From Albidovulum litorale (GTDB lineage Bacteria; Pseudomonadota; Alphaproteobacteria; Rhodobacterales; Rhodobacteraceae): 64,000 nt of DNA. The notes beneath the pieces were generated by a model, which saw only the letters and a list, made by a program, of their open reading frames with translations, was not told the origin of the DNA and ran no database searches. The DNA lies in contig NZ_JAOWKZ010000003.1 in assembly GCF_025751495.1 (NCBI RefSeq), positions 310,001 through 374,000 of the forward strand, given 5' to 3'. Position 1 is the stretch's first letter; every line of letters starts with the position of its first letter. The position numbers and the translations under genes were made by a program. Shown in pieces: positions 1 through 64,000 of the stretch.

Positions 1-168
1 AGCCGCCACATCCTCGCGCGCCCGCTCGACGATCATTTTCGCCGCCCGCCCTTCGGCATGAACCGAAGACGGGTTGCCGACAGCGTCAAGTGCCGCGACA
101 ACGGCCTCCCTTGCATCCACCCGCAAGGGCGCCGTCGCGTTCCAGTCGAGATAGACCCGCCCCGTCAC
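1..168 (-). CDS. Cysteine desulfurase, N-terminal fragment (runs off window start)
   Basis: Reading the minus strand from a GTG at 168 gives 56 residues, open to the window edge, beginning [16 protein letters not shown] and continuing through [12 protein letters not shown]. This is the typical N-terminus of NifS/IscS-type PLP cysteine desulfurases, which take sulfur from L-cysteine for Fe-S cluster assembly. The PLP lysine and active-site cysteine lie outside the window. The GTG is preceded by the purine-rich AGAAGAAGG, a good ribosome binding site that is itself the tail of an intergenic repeat. The gene follows iscR on the same strand, as in the isc/suf operons of Rhodobacteraceae. Family assignment is firm; which desulfurase subtype it is cannot be told from this fragment. 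Confidence 0.85.
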
Positions 169-206
169 GCCCGCACCTTCTTCTGTTCGCAAATACTCCC
201 GGCGGA
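169..206 (-). repeat. Intergenic CCGG-GAGTATTT element, copy 1
   Basis: On the minus strand this reads CCGCCGGGAGTATTT followed by a purine-rich tail ending AGAAGAAGG just before the GTG of the cysteine desulfurase. The core and tail resemble copies at 4863-4911, 26508-26541 and 47531-47580. All four point toward the next gene downstream. Here the tail appears to provide the ribosome binding site. Confidence 0.55.
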
Positions 207-286
207 GCCGACCCGAGCCGGAGACGCCAGGCGGAGGCGAGAAAAAACGCGTGGCGCGGAACGCGCCTCAATTTGAACAGACAGGA

Positions 287-745
287 TCATTCGTCGACCA
301 CCTGAAACAGCGCGGGCACCGCCGGGCAGGGTTTCAGCGTATTGCCGATCACATCCGAAAGCGTCGTCTGGTGAAGGAAGACGTAGACATGGGCCGACAG
401 GCCTTCCCACAGCCGGTTGGTCATCGACTGCGCCCGGCTGCCTGAGACACCACCCGATGCTCCCGCGCCCGTGTGCAACGCACTCACCGTCTCATCGACC
501 GCTTCCAGAACCTCGCTCACCCGGATCTCGACCGGATCACGGGCGAGCTTGTAGCCGCCCCCTGGCCCCCGCACCGATTCGACCAACCCCGCCCGGCGCA
601 GCTTGACGAAAAGCTGCTCCAGATACGGGAGCGAGATGTCCTGACGCTTCGAGATCTCGGCCAGCGAGGTCAGCTGATCCTCGCGGACCGTGGCCAGATC
701 GGCCAAGGCCACCATCGCATACCGCCCTTTGGTCGAGAGTTTCAT
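287..745 (-). CDS. iscR: Rrf2-family regulator, IscR type, lacking canonical Fe-S ligands
   Basis: This is a 152-residue Rrf2-family winged-helix regulator starting MKLSTKGRYAMVALADLA, with the DNA-binding segment around residues 28-65 (LPYLEQLFVKLRRAGLV, then RGPGGGYKLA). IscR normally represses or activates Fe-S assembly genes according to its [2Fe-2S] cluster, ligated by three cysteines and a histidine near residues 92-107. Here that stretch is HTGAGASGGVSGSRAQSM with no cysteine at all, and the only cysteine is C140 near the C-terminus. The gene lies just upstream of the cysteine desulfurase on the same strand, so it most likely controls that operon. I recall Rhodobacter sphaeroides IscR being described as an atypical IscR of this kind, but have not checked it. 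Confidence 0.9.
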   Translation of the reverse strand: MKLSTKGRYAMVALADLATVREDQLTSLAEISKRQDISLPYLEQLFVKLRRAGLVESVRGPGGGYKLARDPVEIRVSEVLEAVDETVSALHTGAGASGGVSGSRAQSMTNRLWEGLSAHVYVFLHQTTLSDVIGNTLKPCPAVPALFQVVDE

Positions 746-827
746 CAGTTTTTGCCCCGCAAAGACATTGACGACGGGCAGAAGGCCGCTTAACTCCTTT
801 CCACCCGGTCACCGGCATCCGCCGGTA

Positions 828-844
828 TTTAGAACAATTCTAGG
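828..844. promoter_or_regulatory. ICE-like (Irr-box) palindrome over the iscR -10
   Basis: TTTAGAA-CAA-TTCTAGG matches the rhizobial/rhodobacterial iron control element TTTAGAA-N3-TTCTAAA at 12 of 14 fixed positions. The arms TAGAA/TTCTA are perfect. It covers the predicted iscR -10 box, the position expected for repression by Irr. The Irr assignment rests on recalled consensus; no irr gene is present in this window. Confidence 0.55.
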
Positions 845-865
845 GTGCCTGAGCAAAATCGTCAA
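837..865 (-). promoter_or_regulatory. Predicted sigma-70 promoter of iscR
   Basis: On the minus strand, TTGACG (865-860) and TAGAAT (842-837) are separated by exactly 17 bp, close to the bacterial consensus. Transcription would start near 830, about 85 nt ahead of the iscR ATG at 745. The -10 hexamer lies inside the palindrome at 828-844, so binding there should block the promoter. Confidence 0.7.
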
Positions 866-887
866 GAATGGCCATGCCATTTTGACG
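860..887. promoter_or_regulatory. 12-bp inverted repeat in the iscR/hydrolase divergent region
   Basis: The arms CGTCAA-(g)-AATGGC and GCCATT-TTGACG pair perfectly except for one bulged base, around a 3-nt centre CAT. The left arm is the iscR -35 hexamer, and the right arm presents a second TTGACG facing the divergent gene. It could be an operator (for example for IscR autoregulation) or a pair of overlapping promoters. Confidence 0.4.
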
Positions 888-917
888 GCAAAGGCCCCGC
901 CAGAGAGAAGACAAGCG

Positions 918-1577
918 ATGCCCGAAGTGATTTTTGCCGGCCCCGAGGGTCGGCTGGAAGGCCGCTACCACCCCCAGAAACAGCCCGACGCGCCGATTGC
1001 GATCATCCTGCATCCGCACCCTCAGTTCGGCGGCACGATGAATAACCGCGTGGTACACCGGCTGCATTACGCCTTCCACGAACTGGGCTTCACCGTCCTC
1101 AGGTTCAACTTCCGTGGCGTCGGCCGCAGCCAGGGCGAATATGACCAGGGCATCGGCGAACTTTCTGACGCGGCCTCTGCGCTCGACTACCTTCAGGCAA
1201 TGAACCCGAACTCCAAGCATTGCTGGGTCGCGGGGTTTTCGTTCGGCGCATGGATCGGCATGCAGCTTCTGATGCGGCGGCCCGAGATCACCGGTTTCAT
1301 CTCTGTCGCCCCTCCCGCCAACATGTATGACTTTTCCTTCCTCGCGCCCTGCCCCTCCTCGGGTCTGATCATCAACGGCACCGCCGACCGCGTGGCGCCG
1401 CCGAAGGACACGCATTCGCTGGTCGGAAAGCTGCGCGAACAGAAAGGCATCACCATCACACATCACGAGGTGGAAGGTGCCGGGCATTTCTTCGAGAATG
1501 ACGAAACCCAGATGAACCCGATGATCGAAACCGTGCAGGCCTATGTCCAGCGCCGCCTTGGCGAGCAGACGAGGTAA
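918..1577 (+). CDS. Alpha/beta hydrolase (COG2945-like)
   Basis: This is a 219-residue alpha/beta-hydrolase fold protein. Visible elements are the HPHPQFGG oxyanion region (residues 32-39), the nucleophile elbow GFSFG with Ser108, an acid loop NGTADRVAPP and the catalytic histidine in GAGHFF near the C-terminus. Substrate is unknown; small serine esterases or hydrolases of this group are widespread in alphaproteobacteria. The ATG at 918 was chosen because the conserved region begins there and AGAGAGAAGA lies upstream; a longer reading from 690 runs back over the iscR promoter. It heads a three-gene run with the next two ORFs (4-nt gap, then a 4-nt overlap). Confidence 0.8.
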   Translation: MPEVIFAGPEGRLEGRYHPQKQPDAPIAIILHPHPQFGGTMNNRVVHRLHYAFHELGFTVLRFNFRGVGRSQGEYDQGIGELSDAASALDYLQAMNPNSKHCWVAGFSFGAWIGMQLLMRRPEITGFISVAPPANMYDFSFLAPCPSSGLIINGTADRVAPPKDTHSLVGKLREQKGITITHHEVEGAGHFFENDETQMNPMIETVQAYVQRRLGEQTR

Positions 1578-1581
1578 GACC

Positions 1582-1854
1582 ATGCCGTCGACCGAAGAGC
1601 TGGGAATCGCGCTGGCCGAGGACGTTTTGAAGGCGGTCGAGGAACTGGGCGACGAGGCGATCGTCAACGAGGTCAACAAGATCGTCGAGGCCTCGTCTTC
1701 GGGCCTCCAGGAAGCCTACATGGCCGCCATCCGCGCACAGCGCGCCTCGGCCCGGGCGCGCGAGCATCTCGAGGCGCGGCTGGAGAAAGCCCGCGCATCC
1801 AAGGCCAAACCCACGGCGGAAGCCGCTCCTGCAACCACGCACCCGCAGGGATGA
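1582..1854 (+). CDS. Conserved hypothetical small helical protein
   Basis: This is a 90-residue protein of unknown function starting MPSTEELGIALAED. It is Ala/Glu/Arg-rich and predicted to be almost entirely helical, with an Ala/Pro-rich low-complexity tail (KPTAEAAPATTHPQG). It has no signal peptide or membrane segment. It starts 4 nt after the hydrolase stop and overlaps the HD-domain gene by ATGA, so it is probably translationally coupled to both. I do not recognise a named family. Confidence 0.65.
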   Translation: MPSTEELGIALAEDVLKAVEELGDEAIVNEVNKIVEASSSGLQEAYMAAIRAQRASARAREHLEARLEKARASKAKPTAEAAPATTHPQG

Positions 1855-2441
1855 CCGACCGGCTCGACGCCCAGTTCGCCTTCCTGATAGAGGCCGACAA
1901 ACTCAAACAGGTGATCCGCGCCACCACGCTCGCCGACGGGTCGCGGCGCGAAAACTCCGGAGAACACAGCTGGCATCTGGCGCTCTACGCGCTCGTTCTT
2001 GCCGACCAGGCCGGGCCCAGCGTGAATATCGACCGCGTCATCAAAATGCTGATCCTGCACGATCTGGTCGAGATCGACGTCGGCGACGTGCCGATCCATT
2101 CCGCGAACGGCGCGGCCCATGGGTCCGCAGAGATCGCCGAGGCCGAAGCGCAAGCGGCAACCCGTATTTTCGGTCTGCTTCCCGCAGATTTAGGCACAGA
2201 CCTCCGCGCCCTATGGGAAGAGTTCGAGGCGGCCGAGACCCCCGACGCAATCTTCGCCAAGTCGCTAGACCGGGTGCAGCCTGTCCTCCACAACATCGCC
2301 TCAGGCGGCGGGACCTGGACGGAATACAACGTCACCTTCGATCAGCTTGAAACCCGAGTCGGCCAGAAGGTTGCGCGCGGCGCGCCGACGCTCTGGACCT
2401 ATGTCCGAGGACGGCTGCGATCCTTTTTCCCCGAGGTTTGA
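1851..2441 (+). CDS. HD-domain phosphohydrolase, YfbR/HDDC2-like
   Basis: This 196-residue HD-superfamily protein has metal-binding residues at H39 (in SGEHSWH) and H70-D71 (in LILHDLVEIDVGD), and a later Asp in the AKSLDRVQP segment. That is the pattern of 5'-deoxynucleotidases such as YfbR and eukaryotic HDDC2. The expected reaction is dephosphorylation of deoxynucleoside 5'-monophosphates in the cytosol. The ATGA overlap with the preceding small gene suggests one operon. The exact substrate is inferred from family only. Confidence 0.8.
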   Translation: MTDRLDAQFAFLIEADKLKQVIRATTLADGSRRENSGEHSWHLALYALVLADQAGPSVNIDRVIKMLILHDLVEIDVGDVPIHSANGAAHGSAEIAEAEAQAATRIFGLLPADLGTDLRALWEEFEAAETPDAIFAKSLDRVQPVLHNIASGGGTWTEYNVTFDQLETRVGQKVARGAPTLWTYVRGRLRSFFPEV

Positions 2442-2560
2442 TCGGGCGTTTCCAGCGCTAAGTGAAAATCGAGCAAAACTGAACACAGATTTCTGCTGAC
2501 CGCCTCTCACCAGCATATACAACACATGGACTCGCAAAAAAGTTTCGCATGATTTTTTTG

Positions 2561-2580
2561 TATACCATCGCATACCATCT
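2561..2580. promoter_or_regulatory. Tandem ATACCATC repeats upstream of icd
   Basis: TATACCATCG and CATACCATCT lie back to back, after a run of seven T residues, about 65 nt before the icd start. The 10-bp period places both copies on the same face of the helix, as expected for a transcription-factor site. No family can be assigned with confidence. The rest of the roughly 200-nt gap holds no ORF. Confidence 0.35.
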
Positions 2581-2644
2581 TCCCCCTGCCTGTGTTTTCA
2601 GCTATGTGGACGCCAACGAGTCAGGCAAGCGAGAGGGCAAGCCC

Positions 2645-4849
2645 ATGGGTAACACCGCCAATCCCGACATCATCTACACCAAGGTCGACGAAGCGCCGGA
2701 ACTGGCCAGTGCCTCGCTTCTGCCGATCATCCGCAAATTCGCGTCGGCCGCCGGGATCACGATAGGAACCAAGGATATTTCGCTTGCGGGCCGCATCCTG
2801 TCGGCCTTCCCCGATGCCCTGACCGCAGACCAGCGCATCCCCGACGATCTGGCCGAGCTTGGCGAACTAGTGAAGACGCCCGACGCCAATGTGATCAAGT
2901 TGCCGAACATCTCGGCCTCGGTCCCTCAGCTCGTCGCCGCAATCAAGGAATTGCAGGCACAGGGCTACGCGCTGCCCGACTATCCCGAAGACCCCGCAAC
3001 GGACGCAGAAAAGGCCGCCCGCGCGAAATATGACGCGATCAAGGGGTCGGCGGTGAACCCGGTCCTGCGCGAGGGCAATTCGGATCGCCGTGCAGCGACG
3101 GCGGTGAAGAACTATGCGCAGGCCAACCCGCACCGGATGGGCGACTGGTCTTCGGCCAGCAAGACCCGCGTTGCAGCGATGGCGGGCGATGATTTCCGGT
3201 CCAACGAAACCTCCGCGACACTCACAAACGCCACGACTGCGAAGATCGTGCTTGAGACGGCAAGCGGCGAGACCGTCCTGAAGGACGGCATCAAATACCC
3301 TGCCGGAACGGTCGTTGACGCGACCTTCATGTCGGCCAAGGCGCTTGATGCGTTCCTGACGAAGGAAATCGAAAAGACCAAGGCCGAGGGCGTACTGTTC
3401 TCGCTCCACATGAAGGCGACGATGATGAAGGTCTCGGACCCGATCATCTTCGGTCATGCGGTCAAGGCCTGGCTCGCCCCGGTCTTCGAGAAATTCGGCG
3501 ACCAGATGGAGGCGCTTGGCGTCAACCCGAATTCCGGCCTCGGCGATCTTCTGGATCGGGTGAAGGATGACACTGAGATCATGGCAGCCATCGACGCCGT
3601 GAACGCCGAACGCCCGCTGATGTACATGGTGAACTCGGACAAGGGCATCACCAACCTGCATGTGCCCTCGGACGTGATCATCGACGCCTCGATGCCCGCG
3701 CTCATACGCGCTGGCGGCAAGGGCTGGGGACCGGACGGGAATGAGGCCGACTGCGTCTGCGTCATCCCCGACAATTCCTATGCGCCGGTCTATGACGCGG
3801 CGATCGAATTCTTCAAGGCGAACGGCAAGCTGAACCCGGCCACTGCCGGCACGGTGCAGAATATCGGCCTTATGGCGCAGAAGGCCGAGGAATACGGCTC
3901 CCACCCGACAACGTTCGAGATCCCGGCGGACGGCACCGTGAAGATGGTGCTGGAGGACGGCACCGTCCTGCATTCGCACGCGGTCGAAAAGGGCGACATC
4001 TGGCGGTCCGCCTCGGCCCGCAAGGCACCGATCGAGGACTGGGTGAACCTCGCCATCGACCGCCAGCGCTTGACCGGGTACCGCGCGATCTTCTGGCTGG
4101 ATGCGACCCGCGCCCATGATGCCGAGCTCATCAGGATGGTGAAGCCCATCCTCGAGGCAAAGGGCGTGGCCAACAAGTTCGAGATCATGGCCCCGCGCGA
4201 GGCGACGATCGCCAGCCTTGAGACGATCACCAAGGGCGAAAACACCATCGCCGTCACGGGCAATGTGCTGCGCGACTATCTGACCGACCTCTTCCCGATC
4301 CTCGAACTCGCGACCAGCGCAAAGATGCTCTCGATCGTCAAGCTGATGCAGGGCGGCGGGCTCTTTGAGACGGGCGCGGGCGGCTCGGCGCCGAAGCATG
4401 TCCAGCAGTTGCAGGAGGAAAACCACCTGCGCTGGGACTCGCTAGGCGAGTTCTGCGCGCTCGGCGAAAGCTTCCGCTTCCTGGCAGAGAGCAAGGGCAA
4501 CGCCAAGGCCAAGGTGCTGGGTGATGCGGTCGATGCCGCAACACAGGGCATCCTGGACCACGACCGTTCGCCGGGCCGCAAGGTCGGCCAGCCCGACAAC
4601 CGCGACAGCCATTACTGGTTCGCCCGCTATTGGGCCGAAGCTTTGGCCGCGCAATCGGACGATGCCGGGTTAGCCGCTGAATTCGCCCCGGTGGCGAAAG
4701 CGCTGGCCGAGGATGAGGCGAAGATCGTCGCTGAATTCGCCGCCGTACAGGGCAAACCGGCCGATATCGGCGGCTACTACCACGCCGACCCGGCCAAGCT
4801 TGCCGCTGTGATGCGGCCAAGTGGCACGCTGAACGCCATCATCGACTGA
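2645..4849 (+). CDS. icd: Isocitrate dehydrogenase, NADP-dependent, monomeric type
   Basis: This is a 734-residue monomeric-type isocitrate dehydrogenase (family length about 740), the TCA-cycle enzyme converting isocitrate to 2-oxoglutarate with NADP. Characteristic stretches are [13 protein letters not shown] (residues 130-150), [20 protein letters not shown], the [21 protein letters not shown] segment and the C-terminal [12 protein letters not shown]. The ATG at 2645 follows AGAGGGCAAG. An upstream in-frame ATG at 2549 would add 32 residues that do not look like the family. A strong terminator follows at 4971. The monomeric type is unrelated in fold detail to the common homodimeric Icd and is frequent in alphaproteobacteria. 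Confidence 0.95.
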
Positions 4850-4862
4850 GGAAACCGTGAGC

Positions 4863-4911
4863 GGGGGGCCAGCCCCCCGCACCCCCCGGAGTATTTTGGG
4901 ACAGAAAGTGA
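4863..4911 (+). repeat. Intergenic CCGG-AGTATTT element, copy 2
   Basis: A short hairpin, GGGGG-CCAG-CCCCC, is followed by CCCCCGGAGTATTTTGGG and ACAGAAAGTGA. The last 29 bases are identical to copy 4 at 47531-47580, which lies 42 kb away on the other strand. The element begins 13 nt after the icd stop and points toward typA. Confidence 0.7.
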
Positions 4912-4929
4912 CAATAGCACACTTTCTGT
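4901..4929. repeat. Inverted repeat ACAGAAAGTG / CACTTTCTGT
   Basis: Perfect 10-bp arms (4901-4910 and 4920-4929) surround a 9-nt loop. The similarity extends imperfectly outward (GTATTTT against GTATTTA on the opposite strand), so this looks like the tail of the repeat element followed by a second, inverted tail. Confidence 0.6.
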
Positions 4930-4970
4930 CGGTAAATACCGTCGGAGGTGAATTGCCTGAATGGGCAGGA

Positions 4971-4995
4971 GGGGGCAGAAGGCCCCCTTTCTTTT
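4971..4995 (+). terminator. Rho-independent terminator after icd
   Basis: GGGGGC (4971-4976), loop AGAAG and GCCCCC (4982-4987) are followed by TTTCTTTT. This is a compact, strong intrinsic terminator that should isolate icd from typA. Confidence 0.8.
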
Positions 4996-5061
4996 GCCCG
5001 GCCCCTAGCCATTGGGCGCGATTTCCTCTATCGGGGCGCAACTTCAGAAAATGGCGGACCC

Positions 5062-6879
5062 ATGGACCTTCGCAATATCGCGATCATCGCGCACGTTGAC
5101 CACGGCAAGACGACGCTAGTCGACGAGCTTCTCAAGCAATCCGGAACGTTCCGGGAAAACCAGGCCACGACCGAACGGGCGATGGATTCGAACGATATCG
5201 AGCGTGAGCGCGGCATCACCATCCTTGCGAAATGCACGAGCGTGGAACACGGATCGACCCGGATCAACATCGTCGATACGCCCGGCCACGCCGATTTCGG
5301 CGGCGAGGTGGAGCGTATCCTCAATATGGTCGACGGCGTCGTCCTCTTGGTCGATGCCGCCGAAGGGCCGATGCCGCAGACGAAATTCGTGACCTCCAAG
5401 GCGCTGGCGCTGGGTCTGCGCCCCATCGTCGTGCTGAACAAAGTCGACAAGCCGGATGCCGAGCCGGACCGCGCGCTGAACGAAGTTTTCGACCTTTTCG
5501 CCAACCTCGGCGCCGATGACGATCAGCTCGACTTCCCGCATCTCTACGCCTCGGGCCGGTCTGGCTGGGCGGATGCGGAGCTTGACGGGCCGCGCGAAAA
5601 TCTCGACGCGCTTTTCGACCTGATCGTCAAACATGTTCCCGCGCCGCGCCAAATCGCCGATGCCGACAAGCCCTTCCGCATGCTGGCCACTACCCTTTCC
5701 GCCGACCCTTTCATCGGCCGCATCCTGACGGGCCGGGTCGAAAGCGGCACGCTGAAAGTGGGCGAGACGATCAAGGCGCTCAGCCGCAAGGGCGAGCGGA
5801 TCGAACAATTCCGCGTAACCAAGATCCTCGCCTTCCGCGGCCTTGGCCAGCAGCCCATCGACGAGGCCGTCGCGGGCGATATCGTCACGCTTGCGGGTAT
5901 GACCAAGGCGACGGTTGCCGACACGCTTTGCGATCTTTCCATCGACGTTCCACTCCCCGCCCAACCCATCGACCCGCCGACGATCTCGGTCACCTTCGGC
6001 ATCAACGACAGCCCCTTGGCAGGCAAGGACGGCAACAAGGTCCAATCCCGTGTCATCCGCGAACGCCTGATGAAAGAGGCGGAGAGTAACGTCGCGATCA
6101 AGATCGAGGACACGCCGGGCGGCGAGGCCTTCGTGGTCTCGGGGCGTGGCGAACTCCAGATGGGCGTGCTGATCGAGAATATGCGTCGCGAGGGGTTCGA
6201 GCTTTCAATTTCCCGCCCCCGCGTGATCTTCCGCGAGGAAAACGGCCAGCGGATGGAACCCGTCGAAGAGGTCATCGTCGATGTCGATGACGAGTATTCC
6301 GGCGTGGTGATCGAAAAGCTGACCGGTCAGCGCAAGGGCGATCTGGTGGAGATGAAACCGGCAGGTGCAGGCAAAACCCGCATCGTCGCCCATGTGCCCT
6401 CGCGCGGGCTCATCGGCTATCACGGCCAGTTCCTGACCGATACGCGCGGCACCGGCGTTCTGAACCGCATCTTCCACGGTTGGACCCCGCATAAGGGTCC
6501 GATCGAGGGGCGCCATGTCGGCGTCCTGATCTCGATGGAGAACGGCGTTTCGGTCGCCTATGCACTCTGGAACCTCGAAGACCGGGGCAAGCTTTTCATC
6601 GGCGCGCAGGAACAGGTCTATGAGGGCATGATTATCGGTGAACATTCCCGCGACAACGATCTGGAAGTGAACCCGCTTAAGGGCAAGAAGCTGACCAACG
6701 TCCGCGCCTCAGGCACGGATGAAGCGGTTCGTCTGACCCCGCCCGTTCGCATGAGCTTGGAAGAGGCCATCGCCTATGTGCAGGACGATGAACTGGTGGA
6801 GGTTACGCCGAAGATCGTGCGCCTCCGCAAACGCTTCCTCGACCCGCATGAGCGCAAGCGCCAGGCAAAGGCAGGTTGA
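5062..6879 (+). CDS. typA: Ribosome-associated GTPase TypA/BipA
   Basis: This is a 605-residue translational GTPase of the EF-G family, matching the usual TypA/BipA length. The G1 loop AHVDHGKTT is at residues 9-17, followed by the switch [14 protein letters not shown] and G4 NKVDKPDA. Then come domain II, the domain III motif [19 protein letters not shown], and the BipA C-terminal region ([13 protein letters not shown]). BipA binds the ribosome and helps 50S assembly and stress adaptation. The ATG at 5062 gives the canonical start [15 protein letters not shown]; the longer reading from 4948 crosses the terminator. It is probably monocistronic. Confidence 0.97.
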
Positions 6880-6900
6880 GTCGTCACCACTTGTGACGAC
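6880..6900. terminator. Stem-loop after typA
   Basis: GTCGTCAC, loop CACTT, GTGACGAC: perfect 8-bp arms starting immediately after the typA stop. There is no T-run directly behind it, so it may be a weak terminator or a 3'-end stabilising hairpin. Confidence 0.5.
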
Positions 6901-7023
6901 CACCCTGCCAGCCCGCGGCGACTTGTGTTTCGGCTTGTCCTTTTCGGCTCGTAGCTTTTTGAAAGCCTCTCGAAACACATGATCAATTATGCAATATCGG
7001 TCGCGTAGGGCAGGAAGGAACAC

Positions 7024-8406
7024 GTGTTGAGCGGGAAAGGCGAACCCAAACTCGCGAAATGGATATCCATCATCGCGGCGCTGGCTCTTTTTGGCGGCGG
7101 CTCTTTCGCGTATGGTCTCTATTCCGGTGCCAAGGAAACCGGTTTGTTCAACGCTGCGAAGCGGTTCGAACAAATTGCCAAAGAGGCAGTTAGCCAACTC
7201 CGGCAGAACGTATCCAACCGGCCCGAAGAGTTTCTGCAACCTGCGCGGTTCGAAGGCAGCGGTGTCGTTAAGAACGACGTAACCGATCAGGACCTGGTAA
7301 TGATCGCCGGGTTCTTTGACGGTGACAACGGGGTGCGTCTTCTTCGCAGAGATGGAACAGTGGTTGCCGCTTGGCGTCTGACATTTTCAGATTATGTCCC
7401 CGACCCGAGTTATCTGGGTGAAGACGCCCCCGCAACGGACTGGAACGTTGACCTGCATGGCACGTTGCTCAATCCGGACGGTTCTCTGGTCACAAACTTC
7501 GAATATGCCGCACTCGTCAAACTCGACCGCTGCGGCAGGCTCGACTGGATACTAGAACAGCCGACGCATCACTCAGTCGAGCGGTCGGAGCTTGGCGGGT
7601 ACTGGGTGCCGGGTCGCCGCTTTACGAACGGCAAGGGGCCGGAGGCATCATTTCCACCGCTCACAGACATGAGTGGAGAACATCGGTACAAAGAAGATGA
7701 GATCCTTCACGTTACCGAGGACGGGCAGATCGACAAAACGGTCTCAGTGCCTCGCATTCTCTACGACAGTGGTCTTGCTCCGGTATTGAGCGCGACCGGA
7801 ATTCGCTATCTGCCCGGCCGTGAGTGGTCGGACGAAATTGTCCATGTCAACAAGATCGCGGAACTGCCCGCCGCGCTTGCCCCTGCCTTCCCCATGTTCG
7901 AGGCAGGAGATCTGGCGATCTCGATCCGGGAATACAATCTTGTAGCGGTGATCGACCCGGATACATGGAAGGTCAAATGGCACCGGACGGGGCCATGGGT
8001 CCGCCAGCACGACCCAGAATTCATCGCCGATGGAACGATCGCGGTGTTCAACAACAACACCTATGCGACTCGCGTCGGTGCGTACAACCGAACCTCTCCG
8101 AACGACCCGCGTGTTTCCGACGTGATGGCTGTGAACCCGGCCACGGGAAACACCACGATTCCTTTCGCCGCCGGGGACGGCGAGGGAATGCTAAGCGTGG
8201 TTCGGAGCAAAATCGACCCTGTGACCGACGGCGGCTACCTCATAACCGAGTTCGAGGCCGGACGCGCCCTGCAAACCGATCGCGCGGGCCGGATCGTCTG
8301 GGAATACATCAACCGCTACGATACGGAATTCGTCGCTGAGATCACCGAGGCGCGACTCTATCCAGCGGATTATTTCACCGTCGACGACTGGTCCTGCGCC
8401 CAGTAG
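7024..8406 (+). CDS. Membrane-anchored arylsulfotransferase (ASST)-like protein
   Basis: This 460-residue protein has an N-terminal membrane segment (about residues 11-30, WISIIAALALFGGGSFAYGLY) followed by a large periplasmic domain. It contains repeated WN/DLHG-type strands, LVKLDRCGRLDWILEQPTHHS, WVPGRRF, VKWHRTGPWVRQHDPEF, FNNNTY and VWEYINRY. This is the pattern of the bacterial arylsulfotransferase superfamily (a propeller with conserved histidines). The GTG at 7024 was chosen because AGGAAGGA lies just upstream. Neighbours typA and osmC-like give no functional hint. Substrate and true sulfotransfer activity are unproven; other propeller proteins are possible. Confidence 0.65.
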   Translation: MLSGKGEPKLAKWISIIAALALFGGGSFAYGLYSGAKETGLFNAAKRFEQIAKEAVSQLRQNVSNRPEEFLQPARFEGSGVVKNDVTDQDLVMIAGFFDGDNGVRLLRRDGTVVAAWRLTFSDYVPDPSYLGEDAPATDWNVDLHGTLLNPDGSLVTNFEYAALVKLDRCGRLDWILEQPTHHSVERSELGGYWVPGRRFTNGKGPEASFPPLTDMSGEHRYKEDEILHVTEDGQIDKTVSVPRILYDSGLAPVLSATGIRYLPGREWSDEIVHVNKIAELPAALAPAFPMFEAGDLAISIREYNLVAVIDPDTWKVKWHRTGPWVRQHDPEFIADGTIAVFNNNTYATRVGAYNRTSPNDPRVSDVMAVNPATGNTTIPFAAGDGEGMLSVVRSKIDPVTDGGYLITEFEAGRALQTDRAGRIVWEYINRYDTEFVAEITEARLYPADYFTVDDWSCAQ

Positions 8407-8424
8407 CACCGCAATTAACAGCGA

Positions 8425-8844
8425 TCAGGCGGCCGTATCCACCACCTCGACCCCATGCGTCACCTCGGCCGTCTTGGCCATCATCGCCGAGGCGGAGCAG
8501 TATTTCTCGGCCGAAAGCTGCACTGCGCGTTCGACCTTGGCGGGGTTGAGGCCCCTGCCCTTTACCGTGAACTGCATATGGATCTTCACGAAAACCTTCG
8601 GCTCCGTCGTCGCACGTTCGGCGGTCAGGTCACAGGTGCAATCCTCAACCGGCTCGCGGCCCTTCTCAAGGATATGAATCACGTCGTAGGCGGCGCAGCC
8701 GCCGGTGCCGATCAGCACAAGCTCCATCGGGCTCGGCCCCGGTTTGCCACTCTCGCCATAGGCGTTGCCGAGAACGATCTGATGGCCCGCCTCAACCGTC
8801 CCGGTAAAGGTACGGTCCTCGACCCATTTCACGCGTGCTTTCAT
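8425..8844 (-). CDS. OsmC/Ohr-family protein
   Basis: This is a 139-residue OsmC-superfamily protein with the two family cysteines at C50 (in LIGTGGCAAYDV) and C116 (in EKYCSAS). These form a thiol peroxidase site in Ohr and OsmC. The overall pattern (GPSPMELVLIGTGGCAAYDVI) is closest to the YhfA-like branch, whose role is less defined than that of true Ohr. It ends 18 nt after the convergent ASST-like gene. Confidence 0.85.
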   Translation of the reverse strand: MKARVKWVEDRTFTGTVEAGHQIVLGNAYGESGKPGPSPMELVLIGTGGCAAYDVIHILEKGREPVEDCTCDLTAERATTEPKVFVKIHMQFTVKGRGLNPAKVERAVQLSAEKYCSASAMMAKTAEVTHGVEVVDTAA

Positions 8845-8904
8845 GATCTTCCCCTGTCTGACCGCCGCGCATCATGGCGACAAGGCAGGGTGGCTGCAAG
8901 GGTA

Positions 8905-10878
8905 CTAGGCCGGCTTTCGCACGAACAGGAAATAGGCCGGATTGATGCCCGTCTCGACCAGGGTAAAACCGAGCGCGCGGGCGGTTCGGGCGATGGCCGC
9001 CGTGCGGGGATTGTCGGCGGCGAAGAGGATCGCTGACAGGCCGAACTCCCGGACGCCCCTGCGCAAGGTGTCTTTTGTGTCCGGAGCGTCCGTCTTGCCG
9101 TTCACGAGGTCAAAGAGCGCATGACGCAGGCCTAGCGCCTCAGGCGTCATCGTGTGCCGGTAATGCACGAGGTATAGGTCGCGTACGGCGATCTGTCGGC
9201 GCAGCGGCTGTAACGTGGACAGCCAGACCGCAACCGGTTCAGGCGCCAGCACGGTATCTGCGGCCGTCGTCGCGCCTGCGACCTCCTGTGCGATCCGGTA
9301 GTCGCCTTGAACCACCTTCAGTCCGAGGGGATCAAGATGGCCGCCATTGCGCGGAGCAAGGATAGACAGTGGCGACAGGAGCGCGGCCAGAAGCGCTAGT
9401 CCGGGGATCACCGCGCGTAGTTTCGGTGACAGCCCGCGTACCAATGCTGCAAGACCGATGCCGGTCAGCGCCGGGATCGGGATCGCGTAGAACAGCCGGT
9501 AGTTGAGATTGCCGGTGACGTGATCGGCGAAGGAATCAAACAGAATTGGGTTGAACGGTAACGCGAGAAAAACCAGAAGCACCCCCGCTGAAAAGCGCCG
9601 CAGGAACCCGGCCGGTAAGAAAGACCAGACCGCGAGGCCAATCCAGAGCGTGACGAGGCCAGGCACATTGGCACCGAAGATCCGCAACGTCTCGCGTAAC
9701 GGCGGGATCACATCGGTGTATTCCGAGGCGAAGGCCCCGGTTGTCAACAGGACGACACCCCCCATCAAAACCGGCCAGAGGCTTGTTAGACCGCCGAGAA
9801 CGTAGCGGACCGGTTGCACCGGTCCAGTGATCAGCAAGGCGGAGAAGGCGAGAAAACCGGCAATGGGCGCAAGGTAGATGCCGTTGGCCGTCATGCCGAC
9901 CACTGCCGTCTGTGTCGCGGCCAGCAGTATCCAGTCACGCCGGCCGCCCGATGACCAGAAGCGGAGCGCGAAGAGATAGATCAGCGGCACGAGGATCGTG
10001 AAGGCAGCCCCCTTTCCCTGCTGGAAGCGGACAAAGCTGAAGTTGCCGTAACTGGCATTGGCGCCGGAATTCAGAAGCAGAAAGGTCAGGGTGAGCGCGA
10101 CGGCAATTAGCCAGTGTCCCGGCAACAGTCGGCGGGCCAAGGCGGCGAAGACAAGCACACTAAGTGCTGCCATCAGAGGTGGCCAGACCAGATGCGCAAC
10201 GGTGATGACCTGCCAGCCGGTCAGTCCGGCCATTGCGGCAAAGAGTGCGGGCAGCGCCTCCACCCGGTATGTGGGCAGATGAATGGGTTGGGCCGGGTCC
10301 CCGATCATCGTGTCCCATTGCAGGATCGGGCGCGGATCTTCGAGAATACCGACCGCAAGATTGAGGAAATTCGCGTCATCCTGATCCGGGCGTTGGATCA
10401 GAAGCGTGACCGCCATCGCGCCGACGATCAGAATAAGCAGGCCGAGAATATCGCGATAAGCGACCGGAGTAGCATCATCGGTCCGGCGTCCGGAAGAGGG
10501 CGCGGAATCGCGGCTCAGCACCCCAAAGATGAGCGTCAGCATGGAGATGAGCCAGAAGGCTGGATAGCTCTGGCCGCCGTAAAGCGCCGCAACGGCGACA
10601 AGCATCGCCGCCGCTGGGATGTAGCGGCGAAAAACGGACGCAGATGTGTTGCTCTTGGCCCCAATAACCACCTCGTCAACACCTTCTGGCACCAAGAAGG
10701 CGATAACAACACCACCGAACAGGGCAACGGCCAAGGCAGGGGTCAGAAATGCCGCGGACATCCCGGCCTGCACGCCAATATTGCAGATCACGGTCCAGAC
10801 CGCGAAGAAGCCGATTGGGCCCGCAACCGCACGTGTCAGCGCCCGGTCGAACGTCCTTCCGTCAACGTTTCGCAGCAT
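8905..10878 (-). CDS. Polytopic membrane protein, GT-C-like, unknown function
   Basis: This 657-residue protein has about a dozen hydrophobic segments (for example AFLTPALAVALFGGVVIAFL, ILGLLILIVGAMAVTLLI, LIAVALTLTFLLLNSG, VLLVFLALPF) and a soluble C-terminal tail of about 130 residues. Its size, topology and loop residues near RPDQDDANFLNLAVGI resemble integral-membrane GT-C glycosyltransferases, though no definite signature is visible. The start MLRNVDGRTF at 10878 overlaps the GtrA gene by 17 bp; a longer reading to 11100 would run far into GtrA. Context with GtrA and a GT2 enzyme suggests transfer of a lipid-linked sugar to a periplasmic acceptor. Confidence 0.65.
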   Translation of the reverse strand: MLRNVDGRTFDRALTRAVAGPIGFFAVWTVICNIGVQAGMSAAFLTPALAVALFGGVVIAFLVPEGVDEVVIGAKSNTSASVFRRYIPAAAMLVAVAALYGGQSYPAFWLISMLTLIFGVLSRDSAPSSGRRTDDATPVAYRDILGLLILIVGAMAVTLLIQRPDQDDANFLNLAVGILEDPRPILQWDTMIGDPAQPIHLPTYRVEALPALFAAMAGLTGWQVITVAHLVWPPLMAALSVLVFAALARRLLPGHWLIAVALTLTFLLLNSGANASYGNFSFVRFQQGKGAAFTILVPLIYLFALRFWSSGGRRDWILLAATQTAVVGMTANGIYLAPIAGFLAFSALLITGPVQPVRYVLGGLTSLWPVLMGGVVLLTTGAFASEYTDVIPPLRETLRIFGANVPGLVTLWIGLAVWSFLPAGFLRRFSAGVLLVFLALPFNPILFDSFADHVTGNLNYRLFYAIPIPALTGIGLAALVRGLSPKLRAVIPGLALLAALLSPLSILAPRNGGHLDPLGLKVVQGDYRIAQEVAGATTAADTVLAPEPVAVWLSTLQPLRRQIAVRDLYLVHYRHTMTPEALGLRHALFDLVNGKTDAPDTKDTLRRGVREFGLSAILFAADNPRTAAIARTARALGFTLVETGINPAYFLFVRKPA

Positions 10879-11278
10879 TCCCGTCTCCGGCGACAAAGAC
10901 GAATCTGGCGGACAGGAAATAGGTGAGGAACATCGCCACCACTGAAGCAATGGCCTGCGGAAGCGCCGGATATTCCCTGGCCCAACCATAAAGTGCGATG
11001 AAAGTTGTGTAGACCACGAGATTGACCGAAACGCCTGCGATCTGCGAGCCGAAATATTTTGAGAAAATCCGGGTTTGGCCGCCTCCACCCCTGCGGTCAC
11101 CGAAGGTCCAGACCCGGTTCAGGAAATACGTGGCCGCAACGGCAAGCCCGAATGACGGCACGCGGCTAAGCAGTGGGTCGACGCCGAAACCGTTGGCAAG
11201 GATCGTGAGCACGCCCGCATCGACGAGAAAACCGATGCTGCCGACCCCCACGAACCGCGATTTTCGGCGCAAGGTCAC
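10862..11278 (-). CDS. GtrA-family membrane protein
   Basis: This is a 138-residue, four-helix membrane protein with the GtrA signature (FVGVGSIGFLVDAGVLTIL, then FLNRVWTFGDR and a C-terminal FLSARFVF). GtrA proteins are thought to flip or present polyprenyl-phosphate sugars made by GT2 partners. The GTG start at 11278 forms a GTGA overlap with the stop of the GT2 gene, and the 3' end overlaps the polytopic protein. The three genes are therefore one translationally coupled unit. Confidence 0.85.
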   Translation of the reverse strand: MTLRRKSRFVGVGSIGFLVDAGVLTILANGFGVDPLLSRVPSFGLAVAATYFLNRVWTFGDRRGGGGQTRIFSKYFGSQIAGVSVNLVVYTTFIALYGWAREYPALPQAIASVVAMFLTYFLSARFVFVAGDGNAAKR

Positions 11279-12282
11279 CGCACCGCGCCCTTGCGTTCGG
11301 CGGCGATTACGGGTCGGGGTGCTTCCCCCGCCCTGCGCATGAGTTCGGCGTGGATCGAGGGGAACGACAGATAGTGCAGCCGCTTCATCTCGCGCCGGCC
11401 GCGCGTCGTCGTATCAAGAATCAAACCCGCGACCAGACTCAGCATTGCGATCATCATCAGCGACGCGGCCAGAATCGCCGTTGGGAATTTCAGCACCAGA
11501 CCGGTTTTCATGAACGCGTAGACGACTGGCAGGCCAAAGGCGAGCGATGCGGTCGCCGCGACGGCGGACATTACCGAAAAGAAAGCTAGCGGCCGTTCGT
11601 CGCGGATAAGCCGGGCAACGGTCCGCAAAATCCGCCAGCCATCGCGGAAGGTCGAAAGCTTGCTTTCCGACCCGTCGGGCCGGTCGAAATAGCTGGTCCT
11701 GAGCTCACCGATGGGCATCCGCAGTTCCAGCGCGTGTACCGCCAGTTCGGTCTCGGTCTCGAACCCCTGCGACAGGGCCGGGAAGGATTTCACGAACCGC
11801 TTCGACAGACCTTTATAGCCCGACAGCATGTCGTTGATCTCTGTGCCGAAGATCGACCGGACCATGCCGGTGAACATCAGATTGCCGAATTTGTGGCCGG
11901 GCCTGTAGGCGGCCTCCAGGTCAGTCACGCGCACGCAGTTAAGAAAGTCGAGCCCTTCGTCCAGCATCCGGCGCACGATTTCGGTCGCGGCGCTGGCGTC
12001 ATACGTCGCGTCGCCGTCGACAATGATGTAGATATCGGCGTCAATGTCGCTGAACATACGACGCACGACATTGCCCTTGCCCTGTCGTCTTTCACTGCGA
12101 ACGATGGCACCGGCCGTCTTGGCGCATTCGACGGTTGCGTCTGTGGAGTTGTTGTCGAAGACGAAGACGGTTGCAGACGGCAAGGCATCACGGAAGTCCG
12201 CCACGACCTTCGCGACGGTTTTCTCCTCATTATAACAAGGTATTAAAACAGATATTCTGGGAAACTGATCCATCGCCGTCAC
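11275..12282 (-). CDS. Glycosyltransferase family 2, DPM1/GtrB-like
   Basis: This 335-residue protein has an N-terminal GT2 domain (ISVLIPCYNEEKTVAKVV, then the DxD-type motif IIVDGDATYD and the acceptor region LSGYKGLSKRF) and two C-terminal membrane helices (near residues 245-300). That layout matches polyprenyl-phosphate sugar transferases such as DPM synthase and GtrB. GTG at 12282 is preferred as start because AGGAG sits 8 nt upstream. The ATG at 12273 is the alternative, and the longest reading (12348) lacks a good site. It feeds the GtrA/polytopic pair in the same operon. Confidence 0.85.
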   Translation of the reverse strand: MTAMDQFPRISVLIPCYNEEKTVAKVVADFRDALPSATVFVFDNNSTDATVECAKTAGAIVRSERRQGKGNVVRRMFSDIDADIYIIVDGDATYDASAATEIVRRMLDEGLDFLNCVRVTDLEAAYRPGHKFGNLMFTGMVRSIFGTEINDMLSGYKGLSKRFVKSFPALSQGFETETELAVHALELRMPIGELRTSYFDRPDGSESKLSTFRDGWRILRTVARLIRDERPLAFFSVMSAVAATASLAFGLPVVYAFMKTGLVLKFPTAILAASLMMIAMLSLVAGLILDTTTRGRREMKRLHYLSFPSIHAELMRRAGEAPRPVIAAERKGAVR

Positions 12283-12416
12283 AAAGCGATCTCCTGCTGA
12301 TACTGTCATGAGGGCATGGCCAGCCCGCACGCTCACCCGGCTGACCATACCGGCCCCTCGCGACTCTGCCGCAACCGGACCCCAATCGCAATGAAAGACC
12401 GGCGCTGTCCTCCCGG

Positions 12417-13823
12417 TCAGGTGCGCCCGAATTCGTCCTCGATCCGTTCGATATCGTCTTCCTCAAGGTAACTGCCGGTCTGAACCTCGATGATCTCGAC
12501 CGGAATCTTGCCGGGATTGGCCAGCCGATGGACCGAGCCGATCGGGATATAGACGCTTTCATTCTCATGCAGGATCGACACTTTGGCATCGACCGTGACC
12601 TCGGCCGTACCCCGCACGACGACCCAGTGTTCGGCGCGGTGGTGGTGTTTCTGCAAGGAAAGCTTCGCGCCGGGCTTCACGACGATGCGCTTGACCCGGA
12701 AGCGTTCGCCAAGGTCCATTGTCTGGTACCAGCCCCAGGGCCGGTGGTTGCGGATATGTTCGACCGCCTCGGCCCGGTCCGCCCCCTTCAGCGCGCCAAC
12801 AAGGCCCTTCACGTCCTGTGCCTTTTCACGCGGCGCGACCATGATCGCATCCGGCGTTTCGATTATGGCGAGCCCTTCGACACCAACAGCGCAGACGAGC
12901 CGCCCCTCGGAATGGATCAGGTTGTCCTTCGCCTCGAACGCGAACCCGTCACCGCGGATCGCGTTGCCCACGGCATCCTTGTCGGATTCCGTCCAGACCG
13001 CATCCCAGTCGCCGACATCGGACCAGCGGAACCGGCCCGGTGCCACGCGGGCCTCGCGCGTCTTTTCCATGAAACCGTGATCGAACGAGATCGCACGGGC
13101 CTTGCCAAAGCTCTTGCCTGGCACCCACATGCCGAGATCCTCGATCATACCGGCGACGGCCTGCGTCACATGCTCGACCGTGTCGGGTTCGACGGCGCGC
13201 ACCGCCTCGATCAGCCAGCCCGCGCGGAAGCAGAACATGCCCGCATTCCACAGGCAGCCTTCCGCGATCAACTTTTCCGCCCGCGCCTCGTCGGGTTTTT
13301 CAACGAAACGTTCGACCGGCGATGTACCATCTTTTGCCGCAGCCCCGGGTTTGATGTAGCCAAGCCCTGTCGACGGACCGGTCGGCGTCACACCGACAAG
13401 GGCGATCCCCGATTTGCGCACTGATCCGGCGGCGGTATGTACGGCCTCGCTCAGCGCCGATGCATCGCGAATGAGGTGATCGGAGGGCATCACCGCCAAG
13501 ACCTGATCGGGGTCGTCCACCGCCGCAATCGCCGCTGCGAGCAGAACCGCCGCCAGCGTGTCGCGCCGCTCAGGCTCGATCACCACACGGGCCTCGGGCG
13601 CCACCGCCTCCACCTGATCGCGGATGGTGAACCGCACGGCATGGGCGCCGATGACCATCGGCGCACCAAAACCGTTTCCGGCCACACGCGCCAGCGTCAT
13701 CTGCAACAGCGTCTGGTCGCCGAGGATCGGCAGAAGCTGCTTGGCCATTCCCTCACGCGACACCGGCCAGAGGCGCGTACCGGTCCCGCCACACAGGATC
13801 ACCGGCAGGATCTTGTCACTCAT
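12417..13823 (-). CDS. manC: Mannose-1-phosphate guanylyltransferase / mannose-6-phosphate isomerase
   Basis: This 468-residue bifunctional type II enzyme has an N-terminal nucleotidyltransferase with GGTGTRLWPVSREGMAKQLL (residues 12-31) and FVEKPD. A C-terminal cupin (PWGWYQTMDLGERFRVKRI, then KLSLQKHHHRAEHWVVV) carries the metal-binding histidines. It converts fructose-6-P to mannose-6-P and mannose-1-P to GDP-mannose for exopolysaccharide or lipopolysaccharide. The phosphohexomutase needed between the two steps is encoded divergently next door. Confidence 0.95.
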   Translation of the reverse strand: MSDKILPVILCGGTGTRLWPVSREGMAKQLLPILGDQTLLQMTLARVAGNGFGAPMVIGAHAVRFTIRDQVEAVAPEARVVIEPERRDTLAAVLLAAAIAAVDDPDQVLAVMPSDHLIRDASALSEAVHTAAGSVRKSGIALVGVTPTGPSTGLGYIKPGAAAKDGTSPVERFVEKPDEARAEKLIAEGCLWNAGMFCFRAGWLIEAVRAVEPDTVEHVTQAVAGMIEDLGMWVPGKSFGKARAISFDHGFMEKTREARVAPGRFRWSDVGDWDAVWTESDKDAVGNAIRGDGFAFEAKDNLIHSEGRLVCAVGVEGLAIIETPDAIMVAPREKAQDVKGLVGALKGADRAEAVEHIRNHRPWGWYQTMDLGERFRVKRIVVKPGAKLSLQKHHHRAEHWVVVRGTAEVTVDAKVSILHENESVYIPIGSVHRLANPGKIPVEIIEVQTGSYLEEDDIERIEDEFGRT

Positions 13824-14112
13824 ATTCCATCACTCCGCATTCAGGCGTCCGAAAAGAATAACCGGGGCCACGCCGGGGCGCGACTTCGCGTGCAGGGAAT
13901 ACCTCGATTGGCAGGCAACTGGAAACAATCGACGTCGTTCAACATTATTTCCGACAATGTCTTTGCCCAAGGGCAACCGGGATTCGCAGGGGCGCGGTGA
14001 AAGGCCATCAGAATGGTATCTTCAACGGTGCGGACTATACATCGCGGCCCGATCTGTCACAATGATCCACGCTAAACCACTGAAAGTAAACCACGGAAAG
14101 TCATCGCTATCC

Positions 14113-15495
14113 ATGCCCCCCAAATTCGGCACGAGTGGCCTGCGCGGCCTTGTCAGCGACCTGACCGACGGACTTTGCGCAGGTTATGTGCGCGCCTTTC
14201 TGCAGGTCACGCCCCATTCCGGGCAGTTGATGATCGGCCGCGACCTGCGACCGTCGTCGGAACGGATCGCGGCGGCGGTCGCGGCGGCGGCGGCGGCAGA
14301 GGGTCTGACACCGGTCGATTGCGGGGCCCTGCCGACACCGGCGCTGGCGCTTGCGGCGATGGAGGCCGGAGCGCCGTCGGTAATGGTGACCGGCAGCCAT
14401 ATCCCGGCTGATCGAAACGGGCTGAAGTTCTACACCGCCAATGGCGAGATCACCAAGGCGGACGAGGCAGCGATCCTGCGGGTCTATGCGGGCGAAACCG
14501 ACTGCCCGCCGGTCGAGGCGGTCGAGGACCCCGAGGCCGTGCCCAGCTATCGCCGCCGTTATCTGAGCTACCTTGGCCGCAGCGCGCTGTCGGGGCTCAG
14601 GATCGGCGTCTATGAACACAGTTCGGTAGCCCGCGATCTGCTGTCCGAGACGTTGCGATTTCTCGGGGCCGAAACGGTGTCTCTTGGCCGGTCCGAGACG
14701 TTCATTCCGGTCGATACCGAGGCCGTCGATACCGCAACGCGGGACATGCTCGCAGGATGGGCTGCGGAACACGGCCTGACCGCGATCGTCTCGACCGACG
14801 GCGATGCTGATCGCCCGCTGATGGCCGATGCGGCCGGACGTGTGATCCCCGGCGACGTTCTGGGCGTTCTGACTGCAAGCCTAATCGGGGCCGATACCGT
14901 GGTGACGCCGGTTTCCTCCAATACCATGATCGAGCTTTCGGGCCGGTTCACCCGGGTTGTCCGCACGAAAATCGGGTCCCCCTATGTGATCGCCGCGATG
15001 CAGTCGGCCCCGAAAAGCGCCCGTGTCGCCGGGTTCGAGGCCAATGGCGGCTTTCTTCTGGGCTTCGCCGCCGAGGGACGCGGCGGCCTGATCGCGCCCC
15101 TGGCCACGCGTGACGCGTTCCTGCCGATCCTCCTGCCGCTCGCCGAATGTGTGCGGCGCAGTGTCGGGCTGGCCGATCTAGTGGCGGCCCTGCCCGCTCG
15201 GGCAACCGCCAGTGACCGTCTGACCGGGGTTGAAACCGAAAAATCGCTGGCGCTGGTCGAGCTGCTGTCGACCGAGCCGGAGGCACGGCAGGTGTTTTTC
15301 GACGGCAACGGCCCAGAAGCCGCGATCGACAAGACCGATGGCCTGCGCGTGACCTTCCAGTCAGGCAACATCCTGCACCTGCGTCCCTCGGGCAACGCGC
15401 CGGAACTGCGCTGTTACGCCGAGGCGGAAGATACCGAAACCGCCGCCGAACTGGTGCAAAAAACGCTGGAAGTTGCGCGCGAGGCCATCGGCTAA
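14113..15495 (+). CDS. Phosphomannomutase/phosphoglucomutase
   Basis: This is a 460-residue alpha-D-phosphohexomutase. The phosphoserine loop is TGSHIPADRNG with Ser95 (TGSH in place of the common TASH), the metal loop is STDGDADRP with D229/D231/D233, and the sugar/phosphate-binding loops are FEANGGFLLG and RPSGNAPELRCY. It interconverts mannose-6-P and mannose-1-P (and possibly glucose phosphates), feeding manC. A GCG-rich run encodes an alanine-rich helix at residues 53-62. The ATG at 14113 begins at the conserved MPPKFGTSGLRG; an in-frame ATG at 14062 would add 17 residues. The 289-nt divergent gap to manC contains no other ORF and presumably holds both promoters. Confidence 0.9.
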   Translation: MPPKFGTSGLRGLVSDLTDGLCAGYVRAFLQVTPHSGQLMIGRDLRPSSERIAAAVAAAAAAEGLTPVDCGALPTPALALAAMEAGAPSVMVTGSHIPADRNGLKFYTANGEITKADEAAILRVYAGETDCPPVEAVEDPEAVPSYRRRYLSYLGRSALSGLRIGVYEHSSVARDLLSETLRFLGAETVSLGRSETFIPVDTEAVDTATRDMLAGWAAEHGLTAIVSTDGDADRPLMADAAGRVIPGDVLGVLTASLIGADTVVTPVSSNTMIELSGRFTRVVRTKIGSPYVIAAMQSAPKSARVAGFEANGGFLLGFAAEGRGGLIAPLATRDAFLPILLPLAECVRRSVGLADLVAALPARATASDRLTGVETEKSLALVELLSTEPEARQVFFDGNGPEAAIDKTDGLRVTFQSGNILHLRPSGNAPELRCYAEAEDTETAAELVQKTLEVAREAIG

Positions 15496-15510
15496 ACGCG
15501 CGACCTTGGA

Positions 15511-16512
15511 TCACGTCCGGGACGGGGTTTTCACCATGACCCTGTCCGGCGTGTGGATCACCTTTTCCCCGGCCACGAAATCATCCAGCGAGAAGGTCCA
15601 GATTCCACGCGGCCAGCGCAGATCCATATGGCGCAAACGGGGCCGATAGACGGCCGTGTAAAGCGTGCCGAAACCGCGCGAAAACGCTGTCGAATAAAGC
15701 GGCGGGCGCAGGAAGGCGCCGATGAACTTCTCCTCAGGCTCCACATGCAGGGTTAGCCGTTGAAGCAGGAAACGTTCCCTTTCCACCGTCGCGGTCATGC
15801 GGGCATGGTCAGTCCATTCGACCGACTTCTGGTGGTTCGTCGCGACCGCCGCATGGGTGATCTGGGCAGGCCGGTCCGGTGCCATCAGAGCCGTCAGAAA
15901 GTGGCGTTTGGCGTCAAGCACCGTGACATTGTAGCTCATATGCGTCGGGATGCGGGCCAGCGCCTTGCCCGCCTCTTCCGCCGTCGTACAGGTTTCCAAC
16001 ACGTAACGCAGGATCAGCGGCACGCCGAACCCCTCGCCCACGACCTGCCGCCCACCGAAGGTCAGCGATACCGCAAGCCCGGCGTCGTTCATCCCGTCCA
16101 CAAGCCCCCAGAGCCCGTCCGACGTGCCAAGCACCCGGCGCCCACGCCAGTTGGTGCGCATGATGAGGCGGTCGAACGCCGCAGGGCTGTAATCATAGTT
16201 CCGCACCATGACCGGTTCGCGCCCCGGCCAGATCGCCTGCGAACAGCCCGAAAGATATGGCGGAGGTCGCCAGAAACTCAGGAACCGGGCGGCATGATCG
16301 CCCCCACCCGCAAGTTCACAAAGCTGGTCATAGAGCCCGACCAGTTCCGGCATATGCGCCTCAAGCGCCTTGCGGCTTTCCCAATACGGCGGCCGCGGAC
16401 CTTCACCCTCGCGCAGCCACCAGCGGTGGTAATCCGGCCAATACTCATGGAAAAGCGCGGCCCAAACCGGGCCAAGCTCCTCGATATCGACGGCGCGCCA
16501 GAGATAGTCCAT
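15511..16512 (-). CDS. C45-family autoproteolytic acyltransferase/hydrolase
   Basis: This 333-residue Ntn-fold protein is related to acyl-CoA:6-aminopenicillanate acyltransferase. The nucleophile is most likely C90 in YLSGCSQAIW, with self-cleavage predicted between G89 and C90. The following RNYDY and the LVDGMNDAGLAVSLTFGG segment are typical of the family. Members make or break amide bonds on small molecules; relatives include hydrolases of beta-alanyl amines. It is the last gene of a four-gene minus-strand operon, 32 nt after the ATP-grasp gene. Substrate is unknown, and either acyl transfer or amide hydrolysis is possible. Confidence 0.8.
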   Translation of the reverse strand: MDYLWRAVDIEELGPVWAALFHEYWPDYHRWWLREGEGPRPPYWESRKALEAHMPELVGLYDQLCELAGGGDHAARFLSFWRPPPYLSGCSQAIWPGREPVMVRNYDYSPAAFDRLIMRTNWRGRRVLGTSDGLWGLVDGMNDAGLAVSLTFGGRQVVGEGFGVPLILRYVLETCTTAEEAGKALARIPTHMSYNVTVLDAKRHFLTALMAPDRPAQITHAAVATNHQKSVEWTDHARMTATVERERFLLQRLTLHVEPEEKFIGAFLRPPLYSTAFSRGFGTLYTAVYRPRLRHMDLRWPRGIWTFSLDDFVAGEKVIHTPDRVMVKTPSRT

Positions 16513-16544
16513 TGCAGCTATGTGCCGGGGCTTGCCCCCGAAGT

Positions 16545-18005
16545 CTACATGATCTTGAAGGCAGGATCGGCAAAGGCCGGTCCCGCTTCAGCTGACGGCA
16601 GCGGCCGGGCGGCAAAGCCCTGCTTGATGCCGTGGATCCACTTCTTGGCCCTTTCGTTCAGCTTGAACCCATTGGTCATCGAGCGTCCGCGGGTGACGAG
16701 AATACCGAGGTCGGCCCCTTCATAGCGATAATCACCGGGCTTCAGGATACGCAGGAAGAAGGCCTCGTTTTCGGATTCAACCGCGCGGCGGTGATAGTCG
16801 AAGCGGTCATAGACGACCCGGCCATCCTCCAGCATCCGGTAGATGCCCGATTGCGGGGCATGGGTGACGATGTCCACCGAATCCTCGGTATGCTTGATCA
16901 CCATCTGCGACCACGAGTCGATCATCGACTGATCGGCCCATCGGGCGTTCAGTTCCTCCACATCTAGATGGAACTTTTTCTTTGAGAATTCTAGGAGATG
17001 GAAGAGGAACAAGGGCGCATCGGCATGGGCAAAGGCCGCGTGGTTGGTCATCGACGACGCCCCGGTGATGCGGGGGTTCAACTCGCCCAGCCAAATCTCG
17101 CCCGTCTTTTTGTCGATCAGGAAATCAAGCTCGAAATAGCCGCGATAGCCTTCTTTCCGAAGCTGTTCGCCGAACTGGAACGTGAGTTCCCGCGCGCGTT
17201 GACGGGTCTTCGGCGGGAAGGCGGTGGAGAAGATTTCGTTGCCGCACCAGCCGCCACGATAAGGGGTGAGTTCCTTGAATCCCACAAGCTCGGTCATCAG
17301 CGGGCCGACGATGGTGCCCTCTTTCGTGGCGCAGGCCTCGATGGCAGACCCCCGGCAATCGATCCGCTTCATGATCTTTATTTCGCCCTCACCGACAATC
17401 TCATGCTCATGACGGCGGAAATCGGCCTCGGACTTGATGAAGAACGTGGTATGGCCGCTGTCACCGAAGGCCGATTGCAGTACCAGGTCATGACCGAGCC
17501 CGGCCTTGTCACAGATCTTCTTCAGGTGATCGTAGCTTTTCACCTCCGACAAAGTGTTCGGCACCGATGGCACGCCCGCCTTGTTGCCGATGCGGACCGT
17601 CTCGATCTTGTTGTCGCACTTGGTCCGAAGCTTCGCCTTCGGGAACCAGACCTCACCGCCCAGTTCCTTGGCTAACCGCTCGGTTTCCTCGTCAAACATC
17701 AGGAAGACGAATTTCGGCTTGCCACCACGCCGCTTGATCAGGTCGATCACCTCCTTGTGCTGCAGAAGGTAGTTGTTGATCTCTTCGATCGACTGGAATT
17801 CCGCATGCGGCTGCTCGGAGGGGCAGAAGACGTTCGGATGGCGGCCATCATAGCAATCGATGTAACATATGTATTTGAAATTCTTGCACCATTCGTCGAT
17901 GCCCAGCAGATTGAAGTTCGTCGCGGATACGAAATAGATCGGGTCTTCGTTGCGGTGAAAGTGCCGGCGGATTTCCGAGATGTTCTTCAGTTCGCTGGTC
18001 GCCAT
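16545..18005 (-). CDS. ATP-grasp ligase (biotin carboxylase-like)
   Basis: This is a 486-residue ATP-grasp protein. Visible parts are a pre-ATP-grasp N-lobe (residues 1-125), a substrate/ATP lobe with LVLQSAFGDSGHTTF (175-188) and IKIMKRIDCRGSA, and the metal/phosphate site FELDFLID followed by GEIWLGELNPRITGAS with E308 and N310. Such enzymes activate a carboxylate as acyl-phosphate and join it to an amine or thiol. No biotin carrier partner or carboxylation motif is nearby, so amide-bond formation is more likely than carboxylation. The start has GGGAG 6 nt upstream and lies 13 nt after the decarboxylase stop. Residue use is Lys- and Asn-rich compared with its neighbours. Confidence 0.8.
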   Translation of the reverse strand: MATSELKNISEIRRHFHRNEDPIYFVSATNFNLLGIDEWCKNFKYICYIDCYDGRHPNVFCPSEQPHAEFQSIEEINNYLLQHKEVIDLIKRRGGKPKFVFLMFDEETERLAKELGGEVWFPKAKLRTKCDNKIETVRIGNKAGVPSVPNTLSEVKSYDHLKKICDKAGLGHDLVLQSAFGDSGHTTFFIKSEADFRRHEHEIVGEGEIKIMKRIDCRGSAIEACATKEGTIVGPLMTELVGFKELTPYRGGWCGNEIFSTAFPPKTRQRARELTFQFGEQLRKEGYRGYFELDFLIDKKTGEIWLGELNPRITGASSMTNHAAFAHADAPLFLFHLLEFSKKKFHLDVEELNARWADQSMIDSWSQMVIKHTEDSVDIVTHAPQSGIYRMLEDGRVVYDRFDYHRRAVESENEAFFLRILKPGDYRYEGADLGILVTRGRSMTNGFKLNERAKKWIHGIKQGFAARPLPSAEAGPAFADPAFKIM

Positions 18006-18018
18006 TTGATACTCCCTG

Positions 18019-20757
18019 TTATTCCGCCGCTTCCGGCAGTTTTTGTCCCATGCGCTTTGCCAGCGCCTCTTCCGTAAAGACCCTCAGGCCCAGATCCGCG
18101 CGGTATCCGTGGATTTCGTTGACATCGAGCGCCCGCATGAAGGCGAGAATCTCCGAACTAACCACCTGCCCCGGCACGAGGATCGGGAAGCCCGGCGGAT
18201 ATGGGATGATGAACGAGGCCGACACAACTTCGCGCCCGCTTTCCATCGCCGCCTTGATCGAGCCGTCAAGCTCCAGATAGTCGCAGTTCTTGTCGTCGTA
18301 GCTGAGGAAGAACGCCGTTCGGATGTCGCCCTCAGTCGTCTCGCCGCCCGCCCGGAACGCATCATGGAAGCGCGAGAAATCGGGCAGCGGCGGCAGGTCT
18401 TCCATCAGCGCCTTGACGCGATGCTCGAATGCGCGCCGCTCCATGTTCGACGCGTCATCAAGCCGGTCGTCGAGTTCCTTGGCGATCTCGACCAGAACCT
18501 CGATCAGATAGGCGACCGAGGACCGCGTGGTGCCGATATTCGTCATGAACAGAACGGTGTTCCGCGAGGTCTTGTTGATCTGGATGCCGTATTTGTCCAT
18601 CAGGATCTGGGTCTTGAACGTATCCCCGTCCCAGCCGGTGCCGCCGACGGCCAGCGTCACGCGGGTGGCGTCCAGCACGAACTCGTCCTTCTCCCAGCAT
18701 TCCCAGATATCGGTCCAGCCCTGATGCGGGTCGTAGTAACTTGCCACACCGCTTTCGCGATATTCGTCGGGGATCATGTCGCCGGCCGTCAACACCTTGA
18801 AATATTTTTGCAAAAGCGGATGGGTGGAGATCGCCTTGCGCATAGACATGGCGGCCTCGACCTGACGCTGGACGAACTCGAACCCTTCCAGTTCCACCTG
18901 CCTGCGACCCACGTCGAGGGACGCAATGATTTGGTAATTCGGGCTGGTGGAGGTGTGGGTCATATAGGCTTCGTGGAACGACTGCTCCACCTCGCCCTTG
19001 AAATCCTGATCGTTGACATGGATCATCGAGCCCTGTCTGAGAGAGGTCAGCGTCTTGTGGGTCGACTGCGTTGTATAGACCCGGACGCGGGCATCCGGTG
19101 GCGGGATGAGGCGCGTGTTCAGTAACGTCTCTTCATCTGCGTCCTTCAGCTTCTCGGCCTGTTTTTCATAGGCCTTGGCGTGTTCGGGCGACTTCAGCCA
19201 TTCACGCAGCAAATTGGCGGCATTCATGCCGGTCCGCTGGCGATAGGTCGGGCCGAAGCGGGCGAAGGCGAACCACGCCTCATCCCAAAGGAAGATGAGG
19301 TCGGGCTTGATGGCGAGGCATTCCTCCATCACCCGTTCGACATTGTAAACCACGCCGTCAAAGGTGCAGTTGGTCAGCAAAAGCATCCGCACCTGATCAA
19401 GTTTGCCCGCCGCCTTCAGCTTCAGAAGCTGGTGCTTGATCTCTTTCAGCGGCACCGCGCCGTACATCGAGTATTCGTTCAGGGGATAGCTGTCGAGGTA
19501 CACGACCTGCGCACCCGCCAGCACCATGCCGTAGTGGTGAGACTTGTGGCAATCGCGGTCGATGAGCACAATATCCCCAGGTCTGACAAGGGCTTGCACC
19601 ACTATCTTGTTACAAGTCGAGGTGCCGTTGGTGGCAAAAAAGGTCTGCTTCGAACCGAAGGCCCGCGCTGCCAGTTCCTGTGCCTTCTTGATCGGACCGT
19701 GGGGTTCAAGAAGGCTGTCAAGGCCACCGGACGTCGCCGAGGTTTCCGCAAGGAAGATGTTGGGCCCGTAGAAGGCCCCCATGTCCTGAATCCAGTGCGA
19801 CCGCGAGATCGATTTACCGCGTGAGATCGGCATGGCGTGGAAAACGCCGGTCGGCTGCTTGGAATAGTTCACGAGCGCGGTGAAGAACGGCGTATTGTAA
19901 CGCGACTGGACGCCCCGCAGGATGTTCAGATGCAGTTCCTGAAAATCTTCCTGATTGTAGAAGACCCGGCGGCAGATGCCGAGGTCCAGGCCGGCGATTT
20001 CCTCGACCGAACGGTCTGTGACCAGATAGGCGTCGAGCTCGGGCCGAACCGACGCGATCAGGCGGCAAAGTTCGGGCCCGTAATTCTCAGGTTTGAGTCC
20101 TTCCAACCCCTCGGCACCACCGGCGCGGTTGAGGTAACGCTTCAGGATCGGCAGGTCGACGCCCGATTTCAGCCGCAGGCCCGGCCGCACGACGACCGCC
20201 TGTACGTTATGGTTGAACAGTATACCGATCAGCGCGTCCTCGAGGCTCGGCACAACCACGGTTTCGTACATGAACGGATCTTCGAAGCGCCGCATCCGGG
20301 CGACGTTGTTCTTCAGCCAGCGTTCCTGATGTTCGTTGAGGTCATCGACGATCATCACCTCGAAATAGGGCTTGGTGAGGGCCCGCGCCTCCGGCGACAG
20401 CAGCGCCTCATCCTCGTGGTCTTCGGCGTCGGCGCTTTCGCGATCCAAAGGAATATGACGGCGGCGATAGGCACCGGTGGTCAGAGCCCGCGTCACCCGG
20501 TGTGTGCCAAAGGCCACGTCGTCGAGGCTGCCATGCTCGAATTGCCGCCTAAGTTGCTCGAAAGCCTGCATTCCAGGAAACGCCCAATAGCGTTCGATCA
20601 GGGCAAGCGATGCGAACAATTCCTCGATCTGCTTGCGCAGGGCAGCCGATTTCTTGCCCTGCGGATCACGGCTCAGCGCCCCGGTCGCCTCGCGCAGCGC
20701 GCTCCAACGGTCCGAACGCAGCTGGACCGCCGAGTAATAATCATTGACCGATTGCAT
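18019..20757 (-). CDS. PLP-dependent Orn/Lys/Arg-type decarboxylase with long N-terminal extension
   Basis: This is a 912-residue fold-type I PLP enzyme. Residues 1-125 form a helical extension. Residues 130-250 resemble the CheY-like wing domain of bacterial basic-amino-acid decarboxylases (YFEVMIVDDL). The PLP domain follows, with TNGTSTCNK (377-384), Asp492 in LIFLWDEAWFAF and the Schiff-base Lys568 in TQSTHKTLTSLRQGS, then a C-terminal domain. Family enzymes remove CO2 from ornithine, lysine or arginine to give diamines. Typical lengths are 715-785, so this one is unusually long. It is flanked by a nitrilase homolog (77-nt gap) and an ATP-grasp ligase (13-nt gap). The amino-acid substrate cannot be told from sequence alone. 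Confidence 0.85.
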   Translation of the reverse strand: MQSVNDYYSAVQLRSDRWSALREATGALSRDPQGKKSAALRKQIEELFASLALIERYWAFPGMQAFEQLRRQFEHGSLDDVAFGTHRVTRALTTGAYRRRHIPLDRESADAEDHEDEALLSPEARALTKPYFEVMIVDDLNEHQERWLKNNVARMRRFEDPFMYETVVVPSLEDALIGILFNHNVQAVVVRPGLRLKSGVDLPILKRYLNRAGGAEGLEGLKPENYGPELCRLIASVRPELDAYLVTDRSVEEIAGLDLGICRRVFYNQEDFQELHLNILRGVQSRYNTPFFTALVNYSKQPTGVFHAMPISRGKSISRSHWIQDMGAFYGPNIFLAETSATSGGLDSLLEPHGPIKKAQELAARAFGSKQTFFATNGTSTCNKIVVQALVRPGDIVLIDRDCHKSHHYGMVLAGAQVVYLDSYPLNEYSMYGAVPLKEIKHQLLKLKAAGKLDQVRMLLLTNCTFDGVVYNVERVMEECLAIKPDLIFLWDEAWFAFARFGPTYRQRTGMNAANLLREWLKSPEHAKAYEKQAEKLKDADEETLLNTRLIPPPDARVRVYTTQSTHKTLTSLRQGSMIHVNDQDFKGEVEQSFHEAYMTHTSTSPNYQIIASLDVGRRQVELEGFEFVQRQVEAAMSMRKAISTHPLLQKYFKVLTAGDMIPDEYRESGVASYYDPHQGWTDIWECWEKDEFVLDATRVTLAVGGTGWDGDTFKTQILMDKYGIQINKTSRNTVLFMTNIGTTRSSVAYLIEVLVEIAKELDDRLDDASNMERRAFEHRVKALMEDLPPLPDFSRFHDAFRAGGETTEGDIRTAFFLSYDDKNCDYLELDGSIKAAMESGREVVSASFIIPYPPGFPILVPGQVVSSEILAFMRALDVNEIHGYRADLGLRVFTEEALAKRMGQKLPEAAE

Positions 20758-20834
20758 CGCATCATCCCCGTCAGTGACGGCAACTGATGCCTTTTGCGGT
20801 CCTTCCGCGAGCCTTGCGGCGTTCCGCGAGGGGC

Positions 20835-21824
20835 TCAGCCGCTCGCTGTCTTGTCCGCCAAGGGCGGTATGTAACCCACGTCCGACCCAATCGGACCCGG
20901 ACTGATGTTACCGCCAGCATGCGACATCCTGTCACCAGCCACAAGCGGCTTTTCCAGACCAGCGCGAGAGCCCTGACGCGGCATTTCCAGCGGCCCGAGC
21001 GTCTTCAGATACTCGTCGGCACCGCTCGACCGGTCATAGACGGAGAACTCCGCATCCCTGTCGCGGAAGCTTTTCAACACCTGACCCAACCCCTTGATCC
21101 CGGTTTCCCGCTGGCGGCGGACAAGCGACAGGTCGACCTCGATCGGGAACATGTCCTCCTGCCCCGCAGATTGGTGCAGCACGGTGGCCGAGGGGTCGAC
21201 GATCAGCGAGCGACCCACGCCCCCTGCCCCAAGTCCGTTCACGTCGATGACGTAGCACTGGAACTGTGCCGCCGTGGCGCGAGCGATGGCAAGCTCCGCA
21301 TCCCGGTCGGTAGTGCCGGTCAGGACCGGGTGCAGCAACACCTCAACCCCCGCGCTCGTCAGTTGCCGCGTGGTTTCAGGGAACCAGATATCATAGCAGA
21401 TCGACAGGCCAAAGCGCCCGACATTCGGCACATCAAAGATGCAGAACTCTGTCCCCGCCTCGACCTCGATCTCATAGGGCCGGAACGGGAACATCTTGCG
21501 ATATTTGGTAACTATCTGTCCGTCCGGATCGATCACGGCCGATGTGTTGTAGATCCGACCATCTGAGGTCTTTTCGAACATTGACCCCGGGATCAGCCAG
21601 ATCTTGTGCTTCTTCGCCGCTGCGCGAAATTGGTCCAACGCCTCGTTTTCAAAAGGCTGGGCGAAGCGGTGCAGCGGGCCATAGGGCGCAAGTTCGGAAA
21701 ACAGCACCATCTCGGTCCATGGAAACCGCGCCATCAGGACGTCGATCCGGTGGATCATGCCTTCGACATTGGATTGCAGCGCGTTCACGTACATCTGCAC
21801 GCCGGCGATTGCGAATGGGGTCAT
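20835..21824 (-). CDS. Nitrilase-superfamily C-N hydrolase
   Basis: This 329-residue carbon-nitrogen hydrolase has the full catalytic triad: E44 in LFSELAPYGP, K110 in KYRKMFPF and C143 in LSICYDIWFPE. Members hydrolyse amides, ureido groups or nitriles (for example N-carbamoylputrescine) or transfer acyl groups. The last 60 residues are an unusual low-complexity tail rich in Gly, Pro and Ser. It is the first gene of the minus-strand operon that continues with the decarboxylase, ATP-grasp and C45 genes, which suggests work on a decarboxylated amino acid or its amide. Confidence 0.85.
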   Translation of the reverse strand: MTPFAIAGVQMYVNALQSNVEGMIHRIDVLMARFPWTEMVLFSELAPYGPLHRFAQPFENEALDQFRAAAKKHKIWLIPGSMFEKTSDGRIYNTSAVIDPDGQIVTKYRKMFPFRPYEIEVEAGTEFCIFDVPNVGRFGLSICYDIWFPETTRQLTSAGVEVLLHPVLTGTTDRDAELAIARATAAQFQCYVIDVNGLGAGGVGRSLIVDPSATVLHQSAGQEDMFPIEVDLSLVRRQRETGIKGLGQVLKSFRDRDAEFSVYDRSSGADEYLKTLGPLEMPRQGSRAGLEKPLVAGDRMSHAGGNISPGPIGSDVGYIPPLADKTASG

Positions 21825-21934
21825 CTTCGTCCTTCTGCACCGCGAAGCGTAACGGCCGCGCGCATGCCTTCTGTCATATCGTCCCGCCCTCTTATCCTGT
21901 CACGCAGGGAACCGGAACCCGATTGCACACGACT

Positions 21935-22014
21935 GTGACACCTATGTCGCAACACTTGCACGCTGTCCGGGCGGCGAAGGTCATTCGCGTCAGGTTTGTG
22001 TCGCGATCTGTCGC
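21935..22014. promoter_or_regulatory. TGTCGC half-site array upstream of gbcA
   Basis: In the 279-nt divergent gap, TGTCGC occurs at 21945-21950, 21999-22004 and 22009-22014, and a near-match in the opposite orientation (GTGACA, 21935-21940) precedes the first one. The pairs GTGACA-N4-TGTCGC and TGTCGC-N4-TGTCGC have 10-bp spacing. This fits a regulator of gbcAB or of the divergent nitrilase operon. The regulator is not identified. Confidence 0.4.
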
Positions 22015-22103
22015 TTTCAGCGCGATGATTCCCACCTTTTTCGCGGATAAGCGCGCAGCCCGCCAAATCCGGCGGACACCGTCACATTTCAGGGACCCGC
22101 ACC

Positions 22104-23339
22104 ATGCTCCGCGATTCCGACATCCTCTCGCAGCTTCTCTCCCGCCGCCCGAAAACCTCGCTCGGCCGCGACTTCTACACCGCCCCCGAGGTTTATGACG
22201 CCGATATGCGGCTGATCTGGACCCGCGACTGGGTCTATGTTGTCTCGGCGCCCGAGATCGCGAAGCCCGGCAATTACGTCACCGTACAGATCGGCGACTA
22301 TTCGGTGATCGTCGTGCGCGGCAATGACAACATCATCCGCGCGTTCCACAATTCCTGCCGCCATCGCGGCAGCCGCATCTGTCAAAGCGTCAAGGGCTCG
22401 AACCCGAAGCTCGTCTGCCCCTATCACCAGTGGACCTACGAACTTGACGGCCGTCTCCTCTGGGCCCGCGACATGGGGCCGGATTTCGACGCCACCAAAC
22501 ACGGGCTGAAACCGGTTCACTGCGACGTTGCCGCTGGTATGGTCTTCATCTGCCTCGCTGAAACCGCACCCGACTTTGCGCCGGTGAAAGCCGAAGCTCT
22601 GCGCTATACCGCACCGCACGGACTGGATGATCTGAAGGTCGCCGCCCAGTCCACGATCATCGAGAACGGCAACTGGAAGCTGGTGCTGGAAAACAACCGC
22701 GAATGCTACCATTGCTCGGGCTCGCATCCCTCGCTGTGCCGCACGTTCAACGACGACCCGAACCTCGTTGGCGCCGATGACTCGGTCTCGTCGCCCGTCG
22801 GCGCGGCCCATGTCGCACGTTGTGAAGCGGCCGGCCTGCCGTCGAAATACGTCATTGACCCGAACGAACAGTGGCGTTTTGTCCGCATCCCCTTCGTCGG
22901 CGACGCGGTCAGCTACACGATGGACGGCAAGGCGGCGGTCAGGAAAATGCTGAAGGGCATGCCTTTTGCCAATGCGGGCACGCTCCTCTTCTTCCACTAC
23001 CCGAACACCTGGAACCACTTCCTGTCGGATCACATCCTGAACTTCCGCGTCCTGCCGGTCAGTGCGACGGAAACCCAGGTCACGACCACCTGGCTCGTGC
23101 ACAAGGATGCCGTCGAGGGCGAGGATTACGACCTCAAGCGCCTGACCGAGGTCTGGGAAGCGACCAACGACGAGGACCGCATCGTCGTCGAGCAGAACCA
23201 GCTTGGCATCAATTCGCCCGCATACGAACCCGGCCCCTATTCCGACCTGCAGGAAAGCGGCGTGATCCAGTTCATCGACTGGTATGTCGCGACACTGCAG
23301 AACCGGATGGTCGGCCGCAAAGTCATCGCCGCGGAGTAA
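22104..23339 (+). CDS. gbcA: Rieske oxygenase, glycine betaine demethylase-type, alpha subunit
   Basis: This is a 411-residue ring-hydroxylating-type Rieske oxygenase. The Rieske [2Fe-2S] ligands are C85/H87 (SCRHRGSR) and C105/H108 (CPYHQW). The mononuclear iron site lies in ENNRECYHCSGSH with H203 and H208. The sequence most resembles GbcA, which with GbcB oxidatively demethylates glycine betaine to dimethylglycine and formaldehyde. Other quaternary-amine demethylases (stachydrine, carnitine) share this fold, so the substrate is inferred. The partner reductase starts 5 nt downstream. Confidence 0.85.
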   Translation: MLRDSDILSQLLSRRPKTSLGRDFYTAPEVYDADMRLIWTRDWVYVVSAPEIAKPGNYVTVQIGDYSVIVVRGNDNIIRAFHNSCRHRGSRICQSVKGSNPKLVCPYHQWTYELDGRLLWARDMGPDFDATKHGLKPVHCDVAAGMVFICLAETAPDFAPVKAEALRYTAPHGLDDLKVAAQSTIIENGNWKLVLENNRECYHCSGSHPSLCRTFNDDPNLVGADDSVSSPVGAAHVARCEAAGLPSKYVIDPNEQWRFVRIPFVGDAVSYTMDGKAAVRKMLKGMPFANAGTLLFFHYPNTWNHFLSDHILNFRVLPVSATETQVTTTWLVHKDAVEGEDYDLKRLTEVWEATNDEDRIVVEQNQLGINSPAYEPGPYSDLQESGVIQFIDWYVATLQNRMVGRKVIAAE

Positions 23340-23344
23340 GCGCC

Positions 23345-24418
23345 ATGATCCCGATGCCGCGCGAGGATACGCCGCTCTGGACCGATGCAGAGCCCTTGGA
23401 ATGCGTGATGGTCGTCCCCGAGGCGCCGAACGTGAAGACATTCGTCTTCCGTCCGCCTTCGGGGGCTACCTTCCTCTTCCGCGCCGGGCAGTTCATCACG
23501 CTGGAACTGCCCGTGAAGGGCGGGCCGCTCTACCGGACCTATACGATCTCGTCGAGCCCGACCTCGAACGTCTACCTTTCGATCACCGTGAAGGCGCAGC
23601 CCAATAGTGAGGGTTCGCGCTGGCTGGTCGAAAACCTCGTGCCCGGCATGCGGCTGAACGTGAAGGGGCCCGGCGGCGTCTTCCACCTGCCGCGCCAGCC
23701 CAATGGCAAGTACCTTTTCATCTCGGCGGGTTCAGGCGTCACGCCAATGATGTCCATGGCCACGTTCCTTTGGGAACGCGGTGAGGAACCCGATATCAGC
23801 TTCATCCAATGCGCCAACAAGCCGTCGGAACTGATTTTCCGCAAACGGCTCGAATACATGGCGGGACGGGTGCGCGGCCTCCGGCTGAACTTCGTCGTGG
23901 CCGAAGAAGACCCCTATGAAGTCTGGACCGGCTATCGCGGCCATTTCAACCAGCTCATGCTGGGCCTGATGACACCCGACTACCTCGACCGTGATGTCTA
24001 TTGCTGCGGGCCTGAGGGCTTCATGACGGGGGTGCGTGAAACGCTCTTGTCGCTTGGCTACGACATGGAACGCTACCACCAGGAGACGTTCCAGGCCCCG
24101 GTCATGCGGGTCGAGGATATCGAGGTCCACGAGGATGTGGTGCCGCAGGAAACCGCGAAGGCCGAAATCGCCTTCGTCAATTCCGGCGTGACCACGGAAT
24201 GCACCGAGACCGATACGGTTCTGGCGGTCGCCAAGGCATCGGGCCTCAACATGCCATCGGGGTGCAACTTCGGCGTCTGCGGCACCTGCAAGGTCAAGAC
24301 CCGTTCGGGTCAGGTTCACATGGTCCATAACGGCGGGATCAGTGAAGAGGATATCGAGGCCGGTTACATCCTCGCCTGCTGCTCGCGCCCGCTGGGCCGG
24401 GTTGAGGTCGAACTCTGA
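23345..24418 (+). CDS. gbcB: Ferredoxin-type reductase component of the betaine demethylase
   Basis: This 357-residue oxidoreductase combines an FAD-binding domain (RAGQFITLELP, then LYRTYTISSSP), an NAD(P)-binding domain (FISAGSGVTPMMSM, and VYCCGPEGFM) and a C-terminal plant-type [2Fe-2S] ferredoxin domain with GCNFGVCGTC and a fourth cysteine in LACCSRP. It passes electrons from NAD(P)H to the Rieske subunit encoded immediately upstream. The length and domain order match GbcB. Confidence 0.88.
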   Translation: MIPMPREDTPLWTDAEPLECVMVVPEAPNVKTFVFRPPSGATFLFRAGQFITLELPVKGGPLYRTYTISSSPTSNVYLSITVKAQPNSEGSRWLVENLVPGMRLNVKGPGGVFHLPRQPNGKYLFISAGSGVTPMMSMATFLWERGEEPDISFIQCANKPSELIFRKRLEYMAGRVRGLRLNFVVAEEDPYEVWTGYRGHFNQLMLGLMTPDYLDRDVYCCGPEGFMTGVRETLLSLGYDMERYHQETFQAPVMRVEDIEVHEDVVPQETAKAEIAFVNSGVTTECTETDTVLAVAKASGLNMPSGCNFGVCGTCKVKTRSGQVHMVHNGGISEEDIEAGYILACCSRPLGRVEVEL

Positions 24419-24423
24419 GCTTT

Positions 24424-24453
24424 CGCCGGGCGCGGCTTGACCGTGCCCGGGCG
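24424..24453 (+). terminator. GC-rich hairpin after gbcB
   Basis: CGCCGGGCGCGG pairs with CCGTGCCCGGGCG around CTTGA, with one bulge and one G-T pair, starting 6 nt after the gbcB stop. No clear T-run follows, so it may only attenuate read-through into the DUF4202 gene. Confidence 0.35.
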
Positions 24454-24492
24454 CTTTGCGACGGTGCCGGGACAATTCACGAAAGGACCGCC

Positions 24493-25053
24493 ATGAGCCG
24501 CCTTGAAGCCGCCCTTGCCGCCATCGACGCCGCCAACGATGCCGACCCCGACGTGACCGAAGGCGCACCCGCCGCGCGGCTTTACGGCGAGCGGATGACG
24601 GTGGAACTGGAACGCCTCTTTTCCGATGCGTCGGACGAGTTGCGCATCGCCGCGCGTGGCCAGCATATCGAACGCTGGACATCGCCGCGCTCCGCCTATC
24701 CCGAGGGCCGTGAAGGCTACCTCAACTGGCGTCGGGATCTGGGAGCCTTCCATGCCGCCCGTGTCGGCGAAATCATGGCCGAAGCCGGATATGGCGAGGA
24801 GAGCATCGCCAAAGTCGGCACAATGCTGCGCAAGGAGGGCATCAAGCGGGACCCGGAGGTGCAGGCGCTGGAAGACGTGATCTGCTTCACCTTCCTGCGG
24901 TGGTATTTCCAACCCTTCGCCGAAAGCCGCGATGCCGCCTCGCTGGAAAAAATCGTCGCCAAGACCGCACGCAAGATGTCGGCAGAGGCGCGGGCAAAGG
25001 CATTGAAAGAATTCAATCTTCCTGAACCCTTCGCCGCGTCCTTCCGCAGCTGA
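24493..25053 (+). CDS. DUF4202-family protein
   Basis: This is a 186-residue soluble protein of unknown function resembling DUF4202 proteins. The N-terminus (LEAALAAIDAANDADP), a central HIERWTSPRSAYPEGREGYLNWR and the later LEDVICFTFLRWYF are the conserved-looking blocks. GAAAGG lies upstream of the start. It follows gbcB by 74 nt on the same strand and may be co-transcribed. No biochemical role can be inferred. Confidence 0.75.
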   Translation: MSRLEAALAAIDAANDADPDVTEGAPAARLYGERMTVELERLFSDASDELRIAARGQHIERWTSPRSAYPEGREGYLNWRRDLGAFHAARVGEIMAEAGYGEESIAKVGTMLRKEGIKRDPEVQALEDVICFTFLRWYFQPFAESRDAASLEKIVAKTARKMSAEARAKALKEFNLPEPFAASFRS

Positions 25054-25057
25054 GTCG

Positions 25058-25073
25058 TGCACAATTGTGTACC
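25058..25073. promoter_or_regulatory. Palindrome around CACAATTGTG
   Basis: The 10-bp perfect palindrome CACAATTGTG (25060-25069) extends with one mismatch pair to 16 bp. It lies just after the DUF4202 stop in a 320-nt gene-free stretch (25054-25373). It could be an operator or a small terminator stem. The rest of the stretch up to the promoter at 25255 shows no other structure I can support. Confidence 0.3.
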
Positions 25074-25254
25074 GCCAATTGAGTGCGCGCAGATCCCCTT
25101 CTGGTTGTGCGAAATAAAATTTCGTCGCGTAATATTGTTTCAAAAGCGCGTCTTGTCTGGCGCTAACAGGTCAAAACTGTTGCGAAATCGACTCGAAAGC
25201 AGGCGGATTGCCGCGCTGCGGCTTGGCGAAATCAACATCTCGTAGGAGACTCTC

Positions 25255-25283
25255 TTGACGGTGGGGAGAAGCGGACATATTTG
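25255..25283 (+). promoter_or_regulatory. Predicted promoter for the small ORF/TfoX-C genes
   Basis: TTGACG (25255-25260) and TATTTG (25278-25283) are spaced by 17 bp. Transcription would begin near 25290, giving a leader of about 80 nt before the small ORF at 25374. The leader contains the stem-loop at 25339-25355. Confidence 0.45.
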
Positions 25284-25338
25284 CGCCGCGCGATTGCCAC
25301 CGACATGTGTGAGTGATGGCCAGAGAGGCTTGGTAAAT

Positions 25339-25355
25339 GTGATCTGAAAGATCAC
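25339..25355 (+). promoter_or_regulatory. Leader stem-loop GTGATCT-GAA-AGATCAC
   Basis: Perfect 7-bp arms around a 3-nt loop end 5 nt before the AAGGAAGAG ribosome binding site of the small ORF at 25374. It could be an operator palindrome in DNA, or a leader hairpin affecting translation. Confidence 0.45.
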
Positions 25356-25373
25356 GCGGGAAGGAAGAGACGA

Positions 25374-25541
25374 ATGGATATGCCCAAGCAGATGGACGCG
25401 AGCGGAGCAGCACCGCGCCAGCAGCAGCAACAGGGCGAGACCGACCGCGCCGAAAAGCGCCGGACGGCCGCGTCTGAGATTGCTGAAACGCCGGCCGAGC
25501 AGATGCGCGCCATGCATTTCAGCGACTGGGCCTCGATCTGA
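25374..25541 (+). CDS. Small Gln-rich protein, 55 residues, unknown
   Basis: An ATG at 25374 preceded by the strong site AAGGAAGAG opens a 55-residue reading frame: MDMPKQMDAS, a run of five glutamines (residues 16-20), a charged middle and the end MHFSDWASI. It is hydrophilic and probably disordered, with no membrane segment. It has its own candidate promoter and leader stem-loop and sits 55 nt upstream of the TfoX-C gene. The strong ribosome binding site supports it as a real gene, but conservation has not been tested. Confidence 0.55.
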   Translation: MDMPKQMDASGAAPRQQQQQGETDRAEKRRTAASEIAETPAEQMRAMHFSDWASI

Positions 25542-25596
25542 GGCTTTCGCCGGGTCGCGGCAGGAATTAACCTCGGGGCTCCGACGGAGAGACCCC

Positions 25597-25944
25597 ATGC
25601 CGACACCCGTATCGACCATACCCAATCTCGGCCCCGCCTCCGAGGCAGCCTTTGCCCGTGCAGGCATTCATTCGGCCGAGGAAATCCGCGCGATGGGTGC
25701 GGACGCGGCCTATCTCAGGCTTCTGCAAGCCGACACAAGGCCTCACTTCATTGGCTACTACGTTCTGGTAATGGGTCTGCAGGGTCGCCCTTGGAATGAT
25801 TGCCAAGGCGCGGAAAAAGCCGCCCTGCGGACGCGCTTCGACGAATTGAAGGCACAGGCAGCACGTACCCCTTCAAACAAAAGAGACCGCCTCCGGTTGG
25901 AAGCGGTCCTTGATGAGATCGGGCTTCGGGAGCCACCGAAGTAG
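25597..25944 (+). CDS. TfoX/Sxy C-terminal-domain protein
   Basis: This is a 115-residue protein consisting of the TfoX C-terminal domain: IPNLGPASEAAFARAGIHSAEEIRAMGADAAYLRLL is the helix-hairpin-helix block, followed by a helical half. Full-length TfoX/Sxy proteins regulate competence in gammaproteobacteria. Stand-alone C-terminal domains are common and uncharacterised, so a competence role should not be assumed. A convergent hairpin separates it from ndk. Confidence 0.75.
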   Translation: MPTPVSTIPNLGPASEAAFARAGIHSAEEIRAMGADAAYLRLLQADTRPHFIGYYVLVMGLQGRPWNDCQGAEKAALRTRFDELKAQAARTPSNKRDRLRLEAVLDEIGLREPPK

Positions 25945-25962
25945 GGTGCGCTTCAGCGCACC
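25945..25962. terminator. Bidirectional hairpin between TfoX-C gene and ndk
   Basis: GGTGCGC-TTCA-GCGCACC is a perfect 7-bp stem directly between two convergent stop codons (25944 and 25965). It has no T-run on either strand. Position and symmetry suggest shared 3'-end formation. Confidence 0.55.
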
Positions 25963-25964
25963 GC

Positions 25965-26387
25965 TCACCCGACGAGTTCGAGACCCGAGAAGAAGAAAGC
26001 GATTTCCTGCGCGGCGGTTTCCGGCGCGTCGGAGCCATGGACCGAGTTCTCGCCGACCGAGAGCGCGAATTCCTTGCGGATCGTGCCCGGCTCGGCATTG
26101 GCGGGGTTGGTCGCGCCCATCACTTCGCGGTTCTTGGCAATGGCGTTGTCGCCTTCCAGAACCTGCACGACGACCGGGGCCGAGGCCATGAATTCACACA
26201 GTTCGCCGTAGAAGGGGCGTTCCTTGTGAACCTCATAGAACTTGCCAGCCTGTTCCATCGAGAGCTTGATGCGCTTCTGTGCGACGATGCGCAGGCCCGC
26301 ATCTTCGAACTTGGCGTTGATCTTGCCGGTCAGGTTGCGGTTCGTTGCATCGGGTTTGATGATGGAAAGCGTGCGTTCGGTCGCCAT
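25965..26387 (-). CDS. ndk: Nucleoside diphosphate kinase
   Basis: This 140-residue enzyme transfers the gamma phosphate of ATP to NDPs. It begins [15 protein letters not shown], has the nucleotide-binding [11 protein letters not shown] segment and carries the phospho-accepting H117 in ENSVHGSD. Length and motifs are those of standard bacterial Ndk, which acts as a cytosolic oligomer. It is divergent from xthA and probably monocistronic. Confidence 0.97.
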
Positions 26388-26507
26388 GGGTCAGCCTTCT
26401 TGCATTGGGGGCACGGGGCACCCTGCCCCGGCCGGATTTGGATTGCGCGCCTGCTATCATGCTGAGCCCGGCTTGAAAAGGTGCGGCGGCGGGCATGGCG
26501 GGCGTGT

Positions 26508-26541
26508 CCGGCGGGAGTATTTCCACCAAGATGAAGGTGAG
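26508..26541 (+). repeat. Intergenic CCGG-GAGTATTT element, copy 3
   Basis: CCGGCGGGAGTATTT is followed by CCACCAAGATGAAGGTGAGG, matching the core and purine-rich tail of copy 1. It points toward xthA, whose start is 63 nt further on. The remainder of the 216-nt ndk-xthA gap shows no gene. Confidence 0.5.
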
Positions 26542-26603
26542 GCGGTTGTGGCTCCGGTCGATCTGACAGATGATCGCGGCCAGAACGGTCCCGGGGGCAG
26601 GCA

Positions 26604-27383
26604 ATGAAGATCGCGACATTCAATATCAACGGCATCAAGGCGCGGGCCGAGGCGCTGCCCCAGTGGCTGGACGAAGCCGCACCGGATGTTGTGCTGTTGC
26701 AGGAGATCAAGTCGGTTGACGAAGCCTTTCCGCGCGATCTCTTTGAGGATCGCGGCTATTTCGTCGAGACACATGGGCAAAAGAGCTTCAACGGCGTCGC
26801 GATCCTGTCCAAGCTGCCTCTGGAGGATGTAGAACGCGGCCTGCCGGGCGATGAGGATGACGATCAGGCGCGCTGGATCGAGGCGACGGTGGTGGGGAAA
26901 ACCGCCGTCCGGCTGTGCGGGCTCTATCTGCCGAACGGCAATCCCGCGCCAGGGCCAAAATTCGACTACAAGCTTTCATGGATGGCGCGGATGAAGGACC
27001 GGGCTTCTGCCCTTCTCGCGGACGAAATGCCGGTCGTCATGGCGGGCGATTACAACATCATCCCGCAGGCCGAGGATGCGGCGAAACCAGAGGCCTGGTT
27101 CGAGGACGCGCTTTTCCGCCCTGAAAGCCGCGCTGCTTTCCGGCGTATCCTGAACCTTGGCTATACCGAGGCGTTCCGGTCCCGAGAACCGCGCCCTGGC
27201 CATTATTCCTTCTGGGACTATCAGGCTGGCGCATGGCAGCGGAACAACGGCATCCGCATCGACCATCTGCTTCTGTCGCCACAGGCCGCCGATCTGCTCA
27301 CCGGCACGGGGATCGACAAGGAGATCCGGGGCCGCGACAAGCCCTCGGACCATGTACCGGTCTGGATCGAGCTTGACGCCTGA
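26604..27383 (+). CDS. xthA: Exodeoxyribonuclease III (AP endonuclease family)
   Basis: This is a 259-residue Mg-dependent endonuclease/exonuclease/phosphatase-fold DNA repair enzyme. Landmarks are MKIATFNINGIKAR, metal-binding E34 in LLQEIKS, GLYLPNGNP, AGDYNIIP, RIDHLLLSP and the C-terminal SDHVPVW with the catalytic histidine. It cleaves at abasic sites and trims 3' blocks. The downstream flavoprotein starts 3 nt after its stop, so the two are co-transcribed. Confidence 0.93.
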   Translation: MKIATFNINGIKARAEALPQWLDEAAPDVVLLQEIKSVDEAFPRDLFEDRGYFVETHGQKSFNGVAILSKLPLEDVERGLPGDEDDDQARWIEATVVGKTAVRLCGLYLPNGNPAPGPKFDYKLSWMARMKDRASALLADEMPVVMAGDYNIIPQAEDAAKPEAWFEDALFRPESRAAFRRILNLGYTEAFRSREPRPGHYSFWDYQAGAWQRNNGIRIDHLLLSPQAADLLTGTGIDKEIRGRDKPSDHVPVWIELDA

Positions 27384-27386
27384 CCC

Positions 27387-28664
27387 ATGCGCTATCCCGA
27401 TACCTTTTACAGCCGCACTTTGCGCGACACCCATTCGCGACCGACACTGACGGGCGTTGAAGAGGCGGATGTTGTCATCGTCGGCGGCGGCTTTGCCGGG
27501 CTGACGACGGCGCTGGAACTGGCCCGCGCGGGCAAGCGTGTGATCGTACTGGAAGCCGAATCCGTCGGATTTGGCGCCTCGGGCCGCAATGGCGGCATCG
27601 TCAGCCCGGCCTTTTCCGGTGGCGATGAGGCAATCCGGGCCCGGGTCGGGTCAAAAGCTGCCCGCGAGTTGCACCGGCTTTCCATCGAAGGCGTCGAACG
27701 GTTGCGGGCAACCATTGCCGATCTGAAAATCGACGGCGCGGTAACCGGCGAGGGTCTTTTCAGCCTTCGCCGCTTCGACCGCGCCGATGATCTGAAACGC
27801 CATGCCGAGGAGTTTGACCGCGATTTCGGCTATGAGATGCGCTATCTCGACCGCACGGCGCTCGCGGACCATCTGGTGAGCGGGCGCTATCATCACGCGC
27901 TTTATGACCCCCGCTCGTTCCACATCCATCCCCTGAACACGTTGCGGGGAATCGCCGCTGAAGTGGAGCGTCTCGGCGGGCGGATCTTCGAGGCATCAAC
28001 CGCAACCGGACACGATCTGACGGGGCCCGCCAAACGGGTCGTCACCGCCACAGGACGGGCTGAGGCCCAAACGGTTGTCTTCGCCACGGGCGGCTATACC
28101 GGTTCACTGGTGCCGCGTCTGAAGCGCGCGATCCTGCCGATCGCGACCTATCTGACGATGAGCGAGGCCGCGCCCGACCTGCTGGCCAGCGCCATCCGCA
28201 CGCGCGCCTCTATGTATGACGACCGGCGCGCGGGCGACTATTACCGGCTGGTCGAGGGTGGCAGCCGGCTTCTCTGGGGCGGAAGGATAACCACGCGGGC
28301 GGCATCGCCCGAGGGGATCGTGCGCGAGCTTCGCCGCGAGATGGTGGGAGCCTTCCCGCAGCTTGAGGGATTGAAGATCGAACTCGCCTGGTCCGGCCTC
28401 ATGGGCTATGCCCGCCACCTGATGCCGCAGGTCGGAGAGATGGGCCCCGGCGTCTGGCACATCACGGCCTTTGGGGGCCACGGATTGAACACGACCGCGA
28501 TCGCGGGAAAGGTGCTGGCCGAGGCGATGCTCGGCGAAAGCGACCGCATCAGCATGTTCGCGCCTTTCGGGCTGGACTGGGCGGGCGGTGCGGCTGGGCT
28601 TGTTGCAGCCCAGTTGACCTATTGGAAACTGCAGATGCAGGACCGGTGGCGCGAGCGTGGCTGA
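27387..28664 (+). CDS. FAD-dependent amine oxidoreductase, DAO/PuuB-like
   Basis: This 425-residue D-amino-acid-oxidase-type flavoprotein has the dinucleotide-binding motif DVVIVGGGFAGLTTALELA (about residues 28-46), FGASGRNGGIVSPA for FAD contact and a C-terminal TAFGGHGLNTTAIAGK. The pattern resembles gamma-glutamylputrescine oxidase PuuB and related secondary-amine oxidases. Its substrate is unknown. It is encoded 3 nt after xthA, an association that gives no functional clue. Confidence 0.82.
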   Translation: MRYPDTFYSRTLRDTHSRPTLTGVEEADVVIVGGGFAGLTTALELARAGKRVIVLEAESVGFGASGRNGGIVSPAFSGGDEAIRARVGSKAARELHRLSIEGVERLRATIADLKIDGAVTGEGLFSLRRFDRADDLKRHAEEFDRDFGYEMRYLDRTALADHLVSGRYHHALYDPRSFHIHPLNTLRGIAAEVERLGGRIFEASTATGHDLTGPAKRVVTATGRAEAQTVVFATGGYTGSLVPRLKRAILPIATYLTMSEAAPDLLASAIRTRASMYDDRRAGDYYRLVEGGSRLLWGGRITTRAASPEGIVRELRREMVGAFPQLEGLKIELAWSGLMGYARHLMPQVGEMGPGVWHITAFGGHGLNTTAIAGKVLAEAMLGESDRISMFAPFGLDWAGGAAGLVAAQLTYWKLQMQDRWRERG

Positions 28665-28670
28665 GCCGGA

Positions 28671-29840
28671 TCAGCGCCCGCCTGTCACGTCATGATCATA
28701 AAGCCAGGCGAACCGGTCCATCACCTTGCCCGGCGCAAAACGGTTCAGCGTCTTCAGCCCGAAATGGGCGATGTCGCGGCGGATACCGGAAAGGTGGTAG
28801 TTCCGGGCATTTGCATTGGCCGCCTCGACAATCCGGCTGACCCGCGCCTGACGGCGTTGCTGATAGGCCGCGAAGGCGGCGTCGGGTTCAGCAGCAGACA
28901 GAGCTTCGGCCAGAACCCAGGCATCCTCCAGCGCCATATTGGCCCCCTGCGCCAGAAACGGCAGCGTCGGATGGGCAGCGTCGCCAAGGATCGCCGCGCC
29001 CTGCCCGTGCCAGCGTTTCGCAACGGGATGGCGGAAGAGCCCCCAGAGGTTCGGCCGCTCGATCTGGTCAAGCCAGCGCCGCACCTGCGGAACAAACTCC
29101 TCAAACGCGATGCGCAGGGCCAAGGGATCGTCGGTCAGCGACCAGCTTTCCTCCGCCCATTTGTGGCGCTCCTCAATCGCGACGATGTTCCTCAGCCGCC
29201 CTCCACGCAGGGGATAGGTCACGATATGACGGCCCGGCCCCATGAAAAGCTGTGCGACGGGACGGATATCGGGTTCCGCCGGAAGGGTCGCGCGCCACGC
29301 AACCTGATGGGTGAAGAAAGGCGCGACCGTTCCATTCAGGGCCTGCCGAACCTTCGAATGCAGCCCGTCAGCACCGATCAGGATATCCGCCTCGATCTCG
29401 GCACCCTGCGTGGTCTTCAGCCGCGGCGAGTGGTCGCCGAGCGTCACCTCGGTGATCTGCTGCAACAGGCGGATTTCGACACCTGCCGCCCGCGCGCCTT
29501 CGGCCAGAACGGTGATAAGGTCGGCACGGTGGACAAGGCGGAACATGCCTGCGGTCCGCTGCCGCGTCAGGTCGAGGCGCAGGACCTGCCCGCCGGTTTC
29601 GCCGTCGATCAGCTCCACGGCTTCCGATCCGATGCTTTGCGCCTCAAGCTCGGCCCCAAGGCCGAGCGCGCCCATGACCCGCGCACCATTCGGCGTGATC
29701 TGCAACCCGGCGCCGACCTCGCGAATCTCGGGTGCCTGTTCGAGAACGGTGACCTTCGCGCCCTTCAGCGCCAGCGCCCGCGCCAGCGCGAGCCCCGCGA
29801 CCCCGGCGCCCAGCACCGTCACCGCCCGACCGTTCAACAT
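28671..29840 (-). CDS. FAD-dependent aromatic monooxygenase, salicylate hydroxylase-like
   Basis: This is a 389-residue group A flavin monooxygenase: VTVLGAGVAGLALARALAL near the N-terminus, the middle DG-type motif LIGADGLHSKVR and the GD motif ILGDAAHPTLPFLAQGANMALEDA. Relatives hydroxylate salicylate or 3-hydroxybenzoate. The start MLNGRAV at 29840 is 20 residues inside the longest reading and has GGGGGCT upstream. It is convergent with the DAO-type gene and 20 kb from the aromatic-degradation cluster. Confidence 0.82.
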   Translation of the reverse strand: MLNGRAVTVLGAGVAGLALARALALKGAKVTVLEQAPEIREVGAGLQITPNGARVMGALGLGAELEAQSIGSEAVELIDGETGGQVLRLDLTRQRTAGMFRLVHRADLITVLAEGARAAGVEIRLLQQITEVTLGDHSPRLKTTQGAEIEADILIGADGLHSKVRQALNGTVAPFFTHQVAWRATLPAEPDIRPVAQLFMGPGRHIVTYPLRGGRLRNIVAIEERHKWAEESWSLTDDPLALRIAFEEFVPQVRRWLDQIERPNLWGLFRHPVAKRWHGQGAAILGDAAHPTLPFLAQGANMALEDAWVLAEALSAAEPDAAFAAYQQRRQARVSRIVEAANANARNYHLSGIRRDIAHFGLKTLNRFAPGKVMDRFAWLYDHDVTGGR

Positions 29841-29918
29841 GATAGCCCCCGTATGAAAACGAAAGCGCCGGAGCCTTGCGACCCCGGCGCCGAAATTCAT
29901 TCCGACCCGTCGCCGGGA

Positions 29919-30341
29919 TCAGTCGTCGCGATGCACACGCTCGCGGCGTTCGTGTTTTTCCTGCGCTTCCAGCGTCATCGTCGCGATCGGCCGCGCATCG
30001 AGGCGCTTTAGCGAAATCGGTTCGCCGGTCACTTCGCAATAGCCGTATTCGCCGTTTTCAATTCGCCGCAGCGCAGAATCGATCTTCGACACCAGCTTGC
30101 GCTGGCGGTCGCGCGTCCTGAGTTCCAGCGCACGGTCGGTTTCCTCACTCGCACGGTCGGCGATGTCGGGAACATTGCGGGCGCTGTCCTGAAGACCTTC
30201 GAGGGTCTCAGCCGACTGTTCCAGGAGTTCTTCCTTCCAGGTTGTCAGCTTGCGCCGGAAATATTCGAGTTGCCGCTCATTCATGAACGGTTCGCCTTCA
30301 GCCGGACGATAATCGTCGGGAAGAAAGACCTCTGGCTTCAT
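29919..30341 (-). CDS. dksA: RNA polymerase-binding factor DksA, zinc-less variant
   Basis: This is a 140-residue DksA. The coiled-coil tip carries D59 and D62 followed by A64 (PDIADRASEE), as needed for action in the RNA polymerase secondary channel with ppGpp. The globular end reads EYGYCEVTGEPISLKRLDARP and then TMTLEAQEKH, so of the four zinc cysteines only C102 remains. The start at 30341 has AAGGGAGCGAAG upstream, and a longer reading to 30539 runs into the divergent moxR promoter. It likely regulates rRNA and amino-acid promoters in the stringent response. Confidence 0.92.
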   Translation of the reverse strand: MKPEVFLPDDYRPAEGEPFMNERQLEYFRRKLTTWKEELLEQSAETLEGLQDSARNVPDIADRASEETDRALELRTRDRQRKLVSKIDSALRRIENGEYGYCEVTGEPISLKRLDARPIATMTLEAQEKHERRERVHRDD

Positions 30342-30522
30342 CTTCGCTCCCTTCTGCCCACCGGATTCTGAATTCACTGTATCCATCTTCGTCCGGTACT
30401 CCTCGGGCGCTCCCATAGCCCATGCACCGGGGGATGTCACTAGCCCTAGCGGTGTCTTGCGGCAAATTGATGGCCCCGATAAGAGTCGCGTGATCAAAAC
30501 GGGCCATTGTTGCGGAAAGAAT

Positions 30523-31362
30523 ATGAAATTCGAAGGCACAGACCGCTATGTCGCCACGACGGACCTCACTGTTGCCGTCAACGCATCAGTGATGCTGGAA
30601 AGACCCTTATTGGTGAAGGGCGAACCCGGGACCGGCAAGACCGAACTGGCCCGTCAGGTCGCTGAGTCGCTCGGGCTGAAACTCGTCGAATGGCATGTGA
30701 AATCAACGACCAAGGCGGCGCAGGGGCTTTACGAATACGATGCCGTCAGCCGGTTGCGCGACAGCCAGCTGGGCGACGAACGCGTTCATGACGTGAAGAA
30801 CTATATCCGCAAGGGTAAGCTTTGGCAGGCTTTCGAGGCGGATGAGAAGGTCGTGTTGCTGATCGACGAGATCGACAAGGCCGATATCGAGTTTCCAAAC
30901 GACCTTTTGCAGGAACTCGACCGGATGGAGTTTCACGTCTACGAGACGGGCGAAACGATCCGGGCAAAACACCGGCCGGTGATCATCATCACCTCGAACA
31001 ACGAAAAGGAACTGCCCGACGCCTTTCTGCGACGGTGTTTCTTTCACTATATCCGATTCCCCGAGGCCGAGACGCTCTCGCAGATCGTCAATGTCCACTT
31101 CCCGGGCATCAAGGACCAGATCCTCGCAACCGCGCTGACCCAGTTTTATGAGATCCGCGAAACGCCGGGCCTGAAGAAAAAACCCTCCACCTCTGAAGTG
31201 CTGGATTGGCTGAAGCTGATCCTCGCCGAGGATCTTTCGCCAGAAGACCTGAAACGCGATCCGAAGAGCCTCTTGCCGAAGCTGCACGGTGCGCTTCTGA
31301 AGAACGAACAGGATGTGCAGCTTTTCGAACGTCTGGCATTCCTCGCCCGCAGCCGCGGTTAG
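30523..31362 (+). CDS. MoxR-type AAA+ ATPase
   Basis: This 279-residue AAA+ ATPase has Walker A at residues 33-41 (GEPGTGKTE), Walker B VVLLIDEIDKAD and the sensor/arginine region ITSNNEKELPDAFLRRCFF. MoxR ATPases act as chaperones that activate a partner, usually with a VWA-domain protein encoded nearby. Here a CoxE-type VWA gene lies 1.7 kb downstream on the same strand. The start at 30523 has GGAAAGA just upstream. Confidence 0.9.
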   Translation: MKFEGTDRYVATTDLTVAVNASVMLERPLLVKGEPGTGKTELARQVAESLGLKLVEWHVKSTTKAAQGLYEYDAVSRLRDSQLGDERVHDVKNYIRKGKLWQAFEADEKVVLLIDEIDKADIEFPNDLLQELDRMEFHVYETGETIRAKHRPVIIITSNNEKELPDAFLRRCFFHYIRFPEAETLSQIVNVHFPGIKDQILATALTQFYEIRETPGLKKKPSTSEVLDWLKLILAEDLSPEDLKRDPKSLLPKLHGALLKNEQDVQLFERLAFLARSRG

Positions 31363-31488
31363 GTCAGTTTCCGGAGAACCTGATCCCGCCCTTACGGCTG
31401 GCGGAATGACCGCAGACCGGCTAGCTTCACGGCAATAACGGGAGGCAGGCATGATCAGCTGTGTGGAGATTCAGCCGGAGAGAGTCCG

Positions 31489-32865
31489 TTGCGTGTAGTT
31501 CTTCCGGGCTGTTTCGTAATACTCTCCCTGCTTCTCGGTGCCTGCGCCGCCCCGACAAACCGCCCCGTCGCAACGCGCGCAGTCGCGAGCGATATGGCGC
31601 TGCCGCCGATGCGGCGGTTCGGGAACACGGTGGTCGCGCCGCCCGCCAGACCGAACGCCGAGATGATGCAGGATTTTCTCGATCTTGCTTTCCAACTGGA
31701 AAGCGGCCGCAGCCTGCCGGTCCTCACGCGCTTTGAGGGGGCTATCAATGTCCGGATGACCGGCCCGGTGCCGCCCAGCGCGCAAGCCGATCTGACCCGC
31801 GTCCTCGGACGCTTAAGGGCAGAGGCCGGAATACCGATCCGGCAGGCACAGGGCGAGGCGGCGGCGATTACCATCGAGTTCCTGCCCCGCCGCACCATGC
31901 AGCGTCTCGTCCCGCGCGCAGCCTGCTTCGTGGCCCCTCGCGTCAGATCGTGGGCCGAATACCGCCGGGCGGGGCGAAATGCGCTCGACTGGACGACGCT
32001 GGAGGCACGGCGGCAAAGTGCGATCTTCATCCCGAACGACACCGCGCCGCAGGAAATCCGAGACTGCCTGCACGAGGAACTGGCGCAGGCGCTGGGGCCG
32101 TTGAACGACCTCTACCGGTTGCCGGATTCGGTCTTTAACGACGACAATGTGCATACGATCCTGACTGGCTTCGACATGTTGATGCTGCGTGTCTACTACG
32201 CGCCGGAACTGGCCAACGGCATGAGAAGGGGAGAGGTAGCGGCCCGGCTGCCCCGCATATTCGCGCGGCTTAACCCCCGCGGAGAAGGGCGCTCTGGACG
32301 TATTGCAGACCCGGCACCGCCCGCCTTCGGCCGGGCCATCGAAACCGCGCTCGGCCCGGGAACGTCGCCGGGCCGCCGCCGCTCTGCCATCCGCGAGGCG
32401 CTGGCCATCGCACAATCGCGAAGCTGGACCGACGCGCGCGCGGGGTTCGTCTGGCTGGCGCTCGGCCGCCTGTCGCTTGGCCATGACGCGGAAGAGGCGC
32501 GCGACGCCTTCCTCCAGGCTTCGGCCATCTATCACAACGCGCCGGGCCTCGCGCTTCAGGCGGCCCATGCCGATATGCAACTGGCCGCTTTCGCGCTTTC
32601 GAACGGGCAGCCCGACATCGCGATCGGCCTCGTCGACCGGTCAACACGGGTCGTGGCCGCAGCCGAAAACGCAGCACTTCTCGCGAACCTCCTGATGGTC
32701 AAGGCCGAGGCGCTGGACCTCCTTGGCCGTCACACCGAGGCGCGGATCGTGCGGCTCGACAGTCTCGGCTGGGCACGCTATGGCTTCGCCTCCGATGCCG
32801 AGGTGGAGGAGCGTCTGCTGAACGTCGCCTCCCTGTCCCCGGTGCAGACTAAGAGGCGACCATGA
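31489..32865 (+). CDS. DUF2927 lipoprotein
   Basis: This 458-residue protein has a lipoprotein signal: hydrophobic residues 8-18 and lipobox LLLGAC with C19. The DUF2927 domain occupies roughly residues 55-270 and includes RDCLHEELAQALGPLNDLYRL, where H195, E196/E197 and Q200 form an HE-rich motif. The C-terminal half (330-450) looks like TPR-type helical repeats. Translation appears to start at TTG 31489 after GGAGAGAG, since no ATG fits the signal sequence. It overlaps the next small gene by ATGA. Function is unknown; a cell-envelope role is inferred from the signal. Confidence 0.78.
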   Translation: MRVVLPGCFVILSLLLGACAAPTNRPVATRAVASDMALPPMRRFGNTVVAPPARPNAEMMQDFLDLAFQLESGRSLPVLTRFEGAINVRMTGPVPPSAQADLTRVLGRLRAEAGIPIRQAQGEAAAITIEFLPRRTMQRLVPRAACFVAPRVRSWAEYRRAGRNALDWTTLEARRQSAIFIPNDTAPQEIRDCLHEELAQALGPLNDLYRLPDSVFNDDNVHTILTGFDMLMLRVYYAPELANGMRRGEVAARLPRIFARLNPRGEGRSGRIADPAPPAFGRAIETALGPGTSPGRRRSAIREALAIAQSRSWTDARAGFVWLALGRLSLGHDAEEARDAFLQASAIYHNAPGLALQAAHADMQLAAFALSNGQPDIAIGLVDRSTRVVAAAENAALLANLLMVKAEALDLLGRHTEARIVRLDSLGWARYGFASDAEVEERLLNVASLSPVQTKRRP

Positions 32866-33026
32866 TCTTCTTCCCCGCCATCGTCATTGGTGCAGCGCTT
32901 GGCTGGTACCGGGCCACGAAACGCGGCGGCAACCGGCTGGACAAGCTGCAATATGCCGGCAGCCACGCGATCCTCTTCGCGATCCTCGGCCTCTTCCTCA
33001 CGATCATCTACCACCGCCTGACCTGA
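32862..33026 (+). CDS. Small two-helix membrane protein, 54 residues
   Basis: A 54-residue frame starts at the ATGA overlap with the DUF2927 gene (MIFFPAIVIGAALGWYRATK) and ends ILFAILGLFLTIIYHRLT. It has a short first hydrophobic segment (residues 2-14), a basic loop RATKRGGNRLDK and a clear second membrane helix (residues 36-50). It stops 4 nt before the VWA gene, so overlap and spacing argue strongly that it is real and part of the operon. No family is recognised. Confidence 0.75.
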   Translation: MIFFPAIVIGAALGWYRATKRGGNRLDKLQYAGSHAILFAILGLFLTIIYHRLT

Positions 33027-33030
33027 GCCG

Positions 33031-34212
33031 ATGTTCCTGCGCTTCTTCGAGACCCTGAGGAAGACCGGCGTCCCGGTCACCTTGCGGGAATATCTCAGCT
33101 TTCTCGAAGGCATGGCGGCAGGGCTTGTTACCTACGATATCGAGGGTTTCTACTACCTCGCCCGCACGGCGATGGTGAAGGACGAACGCCATCTCGACCG
33201 CTTCGACCGCGCTTTTTCTCAAGCGTTCAAAGGACTTGAGATGATCACCGCCGATCAGGTTCTGGAAGCGATCGACCTGCCCGCTGAATGGCTGGAACGG
33301 CTGGCCGAGAAGACGCTGAGCGAGGAGGAGAAAGCGCAGATCGAGGCGCTCGGCGGGTTCGAAAAGCTGATGGAGACGCTGAAGAAGCGGCTGGAGGAAC
33401 AGAAGGGCCGCCATCAGGGCGGATCAAAATGGATTGGCACCGCGGGCACCTCGCCCTTCGGGGCCTATGGCTATAATCCGGAAGGCGTCCGGATCGGCCA
33501 GAAGGAAAGCCGCCACCAGCGTGCGGTCAAGGTCTGGGATAGGCGGGATTTCAAGAATCTCGACGATCAGGTTGAGCTTGGCACCCGCAATATCAAGGTT
33601 GCGCTGAAGCGGCTCCGCCGCTGGGCGCGGGAAGGTGCCGCCGAGGAACTTGACCTGCCGGAGACAATCCGCGCGACAGCCGAACACGGCTATCTCGACG
33701 TCAAGACCCGGCCCGAGCGGCACAATGCGGTCAAGGTGCTGCTGTTTCTCGATGTCGGTGGGTCAATGGACCCCTTCATCAAGGTGGTTGAAGAGCTGTT
33801 CAGCGCCGCGCGGGCCGAGTTCAAGCATCTGGAGTACTACTACTTCCACAATTGCCTCTACGAAGGCGTCTGGCGCGACAACCGCCGCCGCTGGGACGCG
33901 CAGACGCCCACATGGGAGGTGCTGAGGACCTATGGCGGCGACTACAAGGCGATCTTTGTCGGCGACGCCTCCATGTCGCCCTATGAGATCGCCTATGCCG
34001 GTGGCGCCAACGAACACTGGAATGCCGAGGCCGGGCAGGTCTGGCTGACCCGCGCCCGCGAACACTGGCCCGCAAATGTCTGGCTGAACCCACTGCCCGA
34101 GCGGCACTGGCAATATACCCAGTCGGTCGGCATGGTCCGACAGATCTTCGACGGCGCCATGTTCCCCCTGACGCTTGACGGGATCGGCCGGGCGATGAAG
34201 GCGCTGACGTGA
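33031..34212 (+). CDS. CoxE-type VWA-domain protein
   Basis: This 393-residue protein has an N-terminal helical region and a C-terminal von Willebrand A domain with a MIDAS-like motif LFLDVGGSMDPF (D241, G243, S245; the usual second serine is glycine). The DUF58/CoxE-like end includes YGGDYKAIFVGDASMSPYEI and a Trp/Pro-rich C-terminus. MoxR ATPases and CoxE proteins work together on cofactor insertion or remodelling of partner complexes. The target here is unknown. It overlaps the next gene by GTGA. Confidence 0.88.
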   Translation: MFLRFFETLRKTGVPVTLREYLSFLEGMAAGLVTYDIEGFYYLARTAMVKDERHLDRFDRAFSQAFKGLEMITADQVLEAIDLPAEWLERLAEKTLSEEEKAQIEALGGFEKLMETLKKRLEEQKGRHQGGSKWIGTAGTSPFGAYGYNPEGVRIGQKESRHQRAVKVWDRRDFKNLDDQVELGTRNIKVALKRLRRWAREGAAEELDLPETIRATAEHGYLDVKTRPERHNAVKVLLFLDVGGSMDPFIKVVEELFSAARAEFKHLEYYYFHNCLYEGVWRDNRRRWDAQTPTWEVLRTYGGDYKAIFVGDASMSPYEIAYAGGANEHWNAEAGQVWLTRAREHWPANVWLNPLPERHWQYTQSVGMVRQIFDGAMFPLTLDGIGRAMKALT

Positions 34213-34556
34213 CCGCGTTTGGTCACCTCTGGCGTGAACACCGCATCGCGCTTCTGGCCTTTGTTGCAGCCCTCGTATTGGCGGTTTTCTTTGGCCTCAG
34301 GCTGATCGTTTTCACGATCTATTGGTCCGATCCGGCGCATCTGAACCAGCATCCCGAAGGATGGATGACGCCGGGCTACATCGCCCGAAGCTGGGATGTG
34401 CCGCGCGAAGATCTGCGTGCGGCGCTCGGGCTTGCGACTGAGGATGGTCGGCCCCGCACACTGGCCGAAATCGCCCGTAGCCGGGGCATGCCCCTTCCTG
34501 ACCTGATCGCCGAGGTCGAGGCGGCGCTGAGGGCGTTGAGGGCCCGGACGGAATGA
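34209..34556 (+). CDS. Small membrane protein of the MoxR/VWA operon
   Basis: This 115-residue protein has one membrane helix (about residues 13-38, ALLAFVAALVLAVFFGLRLIVF) and a soluble C-terminal part. That part includes PGYIARSWDVPREDLRAALGL and ARSRGMPLPDLIAEVEAAL, which look like paired helical repeats. It starts at GTG 34209, overlapping the VWA stop, and its own stop overlaps the DedA start. No named family is known to me; close coupling suggests it functions with the VWA/DedA proteins. Confidence 0.7.
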   Translation: MTAFGHLWREHRIALLAFVAALVLAVFFGLRLIVFTIYWSDPAHLNQHPEGWMTPGYIARSWDVPREDLRAALGLATEDGRPRTLAEIARSRGMPLPDLIAEVEAALRALRARTE

Positions 34557-35146
34557 CCGAATGGCTGCTCGCGCTCGTGCCCGAATACGGGGTCTGGCTG
34601 CTGTTCGCCATCACCTTCGTGTCCTGTCTCGCGCTGCCTGTGCCATCATCGCTCGCCATGTTGACCGCAGGGGGATTTTCGGCGGCAGGCGACATGGGCC
34701 TTCCCACGGTGATGCTTGCGGCGTTGACCGGGGCTGTCGTGGGGGATCAGACCGGATTCGCACTTGGCCGGATCGGCGGGCCTGCTTTTCTTGACCGCGT
34801 CGGACGCGGGCCGAAACGTCGTGCCGCGCTCGACCGCGCAAGAGCACTTCTGGCGCGCCGGGGCGGGATCGCCGTCTTTCTCACGCGCTGGCTCTTCAGC
34901 CCGGTCGGGCCCTGGGCCAATTTTGCATCGGGCGCGGGTGGGTTGGACTGGGCGCGCTTTACGCTCGCCGGTGTACTGGGCGAAGCGGTCTGGGTCGTGC
35001 TCTACACCGGTACAGGCCATGTCTTCGCGGGCAACCTCGTCGCGGCATCCGACATTCTCGGCTCTGCCCTCGGCCTTCTGGGCGCGCTTGCGGCAGCGCT
35101 GGGGCTCGGGCTCTGGCTGCGCGCTATGGCGAGGCAGCACGGATAA
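34553..35146 (+). CDS. DedA-family membrane protein
   Basis: This 197-residue DedA/SNARE-associated-type protein has several membrane segments and the family features LPVPSSLAMLTAGG (re-entrant region), GDQTGFALGR and the arginine-containing FLTRWLFSPVGPWANFASG. DedA proteins are now viewed as undecaprenyl-phosphate or phospholipid translocases needed for envelope integrity. It is translationally coupled to the preceding membrane protein. Confidence 0.85.
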   Translation: MTEWLLALVPEYGVWLLFAITFVSCLALPVPSSLAMLTAGGFSAAGDMGLPTVMLAALTGAVVGDQTGFALGRIGGPAFLDRVGRGPKRRAALDRARALLARRGGIAVFLTRWLFSPVGPWANFASGAGGLDWARFTLAGVLGEAVWVVLYTGTGHVFAGNLVAASDILGSALGLLGALAAALGLGLWLRAMARQHG

Positions 35147-35188
35147 GGGACTGTTCCCAAACGCGCGCCCAATCCCCATATTGACCCC

Positions 35189-35884
35189 ATGCTCAAGCTT
35201 ACCCCGATCCTGCTTGCCGTTCTTTATGGCCTCGCCATGTACCGCTTTTCCGTATGGCGGACGAAACGGGAGCTTGATCAGCGTTCATCCGAACTTGCCG
35301 ATCCCCGGCTTATGGCGCTGACCCGGCGTCTGGCCGAAGCCCTTGGGGTCGCGCGGGTGCCGGTCCATATCTATGAGATCGCCCCGGTGAACGGATTGGC
35401 CGCGCCGGACGGGCGCATCTTCATCACCCGTGGCTTTTATCAGAAATACACCGAAGGCGCGGTGACGGCTGAAGAGATGGCGAGCGTCATCGGCCACGAA
35501 CTGGGCCACGTGGCCCTTGGCCATTCGCGGCGGCGGATGATCGACTTTTCCGGGCAGAACGCGATCCGTGTGGTGCTGGCAACTGTCCTTGGTCGCTTCC
35601 TGCCGGGGATTGGCGTCTATCTCGCCGGGTTCCTGACCTCAATGCTGGCCGCGCGGCTGTCGCGTCAAGACGAATACGAGGCGGATGAATATGCCTCAGC
35701 CTTGCTGGTGAAGGCAGGAATCGGGACCGGGCCGCAGAAATCCCTGTTTGAGAAACTTGAACACCTGACCGGCATGGCGGGCGGTGCGCCCGCGTGGCTC
35801 ATGAGCCACCCGAAGACGTCGGAACGAATCGCCGCGATCACCCGGAACGAGTCACGCTGGGGCGTGCCGACGGCAAAGATCTGA
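35189..35884 (+). CDS. M48-family zinc metalloprotease
   Basis: This 231-residue protein has an N-terminal membrane segment (residues 3-19), the zinc motif IGHELGHVALGH (H103, E104, H107) and the third ligand in RQDEYEADEYAS. The fold matches HtpX/Oma1-type peptidases that degrade misfolded membrane or periplasmic proteins. It follows DedA by 42 nt, completing the MoxR/VWA operon, and could remove damaged products of that system. Confidence 0.88.
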   Translation: MLKLTPILLAVLYGLAMYRFSVWRTKRELDQRSSELADPRLMALTRRLAEALGVARVPVHIYEIAPVNGLAAPDGRIFITRGFYQKYTEGAVTAEEMASVIGHELGHVALGHSRRRMIDFSGQNAIRVVLATVLGRFLPGIGVYLAGFLTSMLAARLSRQDEYEADEYASALLVKAGIGTGPQKSLFEKLEHLTGMAGGAPAWLMSHPKTSERIAAITRNESRWGVPTAKI

Positions 35885-35926
35885 CGCCGGGGCTGCAGAT
35901 CAGATCACGACGTCACGGCCCGCAAG

Positions 35927-36532
35927 CTACGCATCGACGCGGTCGAGCTTCAGCCACAACTCCCCGGATTTGTATCCGCCCCGGATCAAATATCCCGGCT
36001 GGTGCAATTCGGGATGTGTCTTTTCCGCGCCGCGAAAGCGACCATTGGTGACAACCCGCGCGCCCAAATGGCGGGCTGCTGCCAGAACCGTTGTTTCCGC
36101 CGTTTCGTCTTCGTCAATCACCAACACATTGTCCATCGGGAGGCCCAACAACCGTCCCAGAGCCGCGTTGTCCTGCGGCGCTCCGGTCAAGACTTGCCCG
36201 GCATCCGTGTCGAAAACGACACCGGGCGTGTATCCGAGGGCCATTACGTGTCGCACAACTTCGCGCAGGGTCTCCAGTTGCGGTTTCCCGTCCTTCCAAC
36301 TCATCACATCCGATGCATCCACGACGATCCGTCTATTGTAGGCCCTGCCTGAAGGAGCTGGGTCGGGTTTGACGTTGGGGGTCTTCTCGCGAGTTCTGGC
36401 TCGAACCAACAGGTACAGGCTGGCAGCAAGGCTAGGCCCCGCGACGATCACGAGATCGGTCATGCCAGGAAGAGCGTAGGCGGCAATGATGCCGGCCAGA
36501 GACAGAAGGAGCAGGAGGAGCGGTGCAATCAT
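35927..36532 (-). CDS. Membrane-anchored NYN/Zc3h12a-like ribonuclease domain protein
   Basis: This 201-residue protein has two N-terminal membrane helices (residues 2-20 and 25-43), a linker and a PIN-like NYN domain starting NRRIVVDASDVMSWKDGK with D72 and D75. It continues through GYTPGVVFDTDAG, VIDEDETAETTVLAAARHLGARVVTN and ends with GELWLKLDRVDA. The layout resembles Zc3h12a-like RNases. The usual Asn-Asp pair near VVTN is Asn-Gly here, so catalysis may be altered. It is convergent with the M48 gene. Confidence 0.65.
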   Translation of the reverse strand: MIAPLLLLLLSLAGIIAAYALPGMTDLVIVAGPSLAASLYLLVRARTREKTPNVKPDPAPSGRAYNRRIVVDASDVMSWKDGKPQLETLREVVRHVMALGYTPGVVFDTDAGQVLTGAPQDNAALGRLLGLPMDNVLVIDEDETAETTVLAAARHLGARVVTNGRFRGAEKTHPELHQPGYLIRGGYKSGELWLKLDRVDA

Positions 36533-36658
36533 AGATCCAGACTACGCTGTCTGCGGCAACTTTCAATGCTGGCGTACATGGATCCAGCCCCAGACACGCG
36601 GCATAAAGAGAAAGCCGGAATGTCGTTTGGATTGTCCCTGCAGGGACCTCAATCCGCA

Positions 36659-38191
36659 TCAATCGGGCGGTGGCGCCCCGCCTTCGGCGCTGCGATCAGC
36701 AATGAAACGTGTAATACGATGGCCCCGGCCTTCGGATCCGTCGGGCGGCGCAAACTCTGCCAGCACGGTCTGCCAGATCGACGTCGCGCGTTCGGTCGAC
36801 GTCTGCGCACCTGCCGCTTCCCAACTGCCGTGGTTCGCAAGATCCGCCACGAGCGGACCATAGAACGCGCGATCAAAACGATCCATCGTGTGCTGCGTGG
36901 CAAAGAAATGCCCACCGGGCTGGACGTCCGACAGCGCCGCCCAAGCGAGGTCGTCGGGGTTTGAACTGAGCGGGGTGCAAAGCTCGGCGATGATCTGCAA
37001 CGCCTCTATATCGTTGATGAATTTCTCGTATCCGAAGGTCAGACCACCCTCCAGCCAACCAGCGGAATGAACGGTCAGCGTCGCATTGGCGACAAGGTTA
37101 GCCCAAAGGCCCATATGGTTCTCTCCAGCCGCCTGCATGTCGGCCACATTGGATGCTGACCCGGCTGCCGAGCGCCATGGCATTCCGACGTGACGGGCAA
37201 GTTGCCCGGTGCCAATGGCCAGCCGGATATGGGTCGGCGTGCCGAAGGCCGGGGCGCCAGATTTCATGTCGACGTTGGACGAAAACCCGCCATAGCTGAC
37301 CGGTGCGCCGGGTCTTACAAGCTGCGCCAGCGTGATCCCGGCCAGACATTCCGCATGTTGCAGAACCAGCGCCCCTTCGACCGTCACGGGCGCCATGGCC
37401 CCGGCAAGGCAGAAAGGTGTGATGATCGACAATTGCCCGGCGCGGGCGAAGTCGATGATCCCCTCGGCCATCGGTTTGTCGAGCTGGCGCGGCGAGTTGG
37501 TGTTGATCACCGTCGTCGCCCAAGATCCATCGGTGAAATCGTCCTCTGACAGCCCCATCGCGAGACGGATCATCTCGAAGCTGTCCTCAATCTGCCCCCG
37601 TCCCCTCGCATAGACGAAAAGCGGCTTGTCCGAGAGCGTAAGCTGGCCCCGCATCATCGCGTAGTGCCTGAGATGCGCGGGCACGTCCTGTGGTTCAGCC
37701 GAGGGGCCGAGCTTGTGGATCACGTCAAAGCTCTGATGCAGCTTCAGCGTCTCTTCGAAGGTCGCCAGATTGCCGGGACGCCGACCGCGGATACGGTCCG
37801 TTGCATTGGGGCAGCCGCCCGCAGGCGAGAAGATGAGCGCCCCCTCCTCATAGATCAGCTCGCGTTCGGGGTTGGGCGCGCGCATCCGGATCGACTTCGG
37901 CGCGGTGGCGAGCGATGCCGCCACCATGTCGCGGCCAATACGGACCATTTCGGTCCCCTCATCGATGATCGCCCCGCCGGATGCATAGATCGCGCGGGCC
38001 TCGGGTAGAAGAACGCGAAGGCCGAGGTCTTCGAGCAGACGCAGCGCCATGTCGTGAATGGCGGCGACGGCATCGTCGGACAACACTTTCTGCGCCGTGA
38101 AAGGATGGCGGAGATGCCGGTAGTCCACGTTGCGAACGGGGGGGGCGCCGCGTCGTAAAGCGCGGCCCTTGCGGCGGGATGTCTTGTCCAT
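36659..38191 (-). CDS. MttB-family methyltransferase, non-pyrrolysine
   Basis: This is a 510-residue member of the trimethylamine methyltransferase (MttB) superfamily: AIIDEGTEMVRIGRDMV, SPAGGCPNATDRIRG, TPFCLAGAMAPVTVEGAL and AGSASNVADMQAAGENHMG. The frame has no in-frame TAG, so it is the non-pyrrolysine type, some of which demethylate glycine betaine or other quaternary amines to a corrinoid protein. No corrinoid gene is adjacent. The start at 38191 has AAAGGAA 6-7 nt upstream; a longer reading to 38290 is less likely. Confidence 0.82.
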   Translation of the reverse strand: MDKTSRRKGRALRRGAPPVRNVDYRHLRHPFTAQKVLSDDAVAAIHDMALRLLEDLGLRVLLPEARAIYASGGAIIDEGTEMVRIGRDMVAASLATAPKSIRMRAPNPERELIYEEGALIFSPAGGCPNATDRIRGRRPGNLATFEETLKLHQSFDVIHKLGPSAEPQDVPAHLRHYAMMRGQLTLSDKPLFVYARGRGQIEDSFEMIRLAMGLSEDDFTDGSWATTVINTNSPRQLDKPMAEGIIDFARAGQLSIITPFCLAGAMAPVTVEGALVLQHAECLAGITLAQLVRPGAPVSYGGFSSNVDMKSGAPAFGTPTHIRLAIGTGQLARHVGMPWRSAAGSASNVADMQAAGENHMGLWANLVANATLTVHSAGWLEGGLTFGYEKFINDIEALQIIAELCTPLSSNPDDLAWAALSDVQPGGHFFATQHTMDRFDRAFYGPLVADLANHGSWEAAGAQTSTERATSIWQTVLAEFAPPDGSEGRGHRITRFIADRSAEGGAPPPD

Positions 38192-38377
38192 CGAAGTTCC
38201 TTTCGCAGCAAGCCTTTCAGCTTGCCGCCACGCAATCTCGTCCGATTGCGACATGGAAACACCCGCATTCTGGATAAAGAACCGGGGCACGGGGTTTATT
38301 TTTTGCGCCCCCTTGCGGATACAGGTACCGCATCAGCATTTCAGGCCGGTCGGGTTCAACGAAACAACAGGGACATC

Positions 38378-39364
38378 ATGCTGACGATTTGGTTGCCGCT
38401 TCTTGGCGGTCTGGTTCTTCTTGTTCTTGGCGGCGAGTTTCTGGTCAGGGGCGCCGTGCGCGTCGCCGAACGGTTGGGCGTATCGCCGCTGGTCATCGGC
38501 CTGACCCTTGTCGGGTTCGGCACCTCCACGCCCGAACTCGTGACCTCTGTTCGTGCAGCACTCGCCGATGCCCCCGGGATCGCTTACGGCAACATCGTCG
38601 GTTCAAATATCGCCAACGTTCTGCTGATAGGTGGCGTGGCGGCGCTCCTCGCCCCGATTTCAGTCGGCTCGGCTGCGCTGAAACGGGATGGCGGTGTCAT
38701 GATACTGGCCGCGGTCGCGTTCGTCGCGCTCGCGGCAAGCGTTCCCATGACACGCGTCGTCGGGTTTGCCTTCGTGATCGCACTGGCGCTTTACGTCTAC
38801 GCGTCGTTTCGAATGGAGCGAAACCCGGCGGAAAGTGAGCACGGCGCGGTCTATGAAAAGGCAGCAGCGCTCGAAGCGATTGACCCGGCCGTGGTCCCGG
38901 ATGGGTCGGACGGAGCCGGGCTCTGGCCGTCGGTCGCGACGGCTCTCGGCGGGCTCGTGCTTGTCGTGCTGGGCGGAGGACTGCTCGTCGATGGGGCTGT
39001 CGCGCTGGCACGGTCCATGGCGATCTCCGAGACCGTTATCGGCCTGACAATCGTCGCGGTGGGCACGTCAATGCCGGAACTGGTCACGTCGGTCGTCGCG
39101 GCAATCCGCCGCCAATCCGATGTGGCCTTCGGCAATATCGTTGGATCGAACATCTATAACCTTCTGGGCATTGGCGGGATCACGGCGCTGATCGCCCCGA
39201 CCGAGGTCCCCTCCCAGATCGTCGCGTTCGACAATCCGGTGATGCTGGGTGTTTCCTGCATTCTGATCGGCTTCGCCTTTACCGGCCTCAGCATCACCCG
39301 GCGCGAGGGGGCCGCGCTGCTGGCGGGGTACGGGGTCTATCTGTGGTGGATTTGGCCGGCCTGA
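38378..39364 (+). CDS. Calcium/sodium antiporter, CaCA family (YrbG-like)
   Basis: This 328-residue, ten-helix exchanger has both alpha repeats: VGFGTSTPELVTS with GNIVGSNIANVLLIGG in the first half, and VAVGTSMPELVTS with GNIVGSNIYNLLGIGG in the second. The halves are inverted-topology duplicates joined by an acidic loop (residues 150-185). It exchanges Ca for Na or H at the inner membrane. It is divergent from the MttB gene. Confidence 0.92.
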   Translation: MLTIWLPLLGGLVLLVLGGEFLVRGAVRVAERLGVSPLVIGLTLVGFGTSTPELVTSVRAALADAPGIAYGNIVGSNIANVLLIGGVAALLAPISVGSAALKRDGGVMILAAVAFVALAASVPMTRVVGFAFVIALALYVYASFRMERNPAESEHGAVYEKAAALEAIDPAVVPDGSDGAGLWPSVATALGGLVLVVLGGGLLVDGAVALARSMAISETVIGLTIVAVGTSMPELVTSVVAAIRRQSDVAFGNIVGSNIYNLLGIGGITALIAPTEVPSQIVAFDNPVMLGVSCILIGFAFTGLSITRREGAALLAGYGVYLWWIWPA

Positions 39365-39373
39365 TCCTGGCCG

Positions 39374-40063
39374 TCAGACACCGAGATGCCGGTTCACCAC
39401 ATCCTCACCCAGCTCGGACATTGGCCCCTGCCACACTGCCTGCCCGCGTTCGAGGATCACGGCACGGTCGGCGACGCTGCCGAGTTCCTTCAGCGACTTG
39501 TCGATGACGAGGATCGAAACCCCCTGCCCCTTCAGGGCCCGGATCGCCGTCCAGATTTCCGCGCGCACCACGGGGGCCAATCCCTCGGTCGCCTCGTCGA
39601 GGATCAGAAGGCGCGGATTGGTCAGCAGCGCGCGGCCGATGGCCAGCATCTGCTGTTCGCCACCCGACAGCGTCCGCGCCGCCTGCCCCATCCGCTCCCC
39701 CAAACGCGGAAAGAGCTCAAGAACGCGCGGCAGCGTCCAGTCGCCCGGCCGGGCGGCAACGGAAAGGTTTTCCGCCACTGTCAGGGGCGCGAAGCAACGC
39801 CGCCCCTCCGGCACCAGACCGAGGCCGGCTTGTGCGGCACGGTAGGACGACAACCGCGCAATGTCGCGGCCGTCGAAGAACAGCGTTCCGCCGGTCAGTG
39901 GTAGCATCCGCATGATCACCCGCACGGTCGTGGTCTTGCCCATGCCATTCCGGCCCATCAGCGCCAGCACCTCGCCCTCGCGCAGCGCCAGCGTGACGCC
40001 GAACAGCGCCTGCACCGCACCGTAACCTGCCGTGACATCAGAGAGGTCAAGAAGCGCGGTCAT
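39374..40063 (-). CDS. livF: Branched-chain-type ABC transporter ATPase
   Basis: This 229-residue ATPase has Walker A LMGRNGMGKTTT, signature LSGGEQQM and Walker B LLILDEATEGL, matching LivF. It is the last gene of a five-gene HAAT transporter unit (binding protein, two permeases, two ATPases). Its start overlaps the livG stop by 4 nt. Context with the aromatic-degradation genes suggests uptake of an aromatic acid rather than branched-chain amino acids. Confidence 0.9.
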   Translation of the reverse strand: MTALLDLSDVTAGYGAVQALFGVTLALREGEVLALMGRNGMGKTTTVRVIMRMLPLTGGTLFFDGRDIARLSSYRAAQAGLGLVPEGRRCFAPLTVAENLSVAARPGDWTLPRVLELFPRLGERMGQAARTLSGGEQQMLAIGRALLTNPRLLILDEATEGLAPVVRAEIWTAIRALKGQGVSILVIDKSLKELGSVADRAVILERGQAVWQGPMSELGEDVVNRHLGV

Positions 40064-40809
40064 GCTTCTTCCCCCAGATAGGACCGGCGCACCTCGGGAT
40101 TTTTTCGGATTTCATCGACCGTACCGGTCGCGATGACCTTGCCGTACACCAGCACGGATATCCGGTCGGCCAAGGCAAAGACCGCATCCATGTCGTGCTC
40201 CACCAGAAGAATCGGCGCCTCGGACTTCAGTTCGGCAAGGATCGCCGTCAGGTCATGCGCGCCTTCGGCGCCCATCCCCGCCATCGGCTCATCAAGCAGG
40301 AAGGCGCGTGGGCGCATGGCAAGCGCCATGGCGATCTCCAGCCTGCGACGTTCGCCATGGGCCAGATCCGCCGCCTTCACCGTTTCGCGTCCGTCAAGCC
40401 CGGAATGCTGGATATGGAACAGTGCGGGAGCGGTGAGGTTGCGGTCTGACAGCGCCGGGCGGATGAAACGGAAGCTTGCACCGGACGCCCCCTGCACGGC
40501 CAGCATGACGTTTTGCAGGACGGTAAAGCCGGGGACGACGGAGGAGACCTGAAAACTGCGCGCCAGACCGAGCCGGGCGCGGTCCGCGGGACCGAGATCG
40601 TCAATCGCCTGACCCTCAAACGTCACGCTGCCGCTGTCAGGCCGGATTTCCCCCGCGATCTGCTTGATCAGTGTCGATTTACCCGCCCCGTTCGGGCCGA
40701 TAAGCGCGTGAATTTCCCCGGGACGCAGGTCCAGCGATACGTCGTCGGTCGCCTTTAGCGCGCCAAAGCTCTTCGACAGGTGGCTGAGGGTCAGGATCGG
40801 CTCAGGCAT
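40060..40809 (-). CDS. livG: Branched-chain-type ABC transporter ATPase
   Basis: This 249-residue ATPase has Walker A GPNGAGKSTL, the LivG-style signature AHGERRRLEIAMAL and Walker B AFLLDEPMAGMG. The start MPEPILTLSHL at 40809 overlaps livM by 8 nt; a longer reading from 40830 adds 7 residues lacking similarity. It pairs with LivF to energise the transporter. Confidence 0.9.
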   Translation of the reverse strand: MPEPILTLSHLSKSFGALKATDDVSLDLRPGEIHALIGPNGAGKSTLIKQIAGEIRPDSGSVTFEGQAIDDLGPADRARLGLARSFQVSSVVPGFTVLQNVMLAVQGASGASFRFIRPALSDRNLTAPALFHIQHSGLDGRETVKAADLAHGERRRLEIAMALAMRPRAFLLDEPMAGMGAEGAHDLTAILAELKSEAPILLVEHDMDAVFALADRISVLVYGKVIATGTVDEIRKNPEVRRSYLGEEA

Positions 40810-41785
40810 TTCCGCGTTTCCCCAGTGCAAGCCCCATCAGGCCCTTGGGTGCGAAGAGAACGATCAGGATCAGCAAAAAGCCTAAAAGTGCCTGCCAATG
40901 GTCGCTGATGGGGCCAAGCAGGTATTCCAGCGTGATGAAGACCGCCGCCCCGGCGATCGGCCCTGCCAGCCGTCCGACGCCGCCGAGGATGACGAAGATG
41001 ATGATCTCTCCCGACATGTGCCAGCTGAGCATCGTGGGACTTACGAAGCGGTTGAGGTCGGCGAAGAGCGCACCCGCCAGACCCGCAACCATGCCGGATA
41101 GGACGAAGGCGGTCAGGCGGATGGCAAAGGGCTTGATGCCGGAGGCGATGACACGGGTCTCGTTTTCTTTCGCCGCGCGGAGCGCAAGTCCGAAGCGCGA
41201 CTGGGTCAGAAGCGCCACAAGGACCATCGTGATCGCGAGCATTGTTGCGCATATGCCAAAGAACTGCAGCGGCGCGAAGGTGTTGGCACCCGGGAAGGTA
41301 TTTCGAACATAAAACGAGAGGCCATCCTCGCCGCCATAAGTCGGCCATGAAATCGCGAAGTAATAAAGCATCTGGGCAAAGGCCAGCGTGACCATGATGA
41401 AATAAACACCCTTGGTGCGCAACGACAGCGCTCCGATGACAAGGGCGGCAAACCCAGCAACGAGGATCGCGAAGGGCCATATCGCCAGCATCTCGTTTGT
41501 GCCCATCATCGTGAAGGGGAAGGTCGCAACAGGGGTGGCGCTGGCGGCATGGCTGGCAAGGATCGCGGTCACATATCCGCCAAGCCCGAAGAACGCGGCA
41601 TGGCCGAATGAGACTAGCCCTCCGTAACCCAAAGCCAAGTTCAGCCCGACGCCCGCCAATCCGAAAATCGCCACCTTGGTGGCCAGCGTCACGATATAGG
41701 GATTGCCGGTCAGGTCGGCGATGACCGCTACAGCAATCAGCGCGGCAAAGACCACGAAGTTCGGAAGCGCACCGGTCAGCCTCAT
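40802..41785 (-). CDS. livM: Branched-chain-type ABC transporter permease
   Basis: This 327-residue permease has about nine hydrophobic segments and the LivM hallmark NLALGYGGLVSFGHAAFFGLGGY, with the loop GLAGALFADLNRFVSPTMLSW near the C-terminal third. It overlaps livH by 4 nt and livG by 8 nt. With LivH it forms the membrane channel. Confidence 0.92.
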   Translation of the reverse strand: MRLTGALPNFVVFAALIAVAVIADLTGNPYIVTLATKVAIFGLAGVGLNLALGYGGLVSFGHAAFFGLGGYVTAILASHAASATPVATFPFTMMGTNEMLAIWPFAILVAGFAALVIGALSLRTKGVYFIMVTLAFAQMLYYFAISWPTYGGEDGLSFYVRNTFPGANTFAPLQFFGICATMLAITMVLVALLTQSRFGLALRAAKENETRVIASGIKPFAIRLTAFVLSGMVAGLAGALFADLNRFVSPTMLSWHMSGEIIIFVILGGVGRLAGPIAGAAVFITLEYLLGPISDHWQALLGFLLILIVLFAPKGLMGLALGKRGNA

Positions 41786-42696
41786 GCCCTTGCCCCGTAA
41801 AGGCCCGTGGGTCGCCAGATCAGCACCAGCGCCATCAGCACATAGATCAGCATCGAGGCCAGCGCCGATCCGACCGAGGTCGCGGCAGATGCCTCCATGA
41901 AGCGGGCGAACAGCCCAGGCAGCAATGCCTTGCCCAGCGTATCGGTCATGCCCACCAGCAGCGCGCCGATCAGCGCCCCCTTGATCGAGCCTATGCCGCC
42001 AATGACCACGGTGACAAAGGCAAGGATCAGCACCGGTTCGCCCATGCCCACCTGCACCGACTGGACCGACCCGACAAGCGCCCCGGACAGCCCCGCAAGT
42101 GCGGCGCCGAGAGCAAAGACCATCGTATAGAGCTTTGCGATATCGACACCAAGCGCGGCAATCATCTCGCGGTCCGCCTCGCCCGCGCGGATGCGAATAC
42201 CAAGCCGTGTGCGGGTGATCAGCCAGAAGAGCCCGAGCGCGACCAAGACGCCGATGACGATGATCGCCAGACGGAAAGCGGGATAGATCAGCCCGCCGGG
42301 CAAGGTCACCGCGCCAGATAAAACGGGTGGTAGCGAAAGATAGAGGGGAAACGACCCGAAAAGCCAGCGAGTGCCTTCGGAAAAGACAAGGATCAGTGCG
42401 AAGGTGGCCAGAACCTGATCGAGATGGTCGCGGGCATAAAGTCGGCGGATCACCACGATCTCGACCAGCGCGCCCAAAGCCGCTGCCGCCGCGAGGCTCG
42501 CCGCAAGGCCCAGCCAGAATGACCCCGTGGCCGCCGCCACCGCCGCGCAGGCAAAGGCACCGACCATGTAAAGCGAGCCATGCGCAAGATTGATCAGCCC
42601 CATAACGCCAAAGACGAGCGTCAGCCCGGCGGCCATGAGAAACAGCATCATCCCGTATTGCAGGCCGTTCAGGACCTGCTCGGCCAGAAGCAGCAT
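41782..42696 (-). CDS. livH: Branched-chain-type ABC transporter permease
   Basis: This 304-residue permease carries the LivH signature QVLNGLQYGMMLFLMAAGLTL, then MGLINLAHGSLYMVGAF and the conserved cytoplasmic loop ALGVDIAKLYTMVFALG. It starts 51 nt after the binding-protein gene and is translationally coupled to livM. Confidence 0.92.
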   Translation of the reverse strand: MLLLAEQVLNGLQYGMMLFLMAAGLTLVFGVMGLINLAHGSLYMVGAFACAAVAAATGSFWLGLAASLAAAAALGALVEIVVIRRLYARDHLDQVLATFALILVFSEGTRWLFGSFPLYLSLPPVLSGAVTLPGGLIYPAFRLAIIVIGVLVALGLFWLITRTRLGIRIRAGEADREMIAALGVDIAKLYTMVFALGAALAGLSGALVGSVQSVQVGMGEPVLILAFVTVVIGGIGSIKGALIGALLVGMTDTLGKALLPGLFARFMEASAATSVGSALASMLIYVLMALVLIWRPTGLYGARA

Positions 42697-42747
42697 GTCA
42701 GGAAATCCCCGAAAGGCGGGCCGGGGTCAGTCCCCGGCCCGAACCCG

Positions 42748-43893
42748 TCACATCTTGCATTCTGCGGCGTAGGCGTCGCCGCGATCCTCAAGGGCAGTGC
42801 CGATGATCTTGTTGGTATAGACATCGCCCTCTTTCACCACTTCGCGGACATAGATGTCCTGGATCGGATGGTGGTTCGGGCCGAAGGCGAAGTCGCCGCG
42901 CACGGAGGCGAAATCGGCCGCTTCCAGTGCCGCACGGAACGCATCGGCATCCTTCAAATCGGCCTTCGCCATGGCCGACAGAAGCAGGTTCGCGGTGTCA
43001 TAGCCCTGGCTGGAATAGAGCGAGGGCAGACGACCATATTCCGCCTGATAAGCCTCGACAAAGGCGGCGTTGGCCGGATTGTCGATATCCTTGTTCCATT
43101 GCGAGGTGTTTCTGACGCCAAGTGCCGCGTCGCCGACGGCCTGAAGGATGTTCTGGTCAAACGAAAAGGCCGGGCCGACCAGCGGGATATCGACCCCGGA
43201 TTCGGCATATTGCTTCATGAAGGCGATGCCCATGCCGCCGGGCAGGAAGAAGAACACGCTGTCTGCGCCCGAGTTGCGGATCTGTGCGATCTCGGCGGCG
43301 TAATCGGTCTGACCCAGCTGGGTATAGACCTCACCCGCCGCAGCGCCTTCGTAGAACCGCTTGTAGCCCGCGATCGCGTCGGTACCCGCCGGATAATTCG
43401 GCGCCAGCATGAAAGAATTCGCGTAACCCGCTGAATTCGCGTAGGCTCCGGCGGCTTCATGCAGGTTGTCGTTCTGCCAGGCGACGTTGAAATAGTTCTT
43501 GTCGCAGCCCGCCCCCGCCAAAGCAGAAGGCCCGGCATTGGGCGACAGGTAGAACTTGCCCTGCGCAACTGCAGCCGGCACGACGGCCATGGCAAGGTTC
43601 GACCAGATGATACCGGTCAGCACATCGACCTGATCGGACTGGATCATCTTGTCGGCGATCTGAACGGCGATATCGGGCTTTTGCTGGTCATCCTCGACGA
43701 TCAGCTCCACATCGCTTGTCCCGGCCATTTTCAACGCCAGCTGGAACCCGTCGCGCACGTCGATGCCAAGACCCGCGCCGCCGCCAGAAAGCGTGGTGAT
43801 CATGCCGACCTTCACGCCCTCGGCATGGGCCATGCCCGCCGTAAGCGCCAAAGTGGCAAGACCCGCGATCAGTTTTCCCTTCAGTGTCATCAT
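42748..43893 (-). CDS. Periplasmic substrate-binding protein of the aromatic/branched-chain ABC transporter
   Basis: This is a 381-residue type I periplasmic binding protein. Two tandem ATGs follow GGGAGAAG. The signal peptide (LIAGLATLALTAGMAHA) is predicted to be cleaved before EGVKVGMITTLSGGG. Two-lobed receptor motifs include DVLTGIIWSNLAMAVVPAA and GADSVFFFLPGGMGIAFMKQY. Its position directly after the CoA ligase gene, in a run with catabolic genes, suggests it captures 2-aminobenzoate or a related aromatic acid. Confidence 0.88.
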   Translation of the reverse strand: MMTLKGKLIAGLATLALTAGMAHAEGVKVGMITTLSGGGAGLGIDVRDGFQLALKMAGTSDVELIVEDDQQKPDIAVQIADKMIQSDQVDVLTGIIWSNLAMAVVPAAVAQGKFYLSPNAGPSALAGAGCDKNYFNVAWQNDNLHEAAGAYANSAGYANSFMLAPNYPAGTDAIAGYKRFYEGAAAGEVYTQLGQTDYAAEIAQIRNSGADSVFFFLPGGMGIAFMKQYAESGVDIPLVGPAFSFDQNILQAVGDAALGVRNTSQWNKDIDNPANAAFVEAYQAEYGRLPSLYSSQGYDTANLLLSAMAKADLKDADAFRAALEAADFASVRGDFAFGPNHHPIQDIYVREVVKEGDVYTNKIIGTALEDRGDAYAAECKM

Positions 43894-43955
43894 CTTCTCC
43901 CTGTTTTCATGTTTTGCCGCATTTCTGCGCGTTTAGCGGGCCACGTCCAGCCCCT

Positions 43956-45575
43956 TCAGTGTTTTTCCCTAAGCCGGAACCTCTGGATCTTGCCGGTCGC
44001 GGTCTTCGGTAGTGCGCCGGTAAAGACGATCCGGCGCGGGTATTTGTAGGGCGCAATCACCTGTTTCACGTGCTCCTGAAGCCTCAGTACCGTCGCCTCA
44101 TCCGGCCTCACACCTTCTGTCAGAACCACATGAGCCGCAACAATCTGGCCCCGCGCCTCGTCCGGAGTTCCGATCACCGCACATTCCAGCACGTCGTCAT
44201 GGGCCAGCAGCGCTGCCTCCACCTCGGGACCCGCGATGTTGTAGCCCGAAGATACGATCATGTCGTCGTTGCGCGCTGCGAAGTGGAAATAGCCATCCTC
44301 GGTCTGCACGAATGTATCGCCTGTGATGTTCCAGCCGTTTCGGACGTAGTTCCGCTGGCGATCATCGGCGAGGTAGCGGCACCCCGTCGGCCCCTTCACC
44401 GCCAGCCGCCCGGGCGTTCCGCGCGGGCATTCGTCGCCACTCTCATCAACCACCCGCGCCTCGTATCCCGCGACCGGCTTGCCGGTTGAGGCCGGGCGGT
44501 GGTCGTCGAAACGGTTGGTGAGGAAGATGTGCAGCATCTCGGTCGCACCGATCCCATCGAGCATTGGCTTGCCAGTTTTCGCGATCCATTCGTCATAGAC
44601 CGGCGCGGGCAGTGTCTCGCCCGCGCTGACAGCGGCGCGCAAGCTGGAGAGGTCCGCCCCCTCTTCCATCGCCTTCAACATCACCCGGTAAGCCGTTGGT
44701 GCCGTGAAACAAACTGTCGCCTTGTACTGCTGGATGATGGAGATGAGGTTCGGCGGCGTCGCCTGTTCCAAGAGCGCCGCAGCGGCGCCGAAGCGCAAGG
44801 GAAAGACGGCCAGGCCACCCAGCCCGAAGGTAAAGGCGAGGGGCGGAGAGCCGACAAACACATCCTCGGGCACGACCTTCAGCACTTCCCTGGCGTAGCC
44901 ATCCGCAATGATCATCAGGTCGCGGTGGAAATGCATCGTGGCCTTCGGCTCCCCCGTTGTGCCCGAGGTAAAGCCCAGAAGCGCCACGTCGTCGCGCCCG
45001 GTCTGCACCGCCTCAAACCGCACCGGCTTGCCGAGGGCTGCACGATCCAATTCGGCGTCATGGTTCGCGGTGCCGTCAAATCCGATCACCTTTTTCAAAA
45101 ATCTCGAGCCCTTGGCGCAGGCCACGATCTCATCCATCAACCGGGTGTCGCAGAGCGCAAGCACGACCTCGGCCTTGTCGACGATCTTCGCAAGCTCGCC
45201 CGCACGCAGCATGGGCATTGTGTTGACCACGACCGCACCCGCCTTGGTCGCGGCCAGCCAGCAGGCCACCATCGCAGGGTTGTTGGCAGAGCGGATAAGA
45301 ACGCGATTACCGGGCTTTATGCCATGATCCTCAACCAGAACATGGGCAATGCGGTTCGACCAGTCGGTCAGTTCCTTGTAGGTGCGGATACGGCCATTGC
45401 CGATCAGCGCCGTATGATCGCCGAACCCCTTCGCGACCATCGCATCGGTCAGTTCGACAGCGGCGTTCAGATAGTCGGGATAGTCGAAGCCCTCCAGCCG
45501 CATCTCGGGCCACTGATCCGCCGGCGGCAGGTTGTCACGGGCGAAGCTGTCGGTATGGGCGCTTGGTCCCAGCAT
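43956..45575 (-). CDS. Aryl-CoA ligase, probably 2-aminobenzoate-CoA ligase
   Basis: This 539-residue AMP-forming acyl/aryl-CoA synthetase has the P-loop LLGFTSGTTGEPKATMHFHRD, an aromatic pocket region FTAPTAYRVML, A5 region DGIGATEMLHIFLTN and A8-A10 motifs ending FTGALPKTATGKIQRF. It resembles benzoate- and 2-aminobenzoate-CoA ligases. The neighbouring bifunctional monooxygenase/reductase favours 2-aminobenzoate (anthranilate) as substrate. GGGAGGAGACC precedes the ATG. It lies 12 nt after ridA and 62 nt before the transporter genes. Confidence 0.85.
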   Translation of the reverse strand: MLGPSAHTDSFARDNLPPADQWPEMRLEGFDYPDYLNAAVELTDAMVAKGFGDHTALIGNGRIRTYKELTDWSNRIAHVLVEDHGIKPGNRVLIRSANNPAMVACWLAATKAGAVVVNTMPMLRAGELAKIVDKAEVVLALCDTRLMDEIVACAKGSRFLKKVIGFDGTANHDAELDRAALGKPVRFEAVQTGRDDVALLGFTSGTTGEPKATMHFHRDLMIIADGYAREVLKVVPEDVFVGSPPLAFTFGLGGLAVFPLRFGAAAALLEQATPPNLISIIQQYKATVCFTAPTAYRVMLKAMEEGADLSSLRAAVSAGETLPAPVYDEWIAKTGKPMLDGIGATEMLHIFLTNRFDDHRPASTGKPVAGYEARVVDESGDECPRGTPGRLAVKGPTGCRYLADDRQRNYVRNGWNITGDTFVQTEDGYFHFAARNDDMIVSSGYNIAGPEVEAALLAHDDVLECAVIGTPDEARGQIVAAHVVLTEGVRPDEATVLRLQEHVKQVIAPYKYPRRIVFTGALPKTATGKIQRFRLREKH

Positions 45576-45587
45576 GGTCTCCTCCCC

Positions 45588-45989
45588 TCACTCCGGCACG
45601 ACGGCCGTTGCCTCGATCTCCACTTTCGCGCGGTCCTCGACCAAAGCCACGACCTGAACCAAGGCCATCGCCGGATAGTGCCGCCCGATGATCTTGCGAT
45701 AGGCCGCGCCGATTTCGGGCAGGCTGGCCAGATAATCCCGCTTGTCGGTGACATACCAGGTCAGCCGCACCAGATGCTCCGGTCCCGCACCGCCCTCGGC
45801 CAGCACGGCGACGACATTGCGCAAGGCCTGCGCCACCTGCCCTGAGAAGTCGTCGGTCTCAAAGACGCAATCGGCGTTCCAGCCTATCAGGCCACCGGTG
45901 AAGATCATCCGCCCCGTGGCGGCCACTCCATTTGCGTAGCCCTTCGCTGGCTTCCAATGCGCCGGATGCAGGATCTCGTGCGGGCTCAT
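45588..45989 (-). CDS. RidA-family enamine/imine deaminase
   Basis: This is a 133-residue RidA (YjgF/YER057c) protein with GRMIFTGGLIGWNAD and QVAQALRNVVAVLAEGGAG near the core and the conserved VQVVALVEDRAKVEIEA at the end. RidA enzymes hydrolyse enamines to ketones and ammonia. Here it is encoded between a thioesterase (4-nt overlap) and the CoA ligase, so a dedicated role on the enamine product of 2-aminobenzoyl-CoA reduction is plausible. Confidence 0.88.
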   Translation of the reverse strand: MSPHEILHPAHWKPAKGYANGVAATGRMIFTGGLIGWNADCVFETDDFSGQVAQALRNVVAVLAEGGAGPEHLVRLTWYVTDKRDYLASLPEIGAAYRKIIGRHYPAMALVQVVALVEDRAKVEIEATAVVPE

Positions 45990-46399
45990 GGCGCCTCCTC
46001 CAGATGTGCCGCCAGCCCATCAGCCAGCGCCTTGGGCCACCGTGCAGGCTTCAGGCCCGGACCCGTCCAGACGATAACCTGCCGGACGGTCAGCCGCCTT
46101 TCTGCGCCACAGGTGACAAGGGTTTCAAATGTCGCGCTCGATCCGCCGATCCGGCGAACCCTCAGCGTGAATGTCAGCACCTCACCCAGACGCGAGGGCG
46201 CTTGGAAGTCGACATCCAGATGCGCCGTCGGCACCCCGCAGCCTTCCTCGATATGGATACGTGCAAAGGAATGGCCCAATGCTTCGGCGAAGAACGCCTC
46301 CACCGTCGCATTCAGCATCTCGAAATAACGCGGGTAAAAGACGATCCCGGCAGGGTCGCATTGGCCGAACTGGACGGTGAAATCACGGGCATAGCTCAT
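45986..46399 (-). CDS. Hotdog-fold acyl-CoA thioesterase, 4-hydroxybenzoyl-CoA thioesterase type
   Basis: This is a 137-residue YbgC/4-HBT-type thioesterase: [31 protein letters not shown] contains the catalytic D ([12 protein letters not shown]). It releases free acids from aryl- or acyl-CoA. It overlaps ACAD and RidA genes by 4 nt each, indicating it belongs to the catabolic operon, possibly to rescue CoA from dead-end thioesters. Confidence 0.87.
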
Positions 46400-47529
46400 G
46401 TGAGAAGGCTCCGCGCGATGACCAGCCTTTGCACATCGCTGGCGCCTTCATAGATGCGCAGCGCCCTTATTTCGCGGTAAAGGTTTTCGACCGGCATGCC
46501 GGTCCTAACCCCGTCGCCGCCATGCAGCTGCACCGCCATGTCAATGACCTCCTGCGCCGCTTCAGTCGCGTAGAGCTTGGCCATCGCCGCCTCGCGGCTG
46601 ATCCGCGCGGCACCCTGATCCTTGACCCAGGCCGCTCGGTAGATCAGCAGAGCGGCGGCGTCGATCTTCAGCGCCATGTCAGCCAGATGTCCCTGCACCA
46701 TCTGGTAGTCCGCCAAGGGGCCCGAGGGACGCGCCCGCCCGACCCGTACCAGAGCCTCATCGAGCGCCCGCCGGGCAAAACCCAAAGCCGCCGCCCCAAC
46801 CGTCGGGCGGAAATGGTCAAGAACCGTCATGGCGATCTTGAACCCCTCGCCCGTCTTATCAATCAGTGCGGTTTCGGGCAGGACGACCCCATCCATCCTG
46901 AGATGTGCCAAGGGGTGCGGCGCCATGACGTCGATCCGATCGACAACCGACAAGCCCGGCGCATCGGCTGGCATCAAGAAGGCTGAAAGCCCCTTCGCCC
47001 CAGGTGCTTCACCCGTCCGGGCAAGGACCACATAGACATCGGCAATGCCACCATTGGAGATATAGGTCTTCTCGCCCGACAACCGCCAGCCACCGGAAAC
47101 CCGCTCCGCCACAGTGGCCGTCGCCGCCACATCCGATCCCGCACCCGGTTCGGTCAGCATGAACCCGGCGATGGCCTTGCCGGCCCGCGTTCGCTCCAGC
47201 CATTCGCGCTGTTCTGTCGTCCCGAAAAGGCTCACCGCCCCCATGCCCAGCCCCTGCATTGCAAAGGCAAAATCGGCCAGCCCGTCATGCCGCGCCAAAG
47301 TCTCGCGGATCAGGCTGAGCGTGCGGATATCCAACCGCTCGCCCTCACCCGCGCCGCTATGGGTAAGCCAGCCACCGGCCCCCAGCGCCACCACTAGCGT
47401 GCGGCACGCCGCATCGACATCGACGTGATCGACTGGCAGATGCGTTACGCACCATTCCTCCAGAGCCGCCGCCAGTTCACGATGGCGGGACTCAAAAAAT
47501 GGCCAGTCAAGAAAGCTCGTGTCGCTCAT
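46396..47529 (-). CDS. Acyl-CoA dehydrogenase
   Basis: This 377-residue flavoprotein has [14 protein letters not shown] (FAD/substrate), [17 protein letters not shown] and the catalytic base region [16 protein letters not shown]. It is likely to oxidise a cyclic CoA thioester in the lower part of the 2-aminobenzoyl-CoA route. The ATG at 47529 lies immediately after an intergenic repeat whose tail gives the ribosome-binding region; this is the only non-overlapping junction upstream of the ligase-side genes. Confidence 0.88.
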
Positions 47530-47530
47530 C

Positions 47531-47580
47531 TCACTTTCTGTCCCAAAATACTCCGGGGGTCCGGGGGCTGGCCCCCGGTC
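47531..47580 (-). repeat. Intergenic CCGG-AGTATTT element, copy 4, inside the aromatic operon
   Basis: On the minus strand this reads GGGGGCCAGCCCCC, then CCCCCGGAGTATTTTGGG and ACAGAAAGTGA, sharing 29 identical terminal bases with copy 2. It fills the 57-nt gap between the enoyl-CoA hydratase stop and the acyl-CoA dehydrogenase start in an operon where most neighbours overlap by 4 nt, and points toward the dehydrogenase. Confidence 0.7.
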
Positions 47581-47586
47581 CTCCCC

Positions 47587-48399
47587 TCAATCCCCCTGAA
47601 ACTCGGGTTTCTTCTTCCCGACAAAGGCCCGGTAGGCCCGCTCGAAATCCCGCGTCGCCATGCAGATCGCCTGTGCCTGCGCCTCGGCCTCGATGGCCTC
47701 GTCCAGCCCCATATCCCATTCCTGAAGAAGCTGCGTCTTGGTGATCCCGTGGGCAAAGACCGGCCCGTCCGCCAGAGACCGCGCGAGCCGCATGGCTTCT
47801 TCCTCCAGCGCGTCGGACGCGTGCAGCGCGTTCCAGAAACCCCAACGCTCTCCCTCCGCGGCCGTCATCACCCGACCAGTATAGAGAAGCTCTGCCGCCC
47901 GCCCCTGTCCAATAATGCGCGGCAACATCGCGCAAGCGCCCATATCGCAGCCCGCCAGGCCGACTCGGGTGAAGAGGAATGCGCATTTCGCCGAAGGCGT
48001 CGCCAACCGCAGGTCTGCGGCCATGGCAAGGATCGCCCCTGCACCGACGCAGATACCGTCCACCGCCGCGATGACCGGCTTGCCACAATGCAGCATCGCC
48101 TTGACCAGATCGCCGGTCATCCGGGTGAAAGCAAGCCGGTCCTTCATGTCCATTCCGACCAGAGGGCCGATGATGTCATGCACATCCCCGCCCGAACAGA
48201 AATTGCCGCCATTCGATGCCAGCACGACCACATCGACATCCGTCGCATGGGCCAAAGCCCGAAACGTATCGCGCAGCTCGGCATAGCTCTCGAAGGTCAG
48301 CGGATTCTTCCGCTCCGGCCGGTTCAGCCGGATCGTCGCGACCCGGTCCGTCACGCTCCAGAGAAAATGGGCGGGCCTGAGCCCGGCAAGTTCGGTCAT
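47587..48399 (-). CDS. Enoyl-CoA hydratase/isomerase family protein
   Basis: This 270-residue crotonase-fold enzyme has the oxyanion-hole region [17 protein letters not shown] and [22 protein letters not shown], and the active-site segment [22 protein letters not shown]. In this operon it should hydrate (or open the ring of) an unsaturated cyclic CoA thioester. It overlaps marR by 4 nt. Confidence 0.85.
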
Positions 48400-48830
48400 G
48401 CCTGCCCCCTCGCGCGTTTCATGATATCGGCCAATGTGTCGAGGTCGTTTTCATCGAGTGCGGCAAACAGCGTATCGACCTCGGCCTCGTGGTCCGCCGC
48501 CAGACCTTCGAACTGTGTCGCACCTGTGGGTGTCAGTGCTACATGCACCGTGCGCCGGTCGGCTTCGGACGGCGTGCGGCGCACCAGCCCCTCACCCTCC
48601 AGCCGGTCCACCACAGCGGTCGCATTGCCGTTCGAAACCAGCAGCATGCGGCTGAGTTCAGACATCGTGACCCCTTCGCGCCGCCGGTAAAGCGCGGCCA
48701 TTACGTCAAAGCGTGGCAGGGTCGTGGCGTGGTTCACCCGAAGGTATTCACGCAGATGGTTCTCCGCCGCGCGGGTCACACCGAGAAGCCTGATCCATGC
48801 CTTGAGCCGACGCTTCGACAGATCGCTCAT
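48396..48830 (-). CDS. MarR-family regulator of the aromatic operon
   Basis: This 144-residue MarR-type winged-helix protein has the recognition region [30 protein letters not shown] and the wing [16 protein letters not shown]. Aromatic CoA-pathway MarR proteins usually repress their operon until an aryl-CoA binds. It is the third gene of the operon, overlapping SDR and ECH genes by ATGA junctions, so it is likely autoregulated. The start was set at [10 protein letters not shown]; the longer reading runs into the SDR gene. Confidence 0.88.
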
Positions 48831-49567
48831 GTCTCGCCCCCGGAGATTGCGATGGCCTGACCGTTCACGCCCTCCGATCCCGGACCGCAAAGCCACAGCG
48901 CGGCGGCGGTCACCTCGGCGGGCTGGATCAGCCGACCCTGCGGGTTCATCCCTTCCAGCGCCGTCCGCGCCTCTTTCTCGGTTCGGCCGGTCTTTTCGCG
49001 GATTACCGCAATGGTCTGCTCTGTCATCGGCGTATCGAGGAATCCCGGGCAGATCGAATTGACGGTCACCTCGCTGCGCGCGACCTCGAGCGCGAGTGAG
49101 CGCGTCAGCCCGATGACGCCATGCTTGGCCGCCGCATAGGGAGCGATCTTGGCATACCCCTTCAGCCCCGCAGTCGAGGCGACCGAAATCAGCCGCCCCC
49201 AACCTGTCATCTGCAAAAGCCCGGCCCGGAGCGTCAGAAACACGCCCGTCAGGTTGACTGCGATCATCGCGTTCCACTGGTCGAACGTCGTCTTCCGGAA
49301 CGGCGCGGAATCTGCCGCCCCCGCATTGGCGATCACGATGTCGCAGGGTCCGGCAGCATCAAACATTGCGGCGACGGAGGCCTCGTCGGTGACATCGGCT
49401 GTCACGCAGCGGACATTTGCGAGTTCCGTGGCAACGCGCTCCAGCGGTTCCCGCCTACGGCCCGAAATCACCACTTCGGCTCCAGCCTCTACAAAACCGC
49501 GAGCGAGGTCAGCCCCAGCCCCGGTGCCTCCACCGGTGATCAGAACACGCTTGCCGGTCATGCTCAT
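48827..49567 (-). CDS. SDR-family dehydrogenase of the aromatic operon
   Basis: This 246-residue classical short-chain dehydrogenase has the cofactor motif [13 protein letters not shown], the NAG segment [11 protein letters not shown] and active-site YAAAK in [17 protein letters not shown]. It is expected to oxidise a 3-hydroxyacyl-CoA to the 3-keto form with NAD(P). It overlaps the monooxygenase/reductase and marR genes by 4 nt each. Confidence 0.87.
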
Positions 49568-51849
49568 GCCCGTATCGCCTCCTGCGCGCGTTCGGCCAAC
49601 CGGTAGGCCTGATCGCGGCCCGGCAGATAGGGCAGCGGCCAGTCCGGTCCCCTGTCGCCCAAAGCCACCGCGGCATGCAAAGTCCAGTAGGGATCGGCCA
49701 GATGCGGCCGGGCGAGGCAGACGAGGTCAGCGCGCCCTGCCATCAGGATCGAATTGACGTGGTCGGGTTCATAGATATTGCCAACCGCCATTGTGGCGAT
49801 GCCCGCCTCATTGCGGATACGGTCGGAAAACGGCGTCTGAAACATTCGGCCATAGACCGGCTGCGCCTCGGTCGAGGTCTGACCGGCGGAAACGTCGATG
49901 ATGTCAGCGCCCGCCGCATGGAAGGCGCGCGCGATCTCCACCGCCTCTTCGGGTGTAACGCCGGCCTCGCCGACCCAGTCATTGGCGGAGATACGGACCG
50001 ACATGGGTTTGTCGTCGGGCCAGTTGGCGCGAAGGGCGGCAAACACTTCAAGCGGATAGCGCATCCTATTCTCAAGACCGCCGCCATACTCGTCACCGCG
50101 CCTATTGGACATGGGAGAGATGAAGGAAGAGATAAGGTAGCCATGGGCGGCATGCAGCTCAATCATGTCAAAGCCCGCCCGGTCGGCCATCCGCGCGGCG
50201 GCGATGAATTGATCCCGCACCCGGTCCATATCCGCGCGCCTCATATCCAGCGGCACCTGATTGGCGGATGACCATGGGATCGGAGAGGCCGACATGACCG
50301 GCCAGTTCCCTTCCGTCAGTGGCGCATCGCCCTCTTCCCAGCCAAGCTGGGTGGAGCCCTTGCGGCCGGAATGGCCGATCTGACAGCAGATCTTCGCACC
50401 GCTTTCGGCATGGACGAAATCGACGATACGCTTCCAGGCCGCCTCATGCTCGGGTGCATAAAGCCCCGGGCAGCCCGGCGTGATGCGACCCTCGGGACTT
50501 ACACAGGTCATCTCGGTATAGACCAGCCCCGCCCCGCCCTTGGCGCGTTCGCCGTAATGTACCAGATGCCAGTCGGTCGGGGAGCCATCCACGGCGCGGT
50601 ATTGCGCCATGGGCGAGACGACGACGCGGTTCTTCAACGCCATCCCGCGCAATCGAAACGGCGCGAACATCGGCGCGCTACCGGGCGTGCCGCCTGCCCG
50701 TTCCTGAAACCAGTCTTCCGCCTCACGCAGCCAGTCAGGATCGCGCAGGCGCAGGTTTTCGTGGCTGATCCGCTGTGACCTTGTCAGCAGCGAATAGGCG
50801 AATTGAAGGGGCGGCATGTCGAGATAACGCTCAACCTCCTCGAACCACTCCAGAGAGTTCCGCGCCGCCGATTGCAGGCGCAACACCTCCAGCCGCCGTT
50901 CGTCCTGATAGCGTTCGAAGGCGGCCTCCATTGTCGGTTCCGAATGCAGGTAGTCGGCCAGCGCGATGGCGCTGTCGAAAGCGAGGCGCGAGCCGGACCC
51001 GATGGAAAAATGCCCCGTCGCCGCCGCATCGCCCATCAGGACGACATTGTCCTTGTACCAGCGCTCGCAGATGACACGCGGGAATTGCATCCAGACCGCC
51101 GAGCCCCGCAGATGCGCGGCGTTGGACATAAGCGCATGGCCACCAAGGTGGCGTTCGAAGATACGACGACAGGTTTCGACCGTCTCCTCCTTCGACATCG
51201 CCTCGAACCCCCAGCGATCCCATGTCTCGGGCAGGCATTCGACGATGAACGTCGCGGTGTTGTCGTCGAACTGGTAGATATGCGCCCAGACCCAGCCATG
51301 TTCAGTCTTCTCGAAGATAAATGTGAAAGCGTCGTCGAATTTCTGATGCGTGCCGAGCCAGACGAACTTGCAGCGGCGGATGTCGATATCGGGACGGAAG
51401 ACCGCTTCATATTCCGTACGGACCTTCGAATTAATCCCGTCGCAGGCGACGACAAGGTCATAGTCCTTGCGATAGGTCTCCGCGCTCCCGAACTCCGTCT
51501 CAAACCGCAGATCAACGCCAAGCTCGCGGGCCCGTTCCTGCAGGATGATCAGCATCTGCCGTCGCCCGATTCCGGCAAAGCCGTGCCCGCCCGACACGGT
51601 GCGGTGGCCGTCATGGACAACGGCGATATCGTCCCAATAGGCGAAGTGGCTGCGGATCGCCTCGGTCGATTTCGGGTCGTTGCCCTCCATTCGGCTTAGC
51701 GCATCATCCGACAGGACAACGCCCCAGCCGAACGTATCGTTGGCGCGGTTTCGTTCGAGGACGGTGACCTGATGCGCCGGGTCCCGCAGCTTCATCGAAA
51801 TCGCGAAGTAAAGCCCAGCCGGACCACCTCCGAGACACAGGACCTTCAT
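49564..51849 (-). CDS. Bifunctional 2-aminobenzoyl-CoA monooxygenase/reductase (salicylyl-CoA 5-hydroxylase family)
   Basis: This is a 761-residue fusion. Residues 1-370 form a flavin monooxygenase ([35 protein letters not shown]). Residues 395-761 form an Old Yellow Enzyme-type reductase ([50 protein letters not shown]). This architecture is that of 2-aminobenzoyl-CoA monooxygenase/reductase, which hydroxylates and dearomatises the CoA thioester in aerobic anthranilate degradation; salicylyl-CoA hydroxylases are close relatives. It is the first gene of the 12.5-kb minus-strand block. Confidence 0.88.
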
Positions 51850-51891
51850 TCCGCCCTCCCCTGGCTACAGGCGAAGCGTGGCATTGGTTGG

Positions 51892-51918
51892 AAATTATTT
51901 CAAGTTTAAAATTTATAA
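51892..51918. promoter_or_regulatory. AT-rich island in the monooxygenase/fur divergent region
   Basis: Of 27 bases, 25 are A or T (AAATTATTTC, AAGTTTAAAATTT, ATAA) in an otherwise very GC-rich genome. It lies 43 nt upstream of the aromatic operon start. It probably contains promoter elements and perhaps the MarR operator, but no clean palindrome could be defined. Confidence 0.45.
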
Positions 51919-52039
51919 CGCCGACCAGCTAAGTTGCTGGAGCCGGTTCGCGGCCACGGTGCACGCTGAGGGCGTTTCCGCCTTTCCGCCCCGGTCAAAT
52001 TCCCTTAAACCCCGGGGACGAGCCGTACGGACGATACGC

Positions 52040-52456
52040 ATGACCCAGACCATCATCGAACGCTGCGAGGCCAAGGGCCTCAGGATGACCGAGCAACGCC
52101 GGGTCATTGCGCAGGTGCTTGAGGAGTCCGACGACCATCCCGATGCCGAGGTGCTTTATGCTCGCGCCTGCGCGGTCGACCCAAAAATATCGCTCGCGAC
52201 CGTCTACCGGACGCTGAAGCTCTTCGACGAATCCGGCATTCTCGACAAACTTGAATTCGGCGACGGGCGCGCGCGGTACGAGGATGCCGAACGTGCGCAT
52301 CACGACCACCTGATCGACCTGACGACGGGCGAGGTGATCGAGTTCGTCGACCCCGAGATCGAGGCGCTGCAGGAAAAGATCGCCAAACGGCTCGGCTACC
52401 GGCTGAAGGGTCACCGGCTGGAACTGTTCGGCGTTCCCGTAAAGCAGAACGGCTGA
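52040..52456 (+). CDS. fur: Fur/Mur-family metal-responsive regulator
   Basis: This 138-residue Fur-type regulator has a winged-helix segment LRMTEQRRVIAQVLEES, DPKISLATVYRTLKLF and a metal-binding HHDHLIDLTTGEVIEFVDPEIE. It lacks C-terminal CxxC pairs, as is usual for the alphaproteobacterial Fur/Mur branch that mainly senses manganese. It is not Irr, which has a different HHH pattern. The ATG at 52040 gives the standard N-terminus; a longer reading to 51878 runs into the AT-rich promoter. It precedes an exporter gene by 4 nt. Confidence 0.88.
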   Translation: MTQTIIERCEAKGLRMTEQRRVIAQVLEESDDHPDAEVLYARACAVDPKISLATVYRTLKLFDESGILDKLEFGDGRARYEDAERAHHDHLIDLTTGEVIEFVDPEIEALQEKIAKRLGYRLKGHRLELFGVPVKQNG

Positions 52457-52460
52457 CCCC

Positions 52461-54685
<2,225 letters not shown>

Positions 54686-54704
54686 GCGTCTCTGTTACTA
54701 AGAT

Positions 54705-54743
54705 CCCGCCGGAGGCAAAAACGCCATTGGCGGGTTTTCTTTG
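54705..54743 (+). terminator. Rho-independent terminator after eno
   Basis: CCCGCC (54705-54710) pairs with GGCGGG (54729-54734), enclosing an inner GGC/GCC stem, and is followed by TTTTCTTT. It lies 20 nt after the eno stop, just before a convergent SDR gene. Confidence 0.8.
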
Positions 54744-54755
54744 CAGGATAGGCCG

Positions 54756-55526
54756 TTACAGCGCGACCTTGTGTTCCTGTACCGTGTTGCCGCCATCGAC
54801 CACAATCAGTTGACCCGTGACATAGCTCGCCTCTTCGGCAGCGAGGAACAGAACCGCGTGGGCGACTTCCTCCGGCCGCCCCGGGCGGCCCACGGGCGTG
54901 TAACGGCCTGCGATGATCTCGTCCTCGCTCGATGACCCTGTCTCGATCCATCCCGGCCCGACGCAGTTCACCGTCACGCCCTTGGGTCCGGCATCAAGCG
55001 CCAGTGCCCGTGTCATTCCGAGCAGCCCCGCCTTGGCTGCAGCATAGGTCGAACTGGTCGCGATCCCGACCAGCGGCCCGGTGACGGACGACATCTGCAC
55101 GATCCGCCCATAGCGTCGTGCGCACATGCCCGGCAATACCGCCCGCGTCAGGCGAAAGGCCGAGGTCAGGTTGATGTCCATACCGTAGGCCCAGTCGGCG
55201 TCGGATATCTCGGCAAGTCGCTGACCTTCGACGTCCACGCCGACCTGCACCATGCCCGCATTATTGACGAGTATGTCGATCGGCCCAAGCGCCGCCTCGG
55301 TATCGCGCACCAGTCGCTCGGCATCGGCGGTCACGCTCAGGTCGGCGGTCGCGGCGAAACTGTTGTCCGGCCCAAATTCATCCAGTCGCTGGAATATCCT
55401 GTCGGTCGTGGAACTTATCGCGACCTTTGCGCCCGCTGCTTTCAGAACACGCGCGCAGGCAAAGCCGATCCCGTCGGCACTTCCGGCGCCCGTCACCAGC
55501 GCCACGCGCCCTGCCACACCTGCCAT
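54756..55526 (-). CDS. SDR-family oxidoreductase
   Basis: This is a 256-residue classical SDR. It has cofactor motif VTGAGSADGIGFACARV (with a two-residue insertion), DILVNNAG, active-site YAAAK in STYAAAKAGLLGM, and a typical C-terminus YVTGQLIVVDGGN. Substrate is unknown. It is convergent with eno and has no tight operon partners. Confidence 0.85.
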   Translation of the reverse strand: MAGVAGRVALVTGAGSADGIGFACARVLKAAGAKVAISSTTDRIFQRLDEFGPDNSFAATADLSVTADAERLVRDTEAALGPIDILVNNAGMVQVGVDVEGQRLAEISDADWAYGMDINLTSAFRLTRAVLPGMCARRYGRIVQMSSVTGPLVGIATSSTYAAAKAGLLGMTRALALDAGPKGVTVNCVGPGWIETGSSSEDEIIAGRYTPVGRPGRPEEVAHAVLFLAAEEASYVTGQLIVVDGGNTVQEHKVAL

Positions 55527-55583
55527 TGTCCGCCCCCCCTATTCGCCGCGAGGCTAGCCGGGGCTATGAAAAAAGCAATGCGT

Positions 55584-56000
55584 TCAGTCGATATTTCCGC
55601 GGCGGATCACGCGGGCGGAAAGTTCTTCATAGGCCGCGCGCCAGGCCACTTCCAGTTCCCCGGTGAAGCTCTCGCCCAGTTCGTTGCGCAACGTGTCAAT
55701 CAGCGCCTCGCCCATCGGCGCGAAATGCGCCGCTTTCACGCCGATCAGCGCATGGCCCTTGCCCAGTTCCTCGAACCGGTCGCCCAGTTTTTCCGGGTGG
55801 TCGATATTCTCGATCACCATGCCAAGCGTCGTCATGAACTTCATGCCCTGCCCGGCCAGATCGTCGCGGAACATCGACCGAAGCGAGGGATCGCGGGCAA
55901 AGAGCGCCTCGTAGAAGTAGATCGACGCCGGCTCCAGCCGCTCGCGCAAGAGAGCGAAACTTTCCCGGATCATGACGGACTGCTGCGCGGAGAGTGGCAT
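55584..56000 (-). CDS. Single-domain bacterial haemoglobin (globin)
   Basis: This 138-residue globin is similar to Vitreoscilla haemoglobin and to flavohaemoglobin head domains. The proximal haem histidine is H83 in GKGHALIGVKAAHFAPMGEALI, and the distal pocket lies around residues 50-58. It binds O2/NO in the cytosol. No reductase domain follows, so it is a stand-alone globin. The start at 56000 removes 27 unsupported residues from the longest reading. Confidence 0.87.
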   Translation of the reverse strand: MPLSAQQSVMIRESFALLRERLEPASIYFYEALFARDPSLRSMFRDDLAGQGMKFMTTLGMVIENIDHPEKLGDRFEELGKGHALIGVKAAHFAPMGEALIDTLRNELGESFTGELEVAWRAAYEELSARVIRRGNID

Positions 56001-56122
56001 CGGGCTTGTCCTTTGTTGTTGTCGATGGGAAAAGCCTGACAGGCGGGGCCAAACCTCGCCTTGACTCATCTCAAGTGACACTTGGCCGTTGCGGCCGGAG
56101 TACGAGCGGGCAAGTATGGGTC

Positions 56123-56545
56123 ATGACCGCAGATGACATCATCGCCCTTCTTGATCTGTCGCCCCATCCCGAGGGCGGCTGGTATCGCCAGACATGGATC
56201 GCCGAAGGCGAAGGGCGGCCGTCCGGATCTTGCATCTATTTTCTGCTGAAGGCTGACGAACGCAGTCATTGGCACCGGGTCGATGCGGCCGAGATCTGGC
56301 ACCATTACGCAGGCGCGCCGCTGACCCTGTCGATGGCCGAAACCGCGGCAGGCCCTGCCTGCGATCACCAGCTTGGGCCCGATCTTGCGGCGGGTGAACG
56401 CCCGCAGATCGTTGTACCTGCACATCACTGGCAGGCGGCGCGGTCACTCGGCGACTGGACGCTGGTCGGTTGCACTGTCAGCCCGAGTTTCCGGTTCGAC
56501 GGGTTCGAACTGGCACCGGATGGGTTTGCAATCCCCAGCGCTTAA
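56123..56545 (+). CDS. DUF985 cupin-family protein
   Basis: This is a 140-residue cupin of the DUF985 type: LDLSPHPEGGWYRQTW, then SGSCIYFLLKADERSHWHRVDAAEIWHHYAGAPL and HHWQAARSLGDWTLVGCTVSP. The histidines in SHWHR and WHHY suggest a metal-binding barrel. Function is unknown in the family. Start ATG 56123 begins the conserved region. Its stop is convergent with, and overlaps, the PIN gene. Confidence 0.8.
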   Translation: MTADDIIALLDLSPHPEGGWYRQTWIAEGEGRPSGSCIYFLLKADERSHWHRVDAAEIWHHYAGAPLTLSMAETAAGPACDHQLGPDLAAGERPQIVVPAHHWQAARSLGDWTLVGCTVSPSFRFDGFELAPDGFAIPSA

Positions 56546-57090
56546 CTCTGCGGTGAAAGGGCCTTGCCAAGGCGCGGCAGCCGCGCACGTTTCATCAGCG
56601 GTCGCAACGGCTGCGGCTCGCCCGACAGCTGTTCGGCTTTGGCGCGCACATTCTCGACCACTCGTTCGACCGATTCGGGATACGATTGCCACATGCCAAG
56701 AAGAAAATGGTCGGGATCATCGCGTTTCAGCCCCTCCTCGGTCAGCGTGTGGCGCGGGAAGTCGCTGGCATTGAAGGTGACGATAAGGTCCGCATGACCG
56801 GCAATGGCGGCCGCCAGCACATGGATATCGGCCGGGTCCGGCAGCCAGAGGCGCGCCTCAATCCCCTCCCGCGCGACAACACTTGCCTTCGGAAAATCCG
56901 CCCGCAACGCCGCGATCTCACCTCTCGCGATGTCCTCCGCACCCCGGCCGAGCTTGATTGTCGCGCGCGCCCATTCCTCGAGGATCCGGTCGGACCAGAG
57001 CGGGTCGTAGAGCCCCGCCTTGGCGACCCCGATCAGGATCTCGCGAAGGACGGTCGGGTAAAGGACGCAGGCGTCGAGGACGGCCTTCAT
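56542..57090 (-). CDS. PIN-domain protein (VapC-like fold, no visible antitoxin)
   Basis: This 182-residue PIN-domain protein has an N-terminal acidic site MKAVLDACVLYP (D6) and later acidic residues in LPDPADIHVLAAAI and LIVTFNASDFP. These features suggest RNase activity, but it is longer than typical VapC toxins and lacks an adjacent small antitoxin gene. It resembles the PIN protein family often named after Rhodobacter sphaeroides RSP_2648. It is 4-nt overlapped with the rRNA methyltransferase, so it may take part in RNA processing. Confidence 0.8.
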   Translation of the reverse strand: MKAVLDACVLYPTVLREILIGVAKAGLYDPLWSDRILEEWARATIKLGRGAEDIARGEIAALRADFPKASVVAREGIEARLWLPDPADIHVLAAAIAGHADLIVTFNASDFPRHTLTEEGLKRDDPDHFLLGMWQSYPESVERVVENVRAKAEQLSGEPQPLRPLMKRARLPRLGKALSPQS

Positions 57091-58283
57091 CCGTCGAGCC
57101 GGAAGAAGAGCGCCTTGAGGTAACCGCTTTCGGCCAGTTGCGGCAATTGAGGGTGATCCGGCCCCGCAAAGCCCGTGTGCAGGAGCTGCCCCCGCCGCCC
57201 GCCGCGTCCGATGCCGCGGGCCGAGGCATTGCGGAACTGTGTGAGGTCCGCCGCATGTGAGCAGGAGCAGAGTGCGAGATAGCCCCCCGGCGCGACGAGC
57301 GGCGCGGCCAGCCGCGCCACACGCTCATAGGCCCGAAGTCCCGCCTGAAGCGCGGGTTTCGACGGTGCGAAAGCGGGCGGATCGCAGACGACGAGGTCGA
57401 ACACCGCACCTTCCTGCCCCAACTCCTCCATCACCGCGAAGGCATCGCCCTTGCGGGTCTCAAATCGGTCGCCGAAATCCGATGCCGCCGCCCCCTGCCC
57501 CGCCAGATCGAGGGCCGCAGCCGAGGCATCGACCGCCAGCGCGCGTTCCGCCCCACCCGCGAGCGAGGCCAGCGCGAAGCCGCCGACATGCGAAAAGACA
57601 TCAAGCATCTTTCCGCCCCGTCCTAGCCGCGCGGCAAAGGCGTGGTTGTCGCGCTGATCGAAGAAAAGCCCGGTCTTCTGCCCGCCGATGAGGTCGGCCA
57701 AATAGGTTGCACCGTTCATCGGCACCGGAACAGGGGCGTCGAGTCCACCGGAAAGCACGGCCATTTCCTCAACGAGCCCCTCCAACCCGCGCGCCCGGCC
57801 CGTACCGTTCTTGATGATCGTCGTGACACCGGTGACGTCCGCCAGCGCCCCGGCGAGATCCGCGCTCATCGCTTCGGCCCAGGCGGCGTTGGGCTGGATC
57901 ACCGCCGCATCACCGAACCTGTCGATGATGACGCCGGGCAGCCCATCGGCCTCGGCATGGATCAGCCGGTAATAGGGTTTGTCATAAAGACGGTCGCGCA
58001 GAGCCGTTGCCCGGGCGATGCGCGCCGCGATCCAGTCGCGGTCAATAACCGTCTCCGCATCGCGGTCCAGCATCCGGGCGATGATCTTCGATTTCGGATT
58101 GACCGTAACCACGCCCAGAGGCCGCCGCTCGGCATCCTCCAAAACCGCGATCGTTCCCGGGACCAGCGCCTGTGTCCGGCGGTCAGTCACCAGTTCATCG
58201 GCATAGATCCAGGGAAAGCCGTGACGGATCGCACGGGCCTCGGCCTTTGGGCGCAGGCGGACGGTCGGATAGGCAGAGGACAT
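57087..58283 (-). CDS. Class I SAM-dependent rRNA methyltransferase, RlmI-like
   Basis: This 398-residue protein has an N-terminal PUA-type domain (TVRLRPKAEARAIRHGFPWIYADEL) and a Rossmann-fold methyltransferase. Features are GQKTGLFFDQRDNH, the SAM-binding LDVFSHVGGFALAS, and the catalytic-type motif LVVCDPPAFAPSK. It resembles RlmI, which makes m5C in 23S rRNA. AGGAAAG precedes ATG 58283, and the 41 residues of the longer reading lack similarity. Coupling to the PIN gene suggests a joint role in RNA metabolism. Confidence 0.85.
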   Translation of the reverse strand: MSSAYPTVRLRPKAEARAIRHGFPWIYADELVTDRRTQALVPGTIAVLEDAERRPLGVVTVNPKSKIIARMLDRDAETVIDRDWIAARIARATALRDRLYDKPYYRLIHAEADGLPGVIIDRFGDAAVIQPNAAWAEAMSADLAGALADVTGVTTIIKNGTGRARGLEGLVEEMAVLSGGLDAPVPVPMNGATYLADLIGGQKTGLFFDQRDNHAFAARLGRGGKMLDVFSHVGGFALASLAGGAERALAVDASAAALDLAGQGAAASDFGDRFETRKGDAFAVMEELGQEGAVFDLVVCDPPAFAPSKPALQAGLRAYERVARLAAPLVAPGGYLALCSCSHAADLTQFRNASARGIGRGGRRGQLLHTGFAGPDHPQLPQLAESGYLKALFFRLDG

Positions 58284-58503
58284 CTGAGACTTTCCTGAGG
58301 ACGAAGTTTCCCCTCCTCTAGTCGCATCGCCGCTTTGGGAAAAGCCCGCTTCGGTGCTAATTTCCACATCCCTTGTGGCAGGGTACGTGCCGATGATCTG
58401 CGCCAATTCACGCCAGGCGCTCCAACTGCTTGGTATGCGACAGCCACCGGACCTTCACGGCAGTTCCGATATGCACCCAATGCAGATCGGTGGGAAACGC
58501 ACT

Positions 58504-58517
58504 TGTTAGCGCTAACA
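58504..58517. promoter_or_regulatory. Perfect LacI-family operator upstream of edd
   Basis: TGTTAGCGCTAACA is a perfect 14-bp palindrome with the central CG typical of LacI/GalR-family sites. It lies 64 nt before the edd ATG in a 297-nt intergenic region. The overlapping TTGTTA could act as a -35. No LacI-family gene is in the window, so the regulator must be encoded elsewhere. A smaller inverted repeat, CCACA-TCCCT-TGTGG, lies at 58364-58378. Confidence 0.7.
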
Positions 58518-58580
58518 CATCATGCTATTGCGCCTCCGACCAGATAGGCTAACGAAAGCCGGACCTGACAGGAGCCCCCC

Positions 58581-60386
58581 ATGACCCTGAACACGCGCCT
58601 TGCAGAGATCACCGACAGGATCGTGCAGCGCTCGGCAACAACGCGCCGCGCCTATCTGGACCGGATCGCGGATGCTGCTGAGGCAGGACCGGCCCGCGCG
58701 CATCTGAGCTGCGGCAACCAGGCCCATGCCTATGCCGCCATGGGCGGGGACAAGGCCGATCTGGCGGCGGGACGCGCGCCGAATATCGGGATCGTCACCG
58801 CTTACAACGACATGCTTTCTGCCCATCAGCCTTACGAGGACTACCCGAAACTGATCCGCGACACTGCCCGCCGTGCGGGTGCGACCGCTCAGGTCGCGGG
58901 CGGAGTTCCGGCAATGTGCGACGGGGTCACGCAGGGGCGCGACGGTATGGAACTGTCGCTCTTTTCCCGCGATGTGATCGCTTTGTCGGCGGGCGTGGCG
59001 CTCAGCCACAACTGTTTTGACGCCGCGCTCTTCCTTGGCATCTGCGACAAGATCGTTCCGGGCCTCGTAATCGCTGCGGCAACCTTCGGCCATATCCCCG
59101 CAGTCTTCGTTCCCGCCGGACCGATGACGAGCGGTCTGCCCAATGACGAGAAATCGAAGATCCGCAACCGCTTCGCGGCAGGGGAAATCGGGCGCAAGGA
59201 GCTGATGGAGGCCGAGATGGCGGCCTATCACGGGCCGGGCACCTGCACTTTCTACGGCACCGCGAACACCAACCAGATGCTGATGGAATTCATGGGGCTG
59301 CACCTGCCGGGCGCGAGCTTTGTCAATCCGGGCACGCCGCTCCGCGATGCCCTGACAACAGCCGCTGTCGAACGGGCCGCCGCGATCACCGCCCTTGGCA
59401 ACGATTACCGGCCCGCAGGCGAGATTCTGGACGAGCGGGCCTTCGTCAATGGCATGGTCGGGCTGATGGCGACGGGGGGATCGACGAACCTCGTGATGCA
59501 TTTGCCGGTCATGGCGCGCGCCGCCGGGATCGCGCTCGAATTGCAGGACTTCGCCGATATCTCGGCAATCGTTCCCCTGATGGCGAAGGTCTATCCGAAC
59601 GGACTTGCCGACGTGAACCATTTCCACGCGGCTGGCGGGCTTGGATTCATGATCGGAGAACTTCTCGATGCCGGGCTTCTGCATGAGGATGTGCGCACCA
59701 TCGCGGGCGACGGACTTGGCCGGTACACCCAAGAACCGGCCCTTGCAGGGGGTGAACTGGTCTGGCGCGACGGACCGAAAACCTCGCTCAATGACAAGAT
59801 CCTGCGCCCGGCGGCGCAACCCTTCGACGCGCAGGGCGGACTGAAACAGCTTTCCGGAAACCTTGGGCGCGGCGTCATCAAGGTCTCTGCCGTGGCGCCA
59901 GAGCGTCACGTGATCGAGGCCCCGGCCCGCGTTTTCGCCGATCAGGACGAGGTCAAGGCGGCGTTTGCAAAGGGGGAATTCACGACCGACACCGTGGTCG
60001 TCGTCCGGTTCCAGGGGCCGCAGGCCAACGGCATGCCGGAACTACATTCTCTGACGCCGATCTTGTCGGTCCTTCAGGACCGGGGACTGAAAGTCGCGCT
60101 TGTCACCGACGGCCGCATGTCGGGGGCGAGCGGGAAGGTCCCGTCTGCCATCCATGTCAGCCCCGAAGCGGCGGCGGGTGGCCCGCTTGCGCGGCTTCAG
60201 GACGGCGATCTCGTGCGCCTTGACGCGGTGGCCGGCACGATTGAAGTCAGGGGCGTCGATCTGGCGGCGCGCCAGCCTGCCACGCCCGACCTCTCTATGA
60301 ACCGCTTCGGTACGGGTCGCGAGCTTTTCGAAACCTTCCGTCGCCATGTTGGCCCCGCGACCGAGGGGGCATCCGCACTGCTTTGA
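58581..60386 (+). CDS. edd: 6-phosphogluconate dehydratase (Entner-Doudoroff)
   Basis: This is a 601-residue IlvD/Edd-family [4Fe-4S] dehydratase that converts 6-phosphogluconate to KDPG. Visible landmarks are [29 protein letters not shown] (cluster cysteine), [21 protein letters not shown] and [12 protein letters not shown] with the third cysteine. The length fits Edd (about 600) rather than IlvD (about 560-615), and the following eda confirms it. GGAGCC precedes the ATG. Confidence 0.95.
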
Positions 60387-60441
60387 CGTTCCGCCGAACG
60401 CTTACTGACCCGCCACAAGCCCCGCCTGAAAGGACCCAGCG

Positions 60442-61083
60442 ATGACCCCAGCCGAGCAAAGCCGCCACGCAGCCGATATCTGCGCCCTTGCCCCGGTCGT
60501 TCCGGTTCTGGTGATCGACGATGCAACGAAAGCCGCCGACCTGGCCCGGGCGCTTGTCGCGGGTGGTTTGCCCGCACTCGAGGTCACCTTGCGCACGCCT
60601 GCCGCGCTCGACGCGATCCGCGCGATGGCGGAAGTGCCGGGCGGCGTGGTCGGGGCGGGCACCCTTCTGACGCCCGAGGACGTCAAGGCCGCAAAGGCTG
60701 CGGGGGCCCGGTTCGGTGTCTCGCCCGGCGCAACCGACCGCCTGCTAGCGGCCTGTGCCGAGGAGGATCTGCCGCTTCTGCCCGGCGCCGCGACGGCAAC
60801 AGAAGTGATGGCTCTGCTTGAGAAGGGTTACACCGTGCAGAAGTTTTTTCCGGCCGAAGCGTCAGGCGGGGCAAAAGCGCTGGCCGCGATCGGTGCGCCC
60901 ATCCCGCAGGTCCGGTTCTGCCCGACAGGCGGCATCGGCCCCAGGAATGTCCTCGACTATCTGAGCCTCGCGAATGTCCTCTGTGTCGGTGGCAGCTGGG
61001 TCGCACCGAAAGAGATGGTCGTGGCGGGAGACTGGTCCGGTATCGAGACGCTTGCGCGCGAAGCCGCGACGCTTGCCCGGTAG
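60442..61083 (+). CDS. eda: KDPG aldolase (Entner-Doudoroff)
   Basis: This is a 213-residue 2-keto-3-deoxy-6-phosphogluconate aldolase with E47 in [11 protein letters not shown] and Schiff-base K134 in [24 protein letters not shown] and the phosphate loop FCPTGGIG are also visible. It cleaves KDPG to pyruvate and glyceraldehyde-3-P. It is 55 nt after edd on the same strand, so the pair is one operon under the palindrome at 58504. Confidence 0.95.
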
Positions 61084-61086
61084 AGC

Positions 61087-61566
61087 CTAGCGCGAGGTTT
61101 CGACCCCGCGAAGCGCCCTGAGCAGGGTCTGCGTCGTACCGGCCCTGTCGCCGATCATGATCCAGGCGACGATGAACAAGAAGGCAACCATACCGAGAAA
61201 CACAAGCGGTCCGGCCGCCTCAGGCGCGTCGATGCCGAGCGACAGCGCCAACCGCAGCGCCAGATCAACAGTCGCAGCCGCGGTCACAGCAAACAGGAAT
61301 GCATAGCGACCGCGGTTACGCCTAAGATCGAGAACTCGCAAAACCGGTTCAGCCCCACCGCGACCGGCGCAGGCGAGGCTACATGCCGTCGCCGCACCGG
61401 TCGCAATGACGAAGGCCAGGAACCCGATCCCGAGAAGGATCATACCGGCATAACCAGGTATCCGAGGCGCCGCGAGAAACGCGAGGAGGAGGGCCAGGCC
61501 GCCTCCGGGTACAAAGAACAACAGGAACAATCGTAAGACGCAAGCAGCACGCGAAGTCTCGGACAT
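61087..61566 (-). CDS. Four-helix membrane protein, unknown
   Basis: This 159-residue protein has four hydrophobic segments (LRLFLLFFVPGGGLALLLAFL, MILLGIGFLAFVIATGAATA, FLFAVTAAATVDLALRLAL, LVFLGMVAFLFIVAWIMI) and a basic C-terminus. An ideal GGAGGTG ribosome binding site precedes ATG 61566. No family is recognised. It is convergent with eda (3-nt gap). Confidence 0.7.
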   Translation of the reverse strand: MSETSRAACVLRLFLLFFVPGGGLALLLAFLAAPRIPGYAGMILLGIGFLAFVIATGAATACSLACAGRGGAEPVLRVLDLRRNRGRYAFLFAVTAAATVDLALRLALSLGIDAPEAAGPLVFLGMVAFLFIVAWIMIGDRAGTTQTLLRALRGVETSR

Positions 61567-61625
61567 CGAACACCTCCGTATAGAGGATATTCGCGAATCA
61601 ATTTGGCGCTGAAATGGCCCGGGAG

Positions 61626-61653
61626 AGGTCCGGAAGCGGCAATTCTCGGACCT
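61626..61653. terminator. Hairpin between the small gene and the membrane protein gene
   Basis: AGGTCCG (61626-61632) and CGGACCT (61647-61653) form a perfect 7-bp stem with a 14-nt loop, followed on the plus strand by TTTC. On the minus strand it lies downstream of the 93-residue gene and glnE, where it could limit read-through, although no T-run follows on that strand. Confidence 0.35.
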
Positions 61654-61680
61654 TTTCAACCCTCGGGATTATTGCCCTGT

Positions 61681-61962
61681 TCAGAGATCGCCCGAACGTG
61701 GAACGCGGGCACTTCTTCCCCCCCGGCGCACCGGTGCGGACGGGGCCGTGAGTCCCGCGGTCAGAACCGCCGTCATCGGATGATCCGGCCAGTCTGGCCC
61801 GTAATGCGACAGAAGAACCCGGATCGCCTCGGCCGTCTCGACCCCCGGTTTCAGGCTCAGCGCCCAGTCGAGGAAAATCGAGCGGCATTCCGACGCCTTG
61901 ATCCCCTCGATCGCATAGCTTTCGCGAACCAGCCCCTTGGGGTCCGCCAGTGACATTTCCAT
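61681..61962 (-). CDS. Small conserved hypothetical protein, 93 residues
   Basis: A 93-residue protein starts MEMSLADPKGLVRESYAIEGI; GAGGAAAG sits 3 nt before ATG 61962. It contains ECRSIFLDWALSLKPGVETAEAIRVLLSHYG and ends with a basic tail (PVRRGGRSARVPRSGDL). It follows glnE by 35 nt on the same strand and is probably co-transcribed with it. No family is recognised; the start could also be at 61977 or 61956. Confidence 0.6.
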   Translation of the reverse strand: MEMSLADPKGLVRESYAIEGIKASECRSIFLDWALSLKPGVETAEAIRVLLSHYGPDWPDHPMTAVLTAGLTAPSAPVRRGGRSARVPRSGDL

Positions 61963-61997
61963 GACTTTCCTCGCCATCGGTGCGCCCTGTCCGCCTG

Positions 61998-64000
61998 CTA
62001 CCCCCCGCCGGCTTCCGGCGGCTGAAGGCATTTCGCGATAATCGACGCGGCGCGGGCGGTGTGGCCTTCCAGCCGCGACGCCATCTGGTCAAGTTCCGAC
62101 GCGCCCGTCTCGCGCATGAGGAACGCCCGCCCGCCTTCTCCGATCGCATCCATATCGAGCGGCCCTTCGGTCAACAGTCGCCCGCCCGCCTGTAGCCGCC
62201 AGAGGAACCGATAAGCTTCCTGCAGTGCCGCCTCGTCCTCCTTCGCCAGATGCCCGGCGCGGAGCCCGGCGCGCAGTTGCGCCTCTACCCTGCGGGCGGG
62301 GGCGGCGGTGCGGAGTGCGCAGGCTTGCGCCAGAAGCTCGATATCCTGCAACCGGCCGGGACCGATCTTGGCCTCCCACGCGCCATCGGGCGCCTTCGCC
62401 GCGAAGATGCGGTCACGCATCTCGGCCACATCCGGCAAAACGCGGTCCTCGCACCCTTTGGCGGTCAGGACCTGCTGGCGCGCGGCCTCCACCTCTTCAG
62501 CCAAGACGACATCCCCCGCAACCGGCCGGGCGCGGGTGAGCGCGAGGTGTTCCCAAGTCCAGGCCTCCTCCATCTGATAGCTGGTGAAGGACTGGATCGA
62601 GGTCGCGACCGGCCCCTGACGGCCAGAGGGACGAAGCCGCATATCGACCTCGTAGAGCCGCCCGTCCGCCATTGGTGCCGAAAGACCCGTCACCAGCGCT
62701 TGCGTCAGACGGGCATAGTACGCCCGCGCCGCCAGCGGGCGCGGCCCGTCCGACGCCTCGACCCCGTCCGCATCATAGATCACGATCAGGTCGAGGTCGG
62801 AATGCGCGTTGAGCCGTTCGGCGCCCAGCGATCCCATGCCCAGCACAACCGCCCCCCGCCCCGGCGGCGCACCATGCTTGCGCGAGAACTCCGCCACGCA
62901 GACCGGCCAGAGTGCGGCAAGAATCGCGCCCGCCAGATCGGCATATTCGCGCCCCGCCTGCCCCGCGTCGATCAAGCCGCGCAAATGGTGCACACCGATG
63001 CGGAAGTGCCATTCCCGCGCCCAGATTCGCGCCGCACCGAGGCGCCATTCGTAATCGTCACGTTCCGCCAACCGTTTGGTCAGCGCCTCGGTCAGCGGCC
63101 CGAGCCCCGGCCAGGGTGCGAAAAAATCGCCGCCCAGAACGGCATCCAGCACGGCGGCATTGCGCGAGAGATAGGCGGCAAGGCCGGGCGCGGTGGCGCA
63201 GATATCAACGATCAGGTCGATCAGCTGCGGGTTCGCCTCAAAGAGCGAGAAGAGCTGCACTCCGGCGGGCAGACCGGAAAGGAAGCCATCGAATTGTCTC
63301 AGCGCCTCCCCCGGGCTCGCCGCGCGGTCAAGGCGTGAGAGGATCTCGGGCTGCACCCGTTTGAAGATCGCGACCGCGCGTTCGGACCGCAAGGCGGGAT
63401 AGGAGCGCCAGCCATCGACGATCTCCTGCATCTCAGGCGTCATTTCGGGGCCCGACCGCACCTCACCCGGGGCGAAGAAACCCTCGGTCAGTTCCGCCAC
63501 CCGCTCCAGCCGTTCTTTCAGCCCATCGCAGAAGGCGTCGGTATCCCCCTCACCACACATCCGGGCAATCCGGTCGAACTCACCCGGCATTGTCGGCAAA
63601 TCGTGGGTCTGGACGTCGCCCACCATCTGCACCCGGTGTTCCACCTCGCGATGGGCACGGTAAAGCGCGGTCAGTTCCTCCGCGTCACCTTCGGGCACCC
63701 AGCCCTTCGCCGCCAGAGCGGCAAGCCCACCCACGGTGTCGCGGGCACGCAGCGACGGGTCGCGCCCACCGGCGATGATCTGCCGGGTCTGGGTGAAGAA
63801 CTCGATCTCGCGTATACCGCCCGCCCCGAGCTTCATATTGTGGCCTTCAAGTACGATCGGCCCGTGCAGACCCTTATGCTCGCGGATGCGCAGCCGCATA
63901 TCGTAGGCATCCTGAATGGAGGCGAAATCCAGATGCCGCCGCCAGACGAAGGGTGTCAGCGTTTGAAGAAACCTCTCGCCTGCCGCCAGATCGCCGCCGC
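61998..64000 (-). CDS. glnE: Glutamine synthetase adenylyltransferase/deadenylyltransferase, C-terminal part (runs off window end)
   Basis: About 667 residues are in frame to the window edge (codon phase begins at 63998). Visible are the end of the first nucleotidyltransferase half (AYDMRLRIREHKG and KLGAGGIREIEFFTQTRQI) and the complete second half with GMGSLGAERLNAHSDLDLIVIYD, YEVDMRLRPSGRQGPVATSI and GRLQDIELLAQACAL. GlnE adenylylates and deadenylylates glutamine synthetase in response to GlnB. The N-terminus and start lie beyond 64000. Confidence 0.95.
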   Translation of the reverse strand, partial: GGDLAAGERFLQTLTPFVWRRHLDFASIQDAYDMRLRIREHKGLHGPIVLEGHNMKLGAGGIREIEFFTQTRQIIAGGRDPSLRARDTVGGLAALAAKGWVPEGDAEELTALYRAHREVEHRVQMVGDVQTHDLPTMPGEFDRIARMCGEGDTDAFCDGLKERLERVAELTEGFFAPGEVRSGPEMTPEMQEIVDGWRSYPALRSERAVAIFKRVQPEILSRLDRAASPGEALRQFDGFLSGLPAGVQLFSLFEANPQLIDLIVDICATAPGLAAYLSRNAAVLDAVLGGDFFAPWPGLGPLTEALTKRLAERDDYEWRLGAARIWAREWHFRIGVHHLRGLIDAGQAGREYADLAGAILAALWPVCVAEFSRKHGAPPGRGAVVLGMGSLGAERLNAHSDLDLIVIYDADGVEASDGPRPLAARAYYARLTQALVTGLSAPMADGRLYEVDMRLRPSGRQGPVATSIQSFTSYQMEEAWTWEHLALTRARPVAGDVVLAEEVEAARQQVLTAKGCEDRVLPDVAEMRDRIFAAKAPDGAWEAKIGPGRLQDIELLAQACALRTAAPARRVEAQLRAGLRAGHLAKEDEAALQEAYRFLWRLQAGGRLLTEGPLDMDAIGEGGRAFLMRETGASELDQMASRLEGHTARAASIIAKCLQPPEAGGG

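What the first reader, a model, noticed from the sequence alone, without database searches (positions are those of the whole stretch)
15511..21824. Four-gene operon: nitrilase, PLP decarboxylase, ATP-grasp ligase, C45 acyltransferase/hydrolase - candidate pathway for a decarboxylated amino-acid amide
Seen: four co-oriented genes with gaps of 77, 13 and 32 nt, each carrying intact catalytic residues (E44/K110/C143; K568; E308/N310; C90). Established: these families respectively hydrolyse C-N bonds, decarboxylate basic amino acids to diamines, form amides from carboxylates with ATP, and transfer or hydrolyse amides. Inference: together they could make, mature and recycle a small amide of a diamine or polyamine. 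I know of no described pathway with this exact set. There is no transporter, peptidyl carrier or regulator in the operon, so the product may act intracellularly.
Basis: partly seen in the sequence, partly recalled or inferred. Interest (0 to 1): 0.8.

Follow-up and report, generated by a model that had tools for sequence, protein, structure and literature searches.

The report
Conserved four-gene omega-amino acid amide operon
Four neighbouring enzyme genes travel together in many marine and salt-loving bacteria, and their genomic company suggests that they turn an acidic amino acid such as glutamate or aspartate into a small amine-acid like GABA and then build and break an amide of it, a pathway whose product is still unknown.

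Summary
In detail: four intact minus-strand genes (CN-hydrolase NIT, PLP decarboxylase DEC, ATP-grasp GRASP, C45 enzyme), gaps 77, 13 and 32 nt. Order and strand are kept in 75 of 80 close relatives; in 149 family genomes close GRASP and close DEC occur in the same 26. The basic-amino-acid/diamine inference is not supported: where LdcI has Glu526, DEC has Asn728, with Arg732 nearby (Asn in 117 of 117, Arg in 116 of 117 distinct copies), while 9 of 9 ordinary family decarboxylases keep Glu. A separate DEC clade without GRASP lies near aspartate-alanine antiporter-like genes in 11 of 11 loci. Frequent neighbours are a glutamate-type TAXI-TRAP importer (36 of 80) and GABA-type transaminases (32 of 80). 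In an unnamed family, most likely Halomonadaceae, the genes sit inside the ectoine-degradation operon (21 of 22 loci). GRASP is named biotin carboxylase but lacks its QVE motif. Best reading: Glu or Asp to GABA or beta-alanine (DEC), amide formation on it (GRASP), hydrolysis or transfer (C45, NIT). The substrate class is fairly supported; the amide and its purpose are inference.

The parts
20835..21824 (-). NIT: carbon-nitrogen hydrolase, first gene; triad E44 (21693-21695), K110 (21495-21497), C143 (21396-21398)
   Evidence: best NCBIfam matches (deaminated-GSH amidase, formamidase, N-carbamoylputrescine amidase) are far below cut-off
18019..20757 (-). DEC: PLP decarboxylase, homologue of Rv2531c, in the Orn/Lys/Arg decarboxylase superfamily
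   Evidence: (9n0o, 831 bits over 14-902)
19054..19056 (-). DEC Lys568, Schiff-base lysine in STHK
18562..18576 (-). DEC N728-K-T-S-R732: Asn in place of the LdcI Glu526-type acidic residue, and Arg732
16545..18005 (-). GRASP: ATP-grasp enzyme annotated as biotin carboxylase
17070..17084 (-). GRASP E308-L-N310-P-R312, followed by ITGASS and not by the QVE of biotin carboxylases
15511..16512 (-). C45: Ntn-type acyltransferase/amidohydrolase precursor, last gene
16243..16245 (-). C45 Cys90 after Gly89, predicted self-cleavage site and nucleophile
   Evidence: Cys90 invariant in 30 of 30 rows of A3; fold match to isopenicillin N acyltransferase

Best explanation
The operon is an omega-amino-acid module. 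DEC removes the alpha-carboxylate of an acidic amino acid (glutamate to GABA, or aspartate to beta-alanine). GRASP then uses ATP to form an amide on that omega-amino acid, most likely by activating its carboxylate and joining it to an amine or amino acid. C45, after cutting itself at Gly89/Cys90, and NIT hydrolyse or transfer that amide. Shown: four intact, closely spaced co-oriented genes, strict co-occurrence, the altered DEC site, the neighbours. Inferred from site and neighbours: the acidic substrate. Inferred from family knowledge only: amide formation by GRASP and cleavage by C45 and NIT. Unknown: the partner of the omega-amino acid and the purpose.
For: DEC site: Asn728 in 117 of 117 and Arg732 in 116 of 117 distinct copies covering the site (128 of 128 and 127 of 128 counting repeats), against Glu in AdiA-like and LdcI chains and in 9 of 9 ordinary OKR decarboxylases of the family (9 taken of the 16 low-identity matches). 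A separate DEC clade without GRASP (support 100/100): an AspT-like antiporter gene in the stretch in 11 of 11 loci, against 0 of 148 GRASP loci. AspT is over the curated cut-off in L225 (598.9 and 614.7 against 546.95), with aspartate 4-decarboxylase (716.3 against 321), and annotated aspT in L250-L253; in L256-L261 it rests on tblastn at 29-56%. In 36 of 80 loci a TAXI-TRAP pair lies near; the binding protein tested matches VcGluP (8s4j, 391 bits) and Y45, S75, Q93, H123, E125 are kept in 36 of 36. GABA-type transaminase at 50% or more in 32 of 80, any of three transaminases in 41 of 80; the GabT tested passes the GABA transaminase cut-off (547.6 against 506.65). Family f51, most likely Halomonadaceae: inside the ectoine operon, whose end product is aspartate (recalled), in 21 of 22 loci. 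Loci without adjacent DEC lie in operons read as arginine to 4-guanidinobutyrate to GABA (L194, L201, L203) and, in L051, beside caprolactamase alpha (1227.4 against 1000) and GABA transaminase (543.5 against 506.65).
Against: Nothing here shows any activity. S. meliloti SM11 DEC has Pro at 732, and Rv2531c keeps the Asn but has Ile at 732, so Arg732 is not universal. Roseateles XES5 has a DEC elsewhere on the plasmid that carries its DEC-less GRASP locus, so DEC may act in trans and 'replacement' of DEC is unproven. The window's own operon has no TAXI, GabT or ectoine gene beside it; the best own copies of the first two are elsewhere (GabT 56%; TAXI 57%). 28 of 80 loci have none of the six probed partners at 50% identity, some because the stretch is short. 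L155 holds the module without ectoine genes. The tree warns of long branches meeting and its root is arbitrary. The GRASP model is poor (pLDDT 58.9) and its fold ranking is a tie of carboxylases and ligases. VcGluP's sixth ligand residue, M201, is kept in 0 of 36. 2,4-Diaminobutyrate, an ectoine intermediate, is another possible DEC substrate.
Confidence: 0.42

Rival explanations
1. One reading: DEC makes a diamine (cadaverine, putrescine or agmatine) from Lys, Orn or Arg; GRASP makes an amide of it; C45 and NIT recycle it, as gamma-glutamyl-putrescine is handled in the Puu pathway.
For: PF01276 Orn/Lys/Arg decarboxylase match; PuuR-like regulator and GabT nearby; arginine-pathway neighbours in Shinella.
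Against: Asn for Glu at the distal-group position; AspT-like partners of the separate clade; the six OKR NCBIfam models that match do so far below cut-off; glutamate-type importer.
Confidence: 0.12
2. DEC is a 2,4-diaminobutyrate (or N-acetyl-diaminobutyrate) decarboxylase that drains ectoine breakdown to 1,3-diaminopropane, which GRASP, C45 and NIT then conjugate and release.
For: The module lies between an Lrp/AsnC-like regulator gene and the DoeC-like gene in 21 of 22 f51 loci; a GRASP-free DEC lies near ectB in S. meliloti (L255); L251 has a DEC of the AspT clade in an ectoine locus.
Against: Among the 80 Rhodobacteraceae-type loci only two ectoine-gene-like hits, DoeX-like 46% in L116 and EutB-like 53% in L117; glutamate-type importer and AspT links; loss of the acidic residue.
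Confidence: 0.15
3. NIT is a glutaminase-like ammonia donor for GRASP (as the nitrilase domain is for NAD synthetase) and the pair amidates an acid; C45 then exchanges the amide on a biosynthetic product, which may be secreted as a signal.
For: NIT has a weak match to NAD synthase (40 bits); C45 has the fold of isopenicillin N acyltransferase; ABC transporters lie near on some plasmids.
Against: No NIT in the stretch in loci that keep GRASP and C45 (L157, L158, L195, L196, L198, L199); the recurrent neighbours are catabolic enzymes and importers.
Confidence: 0.12
4. Unlinked catabolic enzymes kept together only by shared regulation, with no common intermediate.
For: Gene order differs between families: NIT-DEC-GRASP-C45 against NIT-GRASP-C45-DEC; NIT or DEC can be missing from the stretch.
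Against: 26 of 26 co-occurrence of GRASP and DEC in one family, and adjacency in alphaproteobacteria, in Cupriavidus and in unnamed families of other classes.
Confidence: 0.12

Closest known systems
Rv2531c, 'probable amino acid decarboxylase' of M. tuberculosis (PDB 9n0n, 9n0o, 9n0p)
   Same: Full-length homologue of DEC (831 bits, residues 14-902); same Asn at the site; its activity is called unclarified in a 2026 census (PMC12910592, passages seen)
   Different: Ile where DEC has Arg732; its gene neighbours were not examined
Orn/Lys/Arg decarboxylases (LdcI, AdiA, ODC)
   Same: PF01276 domain, Schiff-base Lys, PYPPG motif
   Different: Asn and Arg at the distal-group site instead of Glu; below the cut-offs of the six models that match
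AspT aspartate-alanine antiporter plus decarboxylase exchange systems
   Same: A separate clade of DEC homologues lies near AspT-like genes
   Different: No AspT in any of 148 GRASP loci
Biotin carboxylase (NF005096, PRK06524)
   Same: Annotation family of GRASP (770.6 bits); E-x-N-P-R motif
   Different: No QVE after NPR; no biotin carrier or transferase among the four genes
Isopenicillin N acyltransferase family (C45; 2x1c)
   Same: Best fold match of the C45 model (E 2.4e-11, TM 0.67, 15% identity); Gly-Cys site
   Different: Substrate unknown; 15% identity
Ebony/Tan beta-alanyl-amine cycle and carnosine synthase (recalled, no call)
   Same: As I recall, Tan is a C45-type hydrolase of beta-alanyl amides, and carnosine synthase is an ATP-grasp enzyme that uses beta-alanine or GABA
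   Different: Resemblance of logic only; Ebony is not ATP-grasp; no homology tested
Puu gamma-glutamylation pathway (recalled)
   Same: Ligase plus amide hydrolase around GABA; PuuR-like regulator near the operon in relatives
   Different: PuuA is of the glutamine synthetase fold, not ATP-grasp

Membership tests
Orn/Lys/Arg decarboxylases acting on basic amino acids | OKR major domain and PLP lysine | tested here: met
   PF01276 1.2e-77; K568 in STHK
Orn/Lys/Arg decarboxylases acting on basic amino acids | Acidic residue at LdcI Glu526 (a postulated substrate-binding residue, PMC5607190, passages seen) | tested here: not met
   Asn728 in 117 of 117 distinct copies; Glu in 9 of 9 ordinary members
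Orn/Lys/Arg decarboxylases acting on basic amino acids | Score over a curated model for a named substrate | tested here: not met
   best 220 bits against cut-off 968
Rv2531c-type decarboxylase | Full-length homology | tested here: met
   831 bits, 14-902
Rv2531c-type decarboxylase | Shared substrate | not testable with these tools
   the substrate of neither is known (PMC12910592)
Biotin carboxylase | Score over NF005096 | tested here: met
   770.6 against 684; the name is an annotation, not a tested function
Biotin carboxylase | Bicarbonate-site QVE after NPR (role of the motif recalled) | tested here: not met
   pyruvate carboxylase NPRIQVEH against GRASP NPRITGASS
Biotin carboxylase | Biotin carrier or carboxyltransferase partner in the operon | tested here: not met
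   none among the four genes
ATP-grasp amide ligase | ATP-grasp fold | tested here: inconclusive
ATP-grasp amide ligase | Amide product | not testable with these tools
   -
C45 autoproteolytic acyltransferase/hydrolase | Score over NF040521 and the cysteine | tested here: met
   175.1 against 85; C90 invariant in 30 of 30
C45 autoproteolytic acyltransferase/hydrolase | Isopenicillin N acyltransferase-like fold | tested here: met
   2x1c first of the list, E 2.4e-11, TM 0.67
Nitrilase superfamily | CN_hydrolase domain and Glu-Lys-Cys | tested here: met
   PF00795 3e-33; E44, K110, C143
Ectoine degradation pathway | Always part of the doe/eut operon | tested here: not met
   21 of 22 f51 loci, but not the 80 Rhodobacteraceae-type loci

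The most novel reading that the evidence does not exclude
An undescribed omega-amino-acid conjugation cycle: a fold-type-I glutamate or aspartate decarboxylase of the Rv2531c family feeds GABA or beta-alanine to an ATP-grasp ligase that makes a GABA- or beta-alanyl-amide, and a C45 and a nitrilase-type enzyme take it apart. It is a bacterial counterpart in logic to the Ebony/Tan cycle, slotted into glutamate, arginine, lactam and ectoine metabolism according to where the omega-amino acid comes from.
Probability: 0.28. Interest if true: 0.78.

Novelty: new variant of a known kind. Interest (0 to 1): 0.6.

Why it matters
It offers a testable substrate class (acidic, not basic) for a decarboxylase family whose structurally solved member has no known activity (PMC12910592, passages). 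It puts four uncharacterised genes inside the ectoine-degradation operon of many halophiles, where their job is unexplained. It questions the 'biotin carboxylase' name carried by a whole family. It also points to a separate predicted decarboxylase-antiporter pair (a DEC homologue plus AspT).

Tried and rejected
Literature: searches (nitrilase, ATP-grasp, lysine decarboxylase, gene cluster, acyltransferase; C45 family, biotin carboxylase, decarboxylase; ATP-grasp, lysine decarboxylase, 6-aminopenicillanic acid; 5-guanidino-2-oxopentanoate decarboxylase, 4-guanidinobutyrate, D-arginine, Rhizobium; 3 of 4; aspartate-alanine antiporter, aspartate decarboxylase, beta-alanine, fold type I; 3 of 4; biotin carboxylase, Halomonas, ectoine degradation, operon, carbon-nitrogen hydrolase; 4 of 5) found no paper; (ectoine, doeA, decarboxylase, nitrilase) listed two, judged off topic from the listing and not opened. 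Only open-licence PMC papers are held, so 'not described' means not found there. Papers: PMC12910592, PMC5607190, PMC8503589 and PMC11574862 were seen as passages only; the cryo-EM paper on Rv2531c is not held.

Considered and dropped: NIT hydrolysing an amide made by an oxidative decarboxylation in DEC (NIT goes with GRASP and C45 where DEC is not adjacent, and DEC occurs without NIT); GRASP as biotin carboxylase (no QVE); an agmatine/carbamoylputrescine route (I did not search for agmatine deiminase). Promoter- and terminator-like counts were near the shuffled level. The GRASP model did not separate ligase from carboxylase. Seven C45 paralogue loci (L226-L232, 38-46% by tblastn) without a GRASP hit in the stretch gave no clear substrate hint.

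Rows dropped before counts: DEC alignments that did not cover the site, tblastn pieces covering under 40 or 50% of the reference; one search also drops matches under 50% identity. The 148 loci hold some genomes twice. Of 32 plasmid records with GRASP I opened 11; of 39 with the L225 DEC query I opened 6. Family f51 has no name in the tools: I take it for Halomonadaceae because the DoeA of L153 is 89% identical to that of Halomonas sp. PA16-9, the next best plasmid record being 68%.
Full report
OBSERVATION. The four genes are real, intact and on the minus strand: NIT 20835-21824, DEC 18019-20757, GRASP 16545-18005, C45 15511-16512, with gaps of 77, 13 and 32 nt. Family matches are CN hydrolase, OKR decarboxylase, NF005096 'biotin carboxylase' and C45 proenzyme. 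Upstream a divergent Rieske oxygenase gene begins at 22104; downstream a convergent ORF ends at 15495, which reads to me as a sugar-phosphate mutase.

CONSERVATION. Of these 80, 75 keep NIT-DEC-GRASP-C45 in order and strand, 3 are cut by contig ends, 1 lacks NIT and 1 is rearranged. In 149 genomes of the family, GRASP at 80% identity or more is in 26, and DEC at 74% or more is in exactly those 26. Three further genomes have only a divergent GRASP (45-48%), G119 has both kinds, and G028 has a fragment. Across the phylum the family is sparse: 11 of 398 genomes. Some of these belong to other classes of the phylum, and plasmids of Rhizobium, Sinorhizobium, Shinella, Roseateles and Cupriavidus carry it.

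ECTOINE OPERON. Family f51 is not named by the tools; I take it for Halomonadaceae because the DoeA of L153 is 89% identical to that of Halomonas sp. PA16-9, against 68% for the next record. In f51, 29 of 121 genomes have GRASP, 28 over cut-off. I fetched 22 loci: 21 have an Lrp/AsnC-like regulator (DoeX position, my reading), NIT, GRASP, C45, DEC, a DoeC-like and a DoeD-like gene in a row, most with DoeA, DoeB or EutB in the stretch too; L224 does not. In L153 DoeA (670.2 against 613), DoeB (491.4 against 402.7) and EutB (465.6 against 413) pass curated cut-offs, and in L152 EhuR passes (596 against 480); the DoeC-like gene is below the SSADH cut-off (607.6 against 646.35). DoeA over cut-off is in 103 of 121 genomes. 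Reading side by side, all 28 genomes with over-cut-off GRASP have DoeA on the same contig within about 12 kb, and 75 have DoeA without such a GRASP. The module is an optional insert in this operon.

OTHER SETTINGS. Plasmids of Shinella, Roseateles XES5 and Sinorhizobium RAC02: GRASP-C45 inside an operon of amino acid permease, agmatinase, 5-guanidino-2-oxopentanoate decarboxylase, aldehyde dehydrogenase, D-amino acid dehydrogenase and alanine racemase, with NIT divergent and no DEC in the stretch. This reads as arginine to 4-guanidinobutyrate to GABA (pathway recalled). XES5 has a DEC elsewhere on that plasmid, so the lack at the locus need not be a loss. The divergent form in the window's family (L051, L053) lies with GABA transaminase, a succinate-glutarate CoA-transferase-like gene (533.1, below the cut-off of 750) and TRAP genes; L051 also has caprolactamase alpha over cut-off. 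Rhizobium leguminosarum plasmids carry DEC-GRASP-C45, in L195 next to nif genes. Cupriavidus oxalaticus has a MocR-type regulator, NIT, DEC, GRASP, C45 and a DctA/GltP-like symporter that is below the model cut-offs. On a tree of 29 GRASP rows at least 4 changes in the presence of an adjacent DEC are needed.

DECARBOXYLASE. The nearest solved protein is Rv2531c (831 bits), whose activity is unclarified (PMC12910592, passages). The printed alignment puts Asn728 opposite the Glu of LdcI and of an AdiA-type enzyme; counted along it, the LdcI residue is Glu526, a postulated substrate-binding residue (PMC5607190, passages). Asn is in 117 of 117 and Arg732 in 116 of 117 distinct copies (128 and 127 of 128 with repeats); S. 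meliloti SM11 has Pro, Rv2531c Ile. Nine of nine ordinary OKR decarboxylases from the family have Glu. A separate clade (100/100, with a long-branch warning and an arbitrary root) has no GRASP in the stretch; in 11 of 11 loci an AspT-like gene is there (L225, L250-L253, L256-L261), against 0 of 148 GRASP loci. L225 has two AspT genes over cut-off and aspartate 4-decarboxylase. L251 has its DEC and AspT beside eutB and eutC. Two DEC copies of the main type without GRASP in the stretch (L254, L255) lack AspT. Li et al. 2021 hold that actinobacterial relatives of these decarboxylases are probably not polyamine-related (PMC8503589, passages).

IMPORTER AND TRANSAMINASE. In 36 of 80 loci a TAXI binding protein and a fused TRAP membrane protein lie near, and a UspA-like gene in 24. 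The binding protein of L061 matches VcGluP (8s4j, 391 bits). Of six ligand residues studied in PMC11574862 (passages), Y45, S75, Q93 and E125 are kept in 36 of 36, Y200 in 31 of 36, M201 in 0 of 36. Y45 and Q93 are the two whose loss cost most affinity there. At 50% identity or more, a GABA-type transaminase is in 32 of 80 loci, any of three transaminases in 41, and any of six probed partners in 52. The window's own operon has none of them beside it; the best own GabT and TAXI copies are elsewhere in the genome.

GRASP AND C45. GRASP has E308-L-N310-P-R312 but T-G-A where pyruvate carboxylase has Q-V-E. Its model is poor (58.9) and the fold ranking is a tie, so ligase chemistry is inference. 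The C45 model is better (84.4); the best fold match is isopenicillin N acyltransferase.

READING. The simplest common factor is an omega-amino acid: GABA or beta-alanine made by DEC from glutamate or aspartate; GABA from arginine in the Shinella type; 5-aminovalerate or the like from lactams in L051. GRASP is then the conjugating step, C45 and NIT the release or transfer. I put about 0.7 on an acidic substrate for DEC and about 0.4 on the whole scheme. What the omega-amino acid is joined to, and why, no evidence here decides.

Noticed in passing
L225, L250-L253, L256-L261: DEC homologues without GRASP lie near AspT-like antiporter genes in 11 of 11 loci, 3 of them (L225, L253, L256) also with an aspartate 4-decarboxylase-like gene: a predicted acidic amino acid decarboxylase-antiporter pair.
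   Followed up: partly
L117 (WNWL01000005.1, labelled Oceanobacillus sp. HTM 045): A record labelled as a Gram-positive holds the operon at 84% identity; perhaps a mislabelled or mixed assembly. MAGs labelled Woeseia (L106) and Hyphomicrobiales (L067, L071) may be similar cases.
   Followed up: no
L226, L231, L232: C45 paralogues without a GRASP hit in the stretch lie near a conserved small ORF (its product holds INLG[FY]VDLGRIDLLVQEG), and L232 also has a NIT homologue.
   Followed up: no
window 22104-24418, plus strand: Divergent Rieske oxygenase (492.7 bits to glycine betaine monooxygenase GbcA, cut-off 670), followed by a reductase-like ORF; possibly another betaine substrate.
   Followed up: no
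plasmid hits H25-H32: Eight Sinorhizobium plasmid records match GRASP over only 39-47% of its length, so the module may be decaying on some symbiosis plasmids.
   Followed up: no
L046 / L129 (Seohaeicola zhoushanensis contig): About 2.4 kb with several ORFs lies between GRASP and C45.
   Followed up: no
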